Made by a program: the position numbers and the translations under genes. The notes below the pieces were generated by a model that saw nothing but the letters and a program-made list of their open reading frames with translations, was not told the origin of the DNA and searched no databases. A stretch of DNA of 64,000 bases from Rhodospirillales bacterium (lineage in GTDB: Bacteria; Pseudomonadota; Alphaproteobacteria; Rhodospirillales; Casp-alpha2): contig JAEPMA010000007.1 in NCBI GenBank assembly GCA_017644185.1, positions 62,001 to 126,000 on the forward strand. The letters are read 5' to 3'. Every line of letters starts with the position of its first letter. Position 1 is the first letter of the stretch. Positions 1 through 64,000 of this stretch are shown here, one piece after another.

Positions 1-293
1 TGGCTGCGCGCACACCGCCCGACCATCCGTGGGCGGAATGGGTGAAGGGGGCGGTGAAACGCACCACCGGCGAAATCCCCGACGTGATGCCGAATTCCGG
101 CGGCTCCATCTGTAACGACGTTTTTCAGGATGTGCTCGAAATTCCGTTCGTGTGGATGCCGCTGAGTTATACCGGCTGCTCGCAGCACGCGCCGGACGAA
201 CACATTTTATGGTCACTGACCCGCGAGGGGATGGAGTTGGTGACCGGTGTTTATTGGGATATGGGCGAGGAAGGCACCGCATACCGGCCATGA
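1..293 (+). CDS. M20 family peptidase, C-terminal fragment cut by window edge
   Basis: The frame is open from base 3 to the TGA at 291-293, giving 96 residues of a protein that begins outside the window. It matches the last ~95 residues of the complete M20 peptidase that follows, including the PNSGGS/PNLGGT stretch and the C-S-Q-H-A-P-x-E-H segment that carries a C-terminal metal-binding His. The two are therefore tandem paralogues. Its stop overlaps the next start (ATGA, 290-293), so the two are translationally coupled. M20 enzymes are zinc or cobalt hydrolases of peptide or N-acyl amino acid bonds; the substrate cannot be read here. Confidence 0.85.
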   Translation, partial: AARTPPDHPWAEWVKGAVKRTTGEIPDVMPNSGGSICNDVFQDVLEIPFVWMPLSYTGCSQHAPDEHILWSLTREGMELVTGVYWDMGEEGTAYRP

Positions 294-1690
294 GCAAAAA
301 CGACGCACTGAATAGTATCGACGATTATTTCAACAACGGCGGCTTCATGGACGACCTGGCGCGCCGGGTCGCGTTCAGGACCGAAAGCCCGGAACCGGAC
401 AAGCGCCCGGAACTCTATCGCTATCTCGAAGAAGAGATGACGCCGTATCTGGAAGATTTCGGTTTCACCTGCGAAATCTACGAGAACCCGATCGAGGGGA
501 AAATGCCGTTTCTCGTCGCCAAGCGCATCGAGGACGAAAAGCTCCCTACCGTGATGACCTACGGTCATGGGGATGTGGTCAGGGGATACGATGACCAGTG
601 GCGCGAAGGTTTGACACCGTGGGCGATCACGGTCGAGGGGGATCGCTGGTACGGGCGCGGCACCGCCGACAACAAGGCGCAGCACACCATCAATCTCGCC
701 GCCATGAAGCACGTGCTCGAAACCCGCGGCAAGCTTGGCTTCAACGCCATCGCGCTGATCGAAACGGGGGAAGAGAGCGGCTCGCCGGGACTGAAAGAGT
801 TCTGCAAGCAGTACAAGGATTTGTTCAAGGACGTCGACGTCTTTATTGCATCTGACGGGCCGCGTCTGGCGCCGGAAAAACCCACCGTGTTCATGGGCTC
901 TCGTGGGGTCTTCAACTTCACGATGACGTTGGAATGCCGCGACGGCGGGCACCATTCCGGCAACTGGGGCGGGCTTTTGTCGAACCCCGGTGTGATTATG
1001 GCGCATGCGCTTGCGACCATCACCGACGCCAAGGGTAAGATTCTCGTCGAAGAGTGGCGGCCCGAGCCGATGTCCAATTCGGTTCGCAAGGCGATCTCGA
1101 AACTGAAGGTCGGCGGCGGTGACGACGCGCCCGAAATCGATCCTGACTGGGGCGAGCCCGGGCTGACGCCGGAGGAGAAAGTTTTCGGTTCGAACACGTT
1201 TGAAATTCGGGCCTTCGAATGCGGGAACCCCAGAAATCCCGTGAACGCGATCCCGCCGCGTGCGGTGGCGTATGGGCACATCAGATACGTCGTCGGGACC
1301 GATCCGCACAACTTCCTGCCGGCGCTCAGGAAGCACCTCGATGCACATGGATTCCAGGATATCCAGTTGGAGCCCGAGCGCGACTACATGTATGCGACCC
1401 GTCTCGATCCCGATCACCCGTGGGCGCAGTGGGCCATTTCGTCGATTGGCGAAACGTCGGGCGAGGAAGTCGCGGTCCTTCCCAACCTTGGTGGGACGCT
1501 CCCGAATGACTGTTTCGCGGAAGTGCTGGGCCTGCCGACGATCTGGGTGCCGCATTCGTATGCGGGATGTTCGCAGCACGCGCCGAACGAACACGTATTG
1601 GCGCCTGTCTGCCACAGCGCGCTCCGGATCATGACCGGGCTGTGGTGGGATCTGGGTGACGGCAAGACGCCGGCCGATCGCGCCGCCTAG
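290..1690 (+). CDS. M20 family metallopeptidase (ArgE/DapE/acetylase-like)
   Basis: 466 residues. The ATG at 290 overlaps the upstream stop and is preferred over an earlier in-frame start at 152, which would lie inside the upstream gene. M20 hallmarks are in order: G-H-x-D (His93, Asp95), G-R-G-x-x-D-N-K (Asp127 as bridging metal ligand), E-T-G-E-E-S-G-S (Glu161/Glu162 as base and metal ligand), an H-H-S-G dimerisation-domain segment, and the C-terminal H-A-P-N-E-H. All expected metal ligands appear present, so it should be an active cytosolic di-metal hydrolase. The substrate is unknown; the neighbours (amidase, M81 peptidase) point to breakdown of an amide or peptide compound. It is paralogous to the fragment upstream. 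Confidence 0.9.
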   Translation: MSKNDALNSIDDYFNNGGFMDDLARRVAFRTESPEPDKRPELYRYLEEEMTPYLEDFGFTCEIYENPIEGKMPFLVAKRIEDEKLPTVMTYGHGDVVRGYDDQWREGLTPWAITVEGDRWYGRGTADNKAQHTINLAAMKHVLETRGKLGFNAIALIETGEESGSPGLKEFCKQYKDLFKDVDVFIASDGPRLAPEKPTVFMGSRGVFNFTMTLECRDGGHHSGNWGGLLSNPGVIMAHALATITDAKGKILVEEWRPEPMSNSVRKAISKLKVGGGDDAPEIDPDWGEPGLTPEEKVFGSNTFEIRAFECGNPRNPVNAIPPRAVAYGHIRYVVGTDPHNFLPALRKHLDAHGFQDIQLEPERDYMYATRLDPDHPWAQWAISSIGETSGEEVAVLPNLGGTLPNDCFAEVLGLPTIWVPHSYAGCSQHAPNEHVLAPVCHSALRIMTGLWWDLGDGKTPADRAA

Positions 1691-1701
1691 GAGGATTTGA
1701 G

Positions 1702-3135
1702 ATGACAGAGCTTTGCGATCTGACCGCCATCGACCTGCGCCGAAAAATCGGCAGTAAGGATATTTCGCCGGTGGAACTGACGGAGAGCTGCATCCGCCGC
1801 ATCGAAGCCGTAAATCCCGCCGTCAACACCATGGTGTCGACGTGTTTCGAACGCGCGATGGATGAGGCGAAGGCGGCCGAGCAGGCGGTGTTGGACGGCG
1901 AATACCTGGGCGTGCTGCACGGGCTGCCCATAGGTATCAAGGATCTGGAGGCGACCGAGGGGCTGAAAACCACCTACGGCTCCAAGCTCTACGAAGACAA
2001 CATCCCCGAAGCCGACCAGCTTTCGGTCTCGAACGTGCGCGACGAAGGGGCGATTGTCGTGGGCAAGACCAACACCCCTGAATTCGGCGCCGGTGCCAAC
2101 ACGCGAAATCTGGTGTTTGGGGCAACGGGGAATCCTTTCGACCCGGAAAAGACGTGTGCGGGCTCGTCGGGTGGGTCCGCGGTCGCCCTGGCGACGGGCA
2201 TGGTGCCGATCGCGAGCGGCTCGGATTATGGCGGGAGCCTCCGAACCCCGGCGGCGTTCTGCGGGATCGTCGGTTTTCGTCCGACGCCCGGGGTGGTGCC
2301 GGCCGAAGCCAAGCCCGCCGGGCTTTTACCCTTTTCCGTTTTGGGGCCCATGGCGCGGAACGTCGCCGACGCGGCGATGCTGTTGTCGGCGCAAGCCAGC
2401 GCCGATGCACGCGACCCGTTTTCGGGCGATCTCGATCCCGCGTTGTTTGAGCCCATGCGCGAAGCGGATATCGGCTCCATGCGTGCCGCGATTACGCCGG
2501 ACCTCGGCTGCTCGCCGGTGTCGAAAGCGAACAGGGCATTATTCAAGTCACGCACGGACACGTTCCGCCATGTGTTCGCCGAAGCTCAGGATCGCGACCC
2601 CGACTTCACCGACGTTCACGAATGTTTCGAAGTTCTGCGTGGCGTCGTGTTCGTGGGCGCGCACGGGGATCGGGTCAAGAATCACCGCGACAAGATCAGC
2701 CCCAACGTCGTCGACAACGTCGATAGGGGGCTTGAGTACAATCTGCAAGATGTCGCCAAGGCGCACCTCACCCAGACCAAGATCGCGCGTGCCTGGATAT
2801 CGCTTCTGGACGAGGTGGATTGCGTGATCTGCCCGGCGGCGAGCGTGACACCGTTCCCGCATGCGGAATGGTTCGTATCCGAAATCGACGGCGAGAAAAT
2901 GCCGACGTATATGAGGTGGCTCTCGCTCAGTTACGCGCCCACCATGGCGATGGCGTGCGGCTGCGTGCTTCCCTGCGGGATCGACGAATTCGGCATGCCT
3001 TTCGGCATTCAGGTTCTGGGTGCGCCCGGCCGCGATAGGCAGGTGCTCGAAATCGCCGCCGCGCTCGAACGCCAGTTGGCCGCCAACCCTGAAACCGCGC
3101 GCCCGCTGCCGGATCTGAATGCTCTCTCCAAATAA
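1702..3135 (+). CDS. Amidase-signature family amidase
   Basis: 477 residues, starting at ATG 1702 behind a strong AGGAGG site. It shows the amidase-signature core: catalytic Lys80 in G-I-K-D, cis-Ser155 in G-S-S-G-G-S and nucleophile Ser179 in D-Y-G-G-S-L-R-T-P. These form the Ser-cisSer-Lys triad used by GatA-like amidases. No gatB or gatC is near and the locus is catabolic in character, so a role as GatA is unlikely; hydrolysis of a small amide is the safer reading. It lies 11 bases after the M20 gene and 21 bases before the M81 gene. Confidence 0.9.
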   Translation: MTELCDLTAIDLRRKIGSKDISPVELTESCIRRIEAVNPAVNTMVSTCFERAMDEAKAAEQAVLDGEYLGVLHGLPIGIKDLEATEGLKTTYGSKLYEDNIPEADQLSVSNVRDEGAIVVGKTNTPEFGAGANTRNLVFGATGNPFDPEKTCAGSSGGSAVALATGMVPIASGSDYGGSLRTPAAFCGIVGFRPTPGVVPAEAKPAGLLPFSVLGPMARNVADAAMLLSAQASADARDPFSGDLDPALFEPMREADIGSMRAAITPDLGCSPVSKANRALFKSRTDTFRHVFAEAQDRDPDFTDVHECFEVLRGVVFVGAHGDRVKNHRDKISPNVVDNVDRGLEYNLQDVAKAHLTQTKIARAWISLLDEVDCVICPAASVTPFPHAEWFVSEIDGEKMPTYMRWLSLSYAPTMAMACGCVLPCGIDEFGMPFGIQVLGAPGRDRQVLEIAAALERQLAANPETARPLPDLNALSK

Positions 3136-3156
3136 GACCACGAAGGAACAGGGACG

Positions 3157-4635
3157 ATGAAACTGTTCACCGCGTGCCTCGGCACGGAAACCCATACCAC
3201 GGCCCCTTTGCCGACCGATCTCGCGGCGTTTGAGAATTCTCACCTGGTCAGGGGCGGTGACCATGGTGATGTGCCGCACATGTTCGGCGCCCCCCTCGTG
3301 ATTTGGCGTGAACACGCGAAGAAGCGCGGTTGGGAGGTTGCGGAAAGCCTGTCCGCGTTCGCGACGCCGTCGGGCATTACGGTGCGCAAGGTTTATGAGG
3401 ATTTGCGCGACGAAATCCTCGATGATCTCAAAAAGGCGATGCCGGTCGACGGTGTGATGCTGAGCCTGCACGGCGCGATGGTGGCGGAGGGCTATGACGA
3501 TTGCGAGGACGATCTCGTTCACAATATCCGCGAGATCATCGGTCCCGATATCCCCCTTGGGGTGGAGTTCGATCTGCATTGCCACATCACGCGCCGCTTC
3601 ACCGAGGAGGTGAACGCGCTGGTGATATATAAAGAGTATCCGCACACGGACTCTCGTGAACGTGCGGAGGATCTCTGGAAGATCATGGCGCCGACGTTCG
3701 AGGGGAAGTGCAAGCCGGTGATCTCGAGCTTCGATTGCCGGATGATCGGCTGCTTCCATACGACACGCGAACCCATGCGGTCCTTCGTCGACCGGATGAC
3801 CTCGCTCGAGGGTAAGGATGGGGTGTTGTCGGTCTCGCTCGGTCATGGGTTCCCATGGGGCGACGTGCCGGCGGAAGGGACACGGGTGATCGTGGTCACC
3901 GACGATGACAAGCCGTTCGGTGACGGTCTGGCCGAGAAGCTGGGCCGTGAGCTCTGGCGGATCAGGGACGAGATCACGCCGCGCTATGTCGACGTCGAAA
4001 CCGCGATCACGGAAGCCTTGGCTGAAAAAGAAGGCCCGGCCGTTATCGCCGACATGGCAGACAATCCGGGAGGCGGCGGTCCGGGTGACAGCACGTTTAT
4101 CATACGCCGCATGCTGGAGCGCGGCATCGGCATGGCGTGTGTCGGCGGGATCTGGGATCCGGTCGCGACCGGCATCGCGATCGGTGCGGGTATCGGCGCG
4201 AAATTCCAGATCAGGCTCGGCGGCAAGACCGGCCCGGTTTCCGGCGAGCCCCTCGATCTGAACGTGGAAGTGAAGAACGTCATCCGCGACGCGTACGTTA
4301 AGAGTCTGGGCGGCTCGCAGCGGTATCTCGGCGATGCGGTGTGGCTGCACGCAGAAGGAATCGATTTCGTCGTGCATTCGGCCCGGACCCAGAACACGCA
4401 CCCGCATTTCTTCGAGGCGCTCGGCATCGATCCGACGAAGCGGCGCATCGTCATCGTCAAATCCATGCAGCACTTCCACGCCGAGTATTCGAAGATCGCC
4501 AAGAAGGTGATCTATTGCGCCGCGCCCGGCACCCTCGAATGGGATATGACCAAGGTCTCGCACGAGAAAATCGCCCGGCCCGTCTGGCCGATCGACGAAG
4601 ATCCGTGGGCGACGAACGCCGAACGTCCATGGTAA
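3157..4635 (+). CDS. M81 family metallopeptidase (MlrC-like)
   Basis: 492 residues, with an AAGGAACAGGG site before ATG 3157. It aligns in pattern with the MlrC/DUF1485 family: an early E-T-H-T motif, D-L-H-C-H with H-T-D-S-R-E-R-A downstream (likely zinc ligands), and the characteristic A-D-N-P-G-G-G-G-P-G-D-S-T stretch. MlrC is known as the last enzyme of microcystin degradation, but the wider family is common in proteobacteria and its usual substrates are not established. No mlrA, mlrB or mlrD homologue is visible, so microcystin use should not be assumed. Confidence 0.88.
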   Translation: MKLFTACLGTETHTTAPLPTDLAAFENSHLVRGGDHGDVPHMFGAPLVIWREHAKKRGWEVAESLSAFATPSGITVRKVYEDLRDEILDDLKKAMPVDGVMLSLHGAMVAEGYDDCEDDLVHNIREIIGPDIPLGVEFDLHCHITRRFTEEVNALVIYKEYPHTDSRERAEDLWKIMAPTFEGKCKPVISSFDCRMIGCFHTTREPMRSFVDRMTSLEGKDGVLSVSLGHGFPWGDVPAEGTRVIVVTDDDKPFGDGLAEKLGRELWRIRDEITPRYVDVETAITEALAEKEGPAVIADMADNPGGGGPGDSTFIIRRMLERGIGMACVGGIWDPVATGIAIGAGIGAKFQIRLGGKTGPVSGEPLDLNVEVKNVIRDAYVKSLGGSQRYLGDAVWLHAEGIDFVVHSARTQNTHPHFFEALGIDPTKRRIVIVKSMQHFHAEYSKIAKKVIYCAAPGTLEWDMTKVSHEKIARPVWPIDEDPWATNAERPW

Positions 4636-4645
4636 AACCGCCCGT

Positions 4646-5704
4646 ATGAGAAATATCGTCAAGGTGATCGGCATCAACGTTCTGGTGCTGGTTGCCGGTC
4701 TTGTCATCGCCGAGATGATCTTCGGGAACTGGCTGTTCGGTCCCGACTATCGCGCAATGAATATTCCGCGGAACACGGTTCGCGTGTTCGACGTTGAGAA
4801 CCTGTATGCCGGCGGAGGCGCGATCACCTATTCCCGTGACGAACACGGTCTTCGCGGCGAATACGATCATGTCGGGGGTATCGGTATATTGACCCTCGGT
4901 GGGAGCACAACCAACCAGCTTTACGTCGATGACGACTTGACCTGGCAGGCTGCACTGGCCCGGCATTTCTCCGACGCGGGTGAGACATTGAGCGTGGTCA
5001 ACGCTGCTGTCGATGGTCAGTCGACACTTGGCCATATTGCCGTCTTCGAGCGCTGGTTCCCGCTGATCAAGGGGTTGAAGGCGCGTTACATTCTCGTCTA
5101 TGCCGGGATCAACGATGTCGCGGTGGAAGGCCAAGAAAAGTACGACTTAATGCGCTCGCCCGATCCATCGCGACGGCTTGCCGAGAAGATCAAGAACAAG
5201 AGCGCGCTTTACGAGATGTACAAGACCGTCAAGGGGGTGTTGGCGGCGTATAACGCCCATGTCGTGCATGGCGATTCGCAGCGCAACGGCCTGGACTGGA
5301 TGAAATGGCAGCCCGACGACACGCAGTTCGCGCCGCCGGAAGCGTATATGACGCGTCTTGAGGCGTATGAGGACCGGCTTCGCCGTCTGACCGGGAAAAT
5401 CCGGGATTTCGGGGCAAAAGCGATTTTTGTGACGCAGCCGACTGCTGACGCACGCGTGCGCGACGGCTGGATCTGGCTGCCGAGCGGGCAAGACCGTGCG
5501 GCAGCGGAGGGGTACTTCCGTCTGTTGGACGCCTTCAACCGAGTGACGATCCGGGTTTGTCATGACGTGGGCGCCATCTGTATCGACCTGGCGCGGGAAC
5601 TCTCGTTCGAAGACGGCGATTTCTACGACCGTGTCCACAACACCGGAACGGGCGCCGGAAAGATCGGCGCGTATCTCTATCGGAAACTGGCGGGCCGTTT
5701 ATAG
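4646..5704 (+). CDS. Membrane-anchored SGNH/GDSL hydrolase-like protein
   Basis: 352 residues with one N-terminal hydrophobic segment (about residues 8-30) that could be a signal anchor. SGNH blocks are present: L-G-G-S-T-T with Ser87 as probable nucleophile, Gly in V-D-G-Q-S, G-I-N-D (Asn156-Asp157) and D-R-V-H near the C terminus (Asp328, His331) as the Asp-x-x-His pair. It is likely periplasmic and ester- or acyl-hydrolysing. It sits 10 bases after the M81 gene as the last gene of the operon and overlaps the convergent histidine kinase gene by 6 bases. Confidence 0.8.
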   Translation: MRNIVKVIGINVLVLVAGLVIAEMIFGNWLFGPDYRAMNIPRNTVRVFDVENLYAGGGAITYSRDEHGLRGEYDHVGGIGILTLGGSTTNQLYVDDDLTWQAALARHFSDAGETLSVVNAAVDGQSTLGHIAVFERWFPLIKGLKARYILVYAGINDVAVEGQEKYDLMRSPDPSRRLAEKIKNKSALYEMYKTVKGVLAAYNAHVVHGDSQRNGLDWMKWQPDDTQFAPPEAYMTRLEAYEDRLRRLTGKIRDFGAKAIFVTQPTADARVRDGWIWLPSGQDRAAAEGYFRLLDAFNRVTIRVCHDVGAICIDLARELSFEDGDFYDRVHNTGTGAGKIGAYLYRKLAGRL

Positions 5705-7036
5705 GGGCAGCCTGATCCAGACGCGCAATCCGCCCATGGGCGACTCTTCCAGCCTGATCTCGCCCCCATGTCCCTGGATCGCATCCCTGGCGATGGAAAG
5801 GCCGAGCCCGACACCCCCCGTGCCCGGGTTTCTCGACTGCTCGAGCCGGTAGAACGGCCGGAACACCTCGGTGCGTTGCTGTTCCGGGATGCCCGGGCCG
5901 TCATCGTCGATGACGATCTCGACCCCTTCCCCGCGTACGCCGGCGCGGATAGAGATATGTTCCGCATAGCGCATGGCGTTCTCGACCAGATTGGTGATGC
6001 AGCGCCGGAAGCCGTTCGGCCGGATCGTGACGTCGATCCTGCCTTCGGTGTGCAGGTCGATCCGTGCATCGCGGCGGCGGGCCTGCTCGGCGACGTCCTG
6101 CAACAGCTTGGACAGGTCCGTCGGTTCCGGTGTCTCGCCGCCTTCGCCACGGGCGAAGGCGAGGTATCCCTCCAGCATCCGTTCCATCTCGGCGACGTCG
6201 TCATTCAGCGCCTGCGCGTCGTCGCCGCTGCCGGACATTTCGAGTTGCAGCTTCATCCTGGTCAGCGGTGTGCGAAGATCGTGCGATACCCCGGAAAGCA
6301 TATCCGTACGTTGCGCGATCTGGCGGCGGATGCGGTCGCGCATGGCGAGGAACGCGCTGGCCGCCTGACGGACTTCGGTCGCGCCTTCGAGTTTGAACGT
6401 TTCGATTGTGCGGCCCTTGCCGAAATCATCGGCGGCGGTCGCCAGCCGGCGGATCGGCTTGACCTGATTGCGCATGAAGATCATCGCGACCGCAAACAGA
6501 ATCAATGAAGTGCCGACCATCCAGATCACGAACACATACGTCGTCGAACTGAACAGGCGTTTTCGCGTGGTTTCGATCCGAAGCACCGCGTCGGCAAGCT
6601 GCACCTTGATAATGACGTCGTCTTCGAGCGTCGTGGTGTCGATCAGGAATGGTTTGTTGACGAACGACTGCAGGGAGGCCGCCAGCATTTCCTCGAGGAG
6701 CCCGCTCGGCTGCGGTGGCCGGTTCGGTAGGATCTCTCCCTCGTGGTATGAGGTCCGAAACTCCATGTTTTTGGCAGCGGTCTGAAATATCCACTCGCGG
6801 TTTTCCGGGCCGGGATAACGGCGCATCAAGGAAATGACCACCGACGTGTCGCCAGCGACGGATTTCGCGAGCCTGAGCGTCACCTTGTCCCAGTGACTTT
6901 CGAAAAAGATGATCGCCGAGACCACCTGCAGCAGAACCAAAGGTGTGACGATGATCAGGAGCGAGCGGCCAAGCAGGGAGCGCGGCAGGTAGCGTTTGAC
7001 GAACTGGCTGATCGGCTGGCGTTCGGGGGGGCTCAT
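5699..7036 (-). CDS. Sensor histidine kinase (EnvZ-like, HAMP)
   Basis: 445 residues. Two membrane segments (about 24-45 and 165-188) flank a ~120-residue periplasmic region, followed by HAMP, HisKA with S-H-D-L-R-T-P (His252) and an HATPase domain with N-L-V-E-N-A, D-D-D-G-P-G-I-P and G-L-G-L-S-I. The ATG at 7036 overlaps the response regulator stop in an ATGA arrangement, so I prefer it to a TTG 15 bases upstream. It is surely the partner of the regulator encoded immediately before it. The signal is unknown. Confidence 0.9.
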   Translation of the reverse strand: MSPPERQPISQFVKRYLPRSLLGRSLLIIVTPLVLLQVVSAIIFFESHWDKVTLRLAKSVAGDTSVVISLMRRYPGPENREWIFQTAAKNMEFRTSYHEGEILPNRPPQPSGLLEEMLAASLQSFVNKPFLIDTTTLEDDVIIKVQLADAVLRIETTRKRLFSSTTYVFVIWMVGTSLILFAVAMIFMRNQVKPIRRLATAADDFGKGRTIETFKLEGATEVRQAASAFLAMRDRIRRQIAQRTDMLSGVSHDLRTPLTRMKLQLEMSGSGDDAQALNDDVAEMERMLEGYLAFARGEGGETPEPTDLSKLLQDVAEQARRRDARIDLHTEGRIDVTIRPNGFRRCITNLVENAMRYAEHISIRAGVRGEGVEIVIDDDGPGIPEQQRTEVFRPFYRLEQSRNPGTGGVGLGLSIARDAIQGHGGEIRLEESPMGGLRVWIRLPL

Positions 7037-7734
7037 TGATTGTCCGGCCAAAGCACGTACCCCTTGCCGCGGACGGTCTTCAGGTACCTGGGTTCACGGG
7101 GGTCTTTTTCGATCTTTCTTCTCAAGCGTGTCACCTGGACGTCGATGGCACGGCCTTCGCCGCCGGCTTCCGTCGCGTCGATCAGGCGTTCTCGGGACAT
7201 GACCTGGCCCGATGTCTTGCCAAGCGCGCGCAGCAAAGAGACTTCGACTTCCGTCAGATGGACGCGGCGGCCACGGCGGCGCATTTCACCACGTTCGAGG
7301 GAGAACACGGCATCGCCGAACAAAAGTTCACGTGGCTGCGACGGCTGCGGCCGGGCGCGTTTCAGTATTGAATGGATGCGCAGCACCAGTTCGCGCGGCT
7401 CGAACGGCTTGGTCAAATAATCGTCGCCGCCTTTTTCCAGGCCACGGATCCGGTCTTCGGATTCGCTCATGGCGGTCAGCATGAGAATCGGGATGTCATT
7501 ATTGTCGCGGAGTTTCTCCGCGAACTCGAGGCCGCTTTCCCCCGGCATCATCAGGTCGAGAATAATAAGATCGAACGTAAGACTGCCCATGCGGCGTCTT
7601 GCTTCCGCGGCGTCGGCGGCAGGGGTGACCATGAAGCCGTTGTCGCCGAGGTATTTCGCCAGCAACGTTCTCAACCGGTCATCGTCGTCGACGACCAGCA
7701 CGTGCGGCATCTCTTCGGGATTGGCCTCGTTCAT
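7033..7734 (-). CDS. OmpR-family response regulator (PetR-like)
   Basis: 233 residues: a receiver domain with acidic pocket D16-D18, phospho-acceptor Asp60 in I-I-L-D-L-M-M-P-G and Lys109 in Y-L-T-K-P-F, then a winged-helix DNA-binding domain ending R-G-K-G-Y-V. It is coupled by ATGA to its kinase and preceded by a MarR gene 65 bases upstream. A MarR gene followed by an OmpR-type regulator resembles petP-petR of Rhodobacter capsulatus; orthology is an inference from gene order. Confidence 0.9.
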   Translation of the reverse strand: MNEANPEEMPHVLVVDDDDRLRTLLAKYLGDNGFMVTPAADAAEARRRMGSLTFDLIILDLMMPGESGLEFAEKLRDNNDIPILMLTAMSESEDRIRGLEKGGDDYLTKPFEPRELVLRIHSILKRARPQPSQPRELLFGDAVFSLERGEMRRRGRRVHLTEVEVSLLRALGKTSGQVMSRERLIDATEAGGEGRAIDVQVTRLRRKIEKDPREPRYLKTVRGKGYVLWPDNQ

Positions 7735-7799
7735 GGGGTCATTCTAACGCGCCCGTGGGCGGGGGTCATGCGGAACCGACGCGATGACGGGCCGGGCGT

Positions 7800-8309
7800 T
7801 CAACCAACGTCGGTGTCGTGGCGCCGCACCCGGCCGCGGTCCTGTTCGTTGATCAGGCCGCGCAAGACGGTGCGGAAACCCGCCACCGCATCGGCGCCGG
7901 CCTGACGATACGCCTCCGCGATATGCTTGCTCTGGCGTTGGGTCAGTTCGGATTCGAGTGCCCGGCCTTTTTCGGTGAGATAGAGGCGGCGGCGGCGGCG
8001 GTCACCCTGGTCGGTCTCCTGGTCGACGAAACCCTCTTCGACAAGCTGACTGAGAACCCGCGACAGGCTCTGCTTGGTGATCTTTAATATCGCCAGCAGT
8101 TCACCGACCGTGATCCCCGGATTGGCGCCGACGAAATAGATGATGCGGTGATGCGCGCGTCCGAAGCCATAGGTCTCGAGCACCACGTCAGCTTCGCCGG
8201 TAAAATCGCGGTAGGCAAAAAACAGCAATTCGATCGCTTCACGCAAATCCTCGTCGCGGAGGAAGAGCGGGTTGGCGCGGGCGCGGCCACGTGACGGTTG
8301 ATCGGACAT
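7800..8309 (-). CDS. MarR-family transcriptional regulator (PetP-like)
   Basis: 169 residues with a MarR winged-helix core (about 55-125) including I-T-V-G-E-L-L-A-I-L-K-I and the basic wing D-R-R-R-R-R-L-Y-L-T. It is divergent from the aminotransferase gene. The 129-base space between them contains an inverted repeat (8340-8366) overlapping a promoter-like TTGACA, a natural site for control by this protein. It probably heads an operon with the downstream two-component genes. Confidence 0.87.
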   Translation of the reverse strand: MSDQPSRGRARANPLFLRDEDLREAIELLFFAYRDFTGEADVVLETYGFGRAHHRIIYFVGANPGITVGELLAILKITKQSLSRVLSQLVEEGFVDQETDQGDRRRRRLYLTEKGRALESELTQRQSKHIAEAYRQAGADAVAGFRTVLRGLINEQDRGRVRRHDTDVG

Positions 8310-8339
8310 ACCGGACTTTCCCGGAGCACTGTTGGTAAG

Positions 8340-8366
8340 TCAATAAAAATTGGTCAGTGTTATTGA
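8340..8366. promoter_or_regulatory. Inverted repeat between MarR gene and aminotransferase gene; candidate operator
   Basis: Arms TCAATAA (8340-8346) and TTATTGA (8360-8366) are exact inverse complements separated by 13 bases. The right arm overlaps a TTGACA (8363-8368) that could serve as a -35 element for the plus-strand gene, with GATACT (8384-8389) as a weak -10 at 15-base spacing. The region is AT-rich compared with its surroundings. Assignment as a MarR binding site is inferred from position only. Confidence 0.45.
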
Positions 8367-8438
8367 CATATATGATGGGAACTGATACTTCACGCAATAT
8401 CCAAGTTAGAGAGACTCGAGATACGAAAGAAAATTACA

Positions 8439-9335
8439 ATGTCTGGTCCAAATTTTGCCGAACGTGACGGAAAGATCTGGTTCAACGGTGAGTTCATCGA
8501 CTGGCGGGATGCCAAGGTCCACGTGCTGACGCACGGCCTGCACTACGCGTCTTCGGTCTTCGAAGGCGAGCGGATGTACAGCGGGACCATCTTCAAGCTG
8601 CGTGAACACACCGAGCGTCTGTTCTATTCCGCCGGCGAACTCGGCTTCAAGATTCCCTACACCGTCGAAGAGATCGATGCCGCCAGCATCCAGGCGTGCG
8701 AAGTCAACGGGATCACCGACGGTTATGTCCGTCCGGTCGCCTGGCGCGGCAGCGAAATGATGGGTGTGTCGGCGCAGTCCAACAAGATCAACGTCGCCAT
8801 CGCGGCGTGGGAATGGCCGTCCTACTTCTCGCCGGAAGCGCGCATGAACGGGATCAAGCTGCAGATATCCAAGTGGAAACGGCCGAGCCCGGAAACGGAG
8901 CCGGTGCATGCCAAGGCGGCGGGCCTCTACATGATCTGCACGTTGTCCAAGCACACCGCCGAAGCGGCCGGCTATCAGGATGCGCTGATGCTGGATTATC
9001 GCGGTCAGGTCGCCGAAGCGACGGGGGCGAACATCTTCTTCGTCATGCCGGACGGCAAGCTGCACACGCCGAAACCCGACTGCTTCCTTGACGGTATCAC
9101 GCGCCGGACCGTCATCGATCTCGCCAAGAAGCGTGGCATCGACGTGGTCGAACGCGCGATCATGCCGGAAGAGATGGCCGACGCGTCCGAATGCTTCCTG
9201 ACCGGTACGGCCGCGGAAGTGACGCCGGTGGGTGTGATTGGCGATTACACCTTCACGCCGGGCGAGATCTGCCGTCAGTTGATGGAAGACTACGACCGCA
9301 CGGTGGGTAAGGCGAAAGCCGACGCGGCCGCCTGA
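8439..9335 (+). CDS. ilvE: Branched-chain amino acid aminotransferase
   Basis: 298 residues, class IV PLP aminotransferase fold. The N-terminal W-F-N-G-E-F segment, H-G-L-H-Y-A-S-S-V-F-E-G-E-R, H-A-K-A-A-G-L-Y with Lys159 as PLP Schiff-base lysine, and the late E-C-F-L-T-G-T-A-A-E-V-T-P motif all match IlvE. It catalyses the final transamination of Ile, Leu and Val synthesis or its reverse. It is transcribed divergently from the MarR gene and followed by a rho-independent terminator. Confidence 0.93.
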   Translation: MSGPNFAERDGKIWFNGEFIDWRDAKVHVLTHGLHYASSVFEGERMYSGTIFKLREHTERLFYSAGELGFKIPYTVEEIDAASIQACEVNGITDGYVRPVAWRGSEMMGVSAQSNKINVAIAAWEWPSYFSPEARMNGIKLQISKWKRPSPETEPVHAKAAGLYMICTLSKHTAEAAGYQDALMLDYRGQVAEATGANIFFVMPDGKLHTPKPDCFLDGITRRTVIDLAKKRGIDVVERAIMPEEMADASECFLTGTAAEVTPVGVIGDYTFTPGEICRQLMEDYDRTVGKAKADAAA

Positions 9336-9361
9336 TCCGCTCCGGACGAAATATGTTTATC

Positions 9362-9400
9362 AAGCCGCCGCGCCGGGCAACCGGGGCGGCGGTTTGTTTT
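9362..9400 (+). terminator. Rho-independent terminator after the aminotransferase gene
   Basis: A GC-rich hairpin pairs CCGCCGC (9365-9371) with GCGGCGG (9386-9392), with further pairing inside except for one mismatch, and is followed by TTTGTTTT. It lies 27 bases past the stop codon. Confidence 0.75.
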
Positions 9401-9486
9401 CGGGCGTGCCGCCGATTGATCTAGGACAATGTTCGCGGGATCGGTTTCCGCGTACGTTTCGATCATCGAAGTCAGAGGGGAGATCG

Positions 9487-10293
9487 ATGATGGCTGATGA
9501 CAGCCTCAATTCGGTGAGTGGGATCGACGCCTACGCGCCACGTGAAATCGCCCATCGCGTCGAAAACGCCGGTGTCGCCAAGGCGGCCTTGCCGGTCTTG
9601 AGCACGTTCGTGCTGGCGCTTTTGGCGGGCGCCTTCATCGCGTTCGGGGCGATGCTATTCACGCTGGTGATGACGGGAAGCGGTCTCGGTCTCGGACCCG
9701 GGCGGCTATTGGGCGGGGTGGCATTCTCGCTCGGCCTTATTCTCGTCGTCGTCGCGGGGGCGGAATTGTTCACCGGCAACAATCTGATCGTCATGGCCTG
9801 GGCCGACCGCAAGATTTCGACCGGCGCGCTTCTGAAAAACTGGGTCGTCGTGTTCTTGGGGAATGTCGCCGGCAGCCTTGCGATGGCGGTGTTGATGATA
9901 TTATCCGGCTCACTCGACATCGGCGGGGGCACGGTCGCCAAGACCGCGATTGCGATCGCCGAGGCCAAGGTGGCCCTGCCGCCACTACAGGCTTTCGTGC
10001 GTGGGCTGTTGTGCAATACGCTGGTGTGTCTGGCGGTCTGGCTGTGCTTCGCGGCGCATTCGGTGTCGGGGAAGATTCTCTCCATCGTATTCCCGATCGC
10101 CGCGTTTGTCGCCCTCGGCTTCGAACACTCGATCGCCAACGCTTATTTGATTCCGGTCGGCTTCCTGGCAGGCGCGAACGTCGATATGGCGGGCTTCCTC
10201 AGCAACATGATTCCCGTGACGGTGGGGAATATCGTGGGCGGCAGCGTTTTCGTGGCGCTGGTGTACTGGCTGATCTATCTCAGGAAAAAATAG
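9487..10293 (+). CDS. Formate/nitrite transporter (FNT) family channel
   Basis: 268 residues starting at ATG 9487 behind an AGAGGGGAGA site; an upstream in-frame start at 9394 would overlap the terminator. There are six hydrophobic helices, the family-typical A-G-A-F-I-A-F-G-A in TM1, G-A-E-L-F-T-G-N-N after TM2, N-W-V-V-V-F-L-G-N in TM3, G-L-L-C-N-T-L-V-C-L-A-V-W in TM4 and N-M-I-P-V-T-V-G-N-I-V-G-G near the end. FNT proteins are pentameric channels for formate, nitrite, hydrosulphide or related anions. No formate or nitrite enzymes are nearby, so the substrate is open. Confidence 0.9.
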   Translation: MMADDSLNSVSGIDAYAPREIAHRVENAGVAKAALPVLSTFVLALLAGAFIAFGAMLFTLVMTGSGLGLGPGRLLGGVAFSLGLILVVVAGAELFTGNNLIVMAWADRKISTGALLKNWVVVFLGNVAGSLAMAVLMILSGSLDIGGGTVAKTAIAIAEAKVALPPLQAFVRGLLCNTLVCLAVWLCFAAHSVSGKILSIVFPIAAFVALGFEHSIANAYLIPVGFLAGANVDMAGFLSNMIPVTVGNIVGGSVFVALVYWLIYLRKK

Positions 10294-10429
10294 TGCTGGA
10301 TAATCCGTGAATGCCGGATTTCGGTTGAGTTTGGCGCAATAAGTGCGTATAAATTCACGATTCCGGGCATAAACACAGATTTTCCAACAACAGCGTGCCC
10401 GTGGTTTCTCGAAGGGCACAGTCACTCAC

Positions 10430-12130
10430 GTGGACATTCTGATCAATATTTTCGGTGGCGTCGCGTTGATGCTTTGGGGCATCCGCATGGTACGCACCGG
10501 TGTCATGCGCTCGTTCGGCGCGGAACTCAGGCGCGCGCTTTCGATGACTGCGGGCAAACCGGTCCGCGGCTTCGGCGTCGGGTTCGTCGTCACCGCGATC
10601 CTGCAAAGCTCGACCGCGACGGCGTTGATTCTCTCGTCGTTCGCGGGCCGTGGGCTGATTACGGGTGCCGCCGCCTTGGCGATCATCCTCGGTGCCGACG
10701 TCGGCACGACGATGGTGGTTCAGCTTCTGTCGTTCGACCTGCACTGGCTGTCGCCGCTGTTGATCGGTGGGGGCGTGATGGCCTTCATGTCGTCCGAAGC
10801 GAGCCGCCGGCGCGCGCTTTCCCGCACCGCCATCGGCCTCGGCCTGATCCTGCTGGCCCTCAGCCTCATAGGTCAGGCGTCGGTGCCGCTCAGGACGAAT
10901 GAGACCCTTTCGCTGATCCTCAAGCCGCTGACCGACGAGGTCATGCTGGCCGTGCTGCTGACCGCGGTCCTGACCTGGGTCATGCATTCCAGTGTTGCCG
11001 TCGTGTTGTTCGTGATGTCCTTGGCGGCGCTCCAGGTGCTGAACATGCAGCTCGCCTTGTCGATGGTGCTGGGTGCCAATCTGGGGGGTGCGATCATTCC
11101 GGTGATCGCGACACTCGGCGAGAAGCCGGCGGGCCGCCGTGTTGCCATCGGCAACCTGATCATGCGGGGCACAGGCGCGATCGCGTGCGTGGCGCTGTTG
11201 CCCTACGTGCAGCCGTATCTGGCGGGCCTTTCCGATCATCCGGCGCGGATGATCGCCAACTTCCACACCGCCTTCAATATCGGCCTGGCGTTGATCTGTC
11301 TGCCGTTGGTGGGGGTAATCCACAAACTGACCGAACGCCTGATCGCCGACCCGGCCCTGGCCGACGACGACGGGGGGCCACGCTATCTCGACACCACGTC
11401 CCTGGATACGCCCTCCGTGGCGCTGGCCTGCGCGTCGCGCGAAGCCCTCAACATGGGTGATGAAGTGCGCGAGATGCTGGCCCGCAGCCTCGATGCGTTC
11501 CAGGCCAACGACACGACGATGGTGCGCGATATCGAGCGCGCCGATGATGTCGTCGACAGACTTCACGAAGCGATCAAGCTCTACCTGACACGGATCTCGA
11601 AAGAGGAACTCGACAAGGACGAGAGCGAGCGGAATATCGAGGTGCTGAGCTTTACCACCAACCTCGAACACATCGGCGACATCATCGATAAGAACCTGAT
11701 GGATCTCGCCGCGAAAAAGATCAAGAAACGCGCCAGCTTCTCCGAACAGGGGCTAAAGGAACTGACAGCGTTCCACGCGCGTATCCTCGACAACTTCGAT
11801 CTGGCGATGAACGTGTTCATGTCGGGCGACGTCGACATGGCGCGGATGCTGATCCGCCAGAAGGTCACCGTGCGCGATCTCGAACGCGATTTCTCGGAAA
11901 GCCACTATGCGCGCATCGCCGAGGGCCGCGCGGATTCGATCGAGACCAGCGCTTTACACCTCGACGTGCTCCGCGACCTGAAAAGGATCAACGGCCATTT
12001 GACGTCGGTCGCCTATCCGATCCTGGACCGCGCCGGTGAATTGACCGAAAGCCGTTTGAAGTCCCAAGCCGAAGAGGCCCGTGAGCGCGCCGAGCGCAGC
12101 GGAAGCATCAAGGAAGCGCCGTCTTCGTAA
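10430..12130 (+). CDS. Na/Pi cotransporter family protein with C-terminal PhoU-like domain
   Basis: 566 residues, GTG start. The membrane half (to about 310) carries the two inverted repeats of the Na/Pi-II family: Q-S-S-T-A-T at 59-64 and the weaker H-S-S-V-A-V at 186-191. The C-terminal ~200 residues are helical and PhoU-like, with E-R-A-D-D-V-V-D-R-L and T-T-N-L-E-H-I-G-D-I-I-D. It should mediate sodium-coupled phosphate movement, as in YjbB/NptA proteins. It stands alone with ~135 bases upstream. Confidence 0.9.
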   Translation: MDILINIFGGVALMLWGIRMVRTGVMRSFGAELRRALSMTAGKPVRGFGVGFVVTAILQSSTATALILSSFAGRGLITGAAALAIILGADVGTTMVVQLLSFDLHWLSPLLIGGGVMAFMSSEASRRRALSRTAIGLGLILLALSLIGQASVPLRTNETLSLILKPLTDEVMLAVLLTAVLTWVMHSSVAVVLFVMSLAALQVLNMQLALSMVLGANLGGAIIPVIATLGEKPAGRRVAIGNLIMRGTGAIACVALLPYVQPYLAGLSDHPARMIANFHTAFNIGLALICLPLVGVIHKLTERLIADPALADDDGGPRYLDTTSLDTPSVALACASREALNMGDEVREMLARSLDAFQANDTTMVRDIERADDVVDRLHEAIKLYLTRISKEELDKDESERNIEVLSFTTNLEHIGDIIDKNLMDLAAKKIKKRASFSEQGLKELTAFHARILDNFDLAMNVFMSGDVDMARMLIRQKVTVRDLERDFSESHYARIAEGRADSIETSALHLDVLRDLKRINGHLTSVAYPILDRAGELTESRLKSQAEEARERAERSGSIKEAPSS

Positions 12131-12547
12131 TCAGATACGTCTGAGAGTTTCCGGATCCCGTTCGCCACCGTAAAACGCGGCGAGCGCGTCGGCGAAAATC
12201 GGCAGGCCGCCGGCGGCTTCGAACAGCGTCATCGACGATCTGAATTTGACGGCGTCGATCGATCCGAAAATCTGTTCGGCTGTTTTATGGGCGTGGCGGA
12301 GGGCGAGGCGCGTCGCTTCGTCGAGGCGGCTGCCCAACGTCGGGTGCTTGAGGTACGCCTTGGCAGTAGCGACGTTCGGGATCGCGTATCTGACCGATGT
12401 GGCGCTCATCCCCAGTCCCGCGATTTGCGGAAATACGAACCACATCCAGTGAGACTGTTTATGACCGGCGGTCAGTTCCGCCGTGACGCGGGGCCACACC
12501 GCGTCCTGCGCGGTGACGAACTTTTCCAGATCGAACGGGTCGCTCAT
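12131..12547 (-). CDS. DUF1810 family protein
   Basis: 138 residues. D-P-F-D-L-E-K-F-V-T-A-Q near the N terminus and H-W-M-W-F-V-F-P-Q-I-A-G-L-G-M-S are hallmarks of DUF1810, a small soluble family with no assigned activity that I know of. It lies 19 bases after gloB on the same strand and may be cotranscribed. It is convergent with the phosphate transporter gene; the two stop codons are adjacent. Confidence 0.85.
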   Translation of the reverse strand: MSDPFDLEKFVTAQDAVWPRVTAELTAGHKQSHWMWFVFPQIAGLGMSATSVRYAIPNVATAKAYLKHPTLGSRLDEATRLALRHAHKTAEQIFGSIDAVKFRSSMTLFEAAGGLPIFADALAAFYGGERDPETLRRI

Positions 12548-12566
12548 GATCGGGGGTCACCCCACG

Positions 12567-13337
12567 TCAGAAGCTGTCCTTACGGCGCCTGACCTCGGCG
12601 AAGACGTCGACGATATCGGCGCCCTGCATCCCGAGCGTCGCCTGGATGTCGTCGCTCGCGGGTCTTAAAAACGGGTTCGTTTTACGCTCCTGCGCGAGCG
12701 TTGAGGGGACCGTCGGGATACCCTTTTCACGCTTGGCGTCGACGTCCTTCATGAGATTGATCAGATCGTCGTTGTGGGGTTCGACCGTTAATGCGAAGCG
12801 GCCGTTGGATTGGGTGTACTCGTGCGCGCAGTAGACTTTCGTCTCACCGGGGAGAGCATCGAACTTCGAGAGCGAATTGACCATCTGCGCCGGTGTCCCT
12901 TCGAACAACCGTCCGCACCCCATCACGAACAGGGTGTCGCCGCAGAAAAGCGCGTCCGACCCCTCGAACCAGTACGCGATGTGCCCACGGGTGTGGCCCG
13001 GCACGTCGAACACCTTCGCTTCGGCATTGCCCATCTTATAGACGTCGCCGTCGCCCACTTCGACGTCGATGCCGGGAATGCGCTCCTTGTCCGCGCGCGG
13101 GCCGACGATGGTGCAGCCGGTGGCATTCTTCAGTTCCAGATTCCCACCGGTGTGGTCGTTGTGGTGGTGGGTATTCAGGATGTGCGTCAGTTTCCAGCCG
13201 GTCTTATCCAGCGTGTCCAGAACCGGACCGGCGACAGCCGGATCGACGACCGCGGTCGCGTCCGTTTCCGGACAATGCGCCAGATAGACGTAATTGTCGT
13301 TGAGGACCGGGATCTGCTTGATTTCCAGCTTGCTCAT
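12567..13337 (-). CDS. gloB: Hydroxyacylglutathione hydrolase (glyoxalase II)
   Basis: 256 residues, the normal GloB length. It has the metallo-beta-lactamase signature T-H-H-H-N-D-H-T-G-G-N, the H-T-R-G-H second metal His, F-C-G-D-T-L-F with bridging Asp, H-E-Y-T, and the glutathione-binding C terminus R-K-T-N-P-F-L-R. It hydrolyses S-lactoylglutathione in methylglyoxal detoxification. It follows trxA by 77 bases. Confidence 0.95.
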   Translation of the reverse strand: MSKLEIKQIPVLNDNYVYLAHCPETDATAVVDPAVAGPVLDTLDKTGWKLTHILNTHHHNDHTGGNLELKNATGCTIVGPRADKERIPGIDVEVGDGDVYKMGNAEAKVFDVPGHTRGHIAYWFEGSDALFCGDTLFVMGCGRLFEGTPAQMVNSLSKFDALPGETKVYCAHEYTQSNGRFALTVEPHNDDLINLMKDVDAKREKGIPTVPSTLAQERKTNPFLRPASDDIQATLGMQGADIVDVFAEVRRRKDSF

Positions 13338-13360
13338 TGCTCACCCCTTCAAAGTATGAA

Positions 13361-13380
13361 CCCCGCCGTTTCGGGCGGGG
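13361..13380 (-). terminator. Hairpin downstream of trxA, possible terminator
   Basis: CCCCGCC (13361-13367) pairs with GGCGGGG (13374-13380) across a short loop in the gap between the trxA stop and the gloB start. On the minus strand it is followed by a T-poor TTCATACTTT, so it may only attenuate transcription. Confidence 0.4.
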
Positions 13381-13414
13381 TCCATGAAAGTCTGTTCGAC
13401 CCCAACGGGCCGGA

Positions 13415-13732
13415 TTACAGGTTCTGCTCGATCCACTGCTGCAGTTGGCTCTTGGGCAGCGCGCCGACCTTGGTGTCGGCAACCTCGCCGTCCTTGAACA
13501 GCATCAGCGTCGGAATACCGCGCACGCCGTAGTTGCTCGGCGTTTCCGGGTTATCGTCGATGTTCAGCTTGGCGATGGTCACCTTGTCGCCCATTTCAGC
13601 CGAAATTTCCTCCAGCGCCGGGGCGATCTGCTTGCATGGCCCGCACCATTCGGCCCAGAAATCAACGACGACGGGGCCGGATGCGCCAAGGACATCCTCT
13701 TGGAACGAGCTATCGGTTACTTGCTTGGGCAT
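13415..13732 (-). CDS. trxA: Thioredoxin
   Basis: 105 residues. It has the active site W-C-G-P-C (Cys30, Cys33), the D-F-W-A-E-W lead-in, the cis-Pro loop R-G-I-P-T-L and G-A-L-P-K-S near the end: a canonical single-domain thioredoxin. It lies 96 bases after addA, a neighbourhood conserved in many alphaproteobacteria. Confidence 0.96.
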
Positions 13733-13828
13733 AAGGCGGTTCCCTTCAAAAAAGCGAAATCGAATTGCAGTGTTTCTGTGTCACTGAATCAGCGTGTCTA
13801 GAGAATCTAGGTAGGTCCCCGTACCCCG

Positions 13829-16800
13829 TCAAGGTGCGTGCGGGGCCAGTAATTCGTCCGCCAGTTCCATACACTTAGGCCCGTCTGTCCACAGCAGAAA
13901 CGCGCGAATCGGGCGTTCCGGGAAGATCTGACGCAGCGCCGAGCGGTATGTCGCCATCTGCTTGAGATAGAGCGGCGCGACGTTCTCGGCTTTCTCCGGG
14001 GGCGGACGGTTGGTCTTGAAATCGACGATGAGAATTTCGTTGTCGGTCACCACGAGCCGGTCGATCTGCCCCGAAATGACCCGAAGACCGTCGGCGGTTT
14101 CGATGGTGCCGGTAACGGGGACCTCGGCCCTCGATCCGGGCTGAAACACCGGGGCGAAGTCCGGGTGTTCGAGGACGGCCATGACTTCAATCAAGAGCGC
14201 TGCCTGCTGATCGCCGTCAAACCCGTGCGCGGGGCGGGAAATATAAAGTTCGGCCGCTTCGCGGCGTTTATCGGGGGGCAGTTCCGGTAACGTCTGCATC
14301 AACGCGTGCACCACGTTGCCCCGTTTGAAACGTCGTCCGTCGTCGCTGTCCAGGGGGGAACGGGCAGGGGGTTCCTCGTCGTCGGGGCGCGACGGGCTCA
14401 ACGGGTTGGGGGGCAGCGGCTCGCTATCCGGAAAAGCTGTCGCCCATGTGGGGAGGGGGACGTCTTTCTCATCCGCACTTTCAGCCCCGCCGCCGCCATC
14501 GGGTTCCTCGGTCTGGGGTTTTTGATACGTTATGGCGGAGCGGCCGTCGGCTTCGGGGACGGTCTCGCCCAGTTCGGAGATCGCGCCCTCCACCATGTCG
14601 TACCACGATGTTTCCTTCGACTGGCGCTTGTTGGTGAAACCGGTGACGTAGAGCCGGTCCTTGGCGCGCGTTAACGCGACATATAATAGCCGCCGGTATT
14701 CCTCCAAAGCCGCATTGCGCTTGCGCTCCTTGATCGCCTTCAAATCCTCCGTCTCGTCGCTGGCGAACGCCGGCCAGACCGGCAGGCCGCTGTCGTCGAG
14801 CCAGCGAATCTTGTCGTCTGTCTGAGCGACCGGGACCGAGCACGCATCCGCCAGAAAGACGATCTCAGCCTGCAGGCCCTTGGCGCCGTGCACCGTCATG
14901 ACGCGGACCTCGTTCCGGCCCTGTTCCAGGTCGCGCTTCACTTCGGTGTTGCCGACCTCGATCCAGTGAAGGAAGCCCTCCATCGAGGGGACGTGATCGC
15001 TCTCGAAATCGAGGGCGGCGGCGAGGAAGTCGTCGATCGGGTCGGCGGCGTCGGGGCCGAGACGCGCCAGCAGCTTCTTCCTGCCCTGATCGGCATGGAG
15101 CACGCCCGAGAAAAACTCGAAGGGCGGGGTGAAGTCGGCGCGAGCGCGCCATTCGGAGATAAGCTGCCATGCGGCGGCAAAGGCGGGGTCTTGATCTTGC
15201 TTGGTGCGCAACGCGTCCAACACCGTCCCGTCGCGGTTATAGGCGACCTCGAACAACTGATCTTCCGTCAATCCGATCAACGGACCCTTCAAGACCGTCG
15301 CGGTATTCAGATCGTCGTCGGGCAAAAGCGTCAGGCGCCCGAGCGCGATCAAATCCTGAATGACCAACTGATCGGGCAAAATCATGCGGTCGCGGCCCGA
15401 GACCGGGATGCCGCGTTCTTTTAATGCGGCGACCAGCAATTCCGCCATGCGGCGGCGGCGTTGGACGAGGATCAACACATCGCCCGGCCGGACGGCACGG
15501 CCCTGCGCCGGCAAAATCTCGCCCGACTTGATCCAGTTGTCGACCGTATCGGCGATCCTGACCGCGACCCGCGCCAGCGGGCTGTCGGCGCCGATGTGAT
15601 CGAGCGGCACGTCCCACGGATCGTCGTCGCCGTCGTCTTCGCCCGGCTCTTCTTTCGGCCACAATGTCACCGAGCTTGCCTGACCCTGCCGGGCGGAATG
15701 GTGACGCACCTTTTCCCCGGCGAAACTCAGGCCACGTGCCGCATCGTCGTCTTCGAACACCTTGTCGACGATATCGAGAACGGCAGGGCCGGAACGAAAG
15801 CTCTCCGCCATGTCGACCGGCTTCCAGACCCTGCCGATCGTCGTGACCTGTTCGCCGAAGCGGCCCCGCATCGTCCCGAACATCACCGGGTCAGCGCCCT
15901 GGAAGCTGTAGATCGATTGCTTTTCGTCCCCAACCGCGAACACCGTGCGCGGCCGCTCGGCGGTTTCCTCGTAACGGCTCTGACCGGAAAAGAAGTCGGA
16001 TGCGATCTCTTCGATCACCTGCCACTGGTCGGGGCTGGTGTCCTGCGCTTCATCGACAAGAACGTGCTCGATGCCGCCGTCGAGCTTGTAGTGCACCCAA
16101 CTCACGCCCGATGCGCTGCTCAACAGTCTCGACGCGTGCTGGATCAGGTCGTCGTAGTCGAGGCGCGCGTGTCGCTCCTTGATATTCTCGTAGGCGTCGA
16201 TGAGGGCGGCGCCGACACCGATCAAAGCGCGGGTCGCGGCGGCGACGTTGATCGCCTTGATCAGGTCGAGGGTCCTGATACAGCTTTCGCCCCGTTCTCT
16301 GGCAATCGCCAATGCGCCTTCGTCGAAACCAAGCGCGCCCTTGGACAGAAGCGTGCTGTCCGCTTTCAGATCGCCTTCTTTCTTGAGAAATACCGACGCA
16401 TACAGATCGCGCCAGCTGGCCGCACGCTGTTCGGTCTCCATCGCCAGCCATTGCCGGACATCGCGCGCGAAGCCGTTGTTGGTCGCGGCGCCTTCACCCC
16501 AAGCGACACAAAGCCGTTCGAGATCGGCGCGGGTGTCGTCGTCGATCTCGCACGCCGCGCGGATCGCGTCGTTGTCGGTGGTCTTGGGATCGATCCCGAG
16601 AGAGGTGTAAACCGCGTCCCCCAATCCCTTCGGTCCGCCATGCCGCGCGAGCGCATCCCGGAAACGGGTCCGTGTGCCGTCCAACTCCTTCATCAACCCG
16701 GCGAACTGTTCTTCGTTCACCAAGGCGGCGACGGCGGAAAGCGCGCTCGTTAAATCCGTGCCCCGGGCGGCAGCTTCGGAAAGAACGACGTCGCGGGCTT

Positions 16801-17287
16801 GCAGTTGGAGTTCGCGCTGGTCGCGGTCATCCATGACACGGAAGTCGGGCGTGATCTCTGCCTCAAGCGGGAAGCGGCCCAGCAATGACTCACAGAACGC
16901 GTGGATGGTGCGGATGCGCAACCCTTCCGGGGCTTCGAGTGTCATCGCGAATAGGCTGCGCGCGCGGATGAGAAGCGCTTCATCGACCGGGTTCTCACCC
17001 AAGGCATGCAGTTCTTTCGTCAGAACATCGTCCGGCATCGCCGCCCAGCGGCCGAGAAGCTCAGCCAGCCGGTTGGCCATTTCCGCCGCCGCGGCCTTGG
17101 TGAAGGTGAGGCAGAGAATCCGTTCCGGCTCGACGCCCGCCAGCAGTAATCGCGAGATGCGGTCGACGAGAACCCCGGTCTTCCCGGTCCCGGCGTTGGC
17201 CGACACCCAGACCGATGCTTCCGGTTGGGCGGCGGCGATCTGCTGGCCGGTGCGATTGCGGATTCTATAGGCGGCTTCGCCGGTCAT
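13829..17287 (-). CDS. addA: AddA, ATP-dependent helicase/nuclease subunit (alphaproteobacterial type)
   Basis: 1152 residues with the start at ATG 17287, which overlaps the addB stop as ATGA. It is a UvrD-type helicase with Walker A A-N-A-G-T-G-K-T (Lys36), the DEAD-like V-D-E-A-Q-D-T, G-D-E-K-Q-S-I-Y-S-F-Q-G-A and V-A-L-T-R-A-K-D. A C-terminal RecB-type nuclease has H-A-L-M in G-N-V-V-H-A-L-M, S-G-Q-I-D-R and V-D-F-K-T-N. With AddB it processes double-strand breaks for RecA loading in place of RecBCD. Confidence 0.96.
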   Translation of the reverse strand: MTGEAAYRIRNRTGQQIAAAQPEASVWVSANAGTGKTGVLVDRISRLLLAGVEPERILCLTFTKAAAAEMANRLAELLGRWAAMPDDVLTKELHALGENPVDEALLIRARSLFAMTLEAPEGLRIRTIHAFCESLLGRFPLEAEITPDFRVMDDRDQRELQLQARDVVLSEAAARGTDLTSALSAVAALVNEEQFAGLMKELDGTRTRFRDALARHGGPKGLGDAVYTSLGIDPKTTDNDAIRAACEIDDDTRADLERLCVAWGEGAATNNGFARDVRQWLAMETEQRAASWRDLYASVFLKKEGDLKADSTLLSKGALGFDEGALAIARERGESCIRTLDLIKAINVAAATRALIGVGAALIDAYENIKERHARLDYDDLIQHASRLLSSASGVSWVHYKLDGGIEHVLVDEAQDTSPDQWQVIEEIASDFFSGQSRYEETAERPRTVFAVGDEKQSIYSFQGADPVMFGTMRGRFGEQVTTIGRVWKPVDMAESFRSGPAVLDIVDKVFEDDDAARGLSFAGEKVRHHSARQGQASSVTLWPKEEPGEDDGDDDPWDVPLDHIGADSPLARVAVRIADTVDNWIKSGEILPAQGRAVRPGDVLILVQRRRRMAELLVAALKERGIPVSGRDRMILPDQLVIQDLIALGRLTLLPDDDLNTATVLKGPLIGLTEDQLFEVAYNRDGTVLDALRTKQDQDPAFAAAWQLISEWRARADFTPPFEFFSGVLHADQGRKKLLARLGPDAADPIDDFLAAALDFESDHVPSMEGFLHWIEVGNTEVKRDLEQGRNEVRVMTVHGAKGLQAEIVFLADACSVPVAQTDDKIRWLDDSGLPVWPAFASDETEDLKAIKERKRNAALEEYRRLLYVALTRAKDRLYVTGFTNKRQSKETSWYDMVEGAISELGETVPEADGRSAITYQKPQTEEPDGGGGAESADEKDVPLPTWATAFPDSEPLPPNPLSPSRPDDEEPPARSPLDSDDGRRFKRGNVVHALMQTLPELPPDKRREAAELYISRPAHGFDGDQQAALLIEVMAVLEHPDFAPVFQPGSRAEVPVTGTIETADGLRVISGQIDRLVVTDNEILIVDFKTNRPPPEKAENVAPLYLKQMATYRSALRQIFPERPIRAFLLWTDGPKCMELADELLAPHAP

Positions 17288-20247
17288 GCGTCGTCCTCCC
17301 CGCCGCCCTGCCATTCGGCAAGGCGCGCCAGGTGGCCGTAATCGCTGAAGCGGTTCTCGAACTGCGGACGCGGGTTCGAGAGATACGCGCGTTTCGGGTC
17401 GGCGTACTGGACGACCAGCCGATTGACCCCCTCCATCGTCTTTTCGATCAGGTCCGGGATATCGAGCTTGAGCGCGCGGGCCTCGCCCGGCTTACGGCCG
17501 CCCGACAAGCGAATATAAAGAAGCTCGACGGCGTTCTCGGCGGGGACGCCCTTGAACGCGCCCTCTCTCGCCATCACCGCTTCGAGGGGGAGTTGTGGGC
17601 TGAAGCCGCTCTCGACCTGTTTGTCGCTCGGCGGCTGGCCGGTCTTGTAGTCGAGGATCGAAAGCCCGACGTCGGGACGGTGATCGATGCGGTCGGGCTT
17701 GGCGGTGATCCTGAACCCGCCCTCGACGGCGGTGACGATATGCTCGCCCTGATCCTCGGCGAAGTTGACCTGCCAGCCTTCAGCGAGTCGTTCGCGCTGC
17801 CAGTCGACGAACCATTTGGCGATGCGTTCGAACCTGGGCCACCAGAAGGCGCGCACACCGGGGCGCGCCAGTTGGTGGGCAAACACCTCCGCACCGATCT
17901 CGATAAGTCTGCGCTCGGCGTCGTCGGGAATATGATCGGGGTATTTCCGGACGAAGATTTCGAGGGCTTCGTGGATCAGGCTGCCGCGCTCCGCCGCGCC
18001 CGGATCGGCGTCGATGGGGTCGAGCGCCTTCAGCTTTAAGATGTGACGCGCATAGACGGCGTAGGGATCGCGGATCAGGGTTTCGATCTGGGTGACGGAT
18101 AATCCCGTCGGCCGGGCATCGAGGGGCGGGACCGGTTTCGGAGGACCGACAATAACGCGCTCACCATCGTCGAGTTTCTCAACCCATTTGAGCCATGGCG
18201 TCGCGTCATCGGCGCGAAGCCGCCCGCGCGCGCCGGCGCGCTCCAGCAGATTATCGATCCTCAATAACCAACGTGACGGCACGGTGGGCGCGCCCCCCAG
18301 TCTCTCGGCGCGGGTCAGGATGACTTCCGGGGCGGCGAAGGCCTGTTGAAAGTCGTGCGCCGTCAAGCCGATGCGCCGTTCCGGCATCTCGAGACCGATC
18401 TCATGCATCATCGGGCGGCTCATCCACGGGTTGCTCTCGGGTTCGGGCGGCCAGGTGCCCTCGTTCAAGCCCCCCAGGATCACGGTGTCGGTATGCTGCA
18501 GGCGCGCTTCCAGAAGCCCCCAGATATGCAGGCGCGGGTGGGTCCCGAAGCGCGGCCGGACGACCCGGCCCGACAACAACCCGTCGAACATGGCGGCATA
18601 GGTCGCGCCGGGTTGCGACCCCAACACCCCGACGGCGTCCTTCAATTCCTCGATAAACCGGACGGCGGCGTCACCGGCATCGCCCGCCCATAATTTCTGG
18701 TCGCCGCCGAGTTCGTGATCGGCCGCGAGTTTCTCGGCCGTTTCGACGTGTGCGGTCAAAAGCTCGCCGAAATCGACGTTATCTCTGTTGATGAGATCGG
18801 TGAGCGGGCTGATCGTGTTTTCGACGATATCGAGGAGCGGTCGCAGATGCGCTGTCTTCGGACTGTCGCCGAGCGCGGCGCGCAATCCCTTCATGCCAGG
18901 TGCCGGACGCGGCCCCCGAAGCGTCTTGATCTCGAATCCCCGGACGAGTGCGCGGAAATCGGCGGTGGCCAACCCGCCCGACGCGAGGGGGTGCTTCAGC
19001 AAAGCGAGTAAAGGCACGGGGGCCAGTTTCTCGGCGGCGGCGTCGGCGACCAAGCGCAAAAACGCGCCGGGTGGTGTCTGGGCCAACGGCACCCCCGCCG
19101 AATCGTCGACCTCCAGGTCCCAGCGCCGGAGTTGTGCCGCGACCCGGCGCGCAAGGCTGCGGTCAGGGGTCACCAGCGCGCATGTCTTTTCGGGTGTTTC
19201 GAGCGTGCGGCGCATGGCAAGCGCGATGACGGCGGCTTCCTCGCTTGCGCCCGGACAGTCGACCCGCGTCACGTGCTCAAGCGCCGTATCGATTTCGGCT
19301 TTGGTCGGCGGGGCCGGGGGCGTGGCCCTGGCGGGCGTCAACGCGGCGGAAATCAGACGGCTTCTGGTATGCTCGCCGGCGCCGGTGAAATCGGCGACCG
19401 CGTCTCTGGCGACATCGAGCCGGCTTAATAGCTGCTTCAGACCGAACTGAGGATGGGTGGGGCCTAAATGTTCCCACGCATCGTCGGCGAGGGTGCTGTC
19501 CAATCCCGGTAAAACCACGATCCCCGTGGGAAGGGCCGCGACGACAGCCAGCAAATCCGCCGTCGCCGGGATCGAGCCGGTCGACCCCGCCGCGATAACG
19601 GGGGTCGTGGGCGGGGATTCCTGCCAGAACCGCGCCTGCGCACTTAATAATGCGTTCCGGCGCTGGGCCGGGTCGATGCAGCCTTCATCCTTGAGAATCT
19701 CCGGCCACGCGGAAATCAGGATTTCGAGAAATCGAAGAACCCGCTGCCAGTGGGCGGCATAATCCTCCCCCTCACTGACCAGCCCCCGAATATCCTCGGC
19801 ATTGCAGTTCTCGGTCGCGAGCCTGTCGATCAGCTTGGCGAGTTCGAGGGCGAGCGCCGTCGCGTGTTCGGGATGCATCCGGTGGTCGGGTAAAGCCATC
19901 ACGGCGGTTGCGAGAAGTAACTGGCGTCTTAGACCAGAGATCGCCGGGGGCAAATCGAGGGCTTGTCCCGCCCCGGGCGGGAGCCCGGCTTCGGCGATGG
20001 TCAGCTCTTCCTCGTCCATGTCGCCGAGCGGCGTCATGGTGGGGAGGAGTTGCGCCTTGCCGCCGCCGAGCCTGAGGAACGCTTCCGCCAATGCGCGGCA
20101 GGCGCGGCGGGTGGGCAGAAGCACGCGCATCCCGGCGAGCGCCATCGGATCGCCATCCGCTTCGCTCAACAGACGCTTCGCCAGCGCGTCCACGAAGGCA
20201 ACGCCGCTCGAGATCGTCGCTACCCGTGGCGCCGGCGCATCGAACAT
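17284..20247 (-). CDS. addB: AddB, double-strand break repair nuclease subunit (alphaproteobacterial type)
   Basis: 987 residues. The N-terminal half is helicase-like but without a Walker A lysine: V-L-L-P-T-R-R-A-C-R replaces the P-loop region, as in alphaproteobacterial AddB. The C-terminal nuclease has G-S-L-I-H-E-A-L-E, K-P-D-R-I-D and I-L-D-Y-K-T-G, i.e. the Asp and Asp-x-Lys of a PD-(D/E)xK site. The start lies 4 bases after the murU stop. Confidence 0.95.
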   Translation of the reverse strand: MFDAPAPRVATISSGVAFVDALAKRLLSEADGDPMALAGMRVLLPTRRACRALAEAFLRLGGGKAQLLPTMTPLGDMDEEELTIAEAGLPPGAGQALDLPPAISGLRRQLLLATAVMALPDHRMHPEHATALALELAKLIDRLATENCNAEDIRGLVSEGEDYAAHWQRVLRFLEILISAWPEILKDEGCIDPAQRRNALLSAQARFWQESPPTTPVIAAGSTGSIPATADLLAVVAALPTGIVVLPGLDSTLADDAWEHLGPTHPQFGLKQLLSRLDVARDAVADFTGAGEHTRSRLISAALTPARATPPAPPTKAEIDTALEHVTRVDCPGASEEAAVIALAMRRTLETPEKTCALVTPDRSLARRVAAQLRRWDLEVDDSAGVPLAQTPPGAFLRLVADAAAEKLAPVPLLALLKHPLASGGLATADFRALVRGFEIKTLRGPRPAPGMKGLRAALGDSPKTAHLRPLLDIVENTISPLTDLINRDNVDFGELLTAHVETAEKLAADHELGGDQKLWAGDAGDAAVRFIEELKDAVGVLGSQPGATYAAMFDGLLSGRVVRPRFGTHPRLHIWGLLEARLQHTDTVILGGLNEGTWPPEPESNPWMSRPMMHEIGLEMPERRIGLTAHDFQQAFAAPEVILTRAERLGGAPTVPSRWLLRIDNLLERAGARGRLRADDATPWLKWVEKLDDGERVIVGPPKPVPPLDARPTGLSVTQIETLIRDPYAVYARHILKLKALDPIDADPGAAERGSLIHEALEIFVRKYPDHIPDDAERRLIEIGAEVFAHQLARPGVRAFWWPRFERIAKWFVDWQRERLAEGWQVNFAEDQGEHIVTAVEGGFRITAKPDRIDHRPDVGLSILDYKTGQPPSDKQVESGFSPQLPLEAVMAREGAFKGVPAENAVELLYIRLSGGRKPGEARALKLDIPDLIEKTMEGVNRLVVQYADPKRAYLSNPRPQFENRFSDYGHLARLAEWQGGGEDDA

Positions 20248-20251
20248 CGGC

Positions 20252-20998
20252 CTATCTTTTCTTTTCGCCCGCGAAGGGAAGGTTGAGGAAGTCGTCCGCT
20301 TCTTTTAACCCCTCGGGCGTCCCGATATGGAACCATTCGCCGTCGTGAACCACCCCATACAGCCGGTCGGTTTCGATCGCCTTGTCGAAAACGACATTCA
20401 ACGACCATTTGCCATCGGGGCTGTCGTCGAAGATGCGCGGATGCAGAATCTGCACCCCCGCGAACAACCATGGTGCGACCTCCATTTCCGGGCGGCGGGC
20501 CAGTTTACCGTCCGGGTCGGCGACGAAATCGCCGGGGCCGGAATACCCGTGACTTTCGACCGTCCCCTGTAAAAGTAAAAGGCCGTCCATGAGATCATCC
20601 CTCCATTCCCGCGCCAGGCGCATCAGGGTGTCTTCGTACCCGTCGAGCCAGAAGGCATCGGAATTCACAACATAGAACGGATGGGTGCCCAATTCGGTCA
20701 GGGGTCCGAGGGCGTTCTTGACGCCGCCGCCGGTCTCAAGAAGCTCGGGCTCTTCGGTGAAGATGACGTCGAGCCGGTCTTCCGAATCAAGATAATCCCT
20801 TATCTGATCGCCGAGATAGTGAAGGTTGACCACGGCCCGCTCGACACCCGTTGCGGCCAACCTGTCCATTACATGGCCGATCAAAGGCTTGCCGTTGAGT
20901 GCCAGCATCGGTTTCGGGGTGTCGTCGGTCAACGGGCGCATCCGCTTGCCGTATCCCGCCGAGAGCACCATCGCGGTTTTGGGAATATCAACGGTCAT
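20252..20998 (-). CDS. murU: N-acetylmuramate-1-phosphate uridylyltransferase-like nucleotidyltransferase
   Basis: 248 residues from ATG 20998, chosen over an upstream extension because the extended N terminus would lie inside amgK and is Pro/Ser-rich, not family-like. The nucleotidyltransferase signature V-L-S-A-G-Y-G-K-R-M-R-P-L-T with K-P-M-L near residue 30 fits MurU. MurU makes UDP-MurNAc from MurNAc-1-P in peptidoglycan recycling. The gene overlaps amgK, the kinase of the same pathway, by 11 bases, which strongly supports the pairing. Confidence 0.88.
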   Translation of the reverse strand: MTVDIPKTAMVLSAGYGKRMRPLTDDTPKPMLALNGKPLIGHVMDRLAATGVERAVVNLHYLGDQIRDYLDSEDRLDVIFTEEPELLETGGGVKNALGPLTELGTHPFYVVNSDAFWLDGYEDTLMRLAREWRDDLMDGLLLLQGTVESHGYSGPGDFVADPDGKLARRPEMEVAPWLFAGVQILHPRIFDDSPDGKWSLNVVFDKAIETDRLYGVVHDGEWFHIGTPEGLKEADDFLNLPFAGEKKR

Positions 20999-22022
20999 TG
21001 GCGGCTTCCGTCGGCTGCTTTTTGGGGGTGGGGGTGACGCGCAGCTCGGCCGGGACGTTTTCTTTGAACCAGTCGGCGCAGGGTTTGAGCGCGGAGTGGC
21101 CGAGATCGTATTCGAGCAATCTCCAAACACGGGGAATGTGAGAAAGATACTGCGGCTTGCCGTCGCGGTTGCAGAGGCGGGTAAAGATCCCGATCACCTT
21201 CGCATGCCGTCCCGCGCCCAATATGGCGATATCACGCCTTAACGCGGTTTCGTGGACATCGCCACACGCGGCGACATAGCGCGAAATCAAGCGGTCGGCG
21301 CGTTGATGATCGACGTCGCGGCGCGCATCTTCGATCAGCGACATGAGGTCGTAGGCGCGGGCCCCGATCAGGGCGTCTTGGAAATCCAGAAGGCCGCAGC
21401 GCGCCGTGCCGGCGCGACCCGGCAGCCACATCAAATTGTCGACGTGATAGTCGCGAAGCACCAACGTTTCGCGCTTCTCGGCGACCCCCGCGAACGCTGT
21501 CCGCCATGCGGCTTCGTAGGCTTCACGCGCTTTATCGGAGACAGGTTTGCCGATGGCGGGCATGTACCAATCGACGAATAGCATCGCCTCGTTGACGAGC
21601 GTATCCATGTCGTAGGGAGGGATTTCGGCGGGTGCGGTTTTTGCCGACGACAGTTCGTGCAAATGGACAAGGGTGTCGACGGCGATCTCATAAAGCTGTT
21701 CCTGGTCGCCGCCTGCATCGAACACGCGGGTGTAGGTGTCGTCGCCCAGGTCCTCCAATAAAAGGAAGCCGCGGCGCTCGTCCTCGGCCAAAATTTTGGG
21801 GGCGCTGAACCCGAGCTGCCCCAGATAGCGCGCGACGGCGACGAACGGACGGACATCTTCTTTGGGGGGTGGGGCGTCCATCAATACACAACGCCGCTCA
21901 CCGTGGCCGACACGGTAGTAACTGCGGAACGAGGCGTCGGCGGCCAGAATTTCGACCTTGGCACCCGCCCAGCCGGCATTGGCGAGGAAGTTGAGCCGGG
22001 ATTCCGTGCGCTTGTCATCCAT
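20988..22022 (-). CDS. amgK: Anomeric MurNAc/GlcNAc kinase (aminoglycoside-phosphotransferase fold)
   Basis: 344 residues from ATG 22022. It has an APH kinase fold with catalytic R-D-Y-H-V-D-N-L-M-W and metal-binding L-L-D-F-Q-D-A motifs, plus C-N-R-D-G-K and Y-L near the C terminus typical of AmgK. It phosphorylates C1 of MurNAc, the substrate for MurU next door. It overlaps tsaE by 8 bases and murU by 11, so the three are translationally linked. Confidence 0.88.
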   Translation of the reverse strand: MDDKRTESRLNFLANAGWAGAKVEILAADASFRSYYRVGHGERRCVLMDAPPPKEDVRPFVAVARYLGQLGFSAPKILAEDERRGFLLLEDLGDDTYTRVFDAGGDQEQLYEIAVDTLVHLHELSSAKTAPAEIPPYDMDTLVNEAMLFVDWYMPAIGKPVSDKAREAYEAAWRTAFAGVAEKRETLVLRDYHVDNLMWLPGRAGTARCGLLDFQDALIGARAYDLMSLIEDARRDVDHQRADRLISRYVAACGDVHETALRRDIAILGAGRHAKVIGIFTRLCNRDGKPQYLSHIPRVWRLLEYDLGHSALKPCADWFKENVPAELRVTPTPKKQPTEAANDR

Positions 22023-22506
22023 GAAGGGCCGTCTCCGCGAAAACAGTTTCAAAGCGCCGACGCCACTCGTCGTTGCCGCTAAGCGTAATCCGGCGCCCTG
22101 TCGATATTTCCTCTATCCGGACGTTCAGATTCTTCGAGGGTAATAAGCTGCCCATTCTCTCCGGCCATTCGATCAAACTGACGGCATCAGCGAAGGCGTC
22201 CTCGATCCCGAGCTCGAAGACGTCTTCAGGGTCTTCGATGCGATAAAGGTCGAAGTGCCAGATTTCGAGATCGCCCCGATTATAGGTCTGCACCAACGTG
22301 AACGTGGGGCTGGGCACGTCCTCCGGCTCACCCGGAAGGGCATTGATCAACGCGCGGGCGAGCGCGGTCTTGCCGGCCCCCAATGTGCCGTCGAGGGCGA
22401 CGATATCGCCGGGTTTTAGGACGCTTGCCAAACGGGTCGCAAACGCGGCGGTTCCGCTTTCGTCTGCGACGTCGAACTTTAAGATAATGTCTGGCCGATC
22501 ACCCAT
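22015..22506 (-). CDS. tsaE: tRNA threonylcarbamoyladenosine biosynthesis ATPase TsaE
   Basis: 163 residues, the usual TsaE length. Walker A is L-D-G-T-L-G-A-G-K-T (Lys46), followed by S-P-T-F-T-L-V-Q-T-Y and H-F-D-L-Y-R-I. TsaE works with TsaB-TsaD in t6A37 formation on tRNAs decoding ANN codons. It is the first gene of the tsaE-amgK-murU-addB-addA run. Confidence 0.95.
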   Translation of the reverse strand: MGDRPDIILKFDVADESGTAAFATRLASVLKPGDIVALDGTLGAGKTALARALINALPGEPEDVPSPTFTLVQTYNRGDLEIWHFDLYRIEDPEDVFELGIEDAFADAVSLIEWPERMGSLLPSKNLNVRIEEISTGRRITLSGNDEWRRRFETVFAETALHG

Positions 22507-22604
22507 GCCTCAGTTTGTATATGGCACCGCAACACCGAACAAGACTTGAACCGCCCGCCGGGCGCACCCATCCTAGGTGAGCACCGCACAAAGGATCAGA
22601 TCAC

Positions 22605-23648
22605 GTGACAGCCTCCGCCCCCTCAGAGCAGTTTGAAACTGACGTCGCCATTGTCGGGGCCGGCCCGGTCGGGCTGTTCGCCGTGTTCGAATGCGGGATG
22701 CTGGGGATGAAATGCCGGGTGATCGACGCGCTCGAGGATATCGGGGGACAGTGCTCGGCGCTTTATCCCGAAAAGCCGATCTATGACATTCCGGGGCTTC
22801 CCGAAACGTCGGCGGCGGATCTGATCCGCAATCTGGAGAAACAGGTTCAGCCGTTCGAGTCGCACATTCACCTCAACCAACAAGTGATCGAATTATCGGG
22901 CGAGGCAGGAAACTTCCGGCTTTCGACGTCGGCGGGTACCGAAATCACGGCGAAGGTGGTGATCATCGCCGCCGGGGTCGGCGCGTTCGGACCGAAGCGC
23001 CCGCCCCTCGCGGGGATCGAGGATTACGAAGCGCAAGGCCCCGGGCTTGGTGTCAAATACATGGTGCGGACCGTGAAAGATTTCGCTGGCAAGCGGGTGG
23101 TGATCGCGGGGGGCGGGGATAGCGCCGTCGACTGGGCTGTCCAGCTTTCGGGTGTCGCGGACAAGGTGCATGTCGTGCACCGCCGCGACCGGTTCCGGGC
23201 CATGGACGAATCGGTCCGGCGGATGAAGCTTTTGGCCGACGACGGGATGATCGATCTGGTGACGCCCTATCAGTTGCACGGTCTCGACGGGACGGACGGC
23301 AAACTGGAAGCGGTCATCGTCGCCGATCTGGATGGCGGAGAACGCCGTCTCGACGCGGATGTTCTGCTGCCGTTTTTCGGGCTTCAACAGAGTCTGGGGC
23401 CGATCAGGGATTGGGGGCTGGACGCGGGCGGGGCAGGTATTCCCACCGATCCGACCTCGGCGGAGACGAACGTACCCGGTATCTACGCGATCGGTGATGT
23501 CTCGGATTATCCGGGCAAGTTGAAGCTGATTTTGACCGGGTTTTCCGAAGCTGCGTTCGCCGCGCATCACGCCTATAAGACCGTGTTCCCGGATAAGGCG
23601 CTGCACTTTGAATACTCGACGACCAAGGGCGTGCCGTCGGGAAACTGA
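22605..23648 (+). CDS. Ferredoxin--NADP reductase, thioredoxin-reductase-like type
   Basis: 347 residues, GTG start with AAGGATCAG upstream. FAD-binding G-A-G-P-V-G-L (residues 18-24), E-D-I-G-G-Q-C-S-A-L-Y-P-E-K-P-I-Y-D and NADP-binding A-G-G-G-D-S-A-V-D-W are present. The redox-active CxxC of thioredoxin reductase is absent (the region reads S-A-V-D-W). That is the pattern of YumC/CT1512-type ferredoxin-NADP reductases. It would pass electrons between NADPH and ferredoxin or flavodoxin. Confidence 0.9.
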   Translation: MTASAPSEQFETDVAIVGAGPVGLFAVFECGMLGMKCRVIDALEDIGGQCSALYPEKPIYDIPGLPETSAADLIRNLEKQVQPFESHIHLNQQVIELSGEAGNFRLSTSAGTEITAKVVIIAAGVGAFGPKRPPLAGIEDYEAQGPGLGVKYMVRTVKDFAGKRVVIAGGGDSAVDWAVQLSGVADKVHVVHRRDRFRAMDESVRRMKLLADDGMIDLVTPYQLHGLDGTDGKLEAVIVADLDGGERRLDADVLLPFFGLQQSLGPIRDWGLDAGGAGIPTDPTSAETNVPGIYAIGDVSDYPGKLKLILTGFSEAAFAAHHAYKTVFPDKALHFEYSTTKGVPSGN

Positions 23649-23722
23649 AAGCTGGGAATTGACAGGTTGGCATCAGCTTCGGTGTTCACAATAGGACCCC
23701 AACAAGAGCAATGGAGCCAACC

Positions 23723-24382
23723 ATGCAAGCCCGCCTCGTTCCGGCCCTGCTGATTTCGTTGATGTATATCTGTTACCCGGCTTACGCCGCCCATCACGGC
23801 GACGCCGCGCGCGGTGCCGTGCTGGCCAAACAGTGCGAAGGCTGCCACGGCGGCAGCGGTAACAGCCGGATCGACGGTTTCCCCAATCTCGCCAACCAGA
23901 AATATTTTTATCTGGTCAAACAGCTCCGCGAAATGCGCACGTCGGCGCAGAGCCGGACGGGTGTCGCCGACAAACCGGAACACGATTACACCGAGCTCCT
24001 GCGCCAGCGCCGCAATAACGAGATCATGGACGCCTTCGTGTTCAATCTGAGCGACAAGGATATCGAGGATCTGGCCGCCTATTACTCCAACCAGCCCTGT
24101 ACCGCCGATCCTACAAGTGCTGCGTTGACTGCGCCCAAGTTCGATGTCCGCTGCCGGGTCTGTCATGGTGAACGGGGGATTGCGTCGAACCGTAATGTCC
24201 CCAACATCGCCGGACAGGATGCCGCATATCTCGAACAGCAGTTGCTGAACCTGAAGGACGCGAGCGGTGGCGAGGAAGGCCAAAAGCGCCGCGCGTCGAT
24301 CATGGAAGGTCAGGTCCGGCACCTGAGTGAGCAGGATATTCGGGATATATCCCTTTACTATGCCCGCCTTCCCTGCCGATAA
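23723..24382 (+). CDS. Diheme c-type cytochrome (cytochrome c4-like), exported
   Basis: 219 residues from ATG 23723, chosen because GGAG (23713-23716) sits 6 bases upstream; an ATG at 23711 would have no such site. A cleavable signal peptide ends near A-Y-A-A. Two heme motifs are seen: C-E-G-C-H (Cys38, Cys41, His42) and C-R-V-C-H (Cys144, Cys147, His148). Each half resembles a class I cytochrome, as in periplasmic c4 electron carriers. It is followed by the class V aminotransferase gene 28 bases later. Confidence 0.9.
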   Translation: MQARLVPALLISLMYICYPAYAAHHGDAARGAVLAKQCEGCHGGSGNSRIDGFPNLANQKYFYLVKQLREMRTSAQSRTGVADKPEHDYTELLRQRRNNEIMDAFVFNLSDKDIEDLAAYYSNQPCTADPTSAALTAPKFDVRCRVCHGERGIASNRNVPNIAGQDAAYLEQQLLNLKDASGGEEGQKRRASIMEGQVRHLSEQDIRDISLYYARLPCR

Positions 24383-24410
24383 ACGAACAGGTTCATGTCA
24401 GGGGAGAGCT

Positions 24411-25589
24411 ATGGTCATCGATGTCGCGCGCGCCCGCGCGGAAACGCCGGGCACCAGTAACGTAATCCATTTCAACAACGCCGGCGCCGGCCTGATGCCG
24501 TCACCTGTGATGGACGCCGTGATCGAGCATCTGCAGCTCGAGCAGGATTTCGGCGGCTACGAAGCGGCGGCCCGGGCACAGCCCCTGATCGAACGCACGT
24601 ATAAGGCCGTCGCCCAGCTTCTCAACGCGCACCCCGATGAAATCGCATTGATGGAGAATGCCTCCGTCGCCTGGCTGCAGGCGTTCCACGCCATGGTCGG
24701 GACGATGAACGCGGGTGACAAAATCGTCACCGTCGAGGCCGAATACGCATCTAACTTTATCTCGTATCTGCAGGCGGCGAAGGCGCGCGGGATCGAGGTC
24801 GTGGTCGCCCCCAGTAACGCCGATGGCGCGGTCGATATCGATATGCTCTCAAGCATGATCGACGCGCGGGTGAAGATGATCGCCGTCACCCATGTGCCGA
24901 CCAATGGGGGGTTGGTCAATCCGGCCGAAGAGATCGGAAAAATCGCGCGCGATGCCGGGGCCTGGTATCTGCTGGATGCGTGCCAGTCGGCGGGCCAAAT
25001 CCCATTGGATGTCGAGAAGATCGGTTGCGACGCGTTGTCGGTGACGGGGCGGAAGTATCTTCGGGGGCCGCGCGGGACGGGGTTTCTGTATGTCCGTAAA
25101 AGCCGCATCGACGAGTTGGAGCCGGTTTTTCTGGACCTGCACGCGGCAAGCTGGACCGGGCGCGACAGTTACGAGATCGTGCCGACGGCGAAGCGATTCG
25201 AGAACTGGGAGTTCTATACGGCGGGTGTTATCGGGTTAGGCGCTGCGGTCGATTACGCGCTTGATTGGGGGATGGATGACATCCACGGCCGTATCACGTC
25301 GCTGGCCGACACGTTGCGCGCCTCACTCGATACCATCCCGGGCGTCACCGTGCGCGATATCGGTACCGAGAAATGCGGCATCACGACCTTCACGAAAGAC
25401 GGGGTCGAACCGGAGAAGATCAAGGCGAAGCTTGCGGAGAAACGGATCAATGTGTCCGTTTCACGGGTCGGGTCGACCCGCATCGATATGGAGAACCGTG
25501 GATTGAAGGAAGTCGTCCGCGCTTCGGTGCATTACTACAACGACGAAACCGAGATCGAAAAATTGTGTGAAGCGGTCGAAGCGCTTTAG
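24411..25589 (+). CDS. Class V PLP-dependent aminotransferase-fold enzyme, cysteine-desulfurase-like
   Basis: 392 residues from ATG 24411 behind AGGGGAGAG. It has the class V fold with H-F-N-N-A-G-A-G, D-A-C-Q-S-A-G-Q and the PLP lysine in T-G-R-K-Y-L-R-G-P-R-G-T-G. The C-terminal loop that holds the catalytic Cys of SufS/CsdA desulfurases is absent; the matching region reads R-A-S-V-H-Y-Y-N. It is therefore unlikely to be a desulfurase and may be an epimerase, lyase or transaminase. Its stop overlaps the convergent next gene by 4 bases. Confidence 0.82.
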   Translation: MVIDVARARAETPGTSNVIHFNNAGAGLMPSPVMDAVIEHLQLEQDFGGYEAAARAQPLIERTYKAVAQLLNAHPDEIALMENASVAWLQAFHAMVGTMNAGDKIVTVEAEYASNFISYLQAAKARGIEVVVAPSNADGAVDIDMLSSMIDARVKMIAVTHVPTNGGLVNPAEEIGKIARDAGAWYLLDACQSAGQIPLDVEKIGCDALSVTGRKYLRGPRGTGFLYVRKSRIDELEPVFLDLHAASWTGRDSYEIVPTAKRFENWEFYTAGVIGLGAAVDYALDWGMDDIHGRITSLADTLRASLDTIPGVTVRDIGTEKCGITTFTKDGVEPEKIKAKLAEKRINVSVSRVGSTRIDMENRGLKEVVRASVHYYNDETEIEKLCEAVEAL

Positions 25590-26122
25590 CGCGGGCCGCG
25601 GACCTGGGCGTCGGTGAAGTAAGACAGGATGCGTCCGAAGTAGGGACCGTCATAGCCGGGGTCGCAGGCGTCCACTCCGTCCATCTCGCCGGCGATCAGG
25701 CCCTGTTGGCCTTCGTCGCTGGCGAGGATGCGGGCAAGCGCATCACTTCCGGCCGAGCTTGAAATGCCGTGGCGGATCATTTCCATCCGGATCGGGGTTT
25801 CCAACGCGGGGCCATAGGCGATTTTGTTCATTTTCCCGATTTCGCGGGCGACACCGACCAGATAGGCGACATAAAAGCGCAGCCCCGCCGGGTCCTGGCG
25901 GCTGGGTGCCTGATCGCCGAGATCGCGCTGCAGGATGCGGACCGTCTCATTTAGTTTGTCCAACGCATCGTCGAGCGCGAACGCGCCGGGCGGCGGCTTC
26001 GAGACGGATCGGCGATTCATCCGCGCCCGCGTCTTGCCGGCGTTCAGCATGGCGCGCGCCAGCATGGTGATCACGCCCGCCAAAATCACGACGATGCACA
26101 GCGTTTGAAGGTCCAAGTTCAT
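25586..26122 (-). CDS. Membrane-anchored protein of unknown function
   Basis: 178 residues, not recognised. One N-terminal hydrophobic helix (about 5-27) is followed by a basic stretch and a ~130-residue soluble, mostly helical domain with D-D-A-L-D-K-L-N-E-T-V-R-I-L-Q. It starts 15 bases after the stop of the DivL-like kinase on the same strand, so the two are probably cotranscribed. A partner or accessory role to that kinase is possible but unproven. Confidence 0.7.
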   Translation of the reverse strand: MNLDLQTLCIVVILAGVITMLARAMLNAGKTRARMNRRSVSKPPPGAFALDDALDKLNETVRILQRDLGDQAPSRQDPAGLRFYVAYLVGVAREIGKMNKIAYGPALETPIRMEMIRHGISSSAGSDALARILASDEGQQGLIAGEMDGVDACDPGYDGPYFGRILSYFTDAQVRGPR

Positions 26123-26137
26123 CCTCCGCTCGCGAGC

Positions 26138-28516
26138 CTATTCGGCCGCGTGTTCGTCTACGATAGCACGATCCGCCTCGCTGGGCGCAACCCCCTCGGT
26201 TTCCCCGTCACCGGCCGGGATGCGGCAGACCACGGTGGCGCCGCGCGATTTGTTCGAACGGATATCGATCGTGCCGCCGTGAAGTTCGACGAACCGTTTG
26301 ACGATGGTGAGGCCGAGACCCGGCCCCCCGCCCTGGTGATCGTCGCTTTTGATCCGCTGGAACGGCTGCATGACGCGTTCGCGTTCGTCCTTGGGAATGC
26401 CGGGGCCGCTATCGGAAACCGAAATCTCCACCATATCGCCGTCGCGCTGGGCGGCGAGGGTGACGTGGCCGAGTTTCGGGGTGAAGGTGATGGCGTTGGT
26501 CAGAAGGTTGAACACGACCTGTGTCAGCCGCTTCGCATCGGCGGAAATCCAGCCGATGTCGGGCGGACAGTCGAAATCGACCTTGATGGTCTTCTTCTTC
26601 GCTTGATCCTTCACCACGTTGAATGCGTCGACCAGGATCGCGTGCGGATCGACGGTATCCTTGTTCAACTCCATCCGCCCCGCCTCGATGGTCGCGAGGT
26701 CGAGGATGTCGGTCACCACACCCATCATCTTTTCCGACGTGTCGACGATGCCGCCCGCGTATTCGAGCTGGCGCTTGTTCAACTCGCCGAACATTTCCTG
26801 GCGCAGGATATCGGCGAAGCCGTGGATGGTGTTGAGTGGTGTGCGGACTTCCATCGCCACGTTGGCGATGAATTCGGTCTTCATGCGATCCGTTTCGGCG
26901 AGCGTGCGGGCGCGCTGGCGCAGCGCTTCCTCGACCCGGAAGCTGTCGGTGATGTCCCCGTAGCTCACCAGCGAGGCACCGTCAGGTAACGGGACGTTGG
27001 CGAAGGCGAGAACGCGCCCGTTGATCAGGTCGACGCGCCCGCTGTTCAACGTGCGGCCGAGGATCTCGGATGCAATCCTTTCGCGCCGCACCGACCATTT
27101 CTCGTCGTTGGCGGCCATCTTCATGCCGATGGACTGGATCACGTCGGGCAATCTTGCGCCGGGTTCGAACGCGGTGTCGTCGAGATCCCAGAGCTTCGCC
27201 AACTGCGGGTTGGTGAGTTGAAGACGCCCGTCGGCGCCGAACACGGCGATCCCTTCGCGCATGTTCTCGAGCGTCGTACTGTGGACCTGACCCGCCGATT
27301 TGAGCGAGCGCTGCATATCCAGGCGGTCCGAGACATCGTCGCACGAGATCACCAGACCGCCGTCATCCAAGGGGGCGAAGCGGCGTTTCATGGTGCGGCC
27401 GTCGGGGAGGTGCAACTCGTCGCCGCTGACGCCTTTGAGGGTTTCGAAGCGGCTGAGTTCTTCGTTCCTGAAGTCCGCGAAGTTGGCGACCTCGGGCAGG
27501 CGTCGAAGTTCGCGAAGCCGCATCAACAGATCGCTCATGGACGGGCGCGTCTCCAGCCAGTCCGGGTCGAGCCGCCAGAGCGCCGCAAAGGCGGCATTGG
27601 CCGCGACGAGATTGGTCTCTCCGTCGAACACCGCGACACCCGATTCAAGCGGTCGCAAGAGCTCGCGGGGCGACGGGCCGGTTGAATCTGAGACGGTGAC
27701 GGTTTCAGAAGATGTTGCCGTTTCCGGCATATCGACGGCAAAGCCGATGGTGCCGCTTTTCTCGCCCATGGCGGGCGCGAGCGGCGTCTCGGTGATCCGG
27801 ACGTGGCGTTTGGTCTCGTTCTCGGTGATGTCCGCGGTGTCGGAAACGGTCTTGCTTTCAGTCCGGGCGCGGCGGCCGATCTCGTCCGAAAGGTCGCCGA
27901 TGCGCTCGGCGGCGCGGTTCCTGAATGCGAGCTTGAGGTCCGAATCCCTGAGCCACAGCGGGATGGGGAGGGTATCCAGTAACGCCGTCAGATGCCGGTC
28001 CTCGAGACCCGACATGTTTCGACCGGTCGCCGGGCCCTCGGCGGCGGCCTGGACGCGGCGCATCCAGACGATATCGGCGACTGCTTCGCCACCCGCCCCC
28101 GTGGCGCGGGAACCCAACGCCTGGAAATACCGGTCGCCGCGCTTAAGGGTGACGTCGAAGGGGGTGCCCTTGGCGCGCAGTAGGCTCACGCCCTGTTCCA
28201 GTTTCTGAAGCTCGTCTTCTTCGAAGCATGCGCGGATATCGTCGTAGCGGGCGAGGGTGCCGCTCTCGATCTCGAGCATTTCGGCGAGGCGGCGCGAACA
28301 GCTGATGCCGCCGGTGGCGTGATCCCACAGAAATATCCCATCCGGCGCCGCGGCGAGGATGCCGCGTGTCCGGGTCGCGATGGCGTCGACGCGGCGGCGT
28401 TCGGCGGACGCATCGCGCGCACGGGCGCGATAGACCAGCGCGAACGGCAGTACGATCAAGGCGCCGACGACGGCGCCGAGCATCAGCGACATGGAATTGG
28501 ATGCGGTTTCAAACAC
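26138..28516 (-). CDS. divL: DivL-like multi-PAS sensor kinase with Met at the phospho-acceptor position
   Basis: 792 residues. One N-terminal membrane helix (about 10-30), about four PAS-like segments (near 50-150, 180-260, 285-400, 415-530), HisKA (540-610) and HATPase (650-775). The H-box reads N-V-A-M-E-V-R-T-P-L-N: Met555 (codon 26854-26852) replaces the conserved His. The ATPase motifs N-L-L-T-N-A, D-S-G-P-G-I-P and G-P-G-L-G-L-T-I look intact. Length, architecture and position near tsaE and ahcY match DivL, whose Caulobacter form has Tyr550 at this site and works as a regulator of CckA and not as a classical kinase. Gene symbol is by this inference. Confidence 0.85.
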   Translation of the reverse strand: MFETASNSMSLMLGAVVGALIVLPFALVYRARARDASAERRRVDAIATRTRGILAAAPDGIFLWDHATGGISCSRRLAEMLEIESGTLARYDDIRACFEEDELQKLEQGVSLLRAKGTPFDVTLKRGDRYFQALGSRATGAGGEAVADIVWMRRVQAAAEGPATGRNMSGLEDRHLTALLDTLPIPLWLRDSDLKLAFRNRAAERIGDLSDEIGRRARTESKTVSDTADITENETKRHVRITETPLAPAMGEKSGTIGFAVDMPETATSSETVTVSDSTGPSPRELLRPLESGVAVFDGETNLVAANAAFAALWRLDPDWLETRPSMSDLLMRLRELRRLPEVANFADFRNEELSRFETLKGVSGDELHLPDGRTMKRRFAPLDDGGLVISCDDVSDRLDMQRSLKSAGQVHSTTLENMREGIAVFGADGRLQLTNPQLAKLWDLDDTAFEPGARLPDVIQSIGMKMAANDEKWSVRRERIASEILGRTLNSGRVDLINGRVLAFANVPLPDGASLVSYGDITDSFRVEEALRQRARTLAETDRMKTEFIANVAMEVRTPLNTIHGFADILRQEMFGELNKRQLEYAGGIVDTSEKMMGVVTDILDLATIEAGRMELNKDTVDPHAILVDAFNVVKDQAKKKTIKVDFDCPPDIGWISADAKRLTQVVFNLLTNAITFTPKLGHVTLAAQRDGDMVEISVSDSGPGIPKDERERVMQPFQRIKSDDHQGGGPGLGLTIVKRFVELHGGTIDIRSNKSRGATVVCRIPAGDGETEGVAPSEADRAIVDEHAAE

Positions 28517-28575
28517 GGGGCGAGTTTACGCGCGTTCATGGCCCGGGCCAAGAACGCCGTGCGCCTTGATATGCG

Positions 28576-29292
28576 TCATCCGGTGGACAATCCCTCGATG
28601 TTGTCGGCGATCCGCATCAAACGGTCCAACGTCATCTGCCAGCGTTGGATGCTGCTGAATTCAGCGACGATCGGGGTGAACCAGGTGTCGTTTATCACGC
28701 TCTTGGCGGCGGGGATGAAGGGGTAGTCGGGTAGCAGCGCTTTCAGCGCGTCGGTTTGGGCGGGCACCACACCGGCATAACTGCCGTGCCCGATCAGCGG
28801 TTTGCGGGCGCCGGAGCTGTCCAGCACCACCCATTTTTCAGCCGCGTCGATATATCGGGGCAGATTTTCGAGCGAAGCCCGGAACGATTTTTCAATCAAT
28901 TCTTCAGGGACGTCGTCGCCGCCCTTGAGGACACGGGCACGCACCCGCTCCCGGCAGAGCTGGATTCGGGGAAGTGCCAGATAGATCATATTAACACCCC
29001 AGCCGCGGCGCCTGAGGCGGATCGCGGCGGAGAGGGGTTTGCGGCTCATCAGGCGCGTCTCGACAACGAAGCTGCGCCCGCCGGCTTCCGCGATCTCGAG
29101 GCGTTTCGAAACCGGGACGATCCTTTTCATCACCGCTTCGGGGAGGTCGTCGGCGGCGTCGAACCCGCGCGTGTCGTCGGCGTCGATATGGCGCGTGGTG
29201 CCGATGTCATGGGGGAACAGGCGCTGGGCGAGCGTGCTTTTGCCGGACCCGGGCGGGCCGGCGATGATCCACATGCGTCTGTCGGTGTTCAT
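28576..29292 (-). CDS. Zeta-toxin-like P-loop kinase family protein
   Basis: 238 residues. Walker A G-P-P-G-S-G-K-S-T (Lys18) is followed by D-A-D-D, V-V-E-T-R-L-M-S-R-K-P and R-V-R-A-R-V-L-K-G-G-D-D-V, the spacing seen in zeta-toxin/YbgA-type small-molecule kinases. No epsilon antitoxin or other short partner gene lies beside it, and the embedding between divL and ahcY argues for a housekeeping kinase. The substrate is unknown. Confidence 0.75.
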   Translation of the reverse strand: MNTDRRMWIIAGPPGSGKSTLAQRLFPHDIGTTRHIDADDTRGFDAADDLPEAVMKRIVPVSKRLEIAEAGGRSFVVETRLMSRKPLSAAIRLRRRGWGVNMIYLALPRIQLCRERVRARVLKGGDDVPEELIEKSFRASLENLPRYIDAAEKWVVLDSSGARKPLIGHGSYAGVVPAQTDALKALLPDYPFIPAAKSVINDTWFTPIVAEFSSIQRWQMTLDRLMRIADNIEGLSTG

Positions 29293-29336
29293 AAATGCGT
29301 TGTAGCGGATTTGATAAGAACCGGAAACGGAAACGA

Positions 29337-29440
29337 CCCCCTCACCTAACCTCTCCCCCTTGAAGGGGGAGAGGGATGAGTAGGGTCGCTTGTTGATCCG
29401 TTAGCCCCCTCTCCCTCGGGAGAGGGTTGGGGTGAGGGGG
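29337..29440. repeat. Palindromic intergenic repeat (CCCTCTCCC-type) between ahcY and kinase gene
   Basis: The outer arms CCCCCTCACC (from 29337) and GGTGAGGGGG (to 29440) are inverted. Inside are two hairpins: CTCTCCCCCTT/AAGGGGGAGAG (29351-29373) and CCCTCTCCC/GGGAGAGGG (29407-29426). This is the common proteobacterial REP-like element. It lies directly after the ahcY stop and may also end transcription. Confidence 0.85.
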
Positions 29441-29449
29441 CAAGCGCAC

Positions 29450-30856
29450 TTAATAGCGGTACGTGTCCGGCTTGTGCGGGCCTTTGACGTCGACGCCGAT
29501 GTAATCGGCCTGCTTCTGCGAAAGCGTGGTCAGCGAAACGCCGAGCTTTTCGAGGTGAAGCGCCGCAACTTTTTCGTCGAGGTGCTTCGGCAGCACGTAG
29601 ACGTCATTTTTATAATGGCCGTCCTTGTTGTTGGCGTAGAGTTCGATTTGCGCCAGCACCTGGTTGGTGAAACTCGCCGACATCACGAAGCTCGGGTGGC
29701 CGGTGGCGCAACCGAGGTTCACCAGACGCCCCTGCGCCAAAAGGATGATGCGGTTGCCGCTCGGCATTTCGATCTCGTCGACCTGCGGCTTGATCTCTTC
29801 CCACTTCATGTTCTTGAGACCCGCGACCTGAATTTCGCTGTCGAAGTGACCGATGTTGCAGACGATCGCCCGGTCCTTCATCTCGCGCATGTGCTCGACC
29901 GTGATCACGTCGACGTTGCCGGTCGCGGTGCAGAAGATGTCGGCGCGCTTGGTCGCTTCTTCCATGGTCACGACCTCATAGCCTTCCATCGCGGCCTGCA
30001 GGGCGCAGATCGGATCGGCTTCCGTGACCATGACGCGGCAGCCAGCCTGACGCAGACTTTCCGCCGAGCCCTTGCCGACGTCGCCGTAACCCGCGACACA
30101 CGCGACCTTACCGGCCATCATCACGTCGGTGGCGCGGCGGATCGCGTCGACCAGGCTTTCGCGGCAGCCGTATTTGTTGTCGAACTTCGACTTGGTGACC
30201 GAGTCGTTGACGTTGATGGCCGGGAACATGAGCGTGCCCTTCTTGGCCATTTCGTAAAGGCGGTGAACACCCGTCGTCGTTTCCTCGGTGACACCCATGA
30301 TGTCCTTGGAGTGATCCGAATACCACGTCGGGTCTTCTTTCAATTTCGCCTTGATCGCGGCGAACAGGACTTCGGCTTCTTCGCTGTCGGGATTGTCGAG
30401 GACGGAGAGATCCTTTTCCGCTTCCTTGCCGAGATGCATCAGAAGGGTCGCATCGCCGCCGTCGTCGAGGATCATGTTGGGGCCGGTGTTGCCGGCCCAG
30501 TTGAAGATCTCGTGGGTGTACTGCCAGTAATCTTCGAGGGTCTCGCCCTTGATGGCGAAAACGGGCGTGCCTTTCTCGGCGATCGCGGCGGCGGCGTGGT
30601 CCTGGGTCGAATAGATGTTGCACGACGCCCAGCGGACATCGGCGCCCAGCGCCTGAAGCGTCTCGATGAGCACGCCGGTCTGGATCGTCATGTGCAGGGA
30701 GCCTGCGATCTTGGCGCCCTTGAGGGGCTGTGACGTGCCGTATTCCTCGCGTGTCGCCATCAGGCCGGGCATTTCGCTCTCGGCGATATCAAGCTCCTTA
30801 CGGCCCCATTTGGCGAGGCTCATGTCGGCGACCTTGTAGTCGGTAAATGCGTTCAT
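29450..30856 (-). CDS. ahcY: Adenosylhomocysteinase (S-adenosyl-L-homocysteine hydrolase)
   Basis: 468 residues from ATG 30856; upstream in-frame starts would add residues not typical of the family. It has [17 protein letters not shown]-binding [20 protein letters not shown] and the C-terminal H-K-P-D-T-Y-R-Y ending. It removes the SAM-methylation by-product SAH, using bound NAD. A palindrome 54 bases upstream of the start suggests control by a SAH/SAM-responsive repressor. Confidence 0.96.
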
Positions 30857-30909
30857 CTCGTTCCGCTCCATCGCTGGCGTCTGTATCTGAAAATTCATCA
30901 CTTAAAGAC

Positions 30910-30925
30910 ATAAAGATTTCTTTAT
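30910..30925. promoter_or_regulatory. Palindrome upstream of ahcY, candidate operator of a SAH-responsive repressor
   Basis: ATAAAGA (30910-30916) and TCTTTAT (30919-30925) are perfect inverted arms with 2 bases between. They lie in the 129-base leader of ahcY, in an AT-rich patch. SahR, an ArsR-family repressor, is known to control methionine-cycle genes through a palindrome of this general kind; the exact consensus is from memory and the regulator gene is not in the window. Confidence 0.5.
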
Positions 30926-30985
30926 ATCTCCTCGTTGACGCGGTTTCTAACAGGCCCACACGGGCGGGGCAAGAGGAAAAGCAGT

Positions 30986-32389
30986 TCAGACGGCGGCGGA
31001 AATGCGTTGGCGGACGTCGGCGAGACGGGCGGCGACCCGGTCGGCTTCGGGGTCGGCCTTGACCTGGTAGACCTCGAGGGCGGCGGCAAAGCAGGACTCC
31101 GCCGATTCCAGGTGTTTCGGATCGTTGGTTTGAGCCGCCAGGGTGCACAGCGATTCGGCCAGTTCAGTCGACGTGGTGGCGAACTCGAGGGGCGCGTGCT
31201 CGCGCGTGTAGACGGAGAGGACTTCCCGGAATTGGGTGATTCCGTCGTTCAGGGTTTCGACCCGGCCGGGAATCGACCCCAGTTCACTGGAGATCTCGCC
31301 CTTGAGCTTCGCGACCCGGGCCCAGGCGAAGGGGAAGTTACGGGCGTTGTAGAACGAAAGCGCTTCGTAGACGGCATCAATGGCGTCGTTTGCGTACTTT
31401 CTGCCGGTTTCCGCGTCATCGGCATAAAGGCAGAGGCGCCAGTTGACCCGTGCCAGACGAGATTGCGCGCGGGCCCAGTCTTCGATGGCGAGGGTCTGGT
31501 AAAGAAAGGGGACAGCGGAGTTCAGAAGGTCACGCGCGGCTTCAAGAAGGCTGACGTCGGATCTGATCTCGCCCAGGGCCTCCTTGCAATCCGCAAGCAG
31601 CACGTCGAGACGCGCCCGGTCCAAATCCTCGATCGAGTGGCGGGCCGCGCTGGACAGGGTGTCGACGGCGTCCAGAACCGGCTCGACGCTTCGTGTCCTG
31701 TAACCGAGCCTTATGTGGATCGCCGCCCTGACGCGCAGCACACGGGCCAGGCGGGACGGGTCCGTCTGTCCGATCCGGGCGCACAATTGGGTGTTGAGGC
31801 GGATCGCGCGTCTGAGTGCCGTGATATCGTCGTCGTCGGCGCGTCCGAGCGCATAAAGACGTGAAAGCGTTTCCAGCACGTTGAGGTTCTGGTCCGGATC
31901 CGGCGACGTATCGGACGCCATCTCCAGTGCGGCGATCAGATGCTGGATCAGGTATTGGGGGGTGGGGCGGTTGCGGGCGATTTCGACTAACGCGGCGGCC
32001 AATGCCTGGATCACAGGAACGGCAATGTCACGATCGTTGAGGGGAAGGGGCACCTTTGCCTGGAACCGTGCCGCCAGTCGGTTCTCGTGTGCGACTTTCG
32101 GGTAGGGTGCGACCGCAGTGTGAATCTCCAGCACCCCGTTCCCGGCGCTCCCCCAAATGACGGCATCGGTGCCGGTGTCGACGAGGAACTGGTTGAGCGC
32201 TTCCCGGTCGAAGCGGCCGAAATCCGCGTTGTCACGGACGATGGCATCCGGCGCCGCGACGGCGTTCGGCTCCACCGACGCCAAGACCTCCCTAAGGCGC
32301 GTCTGCAGAGCGCCGTCCGCATCGCCTTTGATACCGGCGATATAGACGAGAGGCATCTTGGCCCGATCATGTTGCTTGACGATATTCAT
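30986..32389 (-). CDS. Helical-repeat (TPR-like) protein of unknown function
   Basis: 467 residues from ATG 32389 (a second ATG at 32416 would add 9). No enzymatic motif is seen. The first ~150 residues form an alpha/beta domain with I-A-G-I-K-G-D and A-V-I-W-G-S-A-G-N-G; the rest (~170-467) is a run of amphipathic helices rich in Ala, Leu and Arg, as in tetratricopeptide arrays. It lies between ptsI and ahcY on the same strand, with 84 bases to ptsI. A scaffold role is plausible. Confidence 0.7.
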   Translation of the reverse strand: MNIVKQHDRAKMPLVYIAGIKGDADGALQTRLREVLASVEPNAVAAPDAIVRDNADFGRFDREALNQFLVDTGTDAVIWGSAGNGVLEIHTAVAPYPKVAHENRLAARFQAKVPLPLNDRDIAVPVIQALAAALVEIARNRPTPQYLIQHLIAALEMASDTSPDPDQNLNVLETLSRLYALGRADDDDITALRRAIRLNTQLCARIGQTDPSRLARVLRVRAAIHIRLGYRTRSVEPVLDAVDTLSSAARHSIEDLDRARLDVLLADCKEALGEIRSDVSLLEAARDLLNSAVPFLYQTLAIEDWARAQSRLARVNWRLCLYADDAETGRKYANDAIDAVYEALSFYNARNFPFAWARVAKLKGEISSELGSIPGRVETLNDGITQFREVLSVYTREHAPLEFATTSTELAESLCTLAAQTNDPKHLESAESCFAAALEVYQVKADPEADRVAARLADVRQRISAAV

Positions 32390-32473
32390 AACGACCCCGC
32401 TTGGTGATTGTTTCATCCATGGAGACGGTTATGGAAGGGGTAGCGGAAATTTTTTCGATTCAGGGCCGAACCA

Positions 32474-34261
32474 TTATGCCAGGGCGTTAAAATCGTCGAT
32501 CATCATGGCGATGCGCCCGGCGTCGGACTGTTCCATGATCTGCAGCGCGCGTTGCGACGCCGCCAGTGCGTCCATGTCGCGGATGCGCTTTTTCACCAGC
32601 GGGATGTTGCCCGCCGTCATCGACAGATCGTTAAGACCGAGACCCACCAATAACGCGGTATAACGCGGGTCGCCCGCGATCTCGCCGCAGATCGAGATCG
32701 GAATGCGCGCCCGGAGCGCGGCCTGCGTCGTGAACTGGATCAGCCTCAGGACAGCCGGATGCAATGTGTTGAACAGATGCGCGACATGTTCATTGGCGCG
32801 GTCGACGGCGAGCGTATACATCGTCAGGTCGTTGGACCCGATGGCGAAGAAATCGCTCGCGCGCGCAAGACTGTCGGCAGCGAGCGCCGCGCCCGGCACC
32901 TCGATCATCACCCCCACAGGGGGCAGAGGGTCCGGCAGCTTGCGCCCCTCTTTTTTCAGGTTATCGGCCTCTTCGGCGAGCAACGCCTTGGCACGCTTCA
33001 CCTCGCCGGGTGTGGTGACCATGGGGAGAAGGATGCGGACGTTGCGCTTCGCCGAAACCCTTAAAATCGCGCGGAACTGGGTTCTGAGGGTGTCCGGGTT
33101 GGCGAGTGACAGACGGATGCCCCGAAGCCCCAACGCCGACGCCGCCGCCTCGTCGATGTTCGACAAAAGCGCGGGCGCCGGTTTCTCGCCGCCGATGTCG
33201 AGGGTGCGGATCGTTACCGGTAAAGACTTCATCGGACCGACGATCTGCTCCAGGATGGCGGTCTGCTCTTCTTCGCTCGGAATGTCGTCGCGGTTCATGA
33301 ACATGAACTCGGAGCGTAAAAGCCCGACACCCTGCGCACCGGATACCTGCACCGCCTCCATCTCGACCGGCAGTTCGACGTTGGCCATCAACTGAATCTC
33401 GGTGCCGTCGCGTGACACGGCCGGTTGATTTCTGAGCCGCTCGAGCGCCCTGGCGCTGCGGCGTTTTTCGGCCTGACGCTTTTCGTACTTCTTGACCGTC
33501 TCGGGTGTCGGGTTGACGACGATCCTGCCCGCATAGCCGTCGACGATCACGGTATCGCCCTGATTGATCCCGTCCAGAAGATCGGCGGCGCCTAAAACAG
33601 CAGGCAGGCCGAGCGCGCGGGCCATGATGGCGGTGTGGCCCTCGTTTCCGCCAAGCGCTGCCGCGACGGCGGCGACGTTTTCCGGGTCGATCTGCGCCAT
33701 GTCGGCGGGGGACAACTGTTCCGCGACCACGATACCGCCCTTGGGCGGTTTGGGGGGCGCCTTGCCCGGCGCGCGGACAAGAATGCCGATCAGCCGTTTC
33801 GCGACCTCACGGATGTCGTCCAGACGGGCCGCGATGTAGGCGTCCTCCATCGCTTCGAAGCGTTTGGCGAGCGTCGTGAACTCGCGCTCGACGGCGGCTT
33901 CGGCGTTGATGCGGTTTTTCTCGATACTCTCGCGGGCCCCTCGCACGAGGCGGGAATCGTCCAGCATCGCGAGGTAGGCGTCGAACAGGTAGACGAGTTC
34001 CTCGCCCGCCGATCCCGGCATGCCGCGCGCGCGTTCCTGCAGGCTCCGGATCTGCCGGCGCGCCACCTTGACGGCCCCATCCAAACGTTTGACCTCGGCC
34101 GTGACCTTGGTCTTGGCGACGTTATACGTTTGCACTTCGATGCGGTCGCCGAAGCGCACGAACGCCTTGCCGACGGCGATCCCATGCGCCGCCCCCAGGC
34201 CCTTGTAGACCCGCTCTTTCGGCTTTTTCTGACTTGGGCGTTTATCCGATTTAGGCGTCAT
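32474..34261 (-). CDS. ptsI: PTS enzyme I (phosphoenolpyruvate-protein phosphotransferase), without GAF domain
   Basis: 595 residues. The phospho-His is in G-G-N-E-G-H-T-A-I-M-A-R-A (His209), the PEP site includes G-V-G-L-L-R-S-E-F-M-F, and the C terminus has I-C-G-E-I-A-G-D and the catalytic Cys. The N-terminal GAF domain of the PtsP form is missing; the protein begins directly with the HPr-binding region. It overlaps ptsH by 11 bases. It should phosphorylate the adjacent HPr. Confidence 0.92.
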   Translation of the reverse strand: MTPKSDKRPSQKKPKERVYKGLGAAHGIAVGKAFVRFGDRIEVQTYNVAKTKVTAEVKRLDGAVKVARRQIRSLQERARGMPGSAGEELVYLFDAYLAMLDDSRLVRGARESIEKNRINAEAAVEREFTTLAKRFEAMEDAYIAARLDDIREVAKRLIGILVRAPGKAPPKPPKGGIVVAEQLSPADMAQIDPENVAAVAAALGGNEGHTAIMARALGLPAVLGAADLLDGINQGDTVIVDGYAGRIVVNPTPETVKKYEKRQAEKRRSARALERLRNQPAVSRDGTEIQLMANVELPVEMEAVQVSGAQGVGLLRSEFMFMNRDDIPSEEEQTAILEQIVGPMKSLPVTIRTLDIGGEKPAPALLSNIDEAAASALGLRGIRLSLANPDTLRTQFRAILRVSAKRNVRILLPMVTTPGEVKRAKALLAEEADNLKKEGRKLPDPLPPVGVMIEVPGAALAADSLARASDFFAIGSNDLTMYTLAVDRANEHVAHLFNTLHPAVLRLIQFTTQAALRARIPISICGEIAGDPRYTALLVGLGLNDLSMTAGNIPLVKKRIRDMDALAASQRALQIMEQSDAGRIAMMIDDFNALA

Positions 34262-34544
34262 CGGGCCGGTCTTCTTCGAATTTGTCCTCGATCAATGCCT
34301 CGATCGCATCGAGCGCCGCTTTCGCATCCGCCCCATCGGCGCGGACCACGATTTCGGTCCCGGTGCTCGCGGCCAGCATCATCAATCCCATGATCGAGCG
34401 GCCGGCGACACTCTGGCCGTTTCGCTCTACCTCGATATCGCATTCGAAGGCATTCGACATCGCCGCGAACTTGGCCGCGGCTCGCGCATGCAGGCCGCGC
34501 TTGTTCAGAATCGTGAACGTTCGTTCGAGCGGCCCGTCGGTCAT
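34251..34544 (-). CDS. ptsH: PTS phosphocarrier protein HPr
   Basis: 97 residues. His19 in N-K-R-G-L-H-A-R-A-A-A is the EI-dependent phosphorylation site, and Ser50 in R-S-I-M-G-L-M-M-L is the HprK-dependent regulatory serine. Both sites are intact and hprK is encoded nearby. It has a short acidic C-terminal extension. It lies 7 bases after the EIIA gene. Confidence 0.93.
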   Translation of the reverse strand: MTDGPLERTFTILNKRGLHARAAAKFAAMSNAFECDIEVERNGQSVAGRSIMGLMMLAASTGTEIVVRADGADAKAALDAIEALIEDKFEEDRPDDA

Positions 34545-34551
34545 GGTGAAC

Positions 34552-34959
34552 TCAGGTGCCGCCCTGGGCGAGCAGTTGCGAGGCGATGTTGATGTATTTA
34601 CGTCCGGCGTCCTGGGCCTCTTTGGCGGCGTCGGCGAGCGAGCCTTCGTCCCGGATCGAGCCCAGCTTGATCAGCATCGGCAGGTTGACCCCGGCGATGA
34701 CCTCGATATTGCCCTGATCCATGATCGAGATCGCAAGGTTGGAGGGCGTGCCGCCGAACATGTCGGTCAACACGATGACGCCATCCCCGTCGTCGACGTC
34801 ACCGGCCTTCGTCACGATCTCGCTCCGCCGCTGCTCCATGTCGTCGTCCGGGCCGATACAGACCGTTTCGACGTTCTCTTGCGGGCCGACGACGTGTTCG
34901 AGCGCGGATACCAGCTCGACGGCCAGGCGGCCATGGGTGACAAGCACCAGTCCGATCAT
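34552..34959 (-). CDS. PTS EIIA component, mannose family
   Basis: 135 residues. It has the EIIA-Man fold with L-V-T-H-G-R-L-A (His9 as phospho-acceptor) and D-M-F-G-G-T-P-S-N-L-A. No EIIB, EIIC or EIID gene is present, so it is most likely a terminal regulatory acceptor as in the alphaproteobacterial PTS and not part of a sugar permease. Confidence 0.92.
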   Translation of the reverse strand: MIGLVLVTHGRLAVELVSALEHVVGPQENVETVCIGPDDDMEQRRSEIVTKAGDVDDGDGVIVLTDMFGGTPSNLAISIMDQGNIEVIAGVNLPMLIKLGSIRDEGSLADAAKEAQDAGRKYINIASQLLAQGGT

Positions 34960-35027
34960 TGTCGGTTATCCTTCTACCCTATCTATTTCGGCTATTTTTG
35001 TTCGTTGGCGGAATTGTGATCAGATTC

Positions 35028-35918
35028 TCAGGCTTTGTCCAAGTCCCTATGGCGAATCTGTGCCCGCCATCCGTTTTCCTTAAGCCATGCATGAAAGCGT
35101 TCGGCAATGAAAACCGAGCGATGACGGCCGCCGGTGCAGCCGAAACCGATGGTCAGATAACTTTTACCTTCCGCACGGTAGCGCGGCAAAAGCGGGCCGA
35201 CCATCCCCGTCAGATGACCGAAGAATCCCTCGAAGGCCTCGTCTTCCATGACATACGCCTGCACTTCTTTATCCCGGCCCGTCTTGGGGCGGAGCGTCTT
35301 GTCGTAGTGCGGGTTGCGGAAGAACCGGACGTCGAATACCAGGTCCGCATCGCGTGGCAGCCCACGCTTGAAGGAGAAAGACGTCACGAAGATCGCGAGA
35401 CCCGGATCGCCCTCGATCCCGAACGAATGCTCCAGATGCGCCTTAAGGTCGCCGAGCACGAAATCGGAGGTGTCGATGACGTGATCGGCGCGCGCGCGTA
35501 AAGGTTCCATCACCCGGCGTTCGCGGCGGATGCCGTCGATGACCGGACGGTCGGCGGCGAGGGGGTGACGGCGCCGGGTTTCCTCGTAGCGGCGGCCGAG
35601 CACCTCGTCGTCGCAATCCATGAACAACAGCGCGACCTCGATATGGCCACTGGCGGCGATCCGGTCCAGTAACTCCAATAGCTTGCCCGCGTCGAAATCG
35701 CGGGTGCGGATGTCGACACCGATCGCGAGGGATTGCCCTTCACCGCTTGTGCTGTCACTTCCCTCGAGCCCCGGGATCAGCCGGCCGATCAGCGACAACG
35801 GCATGTTGTCGACCGCTTCGAAGCCGATGTCTTCGAGCAGTTTCAAAGCCGAGCTTTTGCCGGCCCCGGAAACGCCCGACACCAGCAGAACCTTGTTTTT
35901 CGGAATATCGGTGCCCAT
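35028..35918 (-). CDS. rapZ: RapZ family nucleotide-binding protein (YvcJ/RapZ)
   Basis: 296 residues from ATG 35918; the A of the hprK stop TGA is the first base of this ATG, and a GTG three bases upstream is an alternative. Walker A is S-G-V-S-G-A-G-K-S, followed by G-F-E-A-V-D-N-M-P, and the C terminus has G-C-T-G-G-R-H-R-S-V. In enterobacteria RapZ senses GlcN6P and guides RNase E to GlmZ; in alphaproteobacteria its role is less clear. It is embedded in the PTS cluster. Confidence 0.93.
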   Translation of the reverse strand: MGTDIPKNKVLLVSGVSGAGKSSALKLLEDIGFEAVDNMPLSLIGRLIPGLEGSDSTSGEGQSLAIGVDIRTRDFDAGKLLELLDRIAASGHIEVALLFMDCDDEVLGRRYEETRRRHPLAADRPVIDGIRRERRVMEPLRARADHVIDTSDFVLGDLKAHLEHSFGIEGDPGLAIFVTSFSFKRGLPRDADLVFDVRFFRNPHYDKTLRPKTGRDKEVQAYVMEDEAFEGFFGHLTGMVGPLLPRYRAEGKSYLTIGFGCTGGRHRSVFIAERFHAWLKENGWRAQIRHRDLDKA

Positions 35919-36361
35919 CACGACTGCAGCATATCCCTATCCGCCGCCCGCAACGCAAGACGGATTTTCGCCGGCGCCGAAACTTGAAACGGATCAAGCG
36001 CAATACGCCGCACGGACGCTCCCATGAAATCCCCCGTCAAACGATCCGGCAGACGTTCCATATCTTCAGGCTCCACCAGATCGACGACCAGCGATAGCGA
36101 CACTTTTGTTTCATATCTCATGCGCACGATGCCGACGCCGCGTACTTCCAGGAGCCCGGCGATCGTCGCAGGCCCCGAAAGAAGAACGCCGCCATTATCG
36201 GGCGTCAGATCGACACGGTCGTCGGCAATCAAGATTGCGCCCTCGTCGATCAGGCGAAGCGCGAGGTCGGATTTCCCTGCACCTGAAGGGCCAAGTATCA
36301 GCACGCCTCGACCATCGATGGCGACGGCGGTGGCGTGGATCTGCTCGTGGGGGGTGTTCAT
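35918..36361 (-). CDS. hprK: HPr kinase/phosphorylase, short alphaproteobacterial form
   Basis: 147 residues, only the C-terminal kinase domain of the ~310-residue Gram-positive enzyme. Walker A is G-P-S-G-A-G-K-S-D-L-A-L-R-L-I, then L-I-A-D-D-R-V-D-L and the HprK signature L-E-V-R-G-V-G-I-V-R. It phosphorylates Ser50 of HPr. It is coupled to chvG by an ATGA overlap and to rapZ by TGATG. Confidence 0.93.
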   Translation of the reverse strand: MNTPHEQIHATAVAIDGRGVLILGPSGAGKSDLALRLIDEGAILIADDRVDLTPDNGGVLLSGPATIAGLLEVRGVGIVRMRYETKVSLSLVVDLVEPEDMERLPDRLTGDFMGASVRRIALDPFQVSAPAKIRLALRAADRDMLQS

Positions 36362-38001
36362 TCGCTTGCCGGAAGTCTAACGATGAAGCGCGCGCCGATG
36401 ACGTTGCCCTGGCCGTCACGGCGGTTGGTGGCCTCGATCTCGCCCTCGTGGACGTCGACGATCTGTTTCGAGATCGACAGCCCCAATCCCGAATGCGTGC
36501 CGAACTTTTCACCCTCAGGACGCGACGTGTAGAAGCGGTTGAAGATATCCTTCTCTTTCCCCTCGGGGATGCCGGGGCCGTCGTCGTCGATGGTCGTCAC
36601 CAGCCAGCCCCCATGCCGGCTGAGAGAGATGCGGATCGTCCCACCGGGCGGCGAGAAGGTGTTGGCGTTCGAGATCAGGTTGCGGAACACTTGCACGAGG
36701 CGGTCCTCGATTCCCTGAACCTCGAGCCCGCCATTGGTGACGATCTCAAGCTGAATGTTCGCGTCTTCATCCCTGTCGGCGGCGTTCCTGAGGTCGACGA
36801 TGGCGCCGAGCACACCTGCCAAGTCGACGGTTTCAAACTCGGTGCGGCTGAGTTCGGCATCGAGACGCGACGCGTTCGAGATATCGCTGATCAGCCGGTC
36901 GAGCCTGGCGACGTCGTCGGTGATGATCGACATCAGCTTTTCGCGCTGCGCCGGGTCGCTGACCCGTCCCGCGGTTTCGACGGCGGATCTGAGGGATGTC
37001 AGGGGGTTCTTGATTTCGTGCGCGACGTCGGCGGCGAAGCGCTCGATGGCGTCCATCCTGAGCCAGAGTGCTTCGGTCATTTCCTTCAAGCTGATCGCGA
37101 GATCGCCGATCTCGTCCCGGCGTTCCGTCAGGACGGGGATCGTCTCTTTTCTGCCCTTGTCGTGGCGGATGCGCTCGGCGGCGATGGCGAGGCGGCGGAT
37201 CGGCCGGGCGATGGTGCCGGCGAGGTAGAGCGATAAAAGGATGGTGATGCTGAGCGCGACGGCAACGACTTTGAGGATGTCCAGGCGCACGTCGTGGAGC
37301 GCGGTCTTGATGTTTTCGCCGTCCCTGGAAAGCATGATCGCGCCCAATACTTGCTTATAGCGCTGCACCGGGACCGCCGCCGACAATACAAGATCGTCGT
37401 GGCCGAACCGCCGGGCGGCGACGGCGCTCTCGCCGATCAACGCGGCCTGGGTTTCGGGAAAGTCGCTCGCGGATTGAAGGGGGTTCTCTTTGTACTTCGG
37501 TAACGGTCCCTCGCCCGAGATCGCGCGTGCGAAGTCGTCGTATTTATCCAGAAGGGCGTCCAGCAGATCGAAGTCGTCTTCGGGCGGGCGCAGGATTTCG
37601 ATCTGCACGGCGCCCCCCGCACCCCCAAGACGGCGTGAATCGACGATCAACGTCCCGTCGGCGCGAAACAGCCGGGCGCGGGTATCCGTGATGTCGACCA
37701 GTCTCCGGGTGATCTGATAGGCGATATCGGAGACAAGATACTGCCCGCTCGGCTGTTCGGAGACGACCGCACCCTCCCCCAGGGCGGCGGCGAACATCTC
37801 GGCCTGCACTTCGAGCGATTGCAGTTCGTTGTCGATCAGGGAGCGCCGGTATTCGCCCAGATACAAAAGCCCCGCGACGAGCGTGCCGATGGCCAGAAGA
37901 TTGACGGTGAGGATGCGCCGGGTGAGGGGCGAAATGAACGGCTTCGACGCGCCACTGCGCGCCGCCACCCGAGGCTCACTTTCCTGACCCCCCTTGGCCA
38001 T
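36358..38001 (-). CDS. chvG: ChvG-type sensor histidine kinase
   Basis: 547 residues. TM helices lie near 30-50 and 260-280 and enclose a ~210-residue periplasmic domain. HAMP is followed by HisKA with D-V-A-H-E-I-K-N-P-L-T and an HATPase with N-L-I-S-N-A, D-D-D-G-P-G-I-P and G-L-G-L-S-I-S-K. The position chvI-chvG-hprK is diagnostic. ChvG responds to acid or envelope signals and, where studied, to the periplasmic partner ExoR, which I do not see here. Confidence 0.92.
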   Translation of the reverse strand: MAKGGQESEPRVAARSGASKPFISPLTRRILTVNLLAIGTLVAGLLYLGEYRRSLIDNELQSLEVQAEMFAAALGEGAVVSEQPSGQYLVSDIAYQITRRLVDITDTRARLFRADGTLIVDSRRLGGAGGAVQIEILRPPEDDFDLLDALLDKYDDFARAISGEGPLPKYKENPLQSASDFPETQAALIGESAVAARRFGHDDLVLSAAVPVQRYKQVLGAIMLSRDGENIKTALHDVRLDILKVVAVALSITILLSLYLAGTIARPIRRLAIAAERIRHDKGRKETIPVLTERRDEIGDLAISLKEMTEALWLRMDAIERFAADVAHEIKNPLTSLRSAVETAGRVSDPAQREKLMSIITDDVARLDRLISDISNASRLDAELSRTEFETVDLAGVLGAIVDLRNAADRDEDANIQLEIVTNGGLEVQGIEDRLVQVFRNLISNANTFSPPGGTIRISLSRHGGWLVTTIDDDGPGIPEGKEKDIFNRFYTSRPEGEKFGTHSGLGLSISKQIVDVHEGEIEATNRRDGQGNVIGARFIVRLPASE

Positions 38002-38042
38002 GTACCCCCCAACGTTGCGGGTTAAAGAATGCCGGTGAAGCG

Positions 38043-38756
38043 TTATGCCTTATAGCGGTAGCCGACGCCATAGAGGGTTTCGATTTCGGAGAATTCGGGA
38101 TCGACTTCGCGGAACTTGCGGCGCAGCCGTTTCACGTGGCTGTCGATGGTGCGGTCCTCGACGTAGATGTTTTCCCCATAAGCGGCGTCGATCAACTGGT
38201 CGCGGTTTTTTACATGACCGGGGCGGCGCGCGAGAGACTCGACCAACAGAAACTCGGTCACGGTCAGGGTGACTTCCTTGCCCTTCCACACACAAAGGTG
38301 ACGGTCGGGGTCGAGCATCAGCTCCCCGCGTCTGAGCACATTGGCGCCGTCCTCGCCCTCGACGGCGGGTTCGACGTCGCGGCGTCTCAGAATGGCGCGG
38401 ATGCGTTCGATCAGAAGACGCTGCGAGAACGGTTTCTTGATGTAGTCGTCGGCGCCCATGCGGAGCCCCAGAAGCTCGTCAACTTCATCGTCTTTTGAGG
38501 TCAGGAAGATCACGGGGAGCGAGTCCTTCTTGCGGATCTCCCCCAACAGCTCCATCCCGTCCATGCGTGGCATCTTGATATCGAGCACGGCCAGGTCGAC
38601 CGGATGCTGGCCCAGACCCTCTAAAGCAGCGGCGCCGTCGGGGTAGGTGGCGACGTCGTAGCCTTCGGCCTCGAGCGCCATGGAGACGGAAGTCAGAATG
38701 TTCTGATCGTCGTCGACCAGCGCGATTTTCTGATGCATGGGCTTGGTTCCACTCAT
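38043..38756 (-). CDS. chvI: ChvI-type response regulator
   Basis: 237 residues, with an alternative ATG at 38738. The receiver has phospho-acceptor Asp59 in [12 protein letters not shown] and K-K-P-F; the winged helix ends G-V-G-Y-R-Y. The sequence [15 protein letters not shown] is typical of ChvI. It lies 41 bases before chvG. In related species ChvI controls envelope, exopolysaccharide and central carbon genes. Confidence 0.93.
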
Positions 38757-38832
38757 GGTTTAAAATTAATCCTCGCTTCTGGTACGGACCCAATATGGCC
38801 AAATTATATGCGAATTACGGCGAAATAAGGCA

Positions 38833-38854
38833 GCATCGGTGTATTATCCGATGC
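38833..38854. promoter_or_regulatory. Inverted repeat in the divergent chvI / methyltransferase intergenic region
   Basis: GCATCGG (38833-38839) and CCGATGC (38848-38854) are exact inverted arms around an AT-rich 8-base centre. The element lies 81 bases upstream of the methyltransferase start in a 178-base gap. It could be an operator or a leader hairpin; nothing in the sequence says which. Confidence 0.35.
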
Positions 38855-38934
38855 AAACCGGGATCGCGGAACTTATCTAAGTTTAGCGTAAAACAACCAA
38901 AACATCGAACGCCGACACATGCAGGGAGGACAGC

Positions 38935-39951
38935 ATGATCAGAACCACCGTCGCCGGCAGTCTGCCGAAACCGGCCTGGCTCGCGGAGCCGGAGAAACTC
39001 TGGGCGCCGTGGCGCATCCCCGACGAACAACTGTTCGAGGGGCAGTCCGACGCCGCGCTGGCGTGGATCAAGTGCCAGGAAGACGCGGGTATCGATATCG
39101 TTTCGGACGGTGAGCAGTTCCGGAAGCACTTCGTGCACGGCTTTCTGGAGAAGATCGAGGGCATCGACTGGAACAAGATGACCACGATGGGCATTCGTAA
39201 CGACCGCTACGATGCCGACGTGCCGACGGTGACGGGTGAGGTCAAGCGCACGGGATCGGTGCACGGTGCGGGCGCCAAGTTCTGCAAGGAGCACACCAAC
39301 GGCCAGTATAAATTCACGCTGCCGGGACCGATGACGATCTGCGACACCATCGCCAACGGGTATTATGAAACCCGCCCCGACATGGCGCGCGCCTTCGCGA
39401 AACTGCTGAACGAGGAAGCGAAGGAACTCGAAGCCATGGGCGTCGACGTCATCCAGTTCGACGAACCAGCGTTCAATGCCTTCACGAAAGAGGCGGCGGA
39501 GTGGGGTGTCTCGATCCTCGAAGAGGCCGCCGACGGCCTCAAATGCACGACGGCGGTGCATATCTGCTACGGCTACGGGATCCAACAGAACCTGGACTGG
39601 AAGGAAACGCTCGGTGACGAGTGGCGCCAGTACGAGGATTTCTTCCCGGCGCTGAATGCGTCGAAGATTCAACAGGTCTCTCTCGAATGCGCCGACAGCC
39701 ACGTCCCGCACGAAGTGATGGGGATATTGAAGGACAAGGAGATTCTCGTCGGCGCCATCAACGTCGCGACGGAAGAGATCGAAACACCTGAGAAAGTGTG
39801 CGCGACCTTGACCGCGGCCGCCGAATTCGTCGACCCGGCACGCATCATCGCGTGTACCAACTGCGGGATGGCGCCCTTGCCGCGCCACGTCGCGGAAGGG
39901 AAATTAAAGGCGCTGGGCGCGGGCGCGGAATTGTTTCGGAAGTCGCTTTAG
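38935..39951 (+). CDS. Core-MetE-like methionine synthase family protein
   Basis: 338 residues, about the catalytic half of cobalamin-independent methionine synthase; the N-terminal MetE domain is absent. Starts after GCAGGGAGG. Zinc-type ligands are visible: H-I-C-Y-G (His, Cys), a later E-C-A-D-S-H, and C-T-N-C-G-M near the end. D-G-E-Q-F and Q-F-D-E-P fit the homocysteine/substrate pocket. Short 'core-MetE' proteins use methyl donors other than methyltetrahydrofolate polyglutamate. The DUF1852 partner often linked to one subtype is not adjacent. Confidence 0.85.
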   Translation: MIRTTVAGSLPKPAWLAEPEKLWAPWRIPDEQLFEGQSDAALAWIKCQEDAGIDIVSDGEQFRKHFVHGFLEKIEGIDWNKMTTMGIRNDRYDADVPTVTGEVKRTGSVHGAGAKFCKEHTNGQYKFTLPGPMTICDTIANGYYETRPDMARAFAKLLNEEAKELEAMGVDVIQFDEPAFNAFTKEAAEWGVSILEEAADGLKCTTAVHICYGYGIQQNLDWKETLGDEWRQYEDFFPALNASKIQQVSLECADSHVPHEVMGILKDKEILVGAINVATEEIETPEKVCATLTAAAEFVDPARIIACTNCGMAPLPRHVAEGKLKALGAGAELFRKSL

Positions 39952-39973
39952 CGTTTTCCAACGGAGATAGATG

Positions 39974-40076
39974 CGTCATTCCGGCGAACGCCGGAATCCA
40001 GAGCGCAAGGGGCCGACGTCTCCAGCGCAGACTGAAAGTAACTGTCCCTGGACCCCGGCTTGCGCCGGGGTGACGG
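39974..40076. repeat. Paired-hairpin intergenic repeat, copy 1
   Basis: It begins CGTCATTCCGGCG, with hairpin TTCCGGCG/CGCCGGAA, then a ~45-base spacer, then CTGGACCCCGG with hairpin CCCCGGC/GCCGGGG, ending TGACGG. It lies between the convergent methyltransferase and copper-chaperone genes, where it could serve as a two-way terminator. Four further copies of the same layout are in the window. Confidence 0.8.
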
Positions 40077-40089
40077 GGCTGACTTACGG

Positions 40090-40566
40090 TCAGTGCGCGT
40101 GTTCGAGCGTCTTGCCCGGTAAAAGGATGGGTACGTCGATGGTGATTTCGCCCGCCTTCTGGAACGTCAGCGTCAGTTTGTAGGACTCGGTCGCCTTCAG
40201 GGGCGATTTCAGGCCCATCAGCATGACATGAAGCCCGCTCGGTTTCAGCTCGACGGTCTGACCCGCCGGAATTTTCAACGCCATCACGTGCGACATCTTC
40301 ATGACGCCGTCTTCCACCGTTGTTTCGTGGACCATGGTGCTTCCGGCGGCCGGCGACGAGACGGAGACGAGGGTGTCGTCCGTATTTCCCTTATTCTCGA
40401 TATGAAGATACGCGACCCCGGACTTCGCCGTGGGGGGCGTGGCGCGCGACCAGATGTGACTGATCGTCAGATCGCCGATCTTCGGATGCATGTGATTGTC
40501 GGCGTTGGCGGGGGAAACGTTTACGAGAAGGACGAAGAGGCAGAAGACGGGGATCATCGAACGCAT
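40090..40566 (-). CDS. Periplasmic copper chaperone PCuAC family protein
   Basis: 158 residues with a signal peptide ending near A-N-A-D. The PCuAC copper motif is present: H-E-T-T-V-E-D-G-V-M-K-M (His, Met) followed ~22 residues later by H-V-M. It delivers Cu(I) to the CuA site of cytochrome c oxidase with Sco-type partners. None of those partners is adjacent. Confidence 0.88.
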   Translation of the reverse strand: MRSMIPVFCLFVLLVNVSPANADNHMHPKIGDLTISHIWSRATPPTAKSGVAYLHIENKGNTDDTLVSVSSPAAGSTMVHETTVEDGVMKMSHVMALKIPAGQTVELKPSGLHVMLMGLKSPLKATESYKLTLTFQKAGEITIDVPILLPGKTLEHAH

Positions 40567-40680
40567 TTTACAGGGCTCCTTTTACGTGGAAAATATGTAC
40601 AAACGTCGGTTATGCAAGGGCGGTCCTTGACGCTTCACGAACGTCTCCGCACAGTTCGATCAATCTTCCGGAGGGTATGA

Positions 40681-41394
40681 ATGTCCGAACGCAGAAACGC
40701 CGATCTTGCCCGACTGCTGGTGCGGCGCCGTGGCGTTGGGATGCTGGCGACAGCCATGGCGGAGGGGGGTGCCCCATATGCGTCGCTCGTGACGTATGCC
40801 TGCGATCATCGCGGGCAGCCGCTATTTCTGTTCTCGGGTCTCTCCGATCACACCAAGAACATCGCCAAAGACCCACGCGCCTCACTTCTGGTCGAGAACG
40901 CGGCCAGGAACCGCAACCCCCAGACAGGCCCCCGCCTGACCCTGATGGGGACGGTCAAACGCGATAAGTCACCCGAGACCCGCGCGCGGTTTCTGGCGCG
41001 CCATCCGGATGCGGCGCTTTACGCCGATTTCGGGGATTTCGGTTTTTTCCGTATGACGGTCGAGCGCGCGCACTGGGTGGGTGGGTTCGCGCGGGCCGTC
41101 TGGTTCGACGCGAAGCACGTGCTCACGCCGAAGAAAACCGCCGATGAAATGGCGGCGATCGAGGCCGGCGTGGTGCAGCACATGAACGCCGATCATGCCG
41201 ATGCGGTGCGTGCTTACGCCGATTCGTTGCTGGGCCGCCGGCCGGGCAACTGGCGCATGACGGGGTGTGATTCGGATGGGGTCGATCTGATGGCGGACGG
41301 GCGCTATGCCAGGCTCGAATATGACAATCCTGTAACGGATTCAAAGACCTGTCGTGACACCCTCGTTGCACTGGCCAAACAGGCACGCGCCTGA
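40681..41394 (+). CDS. HugZ-like flavin/heme-binding split-barrel protein with DUF2470 domain
   Basis: 237 residues; GGAGGGT precedes the ATG. The N-terminal ~150 residues show the pyridoxamine-phosphate-oxidase-like split barrel (A-T-A-M-A-E-G-G-A-P-Y-A-S-L-V-T, H-T-K-N-I). The C-terminal ~80 residues are DUF2470, with H-M-N-A-D-H-A-D-A-V. This pairing is typical of HugZ-type heme utilisation proteins. Heme use here is inferred. Confidence 0.85.
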   Translation: MSERRNADLARLLVRRRGVGMLATAMAEGGAPYASLVTYACDHRGQPLFLFSGLSDHTKNIAKDPRASLLVENAARNRNPQTGPRLTLMGTVKRDKSPETRARFLARHPDAALYADFGDFGFFRMTVERAHWVGGFARAVWFDAKHVLTPKKTADEMAAIEAGVVQHMNADHADAVRAYADSLLGRRPGNWRMTGCDSDGVDLMADGRYARLEYDNPVTDSKTCRDTLVALAKQARA

Positions 41395-41523
41395 GCCGAT
41401 AAAAAAGCCCGGAAACCCGCCAGTTTGTCTTGATTCCACATCATTAACTTGTCTAAGTTCGCGGCCTTCGGAGCGTGAACAGGCGGCTCGATTCCAGACC
41501 GCCGGAATAGGAGCGAGGAAACG

Positions 41524-43131
41524 GTGCAGAATATCGGTCATCGAGTCAGCCGTAATGGGCTGGAACAGCAGGGTTTGGGCAAAGTTGCCAAGGCCTTTTG
41601 GAACTTCTCGGCGCCGCGGTTGTGCGAAGAAGCCATCCGCCGCGGTGAAGCACAAATGGGACAGGGCGGCTCTTTGCTGGCGCTGACCGGCAGCCACACG
41701 GGCCGTTCGCCGAACGACCGTTTCGTGGTCGAGGAAGAAACGACGGCGGGCGAAATCTGGTGGGGTGACGTCAACCGACCGATCTCGGAGGAAAACTTCG
41801 AGAAGCTTCTCGCGAAAATGATGAAGCATTACGACGGCCGCGACGCTTTCGTTCAGGACTGCTATGCCGGTGCCGACCCGACCTACCGCCTGCCGGTCCG
41901 CATCGTGACGGAAAACGCGTGGCACAACCTGTTCGCGCGCAACATGTTCATCCAGCCGGGCGACGACGAGCTCGAAGGGTTCGAGCCGCAGTTCACCGTC
42001 ATTCAGGCGCCGAGCGTGACCGCCGATCCGGCGGCAGACGGCACCACGTCGGAAACGTTCATCGTTTTGAATCTGAAGCGCCGGATGGTGATCGTCGGGG
42101 GGAGCGCATACGCAGGCGAAATCAAGAAGTCGATCTTCTCGGTTATGAACTTCCTGATGCCGCCCAAAGACGTCCTGCCGATGCACTGCTCGGCCAACAT
42201 GGGGCCGGACGGCGACACGGCGATCTTCTTCGGTCTTTCGGGCACGGGTAAGACGACCCTTTCCGCCGACAGCTCGCGCACCCTCATCGGGGATGACGAG
42301 CATGGCTGGAGCCCGAACGGCATTTTCAATTTCGAGGGTGGCTGCTACGCCAAGTCGATCAACCTGACGGCTGAAACCGAACCCGAGATCTTCGCGACCG
42401 CATCGCGCTTCGGCACCATTGTCGAGAACGTGATGATGAACCCGGAAACGCGCGCCTACGATTTCTTCGACACCACGCTGACCGAAAACGGCCGTCTGTC
42501 GTATGACGTTTCGGAAATTCCGAACGCGTCGGCGAACGGTCAGGGCGGCCTGCCGAAGAACATCGTCATGCTGACCTGCGATGCGTTTGGTGTGCTGCCG
42601 CCGATCAGCCAACTGACGCCGGAACAGGCGATGTATCATTTCCTCAGCGGCTACACCGCGAAAGTGGCCGGGACCGAGCGTGGCCTGAAGGAGCCGGCGG
42701 CGACGTTCTCGACGTGCTTCGGCGCGCCCTTCATGCCGCGTCACCCGACGGTTTATGCGAAACTGCTGCGTGACAAGATGGCGGCCCAGAATGCCAAGTG
42801 CTGGCTGGTTAACACCGGCTGGTCCGGTGGCGGGTACGGCGTTGGTGAGCGGATGCAGATCGCCTACACGCGCACCATGCTCAACGCGGCGCTCGACGGG
42901 CGTCTCGAGCAGGGCTCGTTCCGCCAGGACCCGAACTTCGGTGTGCTGGTTCCGGAAGCCTGCCCGGGCATCCCGGACGACGTGCTGAACCCGAAGAGCA
43001 CCTGGGCCGACGGCGCCGGTTACGACGCCCAGGCGCAGGACCTGCGCAAGCGCTTCGAAAAGAACTTCACTCAGTTCGAAGAACACGTCGACACCGACGT
43101 CAAGGCAGCTGCCATCCGCGCCGCCGCCTGA
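41524..43131 (+). CDS. pckA: Phosphoenolpyruvate carboxykinase (ATP)
   Basis: 535 residues with a GTG start after AGGAGCGAGG. P-loop G-L-S-G-T-G-K-T-T-L-S-A-D, H-T-G-R-S-P-N-D-R-F and the N-T-G-W-S-G-G signature are present. It converts oxaloacetate to PEP in gluconeogenesis. A strong terminator follows. In many alphaproteobacteria pckA is next to chvI; here three genes lie between. Confidence 0.96.
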   Translation: MQNIGHRVSRNGLEQQGLGKVAKAFWNFSAPRLCEEAIRRGEAQMGQGGSLLALTGSHTGRSPNDRFVVEEETTAGEIWWGDVNRPISEENFEKLLAKMMKHYDGRDAFVQDCYAGADPTYRLPVRIVTENAWHNLFARNMFIQPGDDELEGFEPQFTVIQAPSVTADPAADGTTSETFIVLNLKRRMVIVGGSAYAGEIKKSIFSVMNFLMPPKDVLPMHCSANMGPDGDTAIFFGLSGTGKTTLSADSSRTLIGDDEHGWSPNGIFNFEGGCYAKSINLTAETEPEIFATASRFGTIVENVMMNPETRAYDFFDTTLTENGRLSYDVSEIPNASANGQGGLPKNIVMLTCDAFGVLPPISQLTPEQAMYHFLSGYTAKVAGTERGLKEPAATFSTCFGAPFMPRHPTVYAKLLRDKMAAQNAKCWLVNTGWSGGGYGVGERMQIAYTRTMLNAALDGRLEQGSFRQDPNFGVLVPEACPGIPDDVLNPKSTWADGAGYDAQAQDLRKRFEKNFTQFEEHVDTDVKAAAIRAAA

Positions 43132-43151
43132 TTTCGTTCGATACGTTTCGG

Positions 43152-43182
43152 AAAGGCCGGTCCCCAAGGGGCCGGCCTTTTT
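43152..43182 (+). terminator. Rho-independent terminator of pckA
   Basis: AAAGGCCGG (43152-43160) and CCCC (43162-43165) pair with GGGG (43168-43171) and CCGGCCTTT (43172-43180), with one bulged T and an AA loop, followed by TT. It starts 21 bases after the pckA stop. Confidence 0.88.
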
Positions 43183-43286
43183 CGTTGGCCCGGTTGCACA
43201 TATCGGGTGCCTGTGGGATCGTTTTCGTAATCGGGGGCGAAGTCCCCATATCCAAATAAGTCCAAAACCCAGGGGAGGTTTCACAG

Positions 43287-44174
43287 GTGACGAAAATCAA
43301 CATTCAATTCACGCTGTTTTCGGCGTTCTATTCGCCGCTGATTTCCACCATGTCCGGCGGCTTTCTGGAGGCCGAGGGCCTTGAGCCGGACTGGTCGATC
43401 TCGCCGCCCGGCAAGTCGGCGATCGAATCCTTACAGGACGGTTCCGCGCACGTCGTGCAGACGGCGCCCAGCCAGTCGTTCAATTGGTTGAAGAAAGGCG
43501 AAATGCCGCCGTTCAAGCACTTCGCCCAGATCAACGAGATGGACGGCTTCTTCATCACCGGCCGCGAAGCCGATCCCGATTTCACGTGGGATAAGCTGGA
43601 AGGCGCGGAAGTGGTGATGTTCAAGGCCGGTCAGCCGAACGCGATGTTCAAGTATGCGTGTTTCAAGGCGGGGATCGACTACGACAAGATCATTCCCGTC
43701 ACCCCGGGCGGCGCGGCCGATATCGACAAGGCGTTTCGCGACGGCCAGGGGCAGTACGTCCAACAACAAGGCCCGTTTCCGCAGCAGCTCGAAGCGGACG
43801 GTGTCGGGCACGTGGTGGCGCAGGTCGGTCCCCAAATCGGCCCGAACGCGTTCTCAAGCCTGGCCGCCACGCCGGCATGGCTGGAAACGGATATGGCCAA
43901 GGCGTTCATGCGCGCCTATCGCAAGACGCGTCAGTATATGAACGAAACGCCTGCCGCCGAAATCGCCAAAGCCGAGAAGCCTTTCTTCCCGGACATCGAC
44001 GAAGCGGTTCTCGCGGATTGCATCGGGACTTATCAAAAGCTCGGTTGCTGGACGCCGCATTGCGAAATCACGAAAGAGGCGTTCGACGTCGCGCAGGACG
44101 TCTTCCTTCATTACGGCGCGATCACCGAGCGCTACAACTACGAAGACGCGATCGCGCAGCCGCCGTCGGACTGA
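43287..44174 (+). CDS. Orphan NMT1/THI5-like substrate-binding protein
   Basis: 295 residues, GTG start after AGGGGAGG. The periplasmic-binding-protein fold is suggested by F-L-E-A-E-G-L-E-P-D-W and the long alternating pattern of A-A-D-I-D-K-A-F-R and Q-Q-Q-G-P-F-P-Q-Q-L. There is no signal peptide and no ABC permease or ATPase nearby, so it may be a cytosolic binding or sensory protein. A THI5-type pyrimidine synthase role cannot be excluded but no thiamine genes or TPP element are seen. Confidence 0.72.
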   Translation: MTKINIQFTLFSAFYSPLISTMSGGFLEAEGLEPDWSISPPGKSAIESLQDGSAHVVQTAPSQSFNWLKKGEMPPFKHFAQINEMDGFFITGREADPDFTWDKLEGAEVVMFKAGQPNAMFKYACFKAGIDYDKIIPVTPGGAADIDKAFRDGQGQYVQQQGPFPQQLEADGVGHVVAQVGPQIGPNAFSSLAATPAWLETDMAKAFMRAYRKTRQYMNETPAAEIAKAEKPFFPDIDEAVLADCIGTYQKLGCWTPHCEITKEAFDVAQDVFLHYGAITERYNYEDAIAQPPSD

Positions 44175-44303
44175 TTTGGCGGATTTCCGGCAGAAAACCG
44201 TCAGGACGCGCCGGCCGGGATAGGGGTAACTCCTATCTTGGCCCGCGCCGATGGGGCGGCTATCATCATCCCAATTTTGGGGGGCCTTGCGGGAAGGAAA
44301 CGT

Positions 44304-46391
44304 ATGCTCTGTCACGTTCTGGCCGAAGAGGGAGCAAGAACCTGGCTGGTGTTCCGTCGGCCGGTCGCATCCGCTAGCGGGCTCAGGTTCACCAATCACT
44401 ACGTGGTCTGCTCCAACGATCAGGCGATCCTGATTGATCCGGGCGGGGCGGCCGACTTCGGCCCTCTTCTGGCGGCCATCGCCGACAACATCGCCCTCGA
44501 CAACATTTCGGGGATCATCATCACTCAGCGCAGTTCGCAAGGGTCGGGCTCCATTGGGATGTGGGCGGAAGCGCTTGGCTACGGTCTGCCGATCTATGCA
44601 TCCGATATGATCGCCACCGATTTGCTGCATACCGACGCCAATCTCAACATCGAGACGATCTCGGAAAACGGCGGCGAGGTGCCGATGGCGGACGGTTCCG
44701 GCTTGCATATGATGCCGGCCCCTTACCTGCCGACGGCGGCGTCGATGTCGATTTACGATCCGGCGGCCCGGGTTCTCTATACCAGTGATATCGGCACCGC
44801 CGAGGGCGCATGGGCCGACGACGCGACACCGTTCTGCGAGCAGTTCTCGCTGATCAGTCACGCGATGAACGCCTATCATCAGACCTGGCTGCCATCGGTA
44901 GCGGCCAGGGACGATTGGCTGTCCAGGATCGATGGTCTCGAGATCGAGATTATCGCGCCCCGCGCAGGACCGTGCTTCCGCGGCAAGGATATCGAACACT
45001 TCAAACGCTGGCTGGGCTCGATCGACCTGGGTGTGCTCGTCGCGAACGACACGCCGGCCTATCTTTCCGAAACCACCTTCGCCCCCGAGCACGGCAGGGA
45101 AGACCCGGACATCGTGATGGCGCCGCCGCCCATGGATGACGATGCGGGCGACGTGTCGTTCATGGATGAACGGGAACAGGCCGCGTATGAATCCGAATAT
45201 GACGACGACGAGGAAGATGATGACGACGCATACGTCGACATCGAAGATGAAGAGGTGTCCCGGCTTGTCGACGCGCTCGGTGTCGAGGCGGGCGAACCCG
45301 ACGATGATCCCGATGCGGACTATGACGAGGACGACGAATTCGACATCGTCTACGTCGATGAGGACGGGAACGAGATCGATCCGAGCGAGGTGGACGAAGA
45401 GGATATCGTCGCCGAAGAGGAAATCCTCGGAGGCAACGACGAACAGCGCCTCGACTTCCCGCCCGGCCAGATGTACCGCTTGATCACGCGAAGCGATTTC
45501 GACGGTTTGGTGTGCGCGGTGCTTCTCGAAGAAATGGATTTGATCAACGATATCCTGTTCGTGCATCCGAACCAGATGCAGGAAGGCGAGATCGAGGTTT
45601 CGGAAACCGATATTTCCACCAACCTGCCCTACACGCCGGGGATTTTCGCTGCCTTCGACCACCACCTGTCGGAGATCACGCGCCTCGGGAAGCATTACGA
45701 GAACCACATCATCGACCCCCTGGCGCCGTCGGCGGCGCGAGTCGTCTACAACTATTTCGGCGGCAAGAAGCAGTTCCCCGAAATCTCCGAAGACATGATG
45801 GCGGAGGTCGATAAGGCGGATGCCGCGCAGTTCACCGAGGACGAAGTCCTCAACGCGCAGGGCTGGCCGCTGCTGAGCTTCATCATGGACTCGCGGACCG
45901 GTCTCGGCCGCTATCGCGGTTTCCGGGTGCCGAACTACGAACTGATGATGTCGCTGATCGATTACTGCCGCCGCTACGATATCGATCAGGTGTTGGAACA
46001 CCCGGACGTGAAAGAGCGTGTCGAGCTTTACCGCGAGCACGAGGAACCGGCGAAAGAGCAGATCAAGCGTTGCACCACCGTGCACGGCAATCTGGCCGTC
46101 ATCGACTATCGCAATGAAGAGCAGATTTATGTCGTCAACCGGTTCATGGTCTATGCGCTCTATCCGGAGTGCAATATATCGATGCACATACTCTGGGGCC
46201 GGGGTGAGCAGAACACCGTGTTCGCGGTCGGCAAGTCGATCTTTAACAGGACGTCGAACACCAATATCGGCGATCTGATGCTGACATATGGTGGTGGCGG
46301 GCATAAGAACGCCGGGACGTGTCAGGCCGACAACGCCCTCGCCGACGTGGTCCGTGACGCCTTGATCCAGCGCATCAACGCAGACGGCTAA
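44304..46391 (+). CDS. Fusion of a degenerate flavodiiron-like domain with a DHH phosphoesterase
   Basis: 695 residues from ATG 44304, preceded by GGGAAGGAAA. Residues ~1-265 resemble the metallo-beta-lactamase-like oxygen-binding domain of flavodiiron proteins, but the metal motif is lost: positions matching His, Glu, Asp, His read Gln75, Ser77, Gln79, Gly80, and a later His is Ala221; only Asp162 of the ligands I could match remains. Residues ~277-383 are an Asp/Glu-rich linker. Residues ~389-695 are a DHH phosphoesterase (S-D-F-D-G with Asp398/Asp400, Asp452-His453-His454, and G-G-G-G-H-K-N-A-G near 663). DHH enzymes cleave phosphoesters such as nanoRNA, cyclic dinucleotides or polyphosphate; the target here is unknown. 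Confidence 0.85.
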   Translation: MLCHVLAEEGARTWLVFRRPVASASGLRFTNHYVVCSNDQAILIDPGGAADFGPLLAAIADNIALDNISGIIITQRSSQGSGSIGMWAEALGYGLPIYASDMIATDLLHTDANLNIETISENGGEVPMADGSGLHMMPAPYLPTAASMSIYDPAARVLYTSDIGTAEGAWADDATPFCEQFSLISHAMNAYHQTWLPSVAARDDWLSRIDGLEIEIIAPRAGPCFRGKDIEHFKRWLGSIDLGVLVANDTPAYLSETTFAPEHGREDPDIVMAPPPMDDDAGDVSFMDEREQAAYESEYDDDEEDDDDAYVDIEDEEVSRLVDALGVEAGEPDDDPDADYDEDDEFDIVYVDEDGNEIDPSEVDEEDIVAEEEILGGNDEQRLDFPPGQMYRLITRSDFDGLVCAVLLEEMDLINDILFVHPNQMQEGEIEVSETDISTNLPYTPGIFAAFDHHLSEITRLGKHYENHIIDPLAPSAARVVYNYFGGKKQFPEISEDMMAEVDKADAAQFTEDEVLNAQGWPLLSFIMDSRTGLGRYRGFRVPNYELMMSLIDYCRRYDIDQVLEHPDVKERVELYREHEEPAKEQIKRCTTVHGNLAVIDYRNEEQIYVVNRFMVYALYPECNISMHILWGRGEQNTVFAVGKSIFNRTSNTNIGDLMLTYGGGGHKNAGTCQADNALADVVRDALIQRINADG

Positions 46392-46469
46392 CGACAAACG
46401 TCTCGAATTCCAAAGCGCTGCCGATTCTTCGGGCTACTCAATAAGCATTAGAGTTGCTATCCATGACCC

Positions 46470-47261
46470 ATGGATTTTCAGCTTAAAAACAAGAATGCAC
46501 TCGTCACCGGGGGCAGTAGAGGTATCGGCCGCGCCGTCGCGCTGACGTTGGCGGGACACGGCGCGAATATCGCGATCTGCGGACGGACGCAGGAAAGCCT
46601 GGATCAGACGTGCAAAGAGATTGAGGCGTTGGGCGTGAAAGCCTGGGGTTTTAAAGCCGACGTCAGCGAGCATGAACAAGTCGCAAAGCTCGTCGAGGAC
46701 GTTGCCGACGCGACGGGGGGGATCGATATCCTCGTCAACAACGCGGTGACGTCGACCAGCGCGCCGTTCGATCAACTGACGGATAAAGAGTTCCGCTATC
46801 ACATCGACGTCAAGCTGATGGCCTATATCCGGATCGCACGCCTCGTCTTGCCGCACATGATCCCGAGGGGTTCAGGCCGCATCGTCAACATCGGCGGGAT
46901 GACGGCGCGCATTGTCGCGCCGTTCAGGATGACCAACGGTGTGACGAACGCGGGCGTCGCCAACTTCACGAAACAGTTCTCGAGCTATACCGGGCGCCAT
47001 AACATCACGGTCAACTGTGTGCACCCGGGCTATACCGCGACCGAGCGCGTGACGCAGATCTTCGAGAAAGAGGCGAAGGAAGGCGAACTGTCGCTCGATC
47101 AGGTGATCGACAAGCGGACGGGCGATATTCCGTTGGGGAAGCTGATCCAGCCTGAAGACATCGCGAATTCGGTATTGTTCTTCTGCTCGCCGCTGGCCCA
47201 GATGGTGACCGGCCAATGCATCGCCGTCGACGGCGGGTCTGGCGAGGCGGTGATATACTAA
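46470..47261 (+). CDS. SDR-fold protein with substituted catalytic residues
   Basis: 263 residues. The Rossmann motif T-G-G-S-R-G-I-G (13-20) and N-N-A-V (90-93) are those of short-chain dehydrogenases. At the active site, the positions for Ser, Tyr and Lys are Gly143, Asn156 and Asn160 (segment F-R-M-T-N-G-V-T-N-A-G-V). It may bind NAD(P) without dehydrogenase activity. It begins 78 bases after the fusion gene on the same strand. Confidence 0.82.
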   Translation: MDFQLKNKNALVTGGSRGIGRAVALTLAGHGANIAICGRTQESLDQTCKEIEALGVKAWGFKADVSEHEQVAKLVEDVADATGGIDILVNNAVTSTSAPFDQLTDKEFRYHIDVKLMAYIRIARLVLPHMIPRGSGRIVNIGGMTARIVAPFRMTNGVTNAGVANFTKQFSSYTGRHNITVNCVHPGYTATERVTQIFEKEAKEGELSLDQVIDKRTGDIPLGKLIQPEDIANSVLFFCSPLAQMVTGQCIAVDGGSGEAVIY

Positions 47262-47285
47262 CGCGCCATTCCGGAAGCACCCAAG

Positions 47286-47372
47286 TCGACATCCCGAACT
47301 TGATTCGGGATCCATGAACCCTACCAATGAGACGTTGCGCTTATGGACCCTGAATCAAGTTCAGGGTGACGG
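47286..47372. repeat. Paired-hairpin intergenic repeat, copy 2
   Basis: Hairpin ATCCCGAA/TTCGGGAT (47291-47311) and hairpin ACCCTGAA/TTCAGGGT (47347-47367) are separated by 35 bases that include CCATGAACC and ATGG; it ends GACGG. It lies between the convergent SDR and lysS genes. Confidence 0.85.
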
Positions 47373-47429
47373 TGGAGGGGGTGATCAGATTGACCGGGCG
47401 GTCCGTTCAGGGCGGGGAAAGACTAAGCC

Positions 47430-49013
47430 TTAAGCCGCCATATCCTCACCCTTGATGGCGCGGTCGATCAACTGAAGCGTTTCGTCACGGCCATATAAAG
47501 CGATGAACGAGCCCATGCGCGGTCCCTGGCTCTGACCCAGCAGGATTTCATATAGCGCCTTGAACCAATCCTTCAGATCGGGGAAGGCGTCGCGTTTGCC
47601 GACTTCGTAGACCTCGGTCTGGATCGCTTCGGCATCCGCATCGGCAGGCAGGTTCTGCAGGCGTTCGGCGAGATCCGAGAGCGCTTCGCGCTCCGCGTCC
47701 GTCGCTTTCCGGTACTGCTTCGCCGGGCGCACGAAGTCGCGGTAATAGTTGATCGCGTATTCGACCAGCTTATCCAGCATGGGCGCCGTTTCCGGGTTGG
47801 CGTCCGGGCGGTAGCGGGAAATGAAGTGCCACAGAACCGACTTGTCTTCGCTGTGACAGACGCTGGCGAGGTTCAAAAGAATACCGAACGACAGGTGTGC
47901 GCGCTCCGACGGCGGCTCACCCATGTGAATGAACCAGGCTGGGTTGTCGATCTGTTTGGCGGGTTCCTGATCCTCGAACGCGTCCAGCATGCGGGCGTAT
48001 TCGTCGACCTGACGCGGGATGACGTCGAAATAAAGACGCTTCGCGGTTTTCGGCTTCTGGAACATGAAATACGACAGGCTTTCCGGCGGCGCATAGCGCA
48101 GCCACTCCTCGACAGTGAGGCCGTTGCCACGCGACTTGGAAATCTTCTCGCCGTTTTCGTCCAGAAACAGTTCGTACGAGAACCCGGCCGGCGGATTGCC
48201 CTTGAGAATGCGGCAGATCTTGCCCGACAGATTGACGCTGTCGATCAAATCCTTCCCCGACATTTCATAATCGACGTCGAGCGCCGTCCAGCGCATCGCC
48301 CAGTCGGCTTTCCACTGCAGCTTGCAGTGCCCGCCCGTGACGGGGGTTTCGACCTTCGCGCCGTTCTCGTTCTGATAGACGATGGTCCCGGCTTCGACAT
48401 TGGTTTCGACGACGGGCACCTGCAAAACGATACCCGTATCCGGGCAGACGGGCAGAAACGGCGAATAGGTCTTTCTCCGTTCTTCGCCGAGCGTCGGCAG
48501 GATCACGTTGATGACCGCTTCATACCGCTCAAGAATTTTCAAAAGCGTCTCGTCGAAGGCGCCGGCTTTGTAACGCTCGGTCGAACTGACGAATTCGTAG
48601 TCGAAGCCGAAATCGTCGAGAAAGGCGCGAAGGCGTGCGTTGTTATGTGCCCCAAAACTGTCGTGCGTGCCGAACGGGTCGGGGATCGCGGTCAGAGGTT
48701 TGCCGAGATGCGGCTCGATGATCTGTTTGTTCTCGATATTGTCCGGCACTTTTCTGAGGCCGTCCATGTCGTCTGAGAACGCGAACAGCCGCGTCGGGAT
48801 GTCGGAAAGCTGATGGAACGCATGCCTCACCCACGACGTCCGCGCGACCTCGCCGAACGTGCCGATATGCGGCAGGCCCGACGGCCCGTAGCCGGTCTCG
48901 AACAGCACATACCCCTTTTCAGGCGTCTTGCCGTTCAACCGTTTGAGGATCGCGCGTGCCTCGGCAAACGGCCAGGCGTTGGACTTTTCGGCAAATTCGC
49001 GCATGTCGCTCAT
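47430..49013 (-). CDS. lysS: Lysyl-tRNA synthetase, class I
   Basis: 527 residues from ATG 49013, with GGGAAG upstream; a GTG six bases earlier is possible. The class I HIGH-like motif is [10 protein letters not shown] and the KMSKS-like motif K-I-S-K-S-R-G-N-G. It is the archaeal-type LysRS1 found in many alphaproteobacteria, and not the class II enzyme. Confidence 0.95.
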
Positions 49014-49171
49014 GGTCACTTCCCGTCGGCGGTTAAGGCGACCGGAAACTACGGTTTTGGGCCGGTTTAATCAAGGTTCGGGTGCCAGTCATACAATCGG
49101 CTTCCCGGCAGCAGCGGCCAGAGGGCGCGGAGAGCCGGGAGCCATGTCCGGGATATCACCAAACCCTGGTA

Positions 49172-49243
49172 TGGGTCCCGGATCGTAATCCTCGCCTACG
49201 AAAGCCGTTGGTTTCGGGCTCGGCTAACGTCCAGGATGACGGG
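49172..49243. repeat. Paired-hairpin-like intergenic repeat, copy 3 (degenerate)
   Basis: TGGGTCCCGGATC at the left and GTCCAGGATGACGGG at the right follow the family layout, with weaker internal pairing (CCGTTGGTTTCGG region). It lies between lysS and the D-2-hydroxyacid dehydrogenase gene, in the 247-base gap 49014-49260 where I see nothing else. Confidence 0.5.
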
Positions 49244-49260
49244 ATTGCAGAACCGAAGGG

Positions 49261-50238
49261 CTACCCCCGCAACTTCACGTCCGTGTTGATGACGTTGATC
49301 GGGCTGCCCTGCTCGAACGCCAAAATCTGATCGAAGATGTCGGTGAACTGGACCTGGTATTCGTCCTCGGTCACGTAACCGATGTGCGGGGTGCAGATGA
49401 CGTTGTCCATGTTGAGAAGCGGGTGCGCGGTGTCGGTCACGGGCTCCTGTTCATAAACGTCGACGGCGGCCCCGCCGGGACGGCCGTTCTTGAGGGCTTC
49501 GACCAGGGCGCCCTCCTCGATCAGGGGCGCGCGGCTGGTGTTGACCAGTATCGCGCTCGGCTTCATTTGGTTGAGGTCATGGGCCGTGATGATGCCTCTT
49601 GTCGCCGGATAAAGCCTGACATGCAGGCTGACGATATCTGAGGTCTGGAAGAATTCGTCCCGGCTGGCGGGAACGTGCACGCCGGCCTTGCGCGCCCGCT
49701 CGAGCGTGTTTTCCGAACCCCACGCCTGCACGTTCATGCGGAATGATTTGGCGATGTCGGCGACGGCGGACCCGATCCGCCCATAGCCGTAAATCCCGAG
49801 CGTTCGACCGCCGACCGACTTCCCGACGCCCATCATCCAGTTGCCGGCCCGGAGAGACGCCATTTGTTGGGGGATCATGCGCATGGCGGAAAGGATCAGC
49901 CCCCACGTCAGTTCGACGGTGGCATACGACGGGGTGCCCTCGTGCTGGCCTGAACACAGCATGATACCAAGTCGCGTGCAGTCCTCCACATCGATGTGGG
50001 GATAGACGCTCCGTTGCGAGATCAGTTTCAGGTTCGGCAGCCGTTCCAAAAGCTCTTTTCGGATCTTGGTCCGCTCGCGGATCAGCACCAGGACTTCGGT
50101 GTCGGCAAGACGCTCGGCCAGTTTATCGGTGTCCTGGACATGATCGTTCCAGATCGTCACGTCGTGACCGGCGATTTTTTCGTAACAAGGCAAGTGTCGG
50201 ATCGTGTCGAACCAGTCGTCGAGGATGGTGATCTTCAT
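49261..50238 (-). CDS. D-2-hydroxyacid dehydrogenase family protein
   Basis: 325 residues. NAD-binding [10 protein letters not shown], catalytic Arg in N-T-S-R-A-P-L, Glu in Y-E-Q-E-P and His in T-P-H-I-G-Y are all present. The fold is that of SerA-like and hydroxypyruvate/formate-type dehydrogenases without an ACT domain. The substrate cannot be told from the sequence. It starts 9 bases after the trkH stop on the same strand. Confidence 0.9.
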
Positions 50239-50247
50239 GTGTTCTCC

Positions 50248-51693
50248 CTATGCGCGCCAGAAGTCAGGGTCGAAGGCGACCAGAAGCGCCAGAATTTCAA
50301 GCCGGCCCGCCAGCATCGCGAATGTCAAAATCCATTTCGCCGCCCCCGGCAGCGTCGAGAAATTACCCGCCGGACCGATGATATCGCCGAACCCGGGGCC
50401 GACGTTGGTGATTGCGGTGATGCTCGCCGAATAGGCGGTGACGATATCGAGCCCCAATAACGTCAACGCCACCGTGAAGACGGCGATGGTGGCGACGAAC
50501 ACGGCCAGGAACGAAAGCACCGAATGCGGTACGTCGGCGGGCAACGCCTTGCCGTTGTATCTTAGGGGGATGACCCGGTTCGGACTGAACAGGCGCTTGA
50601 TGTGCGCACGCACCAGAATCAGCAGGATCTGGTGGCGGTAAATCTTGATCGCGCCCGACGTCGATCCCGAACACCCGCCCACGAACATTAAAACCAGGAA
50701 CATCCCAACCGCACCCGGTCCCCAGGCAGTGTAATCATCGGAGGCGAAACCGGTCGTTGTCACGACGGAGGTGATGTTGAAGGCGGTCAGCGTTAACGCA
50801 TCCGGGAACGCGATATCGCGTTCGATCGCGAGCCAGAGGGCCATGAAAATACTGGTGAGGACCAACAAAGTGATGAAGCCCCGGACCTGCTGGTCGCTGG
50901 CGAAGGCGTCGAGATGACCCCGGGCGGTCTTGATATAAAGGAAGAACGGCACCGCGCCCGCGACCATGAAAATTACCGCTGTCCAGTGCAGGCGCTTGTC
51001 GGTGAAATAGCCGAACGAGTCGTCGTGGGTCGAATAACCGCCCGTCGAGAGCGTCGTCATGGCGTGGGCGGCGGCGTCGAAGGCTGACATCCCAAAAATC
51101 CGGTAGAACACGGCGCACGCCACGGTCAGCAGAAAATAGATCGTGAACAAACCGACGACCGTTCTGAGGGCGGTGAAGAGCTTTTCTTCCGACGTGTCGG
51201 AGCTTTCGATCTTGAACAACTGCATGCCGCCGACCCGCAGCAAGGGCAGGATCAGGATCGCGATGGCGATGATGCCGATACCTCCAAACCACTGCAGGAT
51301 CGCCCGCCACAAAAGGATACCCGGCGGCAGCTGATCCAAATTCACCAAAACCGTCGAGCCGGTGGTGGTGATCGCCGACATCGATTCGAACACCGCATCC
51401 GAGAACCCGATACCCACATGCATGAAGGGCAGGGCCGAGAATCCGGCGACGACGATCCAGCCCAGCGACGTAATCAGAAACGCCTGGCGGATATCGATTT
51501 CGGTCGCGCCCCTGGAGCGCGTCGCATAAACGACGGCACCGCCGACGAAGAGCGTCGTCAGGGCGACTTCCAGAAAGATTTCCCATTCCGGATTTCCGGC
51601 GAACCAGTCGGCGGTGGCTGGAATACAAAGCACCATCGCAAGTGCGCAGGATATCCAGCCTAGAATGTGAAGAACGGGGCGCAGATTGAGCAT
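50248..51693 (-). CDS. trkH: Trk-type potassium uptake protein TrkH
   Basis: 481 residues from ATG 51693 (normal TrkH length; a TTG 30 bases upstream is less likely). It has about ten hydrophobic helices and four pore-loop segments including S-A-I-T-T-T-G-S-T, H-A-M-T-T-L-S-T-G-G-Y-S-T, T-S-V-V-T-T-T-G-F and N-V-G-P-G-F-G. It needs TrkA, which is not in the window. Confidence 0.93.
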   Translation of the reverse strand: MLNLRPVLHILGWISCALAMVLCIPATADWFAGNPEWEIFLEVALTTLFVGGAVVYATRSRGATEIDIRQAFLITSLGWIVVAGFSALPFMHVGIGFSDAVFESMSAITTTGSTVLVNLDQLPPGILLWRAILQWFGGIGIIAIAILILPLLRVGGMQLFKIESSDTSEEKLFTALRTVVGLFTIYFLLTVACAVFYRIFGMSAFDAAAHAMTTLSTGGYSTHDDSFGYFTDKRLHWTAVIFMVAGAVPFFLYIKTARGHLDAFASDQQVRGFITLLVLTSIFMALWLAIERDIAFPDALTLTAFNITSVVTTTGFASDDYTAWGPGAVGMFLVLMFVGGCSGSTSGAIKIYRHQILLILVRAHIKRLFSPNRVIPLRYNGKALPADVPHSVLSFLAVFVATIAVFTVALTLLGLDIVTAYSASITAITNVGPGFGDIIGPAGNFSTLPGAAKWILTFAMLAGRLEILALLVAFDPDFWRA

Positions 51694-51878
51694 GCAGATT
51701 TCCGCCTGCAAATGGAGCGACAAGTGAACCCCCGGACGTCCCCGAAATCAAGGTGCGACCGATACGCATGGCCGTATCCCGCAATTCACCGGGCTCCGGT
51801 TCTTGATATTGCGGTGATCTCGGCGCGTAATATTGCCGATTTTCGATTAGATCAACGAATCCACTCACAGGGGGACAC

Positions 51879-52226
51879 ATGACCATCGAACGTATCGACA
51901 GCGGCGAAATTCTGTCGCAGGCCGTCATTCACAACGGAATCGCTTACGTCTGCGGCCAGACGGCGACGGATAGAAGCAAGGATATCAAAGGGCAGACGGC
52001 GGAAGTGCTGGCCAAGATCGACGACCGCCTTAAGCGCTGCGGGACCGACAAGTCGAAGATGCTGATGGTCACCATCTATCTTGCCGACATGACGCAGAAA
52101 AATGATATGAACGAGGTTTGGAAGGAATGGCTTGGTGATCTGGCGAGACCCGCACGCGCCTGTGTCGGCACGCCGCTGGCTACACCGGAGACGCTGATCG
52201 AGATCGTCGTCAACGCCGCCGTCTGA
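51879..52226 (+). CDS. RidA/YER057c/UK114 family protein
   Basis: 115 residues after an AGGGGGACAC site. V-C-G-Q-T-A near residue 26, V-T-I-Y-L-A-D-M and the anion-binding Arg in P-A-R-A-C-V-G match the Rid family. RidA itself deaminates enamine/imine intermediates of PLP enzymes; this member may be of another Rid subgroup. It is 8 bases before the exporter gene. Confidence 0.88.
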   Translation: MTIERIDSGEILSQAVIHNGIAYVCGQTATDRSKDIKGQTAEVLAKIDDRLKRCGTDKSKMLMVTIYLADMTQKNDMNEVWKEWLGDLARPARACVGTPLATPETLIEIVVNAAV

Positions 52227-52234
52227 CCTAAGCG

Positions 52235-53131
52235 TTGGACACACCGCCCCACACACCCGACAAGGTTCAGAGCGCCCTCAAAGGGATCGCCTTCATGCTG
52301 GCCGCGACACTGCTGGCGGCGATCATGAATTCCGCCGCCCGGCATGTCTCGCAGACGGTGCATCCGTTCGAGTTGGTGTTCTTCAGAAACCTGTTCGCCT
52401 TTGCGTTCGTCATCCCGATGCTCTGGCGGGTCGGTTTTTTCGCGCTTCGCACCCAGCGCCCGTGGATGCATGTCGGCCGCGCCAGCCTCAACGTGGTGAA
52501 CATGATGGTGTGGTTCACGGCGGTCAGCCTGGCGCCGTTGGCGGAGGTGGTGGCGCTCGGCTTCACGGCGCCGATCTTCGCGACCATTTTGGGTGTGCTG
52601 ATCTTGAAGGAGATGGTCGGGATGCGCCGCTGGTCGGCGATCATCGCCGGTTTCGCAGGGGCGTTGATCATCCTGCAGCCGGGCTTCGATACGGTGCAGC
52701 TCGGCCACGGCCTCGTGCTTGTCGCTTCGGTGATGTGGGCGGGCGTACTGTTGATGATCAAATCGCTAAGCCGCACCGAGAGCTCCATCGCCATCGTCGC
52801 CTATATGTCGATTTTAATGACGCCGATGTCATTGATTCCGGCCTTGTTCGTGTGGGAGTGGCCGACCTGGACCGAGCTGGCGTGGCTGGTACTAATCGGG
52901 TTCTGCGGCGGGGCGGGGCAGTACCTGTTGTCGCAGGCATTCCACGAAGCCGACATCAGCGTCGTCATGCCGTTCGATTTCGGCAAGTTGGTGTGGGTAG
53001 CGTTGATTGCGTTCATCGCGTTCGGGGAAATCCCAACCTGGACCACGTGGGCCGGGGGCGCGATCATCTTCGCGAGCGGTGTCTACATCGCCCGGCGCGA
53101 GGCGATGAAGAACCGCGAGCGGCGCGGCTGA
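52235..53131 (+). CDS. DMT superfamily (EamA) transporter
   Basis: 298 residues with about ten hydrophobic helices in two EamA repeats (F-M-L-A-A-T-L-L-A-A, then V-L-V-A-S-V-M-W-A-G). The likely start is TTG 52235, since the next ATG would cut into the first helix. EamA proteins export amino acids or other small metabolites. It follows the RidA-family gene closely, a common pairing with amino acid metabolism. Confidence 0.87.
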   Translation: MDTPPHTPDKVQSALKGIAFMLAATLLAAIMNSAARHVSQTVHPFELVFFRNLFAFAFVIPMLWRVGFFALRTQRPWMHVGRASLNVVNMMVWFTAVSLAPLAEVVALGFTAPIFATILGVLILKEMVGMRRWSAIIAGFAGALIILQPGFDTVQLGHGLVLVASVMWAGVLLMIKSLSRTESSIAIVAYMSILMTPMSLIPALFVWEWPTWTELAWLVLIGFCGGAGQYLLSQAFHEADISVVMPFDFGKLVWVALIAFIAFGEIPTWTTWAGGAIIFASGVYIARREAMKNRERRG

Positions 53132-54253
53132 TCAGTTTGCGGGTTCGATCCGGATGACCTGGCCCGGGTTTTCGTCGACGAGAATATAGAGATATCCGTC
53201 CGGGCCGTCGGTGACCGCGCGGATGCGCTTGCCGAGGCCGTCGAGGATGCGCTCCTCGGCGACGACCTTCTCACCGTCCAGCGTCAGGCGCGCCAGAAGC
53301 TGGTACTTGAGCGCGCCGACGAAGGCGTTGCCTTTCCATTTGGGGAACTTGTCGCCGGTATAGAACGCCATGCCGCTGGGGGCGATCGACGGGTCCCAGT
53401 AATAGACCGGCTGCTCCATCCCCTCTTTGTGGGTGCCGACGCCGATCTTGGCGCCCGAATAGTGCACCCCGTACGAGATCACCGGCCAGCCGTAGTTGCG
53501 GCCGGGAAGCGGGATGTTGACCTCGTCGCCGCCACGTGCGCCGTGCTCGTTGATCCAGAGCTTGCCCGTTTCCGGGTGTCTTGCGGCGCCTTGCGGGTTT
53601 CTGTGCCCGACCGACCAGGTTTCGGGGCGGTAACCGTCTTTCCCGACGAAGGGATTGTCTTCGGGGATCGAGCCGTCGCGGTTGATGCGGATGACCTGAC
53701 CCCGGTTGATGGTGAAGTCCTGGGCGCGCTCGCGCTCGCCGCGCTCGCCGACGGTGATATAAAGATGCCCTTCGGGGGAAAACACCAGTCTGGAACCGAA
53801 ATGCCGGCCGCCGCCGGTCTTGGGGTATTGCCTGAAGATGACCTCGACGTCGCGCAGCACGTTGATGGCGCGGTCGAGCCTGCCGCGCGCCACCGCCGTG
53901 CCGGCACCGCCGTCGCCGGGTTCGGCGTAGGAGAAATAGATCAGCTCGTTCTTTTCGAAATCAGGGTCGACGGCGATATCCAGCATGCCGCCCTGGCCGG
54001 AGGTGTAGGCTTTCGGCACGTTGGCGAGCGGGCGGCGCACGTTACCGTCCTTATCGACGACCCGGATGGTGCCCGGGTCGCGTTCCGTCACCACGATCGC
54101 CCCGTCGGGCAGGAACGCCATCCCCCATGGGTGATCGAGACCATCGGCGACGACCGAAAGTTTGAGATCGTAATCGTCGGTCTTGAAGGTCTGGGCGGCG
54201 GCCGGGCTTGCGGCAACAACCGTTAACATCAGCACCAGTATGGTTCGAAGCAT
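53132..54253 (-). CDS. PQQ-dependent sugar dehydrogenase-like protein (YliI/Asd-type), exported
   Basis: 373 residues from ATG 54253, behind AAGGAGGAAC. A signal peptide ends near A-A-A-Q. It is a six-bladed beta-propeller of the GDH-B family: H-P-W-G-M-A-F-L-P-D-G near the N terminus, G-G-G-R-H-F-G-S-R, G-H-R-N-P-Q-G-A, W-I-N-E-H-G-A-R-G-G-D-E-V-N and P-S-I-A-P-S-G-M. Such proteins oxidise aldose sugars in the periplasm using PQQ. No PQQ synthesis genes are seen in the window. Confidence 0.9.
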   Translation of the reverse strand: MLRTILVLMLTVVAASPAAAQTFKTDDYDLKLSVVADGLDHPWGMAFLPDGAIVVTERDPGTIRVVDKDGNVRRPLANVPKAYTSGQGGMLDIAVDPDFEKNELIYFSYAEPGDGGAGTAVARGRLDRAINVLRDVEVIFRQYPKTGGGRHFGSRLVFSPEGHLYITVGERGERERAQDFTINRGQVIRINRDGSIPEDNPFVGKDGYRPETWSVGHRNPQGAARHPETGKLWINEHGARGGDEVNIPLPGRNYGWPVISYGVHYSGAKIGVGTHKEGMEQPVYYWDPSIAPSGMAFYTGDKFPKWKGNAFVGALKYQLLARLTLDGEKVVAEERILDGLGKRIRAVTDGPDGYLYILVDENPGQVIRIEPAN

Positions 54254-54305
54254 CTCTGTTCCTCCTTCTTTTGAAATAGGAAGCAGGTTGCTGCAAACAA
54301 GTTCC

Positions 54306-54390
54306 CGTCGCCCTGAACTTGATTCAGGGCCCATGCGCTACCGACGCGGTGCCGGCATTTATGGATCCTGAACCGGGTTCAGGATGACGC
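54306..54390. repeat. Paired-hairpin intergenic repeat, copy 4
   Basis: Hairpin GCCCTGAA/TTCAGGGC (54310-54330) and hairpin ATCCTGAA/TTCAGGAT (54365-54385), with CCATGC and ATGG in between and a GACGC end. It shares arm and loop sequences with copy 2. It lies between the CsaA gene and the PQQ dehydrogenase gene. Confidence 0.85.
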
Positions 54391-54402
54391 GTGAAGCGAG
54401 TC

Positions 54403-54738
54403 TCAGTACATCCGCCCGCCGTTGGGGACGTCGAGGTCGGGCTTCAGAAGCACGACTTCGCCTTCGTCGTCGGGGATGCCGAGCACGAGGACTTCCGACA
54501 TGAACTTGCCGATCTGGCGTGGCGGAAAGTTGACGACGCCCAGTACCTGCCGGCCGGGAAGGGTTTCGGGATCGTAGTGCTTGGTGATCTGCGCAGACGA
54601 TTTCCGCTCACCGATCTCGGGGCCGAAATCGACCCACAGCTTGATCGCGGGTTTGCGCGCTTCCGGGTACGGTTCGGCGCGGACGATGGTGCCGACACGA
54701 ATGTCGACTTTCATAAAATCGTCGAATGAAAGGTCCAT
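54403..54738 (-). CDS. csaA: CsaA-like tRNA-binding domain protein
   Basis: 111 residues, the usual CsaA length. It is an OB-fold tRNA-binding domain with [20 protein letters not shown] and P-N-G-G-R near the end. CsaA proteins are dimeric with reported chaperone-like activity. Confidence 0.9.
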
Positions 54739-54827
54739 GTTCAGTTCCCCCGAAATCGAACGTAAATCGAATGTCGGGGAAAATGCCCGAGTGGGCCGGA
54801 AAAGGCCAGACCCGTGCCGTCCTCAGC

Positions 54828-54863
54828 AAAAGGAAAGGGCCGTCCGGTCTCCCGGTACGGCCC
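54828..54863 (-). terminator. Rho-independent terminator of the phasin gene
   Basis: On the minus strand GGGCCGT then CCGG pair with CCGG then ACGGCCC around a GAGA loop, followed by TTTCCTTTT. It begins 27 bases past the phasin stop. Confidence 0.8.
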
Positions 54864-54889
54864 TCGCCCATCACTTCAGGAAAGTGAGA

Positions 54890-55390
54890 TTACTTCTTCT
54901 TCGCGGCCTTCAGGACGGTCGACTTGACTTCGTCCAGGGCTTCGACGACGCGGGTGTTGAGCGCGTCAGAAGCTTCGGTGTTCGACTTGGTCATCAGGTC
55001 GGCCAGTTCGCGGGTGTTGTCCACGGACTTGACGAAAGCACCTTTCAGAAGGTCGGCCTGGGCCGCGGCAACAGCCTGCGGGTTGTCGATTTTCGAGAAG
55101 GATTCGATCATCTTCGAAACTTCTTCCATCGCCTGCTGCAGCATTTCAGCCTGACGCTTGGCGAGGGCCTGAGCACCTTCCGCGGCAACCTGGTTGGCGG
55201 CGGTGATGGCGTCGAAGTTCTTCTTCTGCAGTTCGAGAACCGCGTCGAAGTCGAATTTCGGCATGTCGTAACCTTTGGTCACTTTGGTGAACTCGTCGGC
55301 CATTTTCTTCGGGTCGAATTCGGCCATCATCTTGCTGTATTCGGCGAAGAAGGGGTTCTTCTCGGCCATTTTGAAAAAGTCGGCGTACAT
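54890..55390 (-). CDS. Phasin family protein
   Basis: 166 residues from ATG 55390, with GGAG 6 bases upstream. It is all-helical and heptad-rich with no Cys or Trp, and has the phasin pattern of A-V-L-E-L-Q-K-K-N-F-D-A-I-T-A-A-N-Q and a Lys-rich tail. Phasins coat polyhydroxyalkanoate granules. A near-perfect palindrome in its leader fits the autoregulated PhaR-type control known for phasin genes. No PHA synthase gene is in the window. Confidence 0.9.
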   Translation of the reverse strand: MYADFFKMAEKNPFFAEYSKMMAEFDPKKMADEFTKVTKGYDMPKFDFDAVLELQKKNFDAITAANQVAAEGAQALAKRQAEMLQQAMEEVSKMIESFSKIDNPQAVAAAQADLLKGAFVKSVDNTRELADLMTKSNTEASDALNTRVVEALDEVKSTVLKAAKKK

Positions 55391-55521
55391 ATCTATCTCC
55401 ATCTCAAGTAGGGGCGGCGGTGCGCCCGGCAAAACTTTTCAGGTGCCTCGCGCCCCATGACCTTTCATGTTGCGCTGCACCATGACCTCAATATGCGTCA
55501 GAGATGTGCCGAAGTCAATAG

Positions 55522-55542
55522 ATTTTTGTGCAATGCACAAAA
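55522..55542. promoter_or_regulatory. Perfect palindrome upstream of the phasin gene, candidate operator
   Basis: Arms TTTTTGTGCA (55522-55531) and TGCACAAAAA (55533-55542) are exact inverse complements around a single A. It sits in the 190-base gap between the phasin start and the TetR-like gene, about 132 bases upstream of the phasin ATG. Its TGCA-centred core resembles PhaR-type operators upstream of phasins; the regulator gene for that is not in the window, and the neighbouring TetR-like protein is an alternative. Confidence 0.55.
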
Positions 55543-55580
55543 AATATTATTGCGAGTGCGAATGATAAAAAATGGCGGAT

Positions 55581-56213
55581 TTACGCCGCTTCGGGCTCAG
55601 GTGTCGCGCGTCCCGGTTTGCCGGACGCCAACTTTTCCGCACGTGCGAGGCCCTTGTCGAGGGCGGCCATGGTCTGGGCCAGTCCGGGGTCGTCGTCATT
55701 CATCCATACGCGTGACGCGTTCAACTGGATCACCGCCAATGCCTTGGCCTTGGCGGCGCCGGAGCACCCCTCCGAGGAAACGCCGGCAGCTTGAAGGCTA
55801 AGCGCCATGGACTTGAGAAACCTGGCGCCCGTGCATGCCGTCCCCAGGGGGTCGCGGGCCGCATCCTTCGCCATCGAGCGGAGCGCCGCCTGATGGCCTT
55901 CGAGGGCGTCGAAGCGGCGCATCAGAATGTCGAACAGTTGATCTTTGACCGAGCCGTCGAGCGGATCATCCTTGAGGCTTTCGAAGACCTGCCTGTCGAC
56001 CCGGTCGATCAGGGCCCGCTGGATGCGATCGCGGCTGGGCAGGGTCAGCAAAGCCTCGCCGATCGGTACCTTGGCGTGTTCCGCGATTTCGGGGAGGGAA
56101 AGAGTCCGCCAAGGGCGCTCCGCGGCCAGCGCGAGCGCGGCGTCGATCAGTTTGTCTGCGGTCGAACGGTTGTCGGTCTTGGCTTTCGACGATTTTTTCT
56201 TCGCGGCGGCCAT
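55581..56213 (-). CDS. TetR/AcrR-like transcriptional regulator
   Basis: 210 residues. A basic Lys-rich N terminus (~1-14) precedes a HTH region (about 20-60) with L-I-D-A-A-L-A-L-A-A-E-R-P-W-R-T-L-S-L-P-E-I-A-E-H-A-K-V. The C-terminal ligand domain is helical and has Cys residues near C-T-G-A-R-F and E-G-C-S. It lies upstream of the phasin gene on the same strand, so it may act there; in some related bacteria a similar regulator is linked to ubiquinone (COQ9-like folds are TetR-derived), which is an alternative to consider. Confidence 0.75.
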   Translation of the reverse strand: MAAAKKKSSKAKTDNRSTADKLIDAALALAAERPWRTLSLPEIAEHAKVPIGEALLTLPSRDRIQRALIDRVDRQVFESLKDDPLDGSVKDQLFDILMRRFDALEGHQAALRSMAKDAARDPLGTACTGARFLKSMALSLQAAGVSSEGCSGAAKAKALAVIQLNASRVWMNDDDPGLAQTMAALDKGLARAEKLASGKPGRATPEPEAA

Positions 56214-56292
56214 ACGTATCCTCCTTGACCCGAAGCGCGGGAACGCAATTCCCGCCGTGGGGTTCCATTATAGATAAATGGGGAGGAGGCGC

Positions 56293-57108
56293 CTAACCCG
56301 CAAGTTCGCGCGACCGCCGGGTCGCTTCGGCGATGGCTTTGGTCATCAGCGGCTGGAGGGCGTCGTCGGCCATCAGCACCTTCAGCGCTTCGGCGGTGGT
56401 CCCGCCGGGGCTGGTAACGTTCTTTCTGAGGGTCGCGGCTTCGTCGTCCGACTGATACAGAAGTTCGCCCGCACCGGCGACGGTGGCGCGCGCCAGCTGC
56501 ATGGAGAGATCGCCGGGGAGCCCGTTGTCGATGCCGGCCTGCGCCATCACTTCAACCAACAAAAAGACGTACGCCGGCCCCCCACCTGAAAGCGCGGTGA
56601 CGCAATCGATCTGGCTTTCATCGTCGACCCATGCGACCTCGCCGACGGACTGTAAAAGTTCATCCGCCCATTTGCGCTGAGATTCCGACACCAGATGATT
56701 TGGGTAGCCGACCGTGATGCCGCGCCCGACGGCGGCGGGCGTGTTCGGCATGGCGCGAACGATGGCGGCGTCGGGGCCGAGCTTCTGTTCGAAATACTGG
56801 ATGGTTTTGCCTGCCGCGACCGAGACAAAGACACAATCGGGCCCGGCAAACTTTGTGTAGTCGCCGATGGCGTCATCCATCATCTGGGGTTTGACGGCCA
56901 AGACCACGGTCTCCGGCACCGCGTCGGCGGGGATGCCGGAAGCGTCAGGGACGCTTTCGACGCCGAGCGTTGATTTCAATAATTTCCGGGTTTCTTCGAA
57001 GGGTTCGACGACAAGCACGTCTTCGGGCTTCAGGCTTTTCTTCAGCCAGCCGGCCATCATGGCACTGCCCATCTTGCCGCCGCCGACAAGCAGCAGTTTA
57101 ACGGTCAT
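56293..57108 (-). CDS. proC: Pyrroline-5-carboxylate reductase
   Basis: 271 residues. The Rossmann motif is G-G-G-K-M-G-S-A-M, then A-V-K-P-Q, R-A-M-P-N-T-P-A, and the ProC signature S-P-G-G-T-T-A-E-A. It catalyses the last step of proline synthesis. It lies 8 bases after the YbjN-family gene. Confidence 0.94.
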   Translation of the reverse strand: MTVKLLLVGGGKMGSAMMAGWLKKSLKPEDVLVVEPFEETRKLLKSTLGVESVPDASGIPADAVPETVVLAVKPQMMDDAIGDYTKFAGPDCVFVSVAAGKTIQYFEQKLGPDAAIVRAMPNTPAAVGRGITVGYPNHLVSESQRKWADELLQSVGEVAWVDDESQIDCVTALSGGGPAYVFLLVEVMAQAGIDNGLPGDLSMQLARATVAGAGELLYQSDDEAATLRKNVTSPGGTTAEALKVLMADDALQPLMTKAIAEATRRSRELAG

Positions 57109-57116
57109 TTTAAATC

Positions 57117-57620
57117 CTAAGCTTCTCCGGCGGTCTCGATCATCGCCGCCGCAATGGCGTCAGATGCGGATTTCCCGCCCCAGATCACATATTGAAACGC
57201 GGGATAGAACTTCTCGCACTCGATCAGCGCGGTCTCGACCAGATCTTCCATCTGTTCGAGCGTCGGTTCCATTTGGCCCCGCATCGGCATGGCGTGGCGG
57301 TACATGGGAAGACCTTCGTCGGCCCACATCCCGAAATGCCCCATCCACAAGCGCTCGTTCACTTCGGCCAGAAGCTCGAAGACCGGCTGGCGCCGGTCCG
57401 TGGGAACGCGCATGTCGAAGGCGCATGTAAAATGCATCGCCCCCATGTCGTCGTTCCAGGCGAAGTACATGCTGAAATCGCACCAGGTCCCCGGTACCTG
57501 CACGGCCATTTCCTGGTCGTTGCGGCGGTCGAAGGTCCAGTCGTTGTACTCGACGATTTTTTCGACGATATCGAGGGGGTTTGCGAGGGGGGTGTCTCGA
57601 GATACTTCAGTGGTACGCAT
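57117..57620 (-). CDS. YbjN domain-containing protein
   Basis: 167 residues with the YbjN-like pattern (W-C-D-F-S-M-Y-F-A-W-N and a ~125-residue alpha/beta domain). YbjN proteins are found in many proteobacteria with no settled function; in E. coli YbjN is linked to stress and motility. It is followed by proC with 8 bases between. Confidence 0.82.
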   Translation of the reverse strand: MRTTEVSRDTPLANPLDIVEKIVEYNDWTFDRRNDQEMAVQVPGTWCDFSMYFAWNDDMGAMHFTCAFDMRVPTDRRQPVFELLAEVNERLWMGHFGMWADEGLPMYRHAMPMRGQMEPTLEQMEDLVETALIECEKFYPAFQYVIWGGKSASDAIAAAMIETAGEA

Positions 57621-57791
57621 GGAGCGCTCCTCTCATGCCCGGCCGGCGTTGGTATCGGACCGAAGGGAGCAAGTACTATACCTAGCGGTGATCGCTAGAT
57701 ATTGCTTACGCCATCCGATCACCTACAAGATTTACCCTGCACCATGTCGGAATCGCGCGCAAGCGGAATTCAGCAATTTAGCGCAAACTGT

Positions 57792-57816
57792 TGTGGATAA
57801 TCGGAACGCATCCACA
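57792..57816. other. DnaA-box-like motifs in the 277-base gap between YbjN and UbiK genes
   Basis: TGTGGATAA (57792-57800) is a perfect inverted DnaA box, and GCATCCACA (57808-57816) matches it at 7 of 9 positions. No AT-rich unwinding element or further boxes are seen. Nothing else is evident in 57621-57897. Chance occurrence is quite possible. Confidence 0.3.
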
Positions 57817-57897
57817 GCGGGTTGTGTTCCAAAGATCAGAAACGGCGGAAATCCGCGGTGTTCAGGCAGGGTGAATCAGCCGTTGCCCGGTGTCTCG

Positions 57898-58269
57898 TCA
57901 CATAGATTTGGTAGGGTTTTGGTCAGGACACTTGGGTGTCGCCGACTTTTTATCCGACCCTGCACGCGAAGCGGTCTTGGGTTTCGCGGCCGCCTTCTTT
58001 TTGGTTGTGGCCTTCCTTGCCGGTTTCGCGAGCTCGGCCTCGAGGGCTTTCACGCGGGCTTCCAGCTTCTCGTTTTCGGTGCGCGCCTTCTGGGCCATCG
58101 TTTTGACGGCGTCGAACTCTTCGCGGGTCACCAGGTCGGCGTTCGACAGATAACGTTCGAGCCTTTGGCGGATCATCGCGTCGATTTCGTCCTTCATGCC
58201 TGTCAGGGTCGACACGGCGCCGTTGGCGACACGGGCGAGATCGTCGAAAAGCTTGTTTTGCGTCTGCAT
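57898..58269 (-). CDS. ubiK: UbiK family accessory factor (BMFP domain)
   Basis: 123 residues from ATG 58269, with AGGAG 9 bases upstream. The BMFP/DUF526 pattern is clear: F-D-D-L-A-R-V-A-N-G-A-V, E-I-D-A-M-I-R-Q-R-L-E-R, R-E-E-F-D-A-V-K and a coiled coil. The C-terminal ~35 residues are Ala/Lys-rich, an extension longer than in gamma-proteobacterial UbiK. UbiK helps assemble the ubiquinone synthesis complex. Confidence 0.88.
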   Translation of the reverse strand: MQTQNKLFDDLARVANGAVSTLTGMKDEIDAMIRQRLERYLSNADLVTREEFDAVKTMAQKARTENEKLEARVKALEAELAKPARKATTKKKAAAKPKTASRAGSDKKSATPKCPDQNPTKSM

Positions 58270-58389
58270 CGGAAGCTCCTTTCGCTTGAACGAATATGGT
58301 CCGTCCGGCGGCGGACCGCAAGCCGCGGAAGCTTGCCCGTGCGGTGCTCCGGGGCCTATAAGGGGGCACACCGTTTTTGAGGATTGCGC

Positions 58390-59376
58390 ATGTACGTCAT
58401 TACCGGCGGCGCCGGCTTTATCGGATCCAACGTTGCGGCCCAGCTCGAAGCCAAAGGCATGGGGCCGCTGGTGATCGTCGACCGGCTTCGTGACGGTAAC
58501 AAATGGCGTAACATCGCGGGGCGCACCCTCCACGACATCGTGCACCCGGATAACATCCACGACTTTCTCGCCGCCTCCGGGCGCGCCGTGAAGGGCATCG
58601 TTCATATGGGCGCGATCTCCGCGACCACCGAGACCGACGCCGATCTGATCGTCGAAACCAACTTCCGTCTGTCGCGCGATCTCTGGGTGTGGGCATCGGA
58701 ACATGGCGTGCCGCTGGTCTATGCGTCGTCGGCGGCGACGTACGGGGATGGGGCGGCAGGTTTCGAGGACGACATGTCGGTTGAAGGTTTGAACAAGCTC
58801 AAGCCGCTCAACCCTTATGGCTGGTCGAAGCTGTTGTTCGACAGATGGGTTGCGGCGGAACTGGCGGCCGACAAGCCGCGCCCGACGCAATGGGCCGGGC
58901 TTCGGTTCTTCAACGTTTACGGCCCGAACGAATATCACAAGGGCCGGATGGCGAGCGTGGTCTCGCAGATTCAGCCTTTAGCCGCCAAGGGAGAGCCCTG
59001 CCGGTTGTTCAAGTCGCACCATCCGGATTACGAAGACGGCGGCCAGCTCCGCGATTTCGTCTCCGTCGACGACTGCGCCGACGTGATCTGCTGGCTTTTG
59101 GAAAGCCCATCGGTGTCGGGGCTATTCAATCTCGGGACCGGCAAGGCCCGCAGCTTCGCCGACCTGGCGCGCGCGGTTTATGCGGCGATGGATGAAGAAT
59201 TTAAAGTCGAGTATGTGCCGACCCCGGAAGACATCCGCGACAAGTATCAGTATTTCACCGAAGCCAGCATGACGCGGCTTCGCGATGCGGGGTACAGGGG
59301 GCAGTTCACGCCGCTCGAAGACGGCGTCGGCCGCTACGTTCGCGATTTTCTCGCCACCGACGACCCTTATCGCTAG
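58390..59376 (+). CDS. hldD: ADP-L-glycero-D-manno-heptose 6-epimerase
   Basis: 328 residues from ATG 58390, with GAGG upstream. It has the extended SDR motif G-G-A-G-F-I-G-S-N, catalytic Y-G-W-S-K, and the HldD-typical H-M-G-A-I-S-A-T-T-E-T-D and F-K-S-H-H-P-D-Y-E-D-G-G-Q. It makes the L-glycero heptose of LPS inner core. It is followed by lgt 16 bases later. Confidence 0.95.
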   Translation: MYVITGGAGFIGSNVAAQLEAKGMGPLVIVDRLRDGNKWRNIAGRTLHDIVHPDNIHDFLAASGRAVKGIVHMGAISATTETDADLIVETNFRLSRDLWVWASEHGVPLVYASSAATYGDGAAGFEDDMSVEGLNKLKPLNPYGWSKLLFDRWVAAELAADKPRPTQWAGLRFFNVYGPNEYHKGRMASVVSQIQPLAAKGEPCRLFKSHHPDYEDGGQLRDFVSVDDCADVICWLLESPSVSGLFNLGTGKARSFADLARAVYAAMDEEFKVEYVPTPEDIRDKYQYFTEASMTRLRDAGYRGQFTPLEDGVGRYVRDFLATDDPYR

Positions 59377-59392
59377 GGGGACCGGGCGGATC

Positions 59393-60193
59393 ATGTTTTT
59401 CGCGATCCCGTTTCCGAATATCGATCCGGTTCTTTTCCAGGTCGGCGTCTTCGCCATCCGCTGGTACTCGCTCGCCTACATCGCCGGGCTGGTGCTGGGC
59501 TGGGTGATGATGAAGCGGATGTGCCGCTGGGACCCCGTGGTCTGCGAAAAAGACGCCATCGACGATTTTCTCGTGTGGGCGACGTTCGGGGTGATTCTCG
59601 GCGGGCGGATCGGCATGGTGCTGTTCTATCAGTTCGACTATTACATGGCGAACCCGGCCAAGATTATCGCCGTCTGGGAAGGCGGGATGTCGTTTCACGG
59701 CGGCTTCCTGGGGGTTGTCGCCGCCGCCATTATTTTCACCAGAAAGCGTGGGATTTCGACGCTGCGTTTCGGCGACCTGATTGCCTGTGTCGCGCCGATC
59801 GGCCTGTTTTTCGGGCGTGTTGCCAACTTCATTAACGGGGAATTGTGGGGGCGGACGTCGGACGTCGCGTGGGCGATGGTGTTCCCGACCGGCGGACCGC
59901 TGCCGCGTCACCCCAGCCAGTTGTATGAGGCCGCGCTCGAGGGACTTATACTATTCGCCGTCGTGATGACGTTGGTCAGAATGGAATCCGTCCGGCGCCG
60001 GCCGGGGTTGCTGATGGGCACGTTTATCGCCGGCTATGGTGTCGCGCGCATCGTCGGTGAGTTTTTCCGCGAGCCCGACGCTTATATCGGGTTCCTCGCT
60101 TTCGGCACCACATGGGGGCAGTGGCTGTCTCTGCCGATGATCGCGGTCGGTGTGTTCTTTATTCTCCGGGCGCGTCGACGGGACCCGGTGTGA
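59393..60193 (+). CDS. lgt: Prolipoprotein diacylglyceryl transferase
   Basis: 266 residues from ATG 59393. It has about seven membrane helices, with M-S-F-H-G-G-F-L-G, the Lgt signature G-R-V-A-N-F-I-N-G-E-L-W-G-R and R-H-P-S-Q-L-Y-E. It attaches diacylglycerol to the lipobox cysteine of prolipoproteins in the inner membrane. Confidence 0.96.
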   Translation: MFFAIPFPNIDPVLFQVGVFAIRWYSLAYIAGLVLGWVMMKRMCRWDPVVCEKDAIDDFLVWATFGVILGGRIGMVLFYQFDYYMANPAKIIAVWEGGMSFHGGFLGVVAAAIIFTRKRGISTLRFGDLIACVAPIGLFFGRVANFINGELWGRTSDVAWAMVFPTGGPLPRHPSQLYEAALEGLILFAVVMTLVRMESVRRRPGLLMGTFIAGYGVARIVGEFFREPDAYIGFLAFGTTWGQWLSLPMIAVGVFFILRARRRDPV

Positions 60194-60219
60194 GAATAGG
60201 TTTCTGCGTATCCGGGTAT

Positions 60220-60284
60220 GTCATCCCCGCGAAAGCGGGGACCCAGATTTGCCGGCCTGCTGGGTTCCCGCGTACGCGGGAATG
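60220..60284. repeat. Paired-hairpin intergenic repeat, copy 5
   Basis: TGTCATCCCCGCG with hairpin CCCCGC/GCGGGG (60225-60240), a ~25-base spacer, then hairpin TTCCCGCG/CGCGGGAA (60265-60282) and ATGAC. It lies between lgt and the methyltransferase gene. Confidence 0.85.
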
Positions 60285-60301
60285 ACAAGGTGGGAAAAAC
60301 A

Positions 60302-61405
60302 TTGCCGTCTCAACGAACGCTTTTAGCCAGGAAATTGCGGGAACGGATCGAGCGGTATGGCCCGATGACCGTCGCGGATTGGATGGAGGCGTGCCTCGCC
60401 GACCCTGAGCACGGCTATTACATGACCCGCGACCCCTTCGGGCGGCGGGGTGATTTCATCACGTCGCCGGAAATCTCGCAGATGTTCGGGGAACTTCTCG
60501 GTCTTTGGTCGGCGGTCGTGTGGCAGCAGATGGGCCAGCCGGATCAAATCCACCTGATCGAGCTTGGGCCCGGCCGGGGCACATTGATGTCGGACGCGCT
60601 TCGCGCGGCGGGCGGGGTCCCTGCGTTTATCGAGGCGGTCCACGTGCACATGGTGGAAACCAGCCCGGTCTTGAGAGAGCGCCAACAGAATGCGCTTCGC
60701 AACATCGGCGTGTCGATTGATTGGCATGACGCAATCGAGACGATTCCGAAAGGCCCGAGCATCGTTCTCGCCAACGAGTTTCTGGATGCGTTGCCGGTCC
60801 GCCAACTGATCCGTCACGGTGGGGCGTGGTGCGAGCGGATGGTCGGGTTGTCGGACGATCGTTTCAGTTTTGAGGTGGGGGCACCGGTTGAAGAAGGGGG
60901 CGTCCCCGATAATTTAACCGACGCGCCGGACGGCAGTATTTTCGAGGTTTCACCCGCCGTTCGGGACGTGACGCGCGATCTGGCATCGCGTCTTGTCGAT
61001 GATGGCGGGGCTGCTTTGCTGATCGACTACGGTCACGACCGGTCGGGGTTGGGTGAGACGCTGCAGGCGCTCGAGGGGCATGAATACGCCGACCCGCTGT
61101 CGTCACCCGGAGAATGCGACCTGACCGCGCATGTGGATTTTGCCGCCGCCGCCACTCATGCGGAGAAGGCGGGCGCGCGCGCCTGGGGCCCGATCGAGCA
61201 GGGGGATTTGCTGGAACGTCTGGGGATCGGGGCGCGGGCGGCGCAACTGTTACAAGGGGCAGACACCAAACAAGCCGAGCAGATCGGCACCGCGCGCCAT
61301 CGGCTGACCGGGGCCGCCGCAATGGGCCGGCTGTTCAGGGCGTTGGCCCTGACCGACCCCGGACGGGCGGCGCCGCCCGGTTTCGAAACCGTCTCTCCGT
61401 TTTAG
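60302..61405 (+). CDS. MidA/NDUFAF7-like SAM-dependent methyltransferase (DUF185)
   Basis: 367 residues from TTG 60302, preceded by AAGGTGGG; a GTG at 60290 is an alternative. An ATG at 60218 would translate the intergenic repeat and is rejected. E-L-G-P-G-R-G-T-L is SAM-binding motif I, with H-G-Y-Y and D-F-I-T-S-P-E-I-S-Q-M-F typical of the family. NDUFAF7 methylates an arginine of complex I; the bacterial homologue's target is not shown here. Confidence 0.88.
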   Translation: MPSQRTLLARKLRERIERYGPMTVADWMEACLADPEHGYYMTRDPFGRRGDFITSPEISQMFGELLGLWSAVVWQQMGQPDQIHLIELGPGRGTLMSDALRAAGGVPAFIEAVHVHMVETSPVLRERQQNALRNIGVSIDWHDAIETIPKGPSIVLANEFLDALPVRQLIRHGGAWCERMVGLSDDRFSFEVGAPVEEGGVPDNLTDAPDGSIFEVSPAVRDVTRDLASRLVDDGGAALLIDYGHDRSGLGETLQALEGHEYADPLSSPGECDLTAHVDFAAAATHAEKAGARAWGPIEQGDLLERLGIGARAAQLLQGADTKQAEQIGTARHRLTGAAAMGRLFRALALTDPGRAAPPGFETVSPF

Positions 61406-61596
61406 TCGGTCTTGCAGGTCTTGATGCCGAGCGGCAGATAGGCCGGGCACCAGCGGATGATGCCTGTCGCCAAGGGCACGATGCCGACCCAGCCCCACAC
61501 CGCATATTCGTGCTGCGAGAACACCGCGAAAGCGATCAGCGCGATGCCGACGATGATTCTCAGGATGCGGTCGACGCCGCCAACGTTTGCCGTCAT
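61402..61596 (-). CDS. DUF2892 small membrane protein
   Basis: 64 residues from ATG 61596, with AAAGGGA upstream. N-V-G-G-V-D-R-I-L-R-I starts two hydrophobic helices and W-C-P-A-Y-L-P-L-G-I ends it, the DUF2892 pattern also found at the C terminus of some rhodanese proteins. Convergent with the methyltransferase gene, with a 4-base overlap. Confidence 0.85.
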   Translation of the reverse strand: MTANVGGVDRILRIIVGIALIAFAVFSQHEYAVWGWVGIVPLATGIIRWCPAYLPLGIKTCKTD

Positions 61597-61695
61597 GTGA
61601 GTCCCTTTCTTCACACATTCAGAATTCCGAATATGTTTACGACGAAAAACCCCCTCGCGCCTTGATACAGATCAATTCGCGAGGGGGGATGAAAT

Positions 61696-62211
61696 TTACT
61701 GTGCGAATTCGATTCGGTCGAAGACCGCGTCGAGGGCTTCCTGGGCACATGATTCGTCAATGTCGCCACCCGGTGCCCCACTGACGCCGACCGCGCCGAT
61801 CCGCATTCCCCCGGCGCTGATCGGCAGACCGCCGTCCATCATCTTGATGTCCGCAAGCAGGTTGAGGTTGGCGGCCAGTTCGGGCCGGCTTTCACGCAGC
61901 GCCGCCGTCGGCGTGCCCGCCATCAGCGCGCCACGCGCCTTGCCCCCGGCGATGGTGATGGTCTGTACCGCGGCGAACTGATGGCGCAGCACGGCGATGT
62001 CGTTGCCGCCCCGGTCGACGACCACGGCGGAGACGGAATAGCCCTTGTCCGAGCACGCGGTCACCGTCTTGTCGGCGATGTCGCGCGCCAAGGCGGTTCC
62101 AATAGCCTTTACGTTCAGCACGTCCTCGGCCTGGGCATCGTGCGCGGTGGCTGCGGTCAGCGCCGTCGCGAGGGCCAAGCCGGAAATGGTGAATTTCATC
62201 GATCTGATCAT
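61696..62211 (-). CDS. GlcG/HbpS family protein, exported
   Basis: 171 residues from ATG 62211 with AGGGAG upstream. The signal peptide ends near A-Q-A-E. Family traits are visible: K-G-Y-S-V-S-A-V-V-V-D-R-G-G-N, A-G-G-K-A-R-G-A and G-G-L-P-I. HbpS binds heme in Streptomyces; other members are of unknown role. Confidence 0.85.
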   Translation of the reverse strand: MIRSMKFTISGLALATALTAATAHDAQAEDVLNVKAIGTALARDIADKTVTACSDKGYSVSAVVVDRGGNDIAVLRHQFAAVQTITIAGGKARGALMAGTPTAALRESRPELAANLNLLADIKMMDGGLPISAGGMRIGAVGVSGAPGGDIDESCAQEALDAVFDRIEFAQ

Positions 62212-62371
62212 GGTTGTTCTCCCTGTTGCGGTGCCGTCGGCCCGGTCGCGGGCGAGGTATCGCATTCTTAGCATTTATCCTCTGATACAACATATTCTAT
62301 ATCTGGAATGTGTAAATAGATAGGGCCAAGCGGCCCTTTAAAGGCCGTATTGTTTCATCAATAATCAAAGA

Positions 62372-63139
62372 ATGATCACAGCAGAGAATCTTATCGACGC
62401 CGAGGGTGTCCGGCACATGTTCTTTACCCGGGTGGGCGGTGTCAGTGAGGGCATCTTCACCTCGCTCAACTGCGGGCCGGGCTCGTCGGATGAACGTGAG
62501 CACGTGTTGGACAACCGTGCCCGCGCCATGGCCGCGCTCGATCAGGACCCGGCCAATCTGGTGACCGTCCATCAGTATCATTCCCCGGTCGCGGTCGAAG
62601 TGTACGAACCGTGGTCTATCGGCGAAGCGCCGAAGGCCGACGCCATGGTGACCACCACACCCGGTGTCGTGTTGGGTATCCTGACCGCCGACTGCGCGCC
62701 GGTGCTGTTCGCCGACGCCGACGCCGGCGTCATCGGTGCCGCGCATGCGGGCTGGAAAGGGGCGCTGGGTGGCGTCATAGATGCGACGGTCGAGATGATG
62801 ATCGACGCCGGTGCGCAAGCGGACCGGATCAGTGCCGCGGTGGGACCGTGTATCCAACAGCCATCCTATGAAGTCGGCGCGGACTTCCGGTCTTCGTTCC
62901 TCGAAGCCGGTTCGGGCAACGAACGGTTTTTCGAGCCGGGTGTCGAGGCCGGAAAATTTCAATTCGATCTTTCGGGGTATGTACGGTTTCGCCTCTCGGA
63001 GTGCGGCGTCGGCTCGATCGAGGTTTCGCCCGCTGACACCTACACCGACGCAGACCGTTTCTTCAGCTATCGCCGGGCCACGCACCGGGGCGAGGCGGAT
63101 TACGGCCGAGAACTGTCGGCTATCGTTCTGGAAGGGTAA
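62372..63139 (+). CDS. PgeF/YfiH family protein (polyphenol oxidase / purine nucleoside phosphorylase fold)
   Basis: 255 residues. T-R-V-G-G-V-S near the N terminus, L-T-A-D-C-A-P-V-L and A-H-A-G-W-K-G are the copper/zinc and substrate residues of the family; C-I-Q-Q-P-S-Y-E-V follows. Family members edit muramyl peptides (PgeF) or act on purine nucleosides. It is followed by an M24 gene 6 bases later, so the two are likely cotranscribed. Confidence 0.88.
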   Translation: MITAENLIDAEGVRHMFFTRVGGVSEGIFTSLNCGPGSSDEREHVLDNRARAMAALDQDPANLVTVHQYHSPVAVEVYEPWSIGEAPKADAMVTTTPGVVLGILTADCAPVLFADADAGVIGAAHAGWKGALGGVIDATVEMMIDAGAQADRISAAVGPCIQQPSYEVGADFRSSFLEAGSGNERFFEPGVEAGKFQFDLSGYVRFRLSECGVGSIEVSPADTYTDADRFFSYRRATHRGEADYGRELSAIVLEG

Positions 63140-63145
63140 TTTCGA

Positions 63146-64000
63146 ATGGCGCTTCATTTCAGCGAACAGGAGCTCGCATCCCGCCGTGCGCGCACCTGTC
63201 GCGCCATGGCCGATGCCGGGCTCGACGGGATGCTGCTGTTCCGTCAGGAAAGCATGTTCTATCTCACCGGTTACGACACCTTCGGGTATGTGTTTTTCCA
63301 GTGCGTCTATCTGGGTGCCGATGGGCGCCTCATGCTGTTGACCCGGTCTCCCGACCTGCGCCAGGCACAGAACACATCGATGATCGAGGATATCCGGATT
63401 TGGGTCGACCGGCCCGACGCCGGCCCGGCGGAGGAGCTTAGAAATATTCTTGAAGAGTTCGGTTTGAAGGGCAGCCGTCTCGGCGTCGAGTACGAGGCTT
63501 ATGGTCTGACGGCGCGCAACGGCAAGCGGCTCGATGCCGCCCTCGACGGGTTCTGCGCGCTCGAAGATGCATCCGAGCTGATCAGCAAGCTCCGCGTGAT
63601 CAAGAGCGCGGCCGAAATCGCGTACGTGCGCCGTGCCGCCGAGCTGGCGGATGATGCGCTCGACGCCGCGATCGAGGTGGCGGGGCCCGGGGTGTCCGAA
63701 TCTGACGTTCTGGCGGGGATGCAGGGGGCGGTGTTCAAGGGGGGTGGTGATTATCCCGGCAATCCGTTCATCATCGGTTCGGCGGAAGATGCGCTTCTGT
63801 GCCGCACCAAATCGGGCCGGCGCACGCTAGATAAAAACGATCAGCTCAATCTTGAGTGGGCTGGGACGTATCTCCACTATCACGCGGCGATGTTCCGGAC
63901 GATGGTGTTCGGCGAACTTCCTGATCGTCAGAAGAAGATGTACGACGTTGCGCACGAGGCATTGCTTGCCGTTGAGGAGGCGCTCTGCCCCGGCAACATC
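63146..64000 (+). CDS. M24 family (creatinase/Xaa-Pro peptidase-like) protein, cut by window edge
   Basis: The frame is open from ATG 63146 to the end: 285 residues, 3' part missing. The N-terminal creatinase-like domain (about 1-145) is followed by the pita-bread domain. At the first two metal positions the canonical Asp and Asp (11 apart) are Glu237 and Ala248 in L-E-W-A-G and H-A-A-M-F-R-T. The remaining ligands lie beyond the window. This resembles metal-independent M24 members such as creatinase or ectoine hydrolase more than a true aminopeptidase. Confidence 0.75.
   Translation, partial: MALHFSEQELASRRARTCRAMADAGLDGMLLFRQESMFYLTGYDTFGYVFFQCVYLGADGRLMLLTRSPDLRQAQNTSMIEDIRIWVDRPDAGPAEELRNILEEFGLKGSRLGVEYEAYGLTARNGKRLDAALDGFCALEDASELISKLRVIKSAAEIAYVRRAAELADDALDAAIEVAGPGVSESDVLAGMQGAVFKGGGDYPGNPFIIGSAEDALLCRTKSGRRTLDKNDQLNLEWAGTYLHYHAAMFRTMVFGELPDRQKKMYDVAHEALLAVEEALCPGNI

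Follow-up and report, generated by a model that had tools for sequence, protein, structure and literature searches.

Why would a bacterium keep a domain of the oxygen-binding diiron type, with almost all of its metal ligands replaced, in front of a phosphoesterase? The question is raised by one gene of a Rhodospirillales bacterium (assembly GCA_017644185.1, contig JAEPMA010000007.1), which lies in a stretch of 64,000 nucleotides (positions 62,001 to 126,000 of the contig) that is here called the window and whose coordinates are used throughout. A first-pass annotation, made from the letters of the window, had pointed to a degenerate N-terminal domain, an acidic linker and a DHH enzyme joined in one chain, and this observation holds overall. 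Studies of c-di-GMP regulation mostly look to the making of the molecule and its first cleavage; if the pGpG-cleaving step bears a sensor domain, control would lie at the last step of the pathway.

Architecture of the fusion protein

The frame is open from the ATG at 44304 to the stop codon at 46389-46391, a GGAAGGA sequence ends 5 bases upstream of the ATG, and the start methionine is shared in alignment by relatives from the same genus. All eight genomes of the genus (the window's included) carry the same architecture. Six other members match the window protein over its whole length or nearly so, with 71-95% identity, and the seventh relative (G006) gives two match pieces, at 79% and 58%, inside one 725-aa frame. 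This shared architecture, together with dN/dS ratios far below 1, rules out an artefact of reading frame or assembly. The main features of the gene are as follows.

44304..46391, + strand: coding sequence of the ODP-acidic linker-DHH/DHHA1 fusion, 695 aa, stop codon included
44304..45038, + strand: ODP-like domain, residues 1-245 (PF19583, 6qrq match, Foldseek, pLDDT mostly about 95)
45051..45461, + strand: acidic, mostly disordered linker, about residues 250-386 (composition, pLDDT mostly below 60)
45249..45278, + strand: linker motif EEVSRLVDAL, residues 316-325 (helix 316-324 in the model, low pLDDT)
45339..45377, + strand: linker motif FDIVYVDEDGNEI, residues 346-358 (pattern in eight of nine sequences)
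45468..46388, + strand: DHH-DHHA1 phosphoesterase, residues 389-695 (7d62 match, Foldseek, motifs)

The AlphaFold2 model, computed from an input of 56 window and locus sequences, comprises two confident domains and a linker that falls mostly below a pLDDT of 60 (mean pLDDT 83.5); with a pTM of 0.50, the relative placement of the ODP and DHH domains in this model is not to be trusted. Domain searches of the separate halves and structure prediction, both suggested by the first-pass annotation, lead to the same two families: the N-terminal half to PF19583 by profile and to the ODP fold by Foldseek, the C-terminal half to PggH by PDB sequence match and by Foldseek.

By sequence and by fold, the N-terminal half is closer to ODP (oxygen-binding diiron protein) than to the flavodiiron enzymes (FDP). 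Residues 30-222 match PF19583 in a Pfam scan (E 8e-34; 117.7 bits against a cut-off of 27.2), and a sequence search of the PDB with this half matches two ODP sequences, 6qrq (E 2e-26) and 6qnm (E 7e-19). In Foldseek, the modelled half scores a TM of 0.85-0.90, normalised by target, against ODP structures that include the peroxy-diiron form 6r9n, with 6qwo reaching up to 0.90. Flavodiiron structures score more weakly (E no better than 2e-14; TM about 0.5 with the longer chains), with the fragment 4fek at TM 0.76-0.77, and the Pfam scan of the fusion protein found no flavodoxin-like FMN domain, which we take to be the mark of the flavodiiron enzymes. Kinship with the flavodiiron fold, which the first-pass annotation had asserted and which the profile search could have contradicted, is therefore upheld; membership among the FDP enzymes is not. 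Its further idea of a domain turned sensor for the DHH enzyme keeps its sensor-output logic but not its starting point, since a half that lies in the ODP branch already had a sensor as its ancestor, not an oxygen-reducing enzyme that later took on a sensory role. The ODPs of Treponema denticola and Thermotoga maritima (6qnm, 6r9n, 6qrq, 6qwo) share with the window domain the fold, the length, PF19583 and the lack of a flavodoxin domain. The T. denticola ODP, however, is a protein of its own that works together with a chemoreceptor and takes part in chemotaxis, according to the accessible portion of PMC7666581, whereas the window domain is fused to DHH.

The C-terminal half had been called a DHH phosphoesterase, and this is borne out: in sequence, predicted fold and motifs it is plainly PggH-like. 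Residues 389-695 align without gaps over 307 residues to residues 18-324 of Vibrio cholerae PggH (7d62; E 4e-121), which is also the top Foldseek match (TM 0.91 normalised by target, about 60% identity); apart from it, the PDB sequence search gave one weak match (E 0.87). This half scores under the DHHA1 cut-off of Pfam, and no NCBIfam model matches it above cut-off. The motifs, at what we take to be the DHH and DHHA1 positions of the window protein, are present (SDFDG 397-401, DHH 452-454, D503, D506, GGGGH 663-667), and they are intact in 24 of 25 fused domains, the window's included, against 16 of 18 stand-alone DHH domains that served as control. At 324 aa the PggH chain is too short to include an ODP as well, whereas the window enzyme is preceded by an ODP domain and an acidic linker. 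The genome also encodes a stand-alone DHH paralogue with 65% identity to the fused domain, which leaves the fused copy free to specialise. One fusion from another locus (L046, 40-1860, + strand) has lost both DHH residues (D10N and D116H in domain numbering; SDFNG) and ODP ligands, and is either a dead enzyme or an assembly error.

Between the two domains, 30 of the 107 residues at 277-383 are Asp and 22 are Glu, against 3 Lys/Arg. This agrees with the earlier description of a linker of about 107 residues rich in Asp and Glu; the disorder in the model extends more widely, over about residues 250-380. The linker is variable outside two motifs that are conserved in the eight genus members and in a further fusion from the same family (G010). 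The EEVSRLVDAL pattern is found in all nine of these sequences and is absent from the other 15 fusions examined, and the ninth sequence with respect to the FDIVYVDEDGNEI pattern, L003, departs from it only by I to V.

Loss of the diiron ligands and selection on the ODP half

Mapped from the FDPs, the diiron ligand positions are presumably H75, D/E77, D79, H143, D162 and H221 in window numbering. The window protein has Q75, S77, Q79, P143, D162 and A221 there, Asp162 alone being kept, which sets it apart from the ODPs of T. denticola and T. maritima. The Gln beside the ligand His (window 220), read as an ODP ligand from the accessible text of PMC7785958, is Arg220 in the window, so neither the six-residue set nor this Gln is complete. 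The affected sites are the following.

44526..44543, + strand: former metal motif HxDxD, residues 75-80, now QRSSQG
44721..44732, + strand: former HYLH motif, residues 140-143, now PYLP
44787..44789, + strand: Asp162, the sole ligand position kept of six
44961..44966, + strand: former QH of the PQHG motif, residues 220-221, now RA

In the alignment, Gln75, Ser77, Gln79, Gly80 and Ala221 lie exactly where the first-pass annotation had put them, and its view that nearly all ligands are replaced stands with an amended list. His143 (now Pro) and Gln220 (now Arg) are lost as well and Asp162 is kept, while Gly80 does not represent a lost ligand, none of the 50 tabulated stand-alone ODPs having His at that position, which is mostly Val or Ile.

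Ligands were counted in an alignment of 79 ODP domains in which identical or contained sequences had been collapsed; its rows, taken best matches first, are mutually related. Stand-alone here means that no domain-sized stretch lies C-terminal of the ODP; four such proteins (L068, L069, L070, L122) have long N-terminal stretches whose domain content falls outside this definition. All 49 readable stand-alone rows read H-D-D-H-D-H (the 50th, L067, ends before position 221 and is excluded), as do all eight of a later set (L134-L141), giving 57 complete sets of 57. The complete set is found in none of the 23 tabulated ODP-DHH fusions: nine keep five ligands (seven with H221R, two with D162E), three keep three, one keeps two and ten keep one, the last being all eight members of the genus together with L024 and L056. 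A fusion fragment at a contig edge keeps five. Ligand loss in every tabulated fusion, to differing degrees, is therefore not a quirk of the window gene, and, as nine of them deviate at a single position, the trend is partly one of degree. Among other architectures, one ODP-globin fusion keeps six ligands and the other four, an ODP with a Pro/Ala-rich tail keeps all six, and two Calditrichota relatives keep three and four.

In a tree built without the ligand columns, parsimony requires at least 2, 1, 2, 3, 3 and 4 changes for the losses at the six sites, which indicates that ligand loss was repeated among fused ODPs, both DHH and globin, and was not seen in the stand-alone ones examined. Selection has nonetheless been maintained. 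Nei-Gojobori dN/dS ratios, which are rough given dS values of 0.5 to 2.9 and which cover window pairs with defined dS only (several have none), are 0.05-0.11 for the ODP half (window against L003-L006), 0.06-0.20 for the linker (window pairs) and 0.01-0.06 for the DHH half (window pairs, L003-L007). Other pairs run for the ODP half gave 0.08, 0.09, 0.09 and 0.19, the last for L005-L006. The ODP half is preserved by purifying selection and is not decaying.

Origin, distribution and genomic setting

The 25 fused domains form one group in the DHH tree (support 98/95); as far as these sequences tell, a single origin of the ODP-DHH fusion within one Rhodospirillales family is probable. The ODP trees omit 13 of the 79 rows (the two Calditrichota, the truncated L067, near-duplicates, one of them the fusion L076, and the contig-edge fragment). 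All fused ODPs, whether joined to DHH, to globin or to the Pro/Ala-rich tail, group together there (support 82/88), and a single origin of the DHH fusion is neither shown nor rejected (2 changes; one origin in 30% of bootstrap trees; AU p 0.43). When the long row L024 is left out, the DHH fusions form one group (support 76/84).

A census of the fusion, which the first-pass annotation had proposed, places it in a group of marine bacteria: 24 of the 48 genomes of the window's Rhodospirillales family, two of them with the fusion interrupted by contig ends, and one Hwanghaeella contig. PF19583 matches occur in 26 of the 48 family genomes. In 22 of these, ODP and DHH share one open frame; in G038 the two halves lie at the ends of two contigs; and the other three comprise two ODP-globin proteins and a weak match in a 250-aa frame (G027). 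The fusion of G010, cut by a contig end, stands outside the 26 and brings the count to 24. Profile matches were found in 84 of 317 genomes of the order (E at most 1e-10); at E of 1e-25 or lower, the class gave 8 of 385 genomes and the phylum 75 of 398, the window's genome being included in both. No ODP-DHH fusion was seen outside the family in these order, class and phylum sets, for which all nine phylum frames longer than 500 aa besides the window's were opened, as were 20 order frames of at least 420 aa with weak matches; frames shorter than 400 aa, mostly outside this check, could come from a protein with both domains only where a contig end truncates them. A scan of named genomes with one 10-residue pattern, which will miss ODPs with a diverged motif, gave 46 loci. 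The fusions among them lie in Rhodospirillales or Rhodospirillaceae metagenome-assembled genomes and in the Hwanghaeella contig, and the stand-alone ODPs in records whose title or placement points to groups such as Gamma- and Betaproteobacteria, Planctomycetota, Myxococcota and Leptospiraceae. Thirteen records of a plasmid collection match, none covering 80% of the fusion query: four from Vibrio share 60-63% identity with the DHH half, one from Acetoanaerobium matches the end of that half, and eight match the ODP half. The first-pass annotation had thought the fusion unusual and had allowed that it might already be a well-described family; it was not found in the open-licence papers searched.

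All five genus loci compared (L089-L093) have an NMT1-like gene, the fusion and a class I lysyl-tRNA synthetase gene in this order, and a gene that we presume to be pckA-like lies upstream of the fusion in four of them. The fusion and synthetase frames of these loci are 2-49 bases apart, stop codons not counted; in the window a short-chain dehydrogenase gene (46470-47261) lies between the two. Compared with 12 loci of other genera (E 1e-12; flanks of about 0.5 to 4.5 kb), only the fusion and an antisense frame are shared. Operon logic gave no hint of function, the neighbours differing between genera, and no c-di-GMP genes were identified among three scanned neighbours of the fusion. The antisense frame (window 43854-46397, - strand, 847 aa), which spans the fusion, has its counterpart in pieces in relatives such as L089 and L092, and was therefore treated as a shadow of codon use and most likely no gene. 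The fusion protein matches none of the PADLOC families of anti-phage defence. The genome has 7 GGDEF domains and 5 EAL domains above cut-off, from which production of pGpG is to be expected. It also contains a 240-aa PF01612 frame that matches NrnC in size, so the fusion need not be the housekeeping nanoRNase.

ODP domains also precede other outputs. Long frames with weak ODP-profile matches carry a GGEEF motif in 24 of 26 cases (the other two, G218 and G053, have neither GGEEF nor DHH), and GGDEF was assigned by Pfam in all ten scanned frames, drawn from 14 of these; three further long frames are two ODP-GGDEF proteins and one ODP-histidine kinase. All 13 readable ODP-GGDEF proteins keep the six ligands and the neighbouring Gln; a fourteenth, truncated sequence falls outside this count. 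Like the window protein, these diguanylate cyclases carry an N-terminal ODP on an enzyme of the c-di-GMP pathway, and they tie ODP to c-di-GMP; unlike it, they make c-di-GMP, judging by their domain, with a full ligand set, whereas the DHH of the fusion would belong to the breakdown side. The ODP-GGDEF set (L142, L144, L149-L162, L163-L172) is widespread, with many members in the window's order, and L142 has PAS and GAF domains between ODP and GGDEF. An 847-aa protein (L143, 1438-3978, + strand) combines ODP, GAF, PAS and a histidine kinase ATPase domain. Within the window's family, an ODP-globin-truncated haemoglobin protein (L086, 3762-5480, + strand, 573 aa; G008) and an ODP-truncated haemoglobin protein (L071, 3088-4398, - strand, 437 aa; G019) unite two different oxygen-binding chemistries in one chain. 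In the two Calditrichota proteins (L131, L132; 612-613 aa), an ODP-like domain with partly different ligands is accompanied by an unassigned C-terminal stretch of 125 aa.

Possible function of the fusion

We consider it fairly probable that the protein is a two-domain signalling enzyme, a pGpG hydrolase whose ODP-derived half is kept as a metal-free regulatory or scaffolding module. The C-terminal half would cut pGpG, the linear breakdown product of c-di-GMP, into two GMP, as PggH does. The N-terminal half derives from ODP, a diiron oxygen or iron sensor joined elsewhere to diguanylate cyclases, and gas or iron may gate those family members that have five of the six ligand positions. The diiron site appears dismantled in the genus of the window, where the retained module, tethered by the flexible acidic linker with its two motifs, may bind a protein, a small molecule or the partner subunit of its dimer. 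Given the ODP-GGDEF joins, the DHH motifs and the GGDEF and EAL domains of the genome, a sensor placed on the enzyme at the pGpG step is the most economical reading. Judged by its residues, the sensor of this genus can hardly bind iron as ODP does, and some other cause must explain its conservation.

That cause might be structural. The ODP half could be a remnant that dimerises or stabilises the protein and passes on no signal, leaving the enzyme constitutive. It has lost almost all ligands, and its faster evolution relative to the DHH half may mean that only structural constraint acts on it; the branch leading to the genus measures 0.89 in the ODP tree against 0.11 + 0.055 in the DHH tree, divided there by the branching of G010. 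Yet 97 of 245 ODP columns are invariant among the eight genus members, and eleven genus-invariant residues (Arg18, Pro20, Arg28, His32, Gly82, Glu121, Pro140, Pro143, Thr165, Glu167 and His232) substitute residues conserved in stand-alone ODPs; with the low dN/dS of this half, they make a purely structural role rather doubtful to us.

An equally doubtful reading concerns the substrate: the enzyme might act on nanoRNA, c-di-AMP, pAp or polyphosphate, with no connection to c-di-GMP. PggH of V. cholerae (7d62) is reportedly a pGpG-specific phosphodiesterase, described by Heo et al. in 2022, and its substrate is taken here from PDB titles and citing papers seen in part. The available part of the NrnB paper (PMC12709177) refers to an NrnA-like protein of V. 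cholerae with specificity for pGpG and presents DHH-DHHA1 enzymes as differing in substrate. The specificity of PggH may not carry over at 60% identity, but that identity runs ungapped through the whole domain, the next PDB match is far weaker, and the ODP-GGDEF fusions connect ODP with the c-di-GMP pathway. Least of all do we credit a rebuilt metal site (e.g. D162 + H79 + H192) that senses iron, zinc or redox state, for although His stands in place of the ligand Asp at position 79 in five of the eight genus members (L004, L005, L006, L008, L009), H192 is invariant in a 13-row alignment and D162 is kept in all eight, position 79 is Gln in the window, L003 and L007, and the His residues at 75, 143 and 221 are missing in all eight.

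The preferred reading of a pGpG hydrolase with a metal-free control module can be taken a step further, if only tentatively: within one family, a diiron gas sensor may have been converted stepwise to a metal-free pocket that reads a non-gas signal and gates pGpG turnover. If so, a non-gas ligand would gate pGpG turnover and, through product feedback, c-di-GMP itself, and the living relatives would represent the intermediate steps. Across the family the fusions keep between five and one of the six ligands, a gradation that lends itself to the study of how a metal sensor becomes something else with its output unchanged.

Two known systems resemble this arrangement in part. GdpP/YybT (PAS-GGDEF-DHH-DHHA1) also has a degenerate N-terminal signalling domain before DHH-DHHA1, but, as far as the accessible text of PMC12943098 describes it, its substrates are c-di-AMP and c-di-GMP and its domains include PAS and GGDEF in place of ODP. 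Neither PAS nor GGDEF was found in the window protein by the Pfam scan. The Synechocystis class-C flavodiiron protein Flv1 (6h0c/6h0d), which we take to have a flavin domain, is without DHH, whereas the window protein is an ODP-DHH fusion. In the part of PMC7785958 available, class-C FDPs are described as without metal, and Flv1 has likewise kept the flavodiiron fold while its metal-binding residues were lost.
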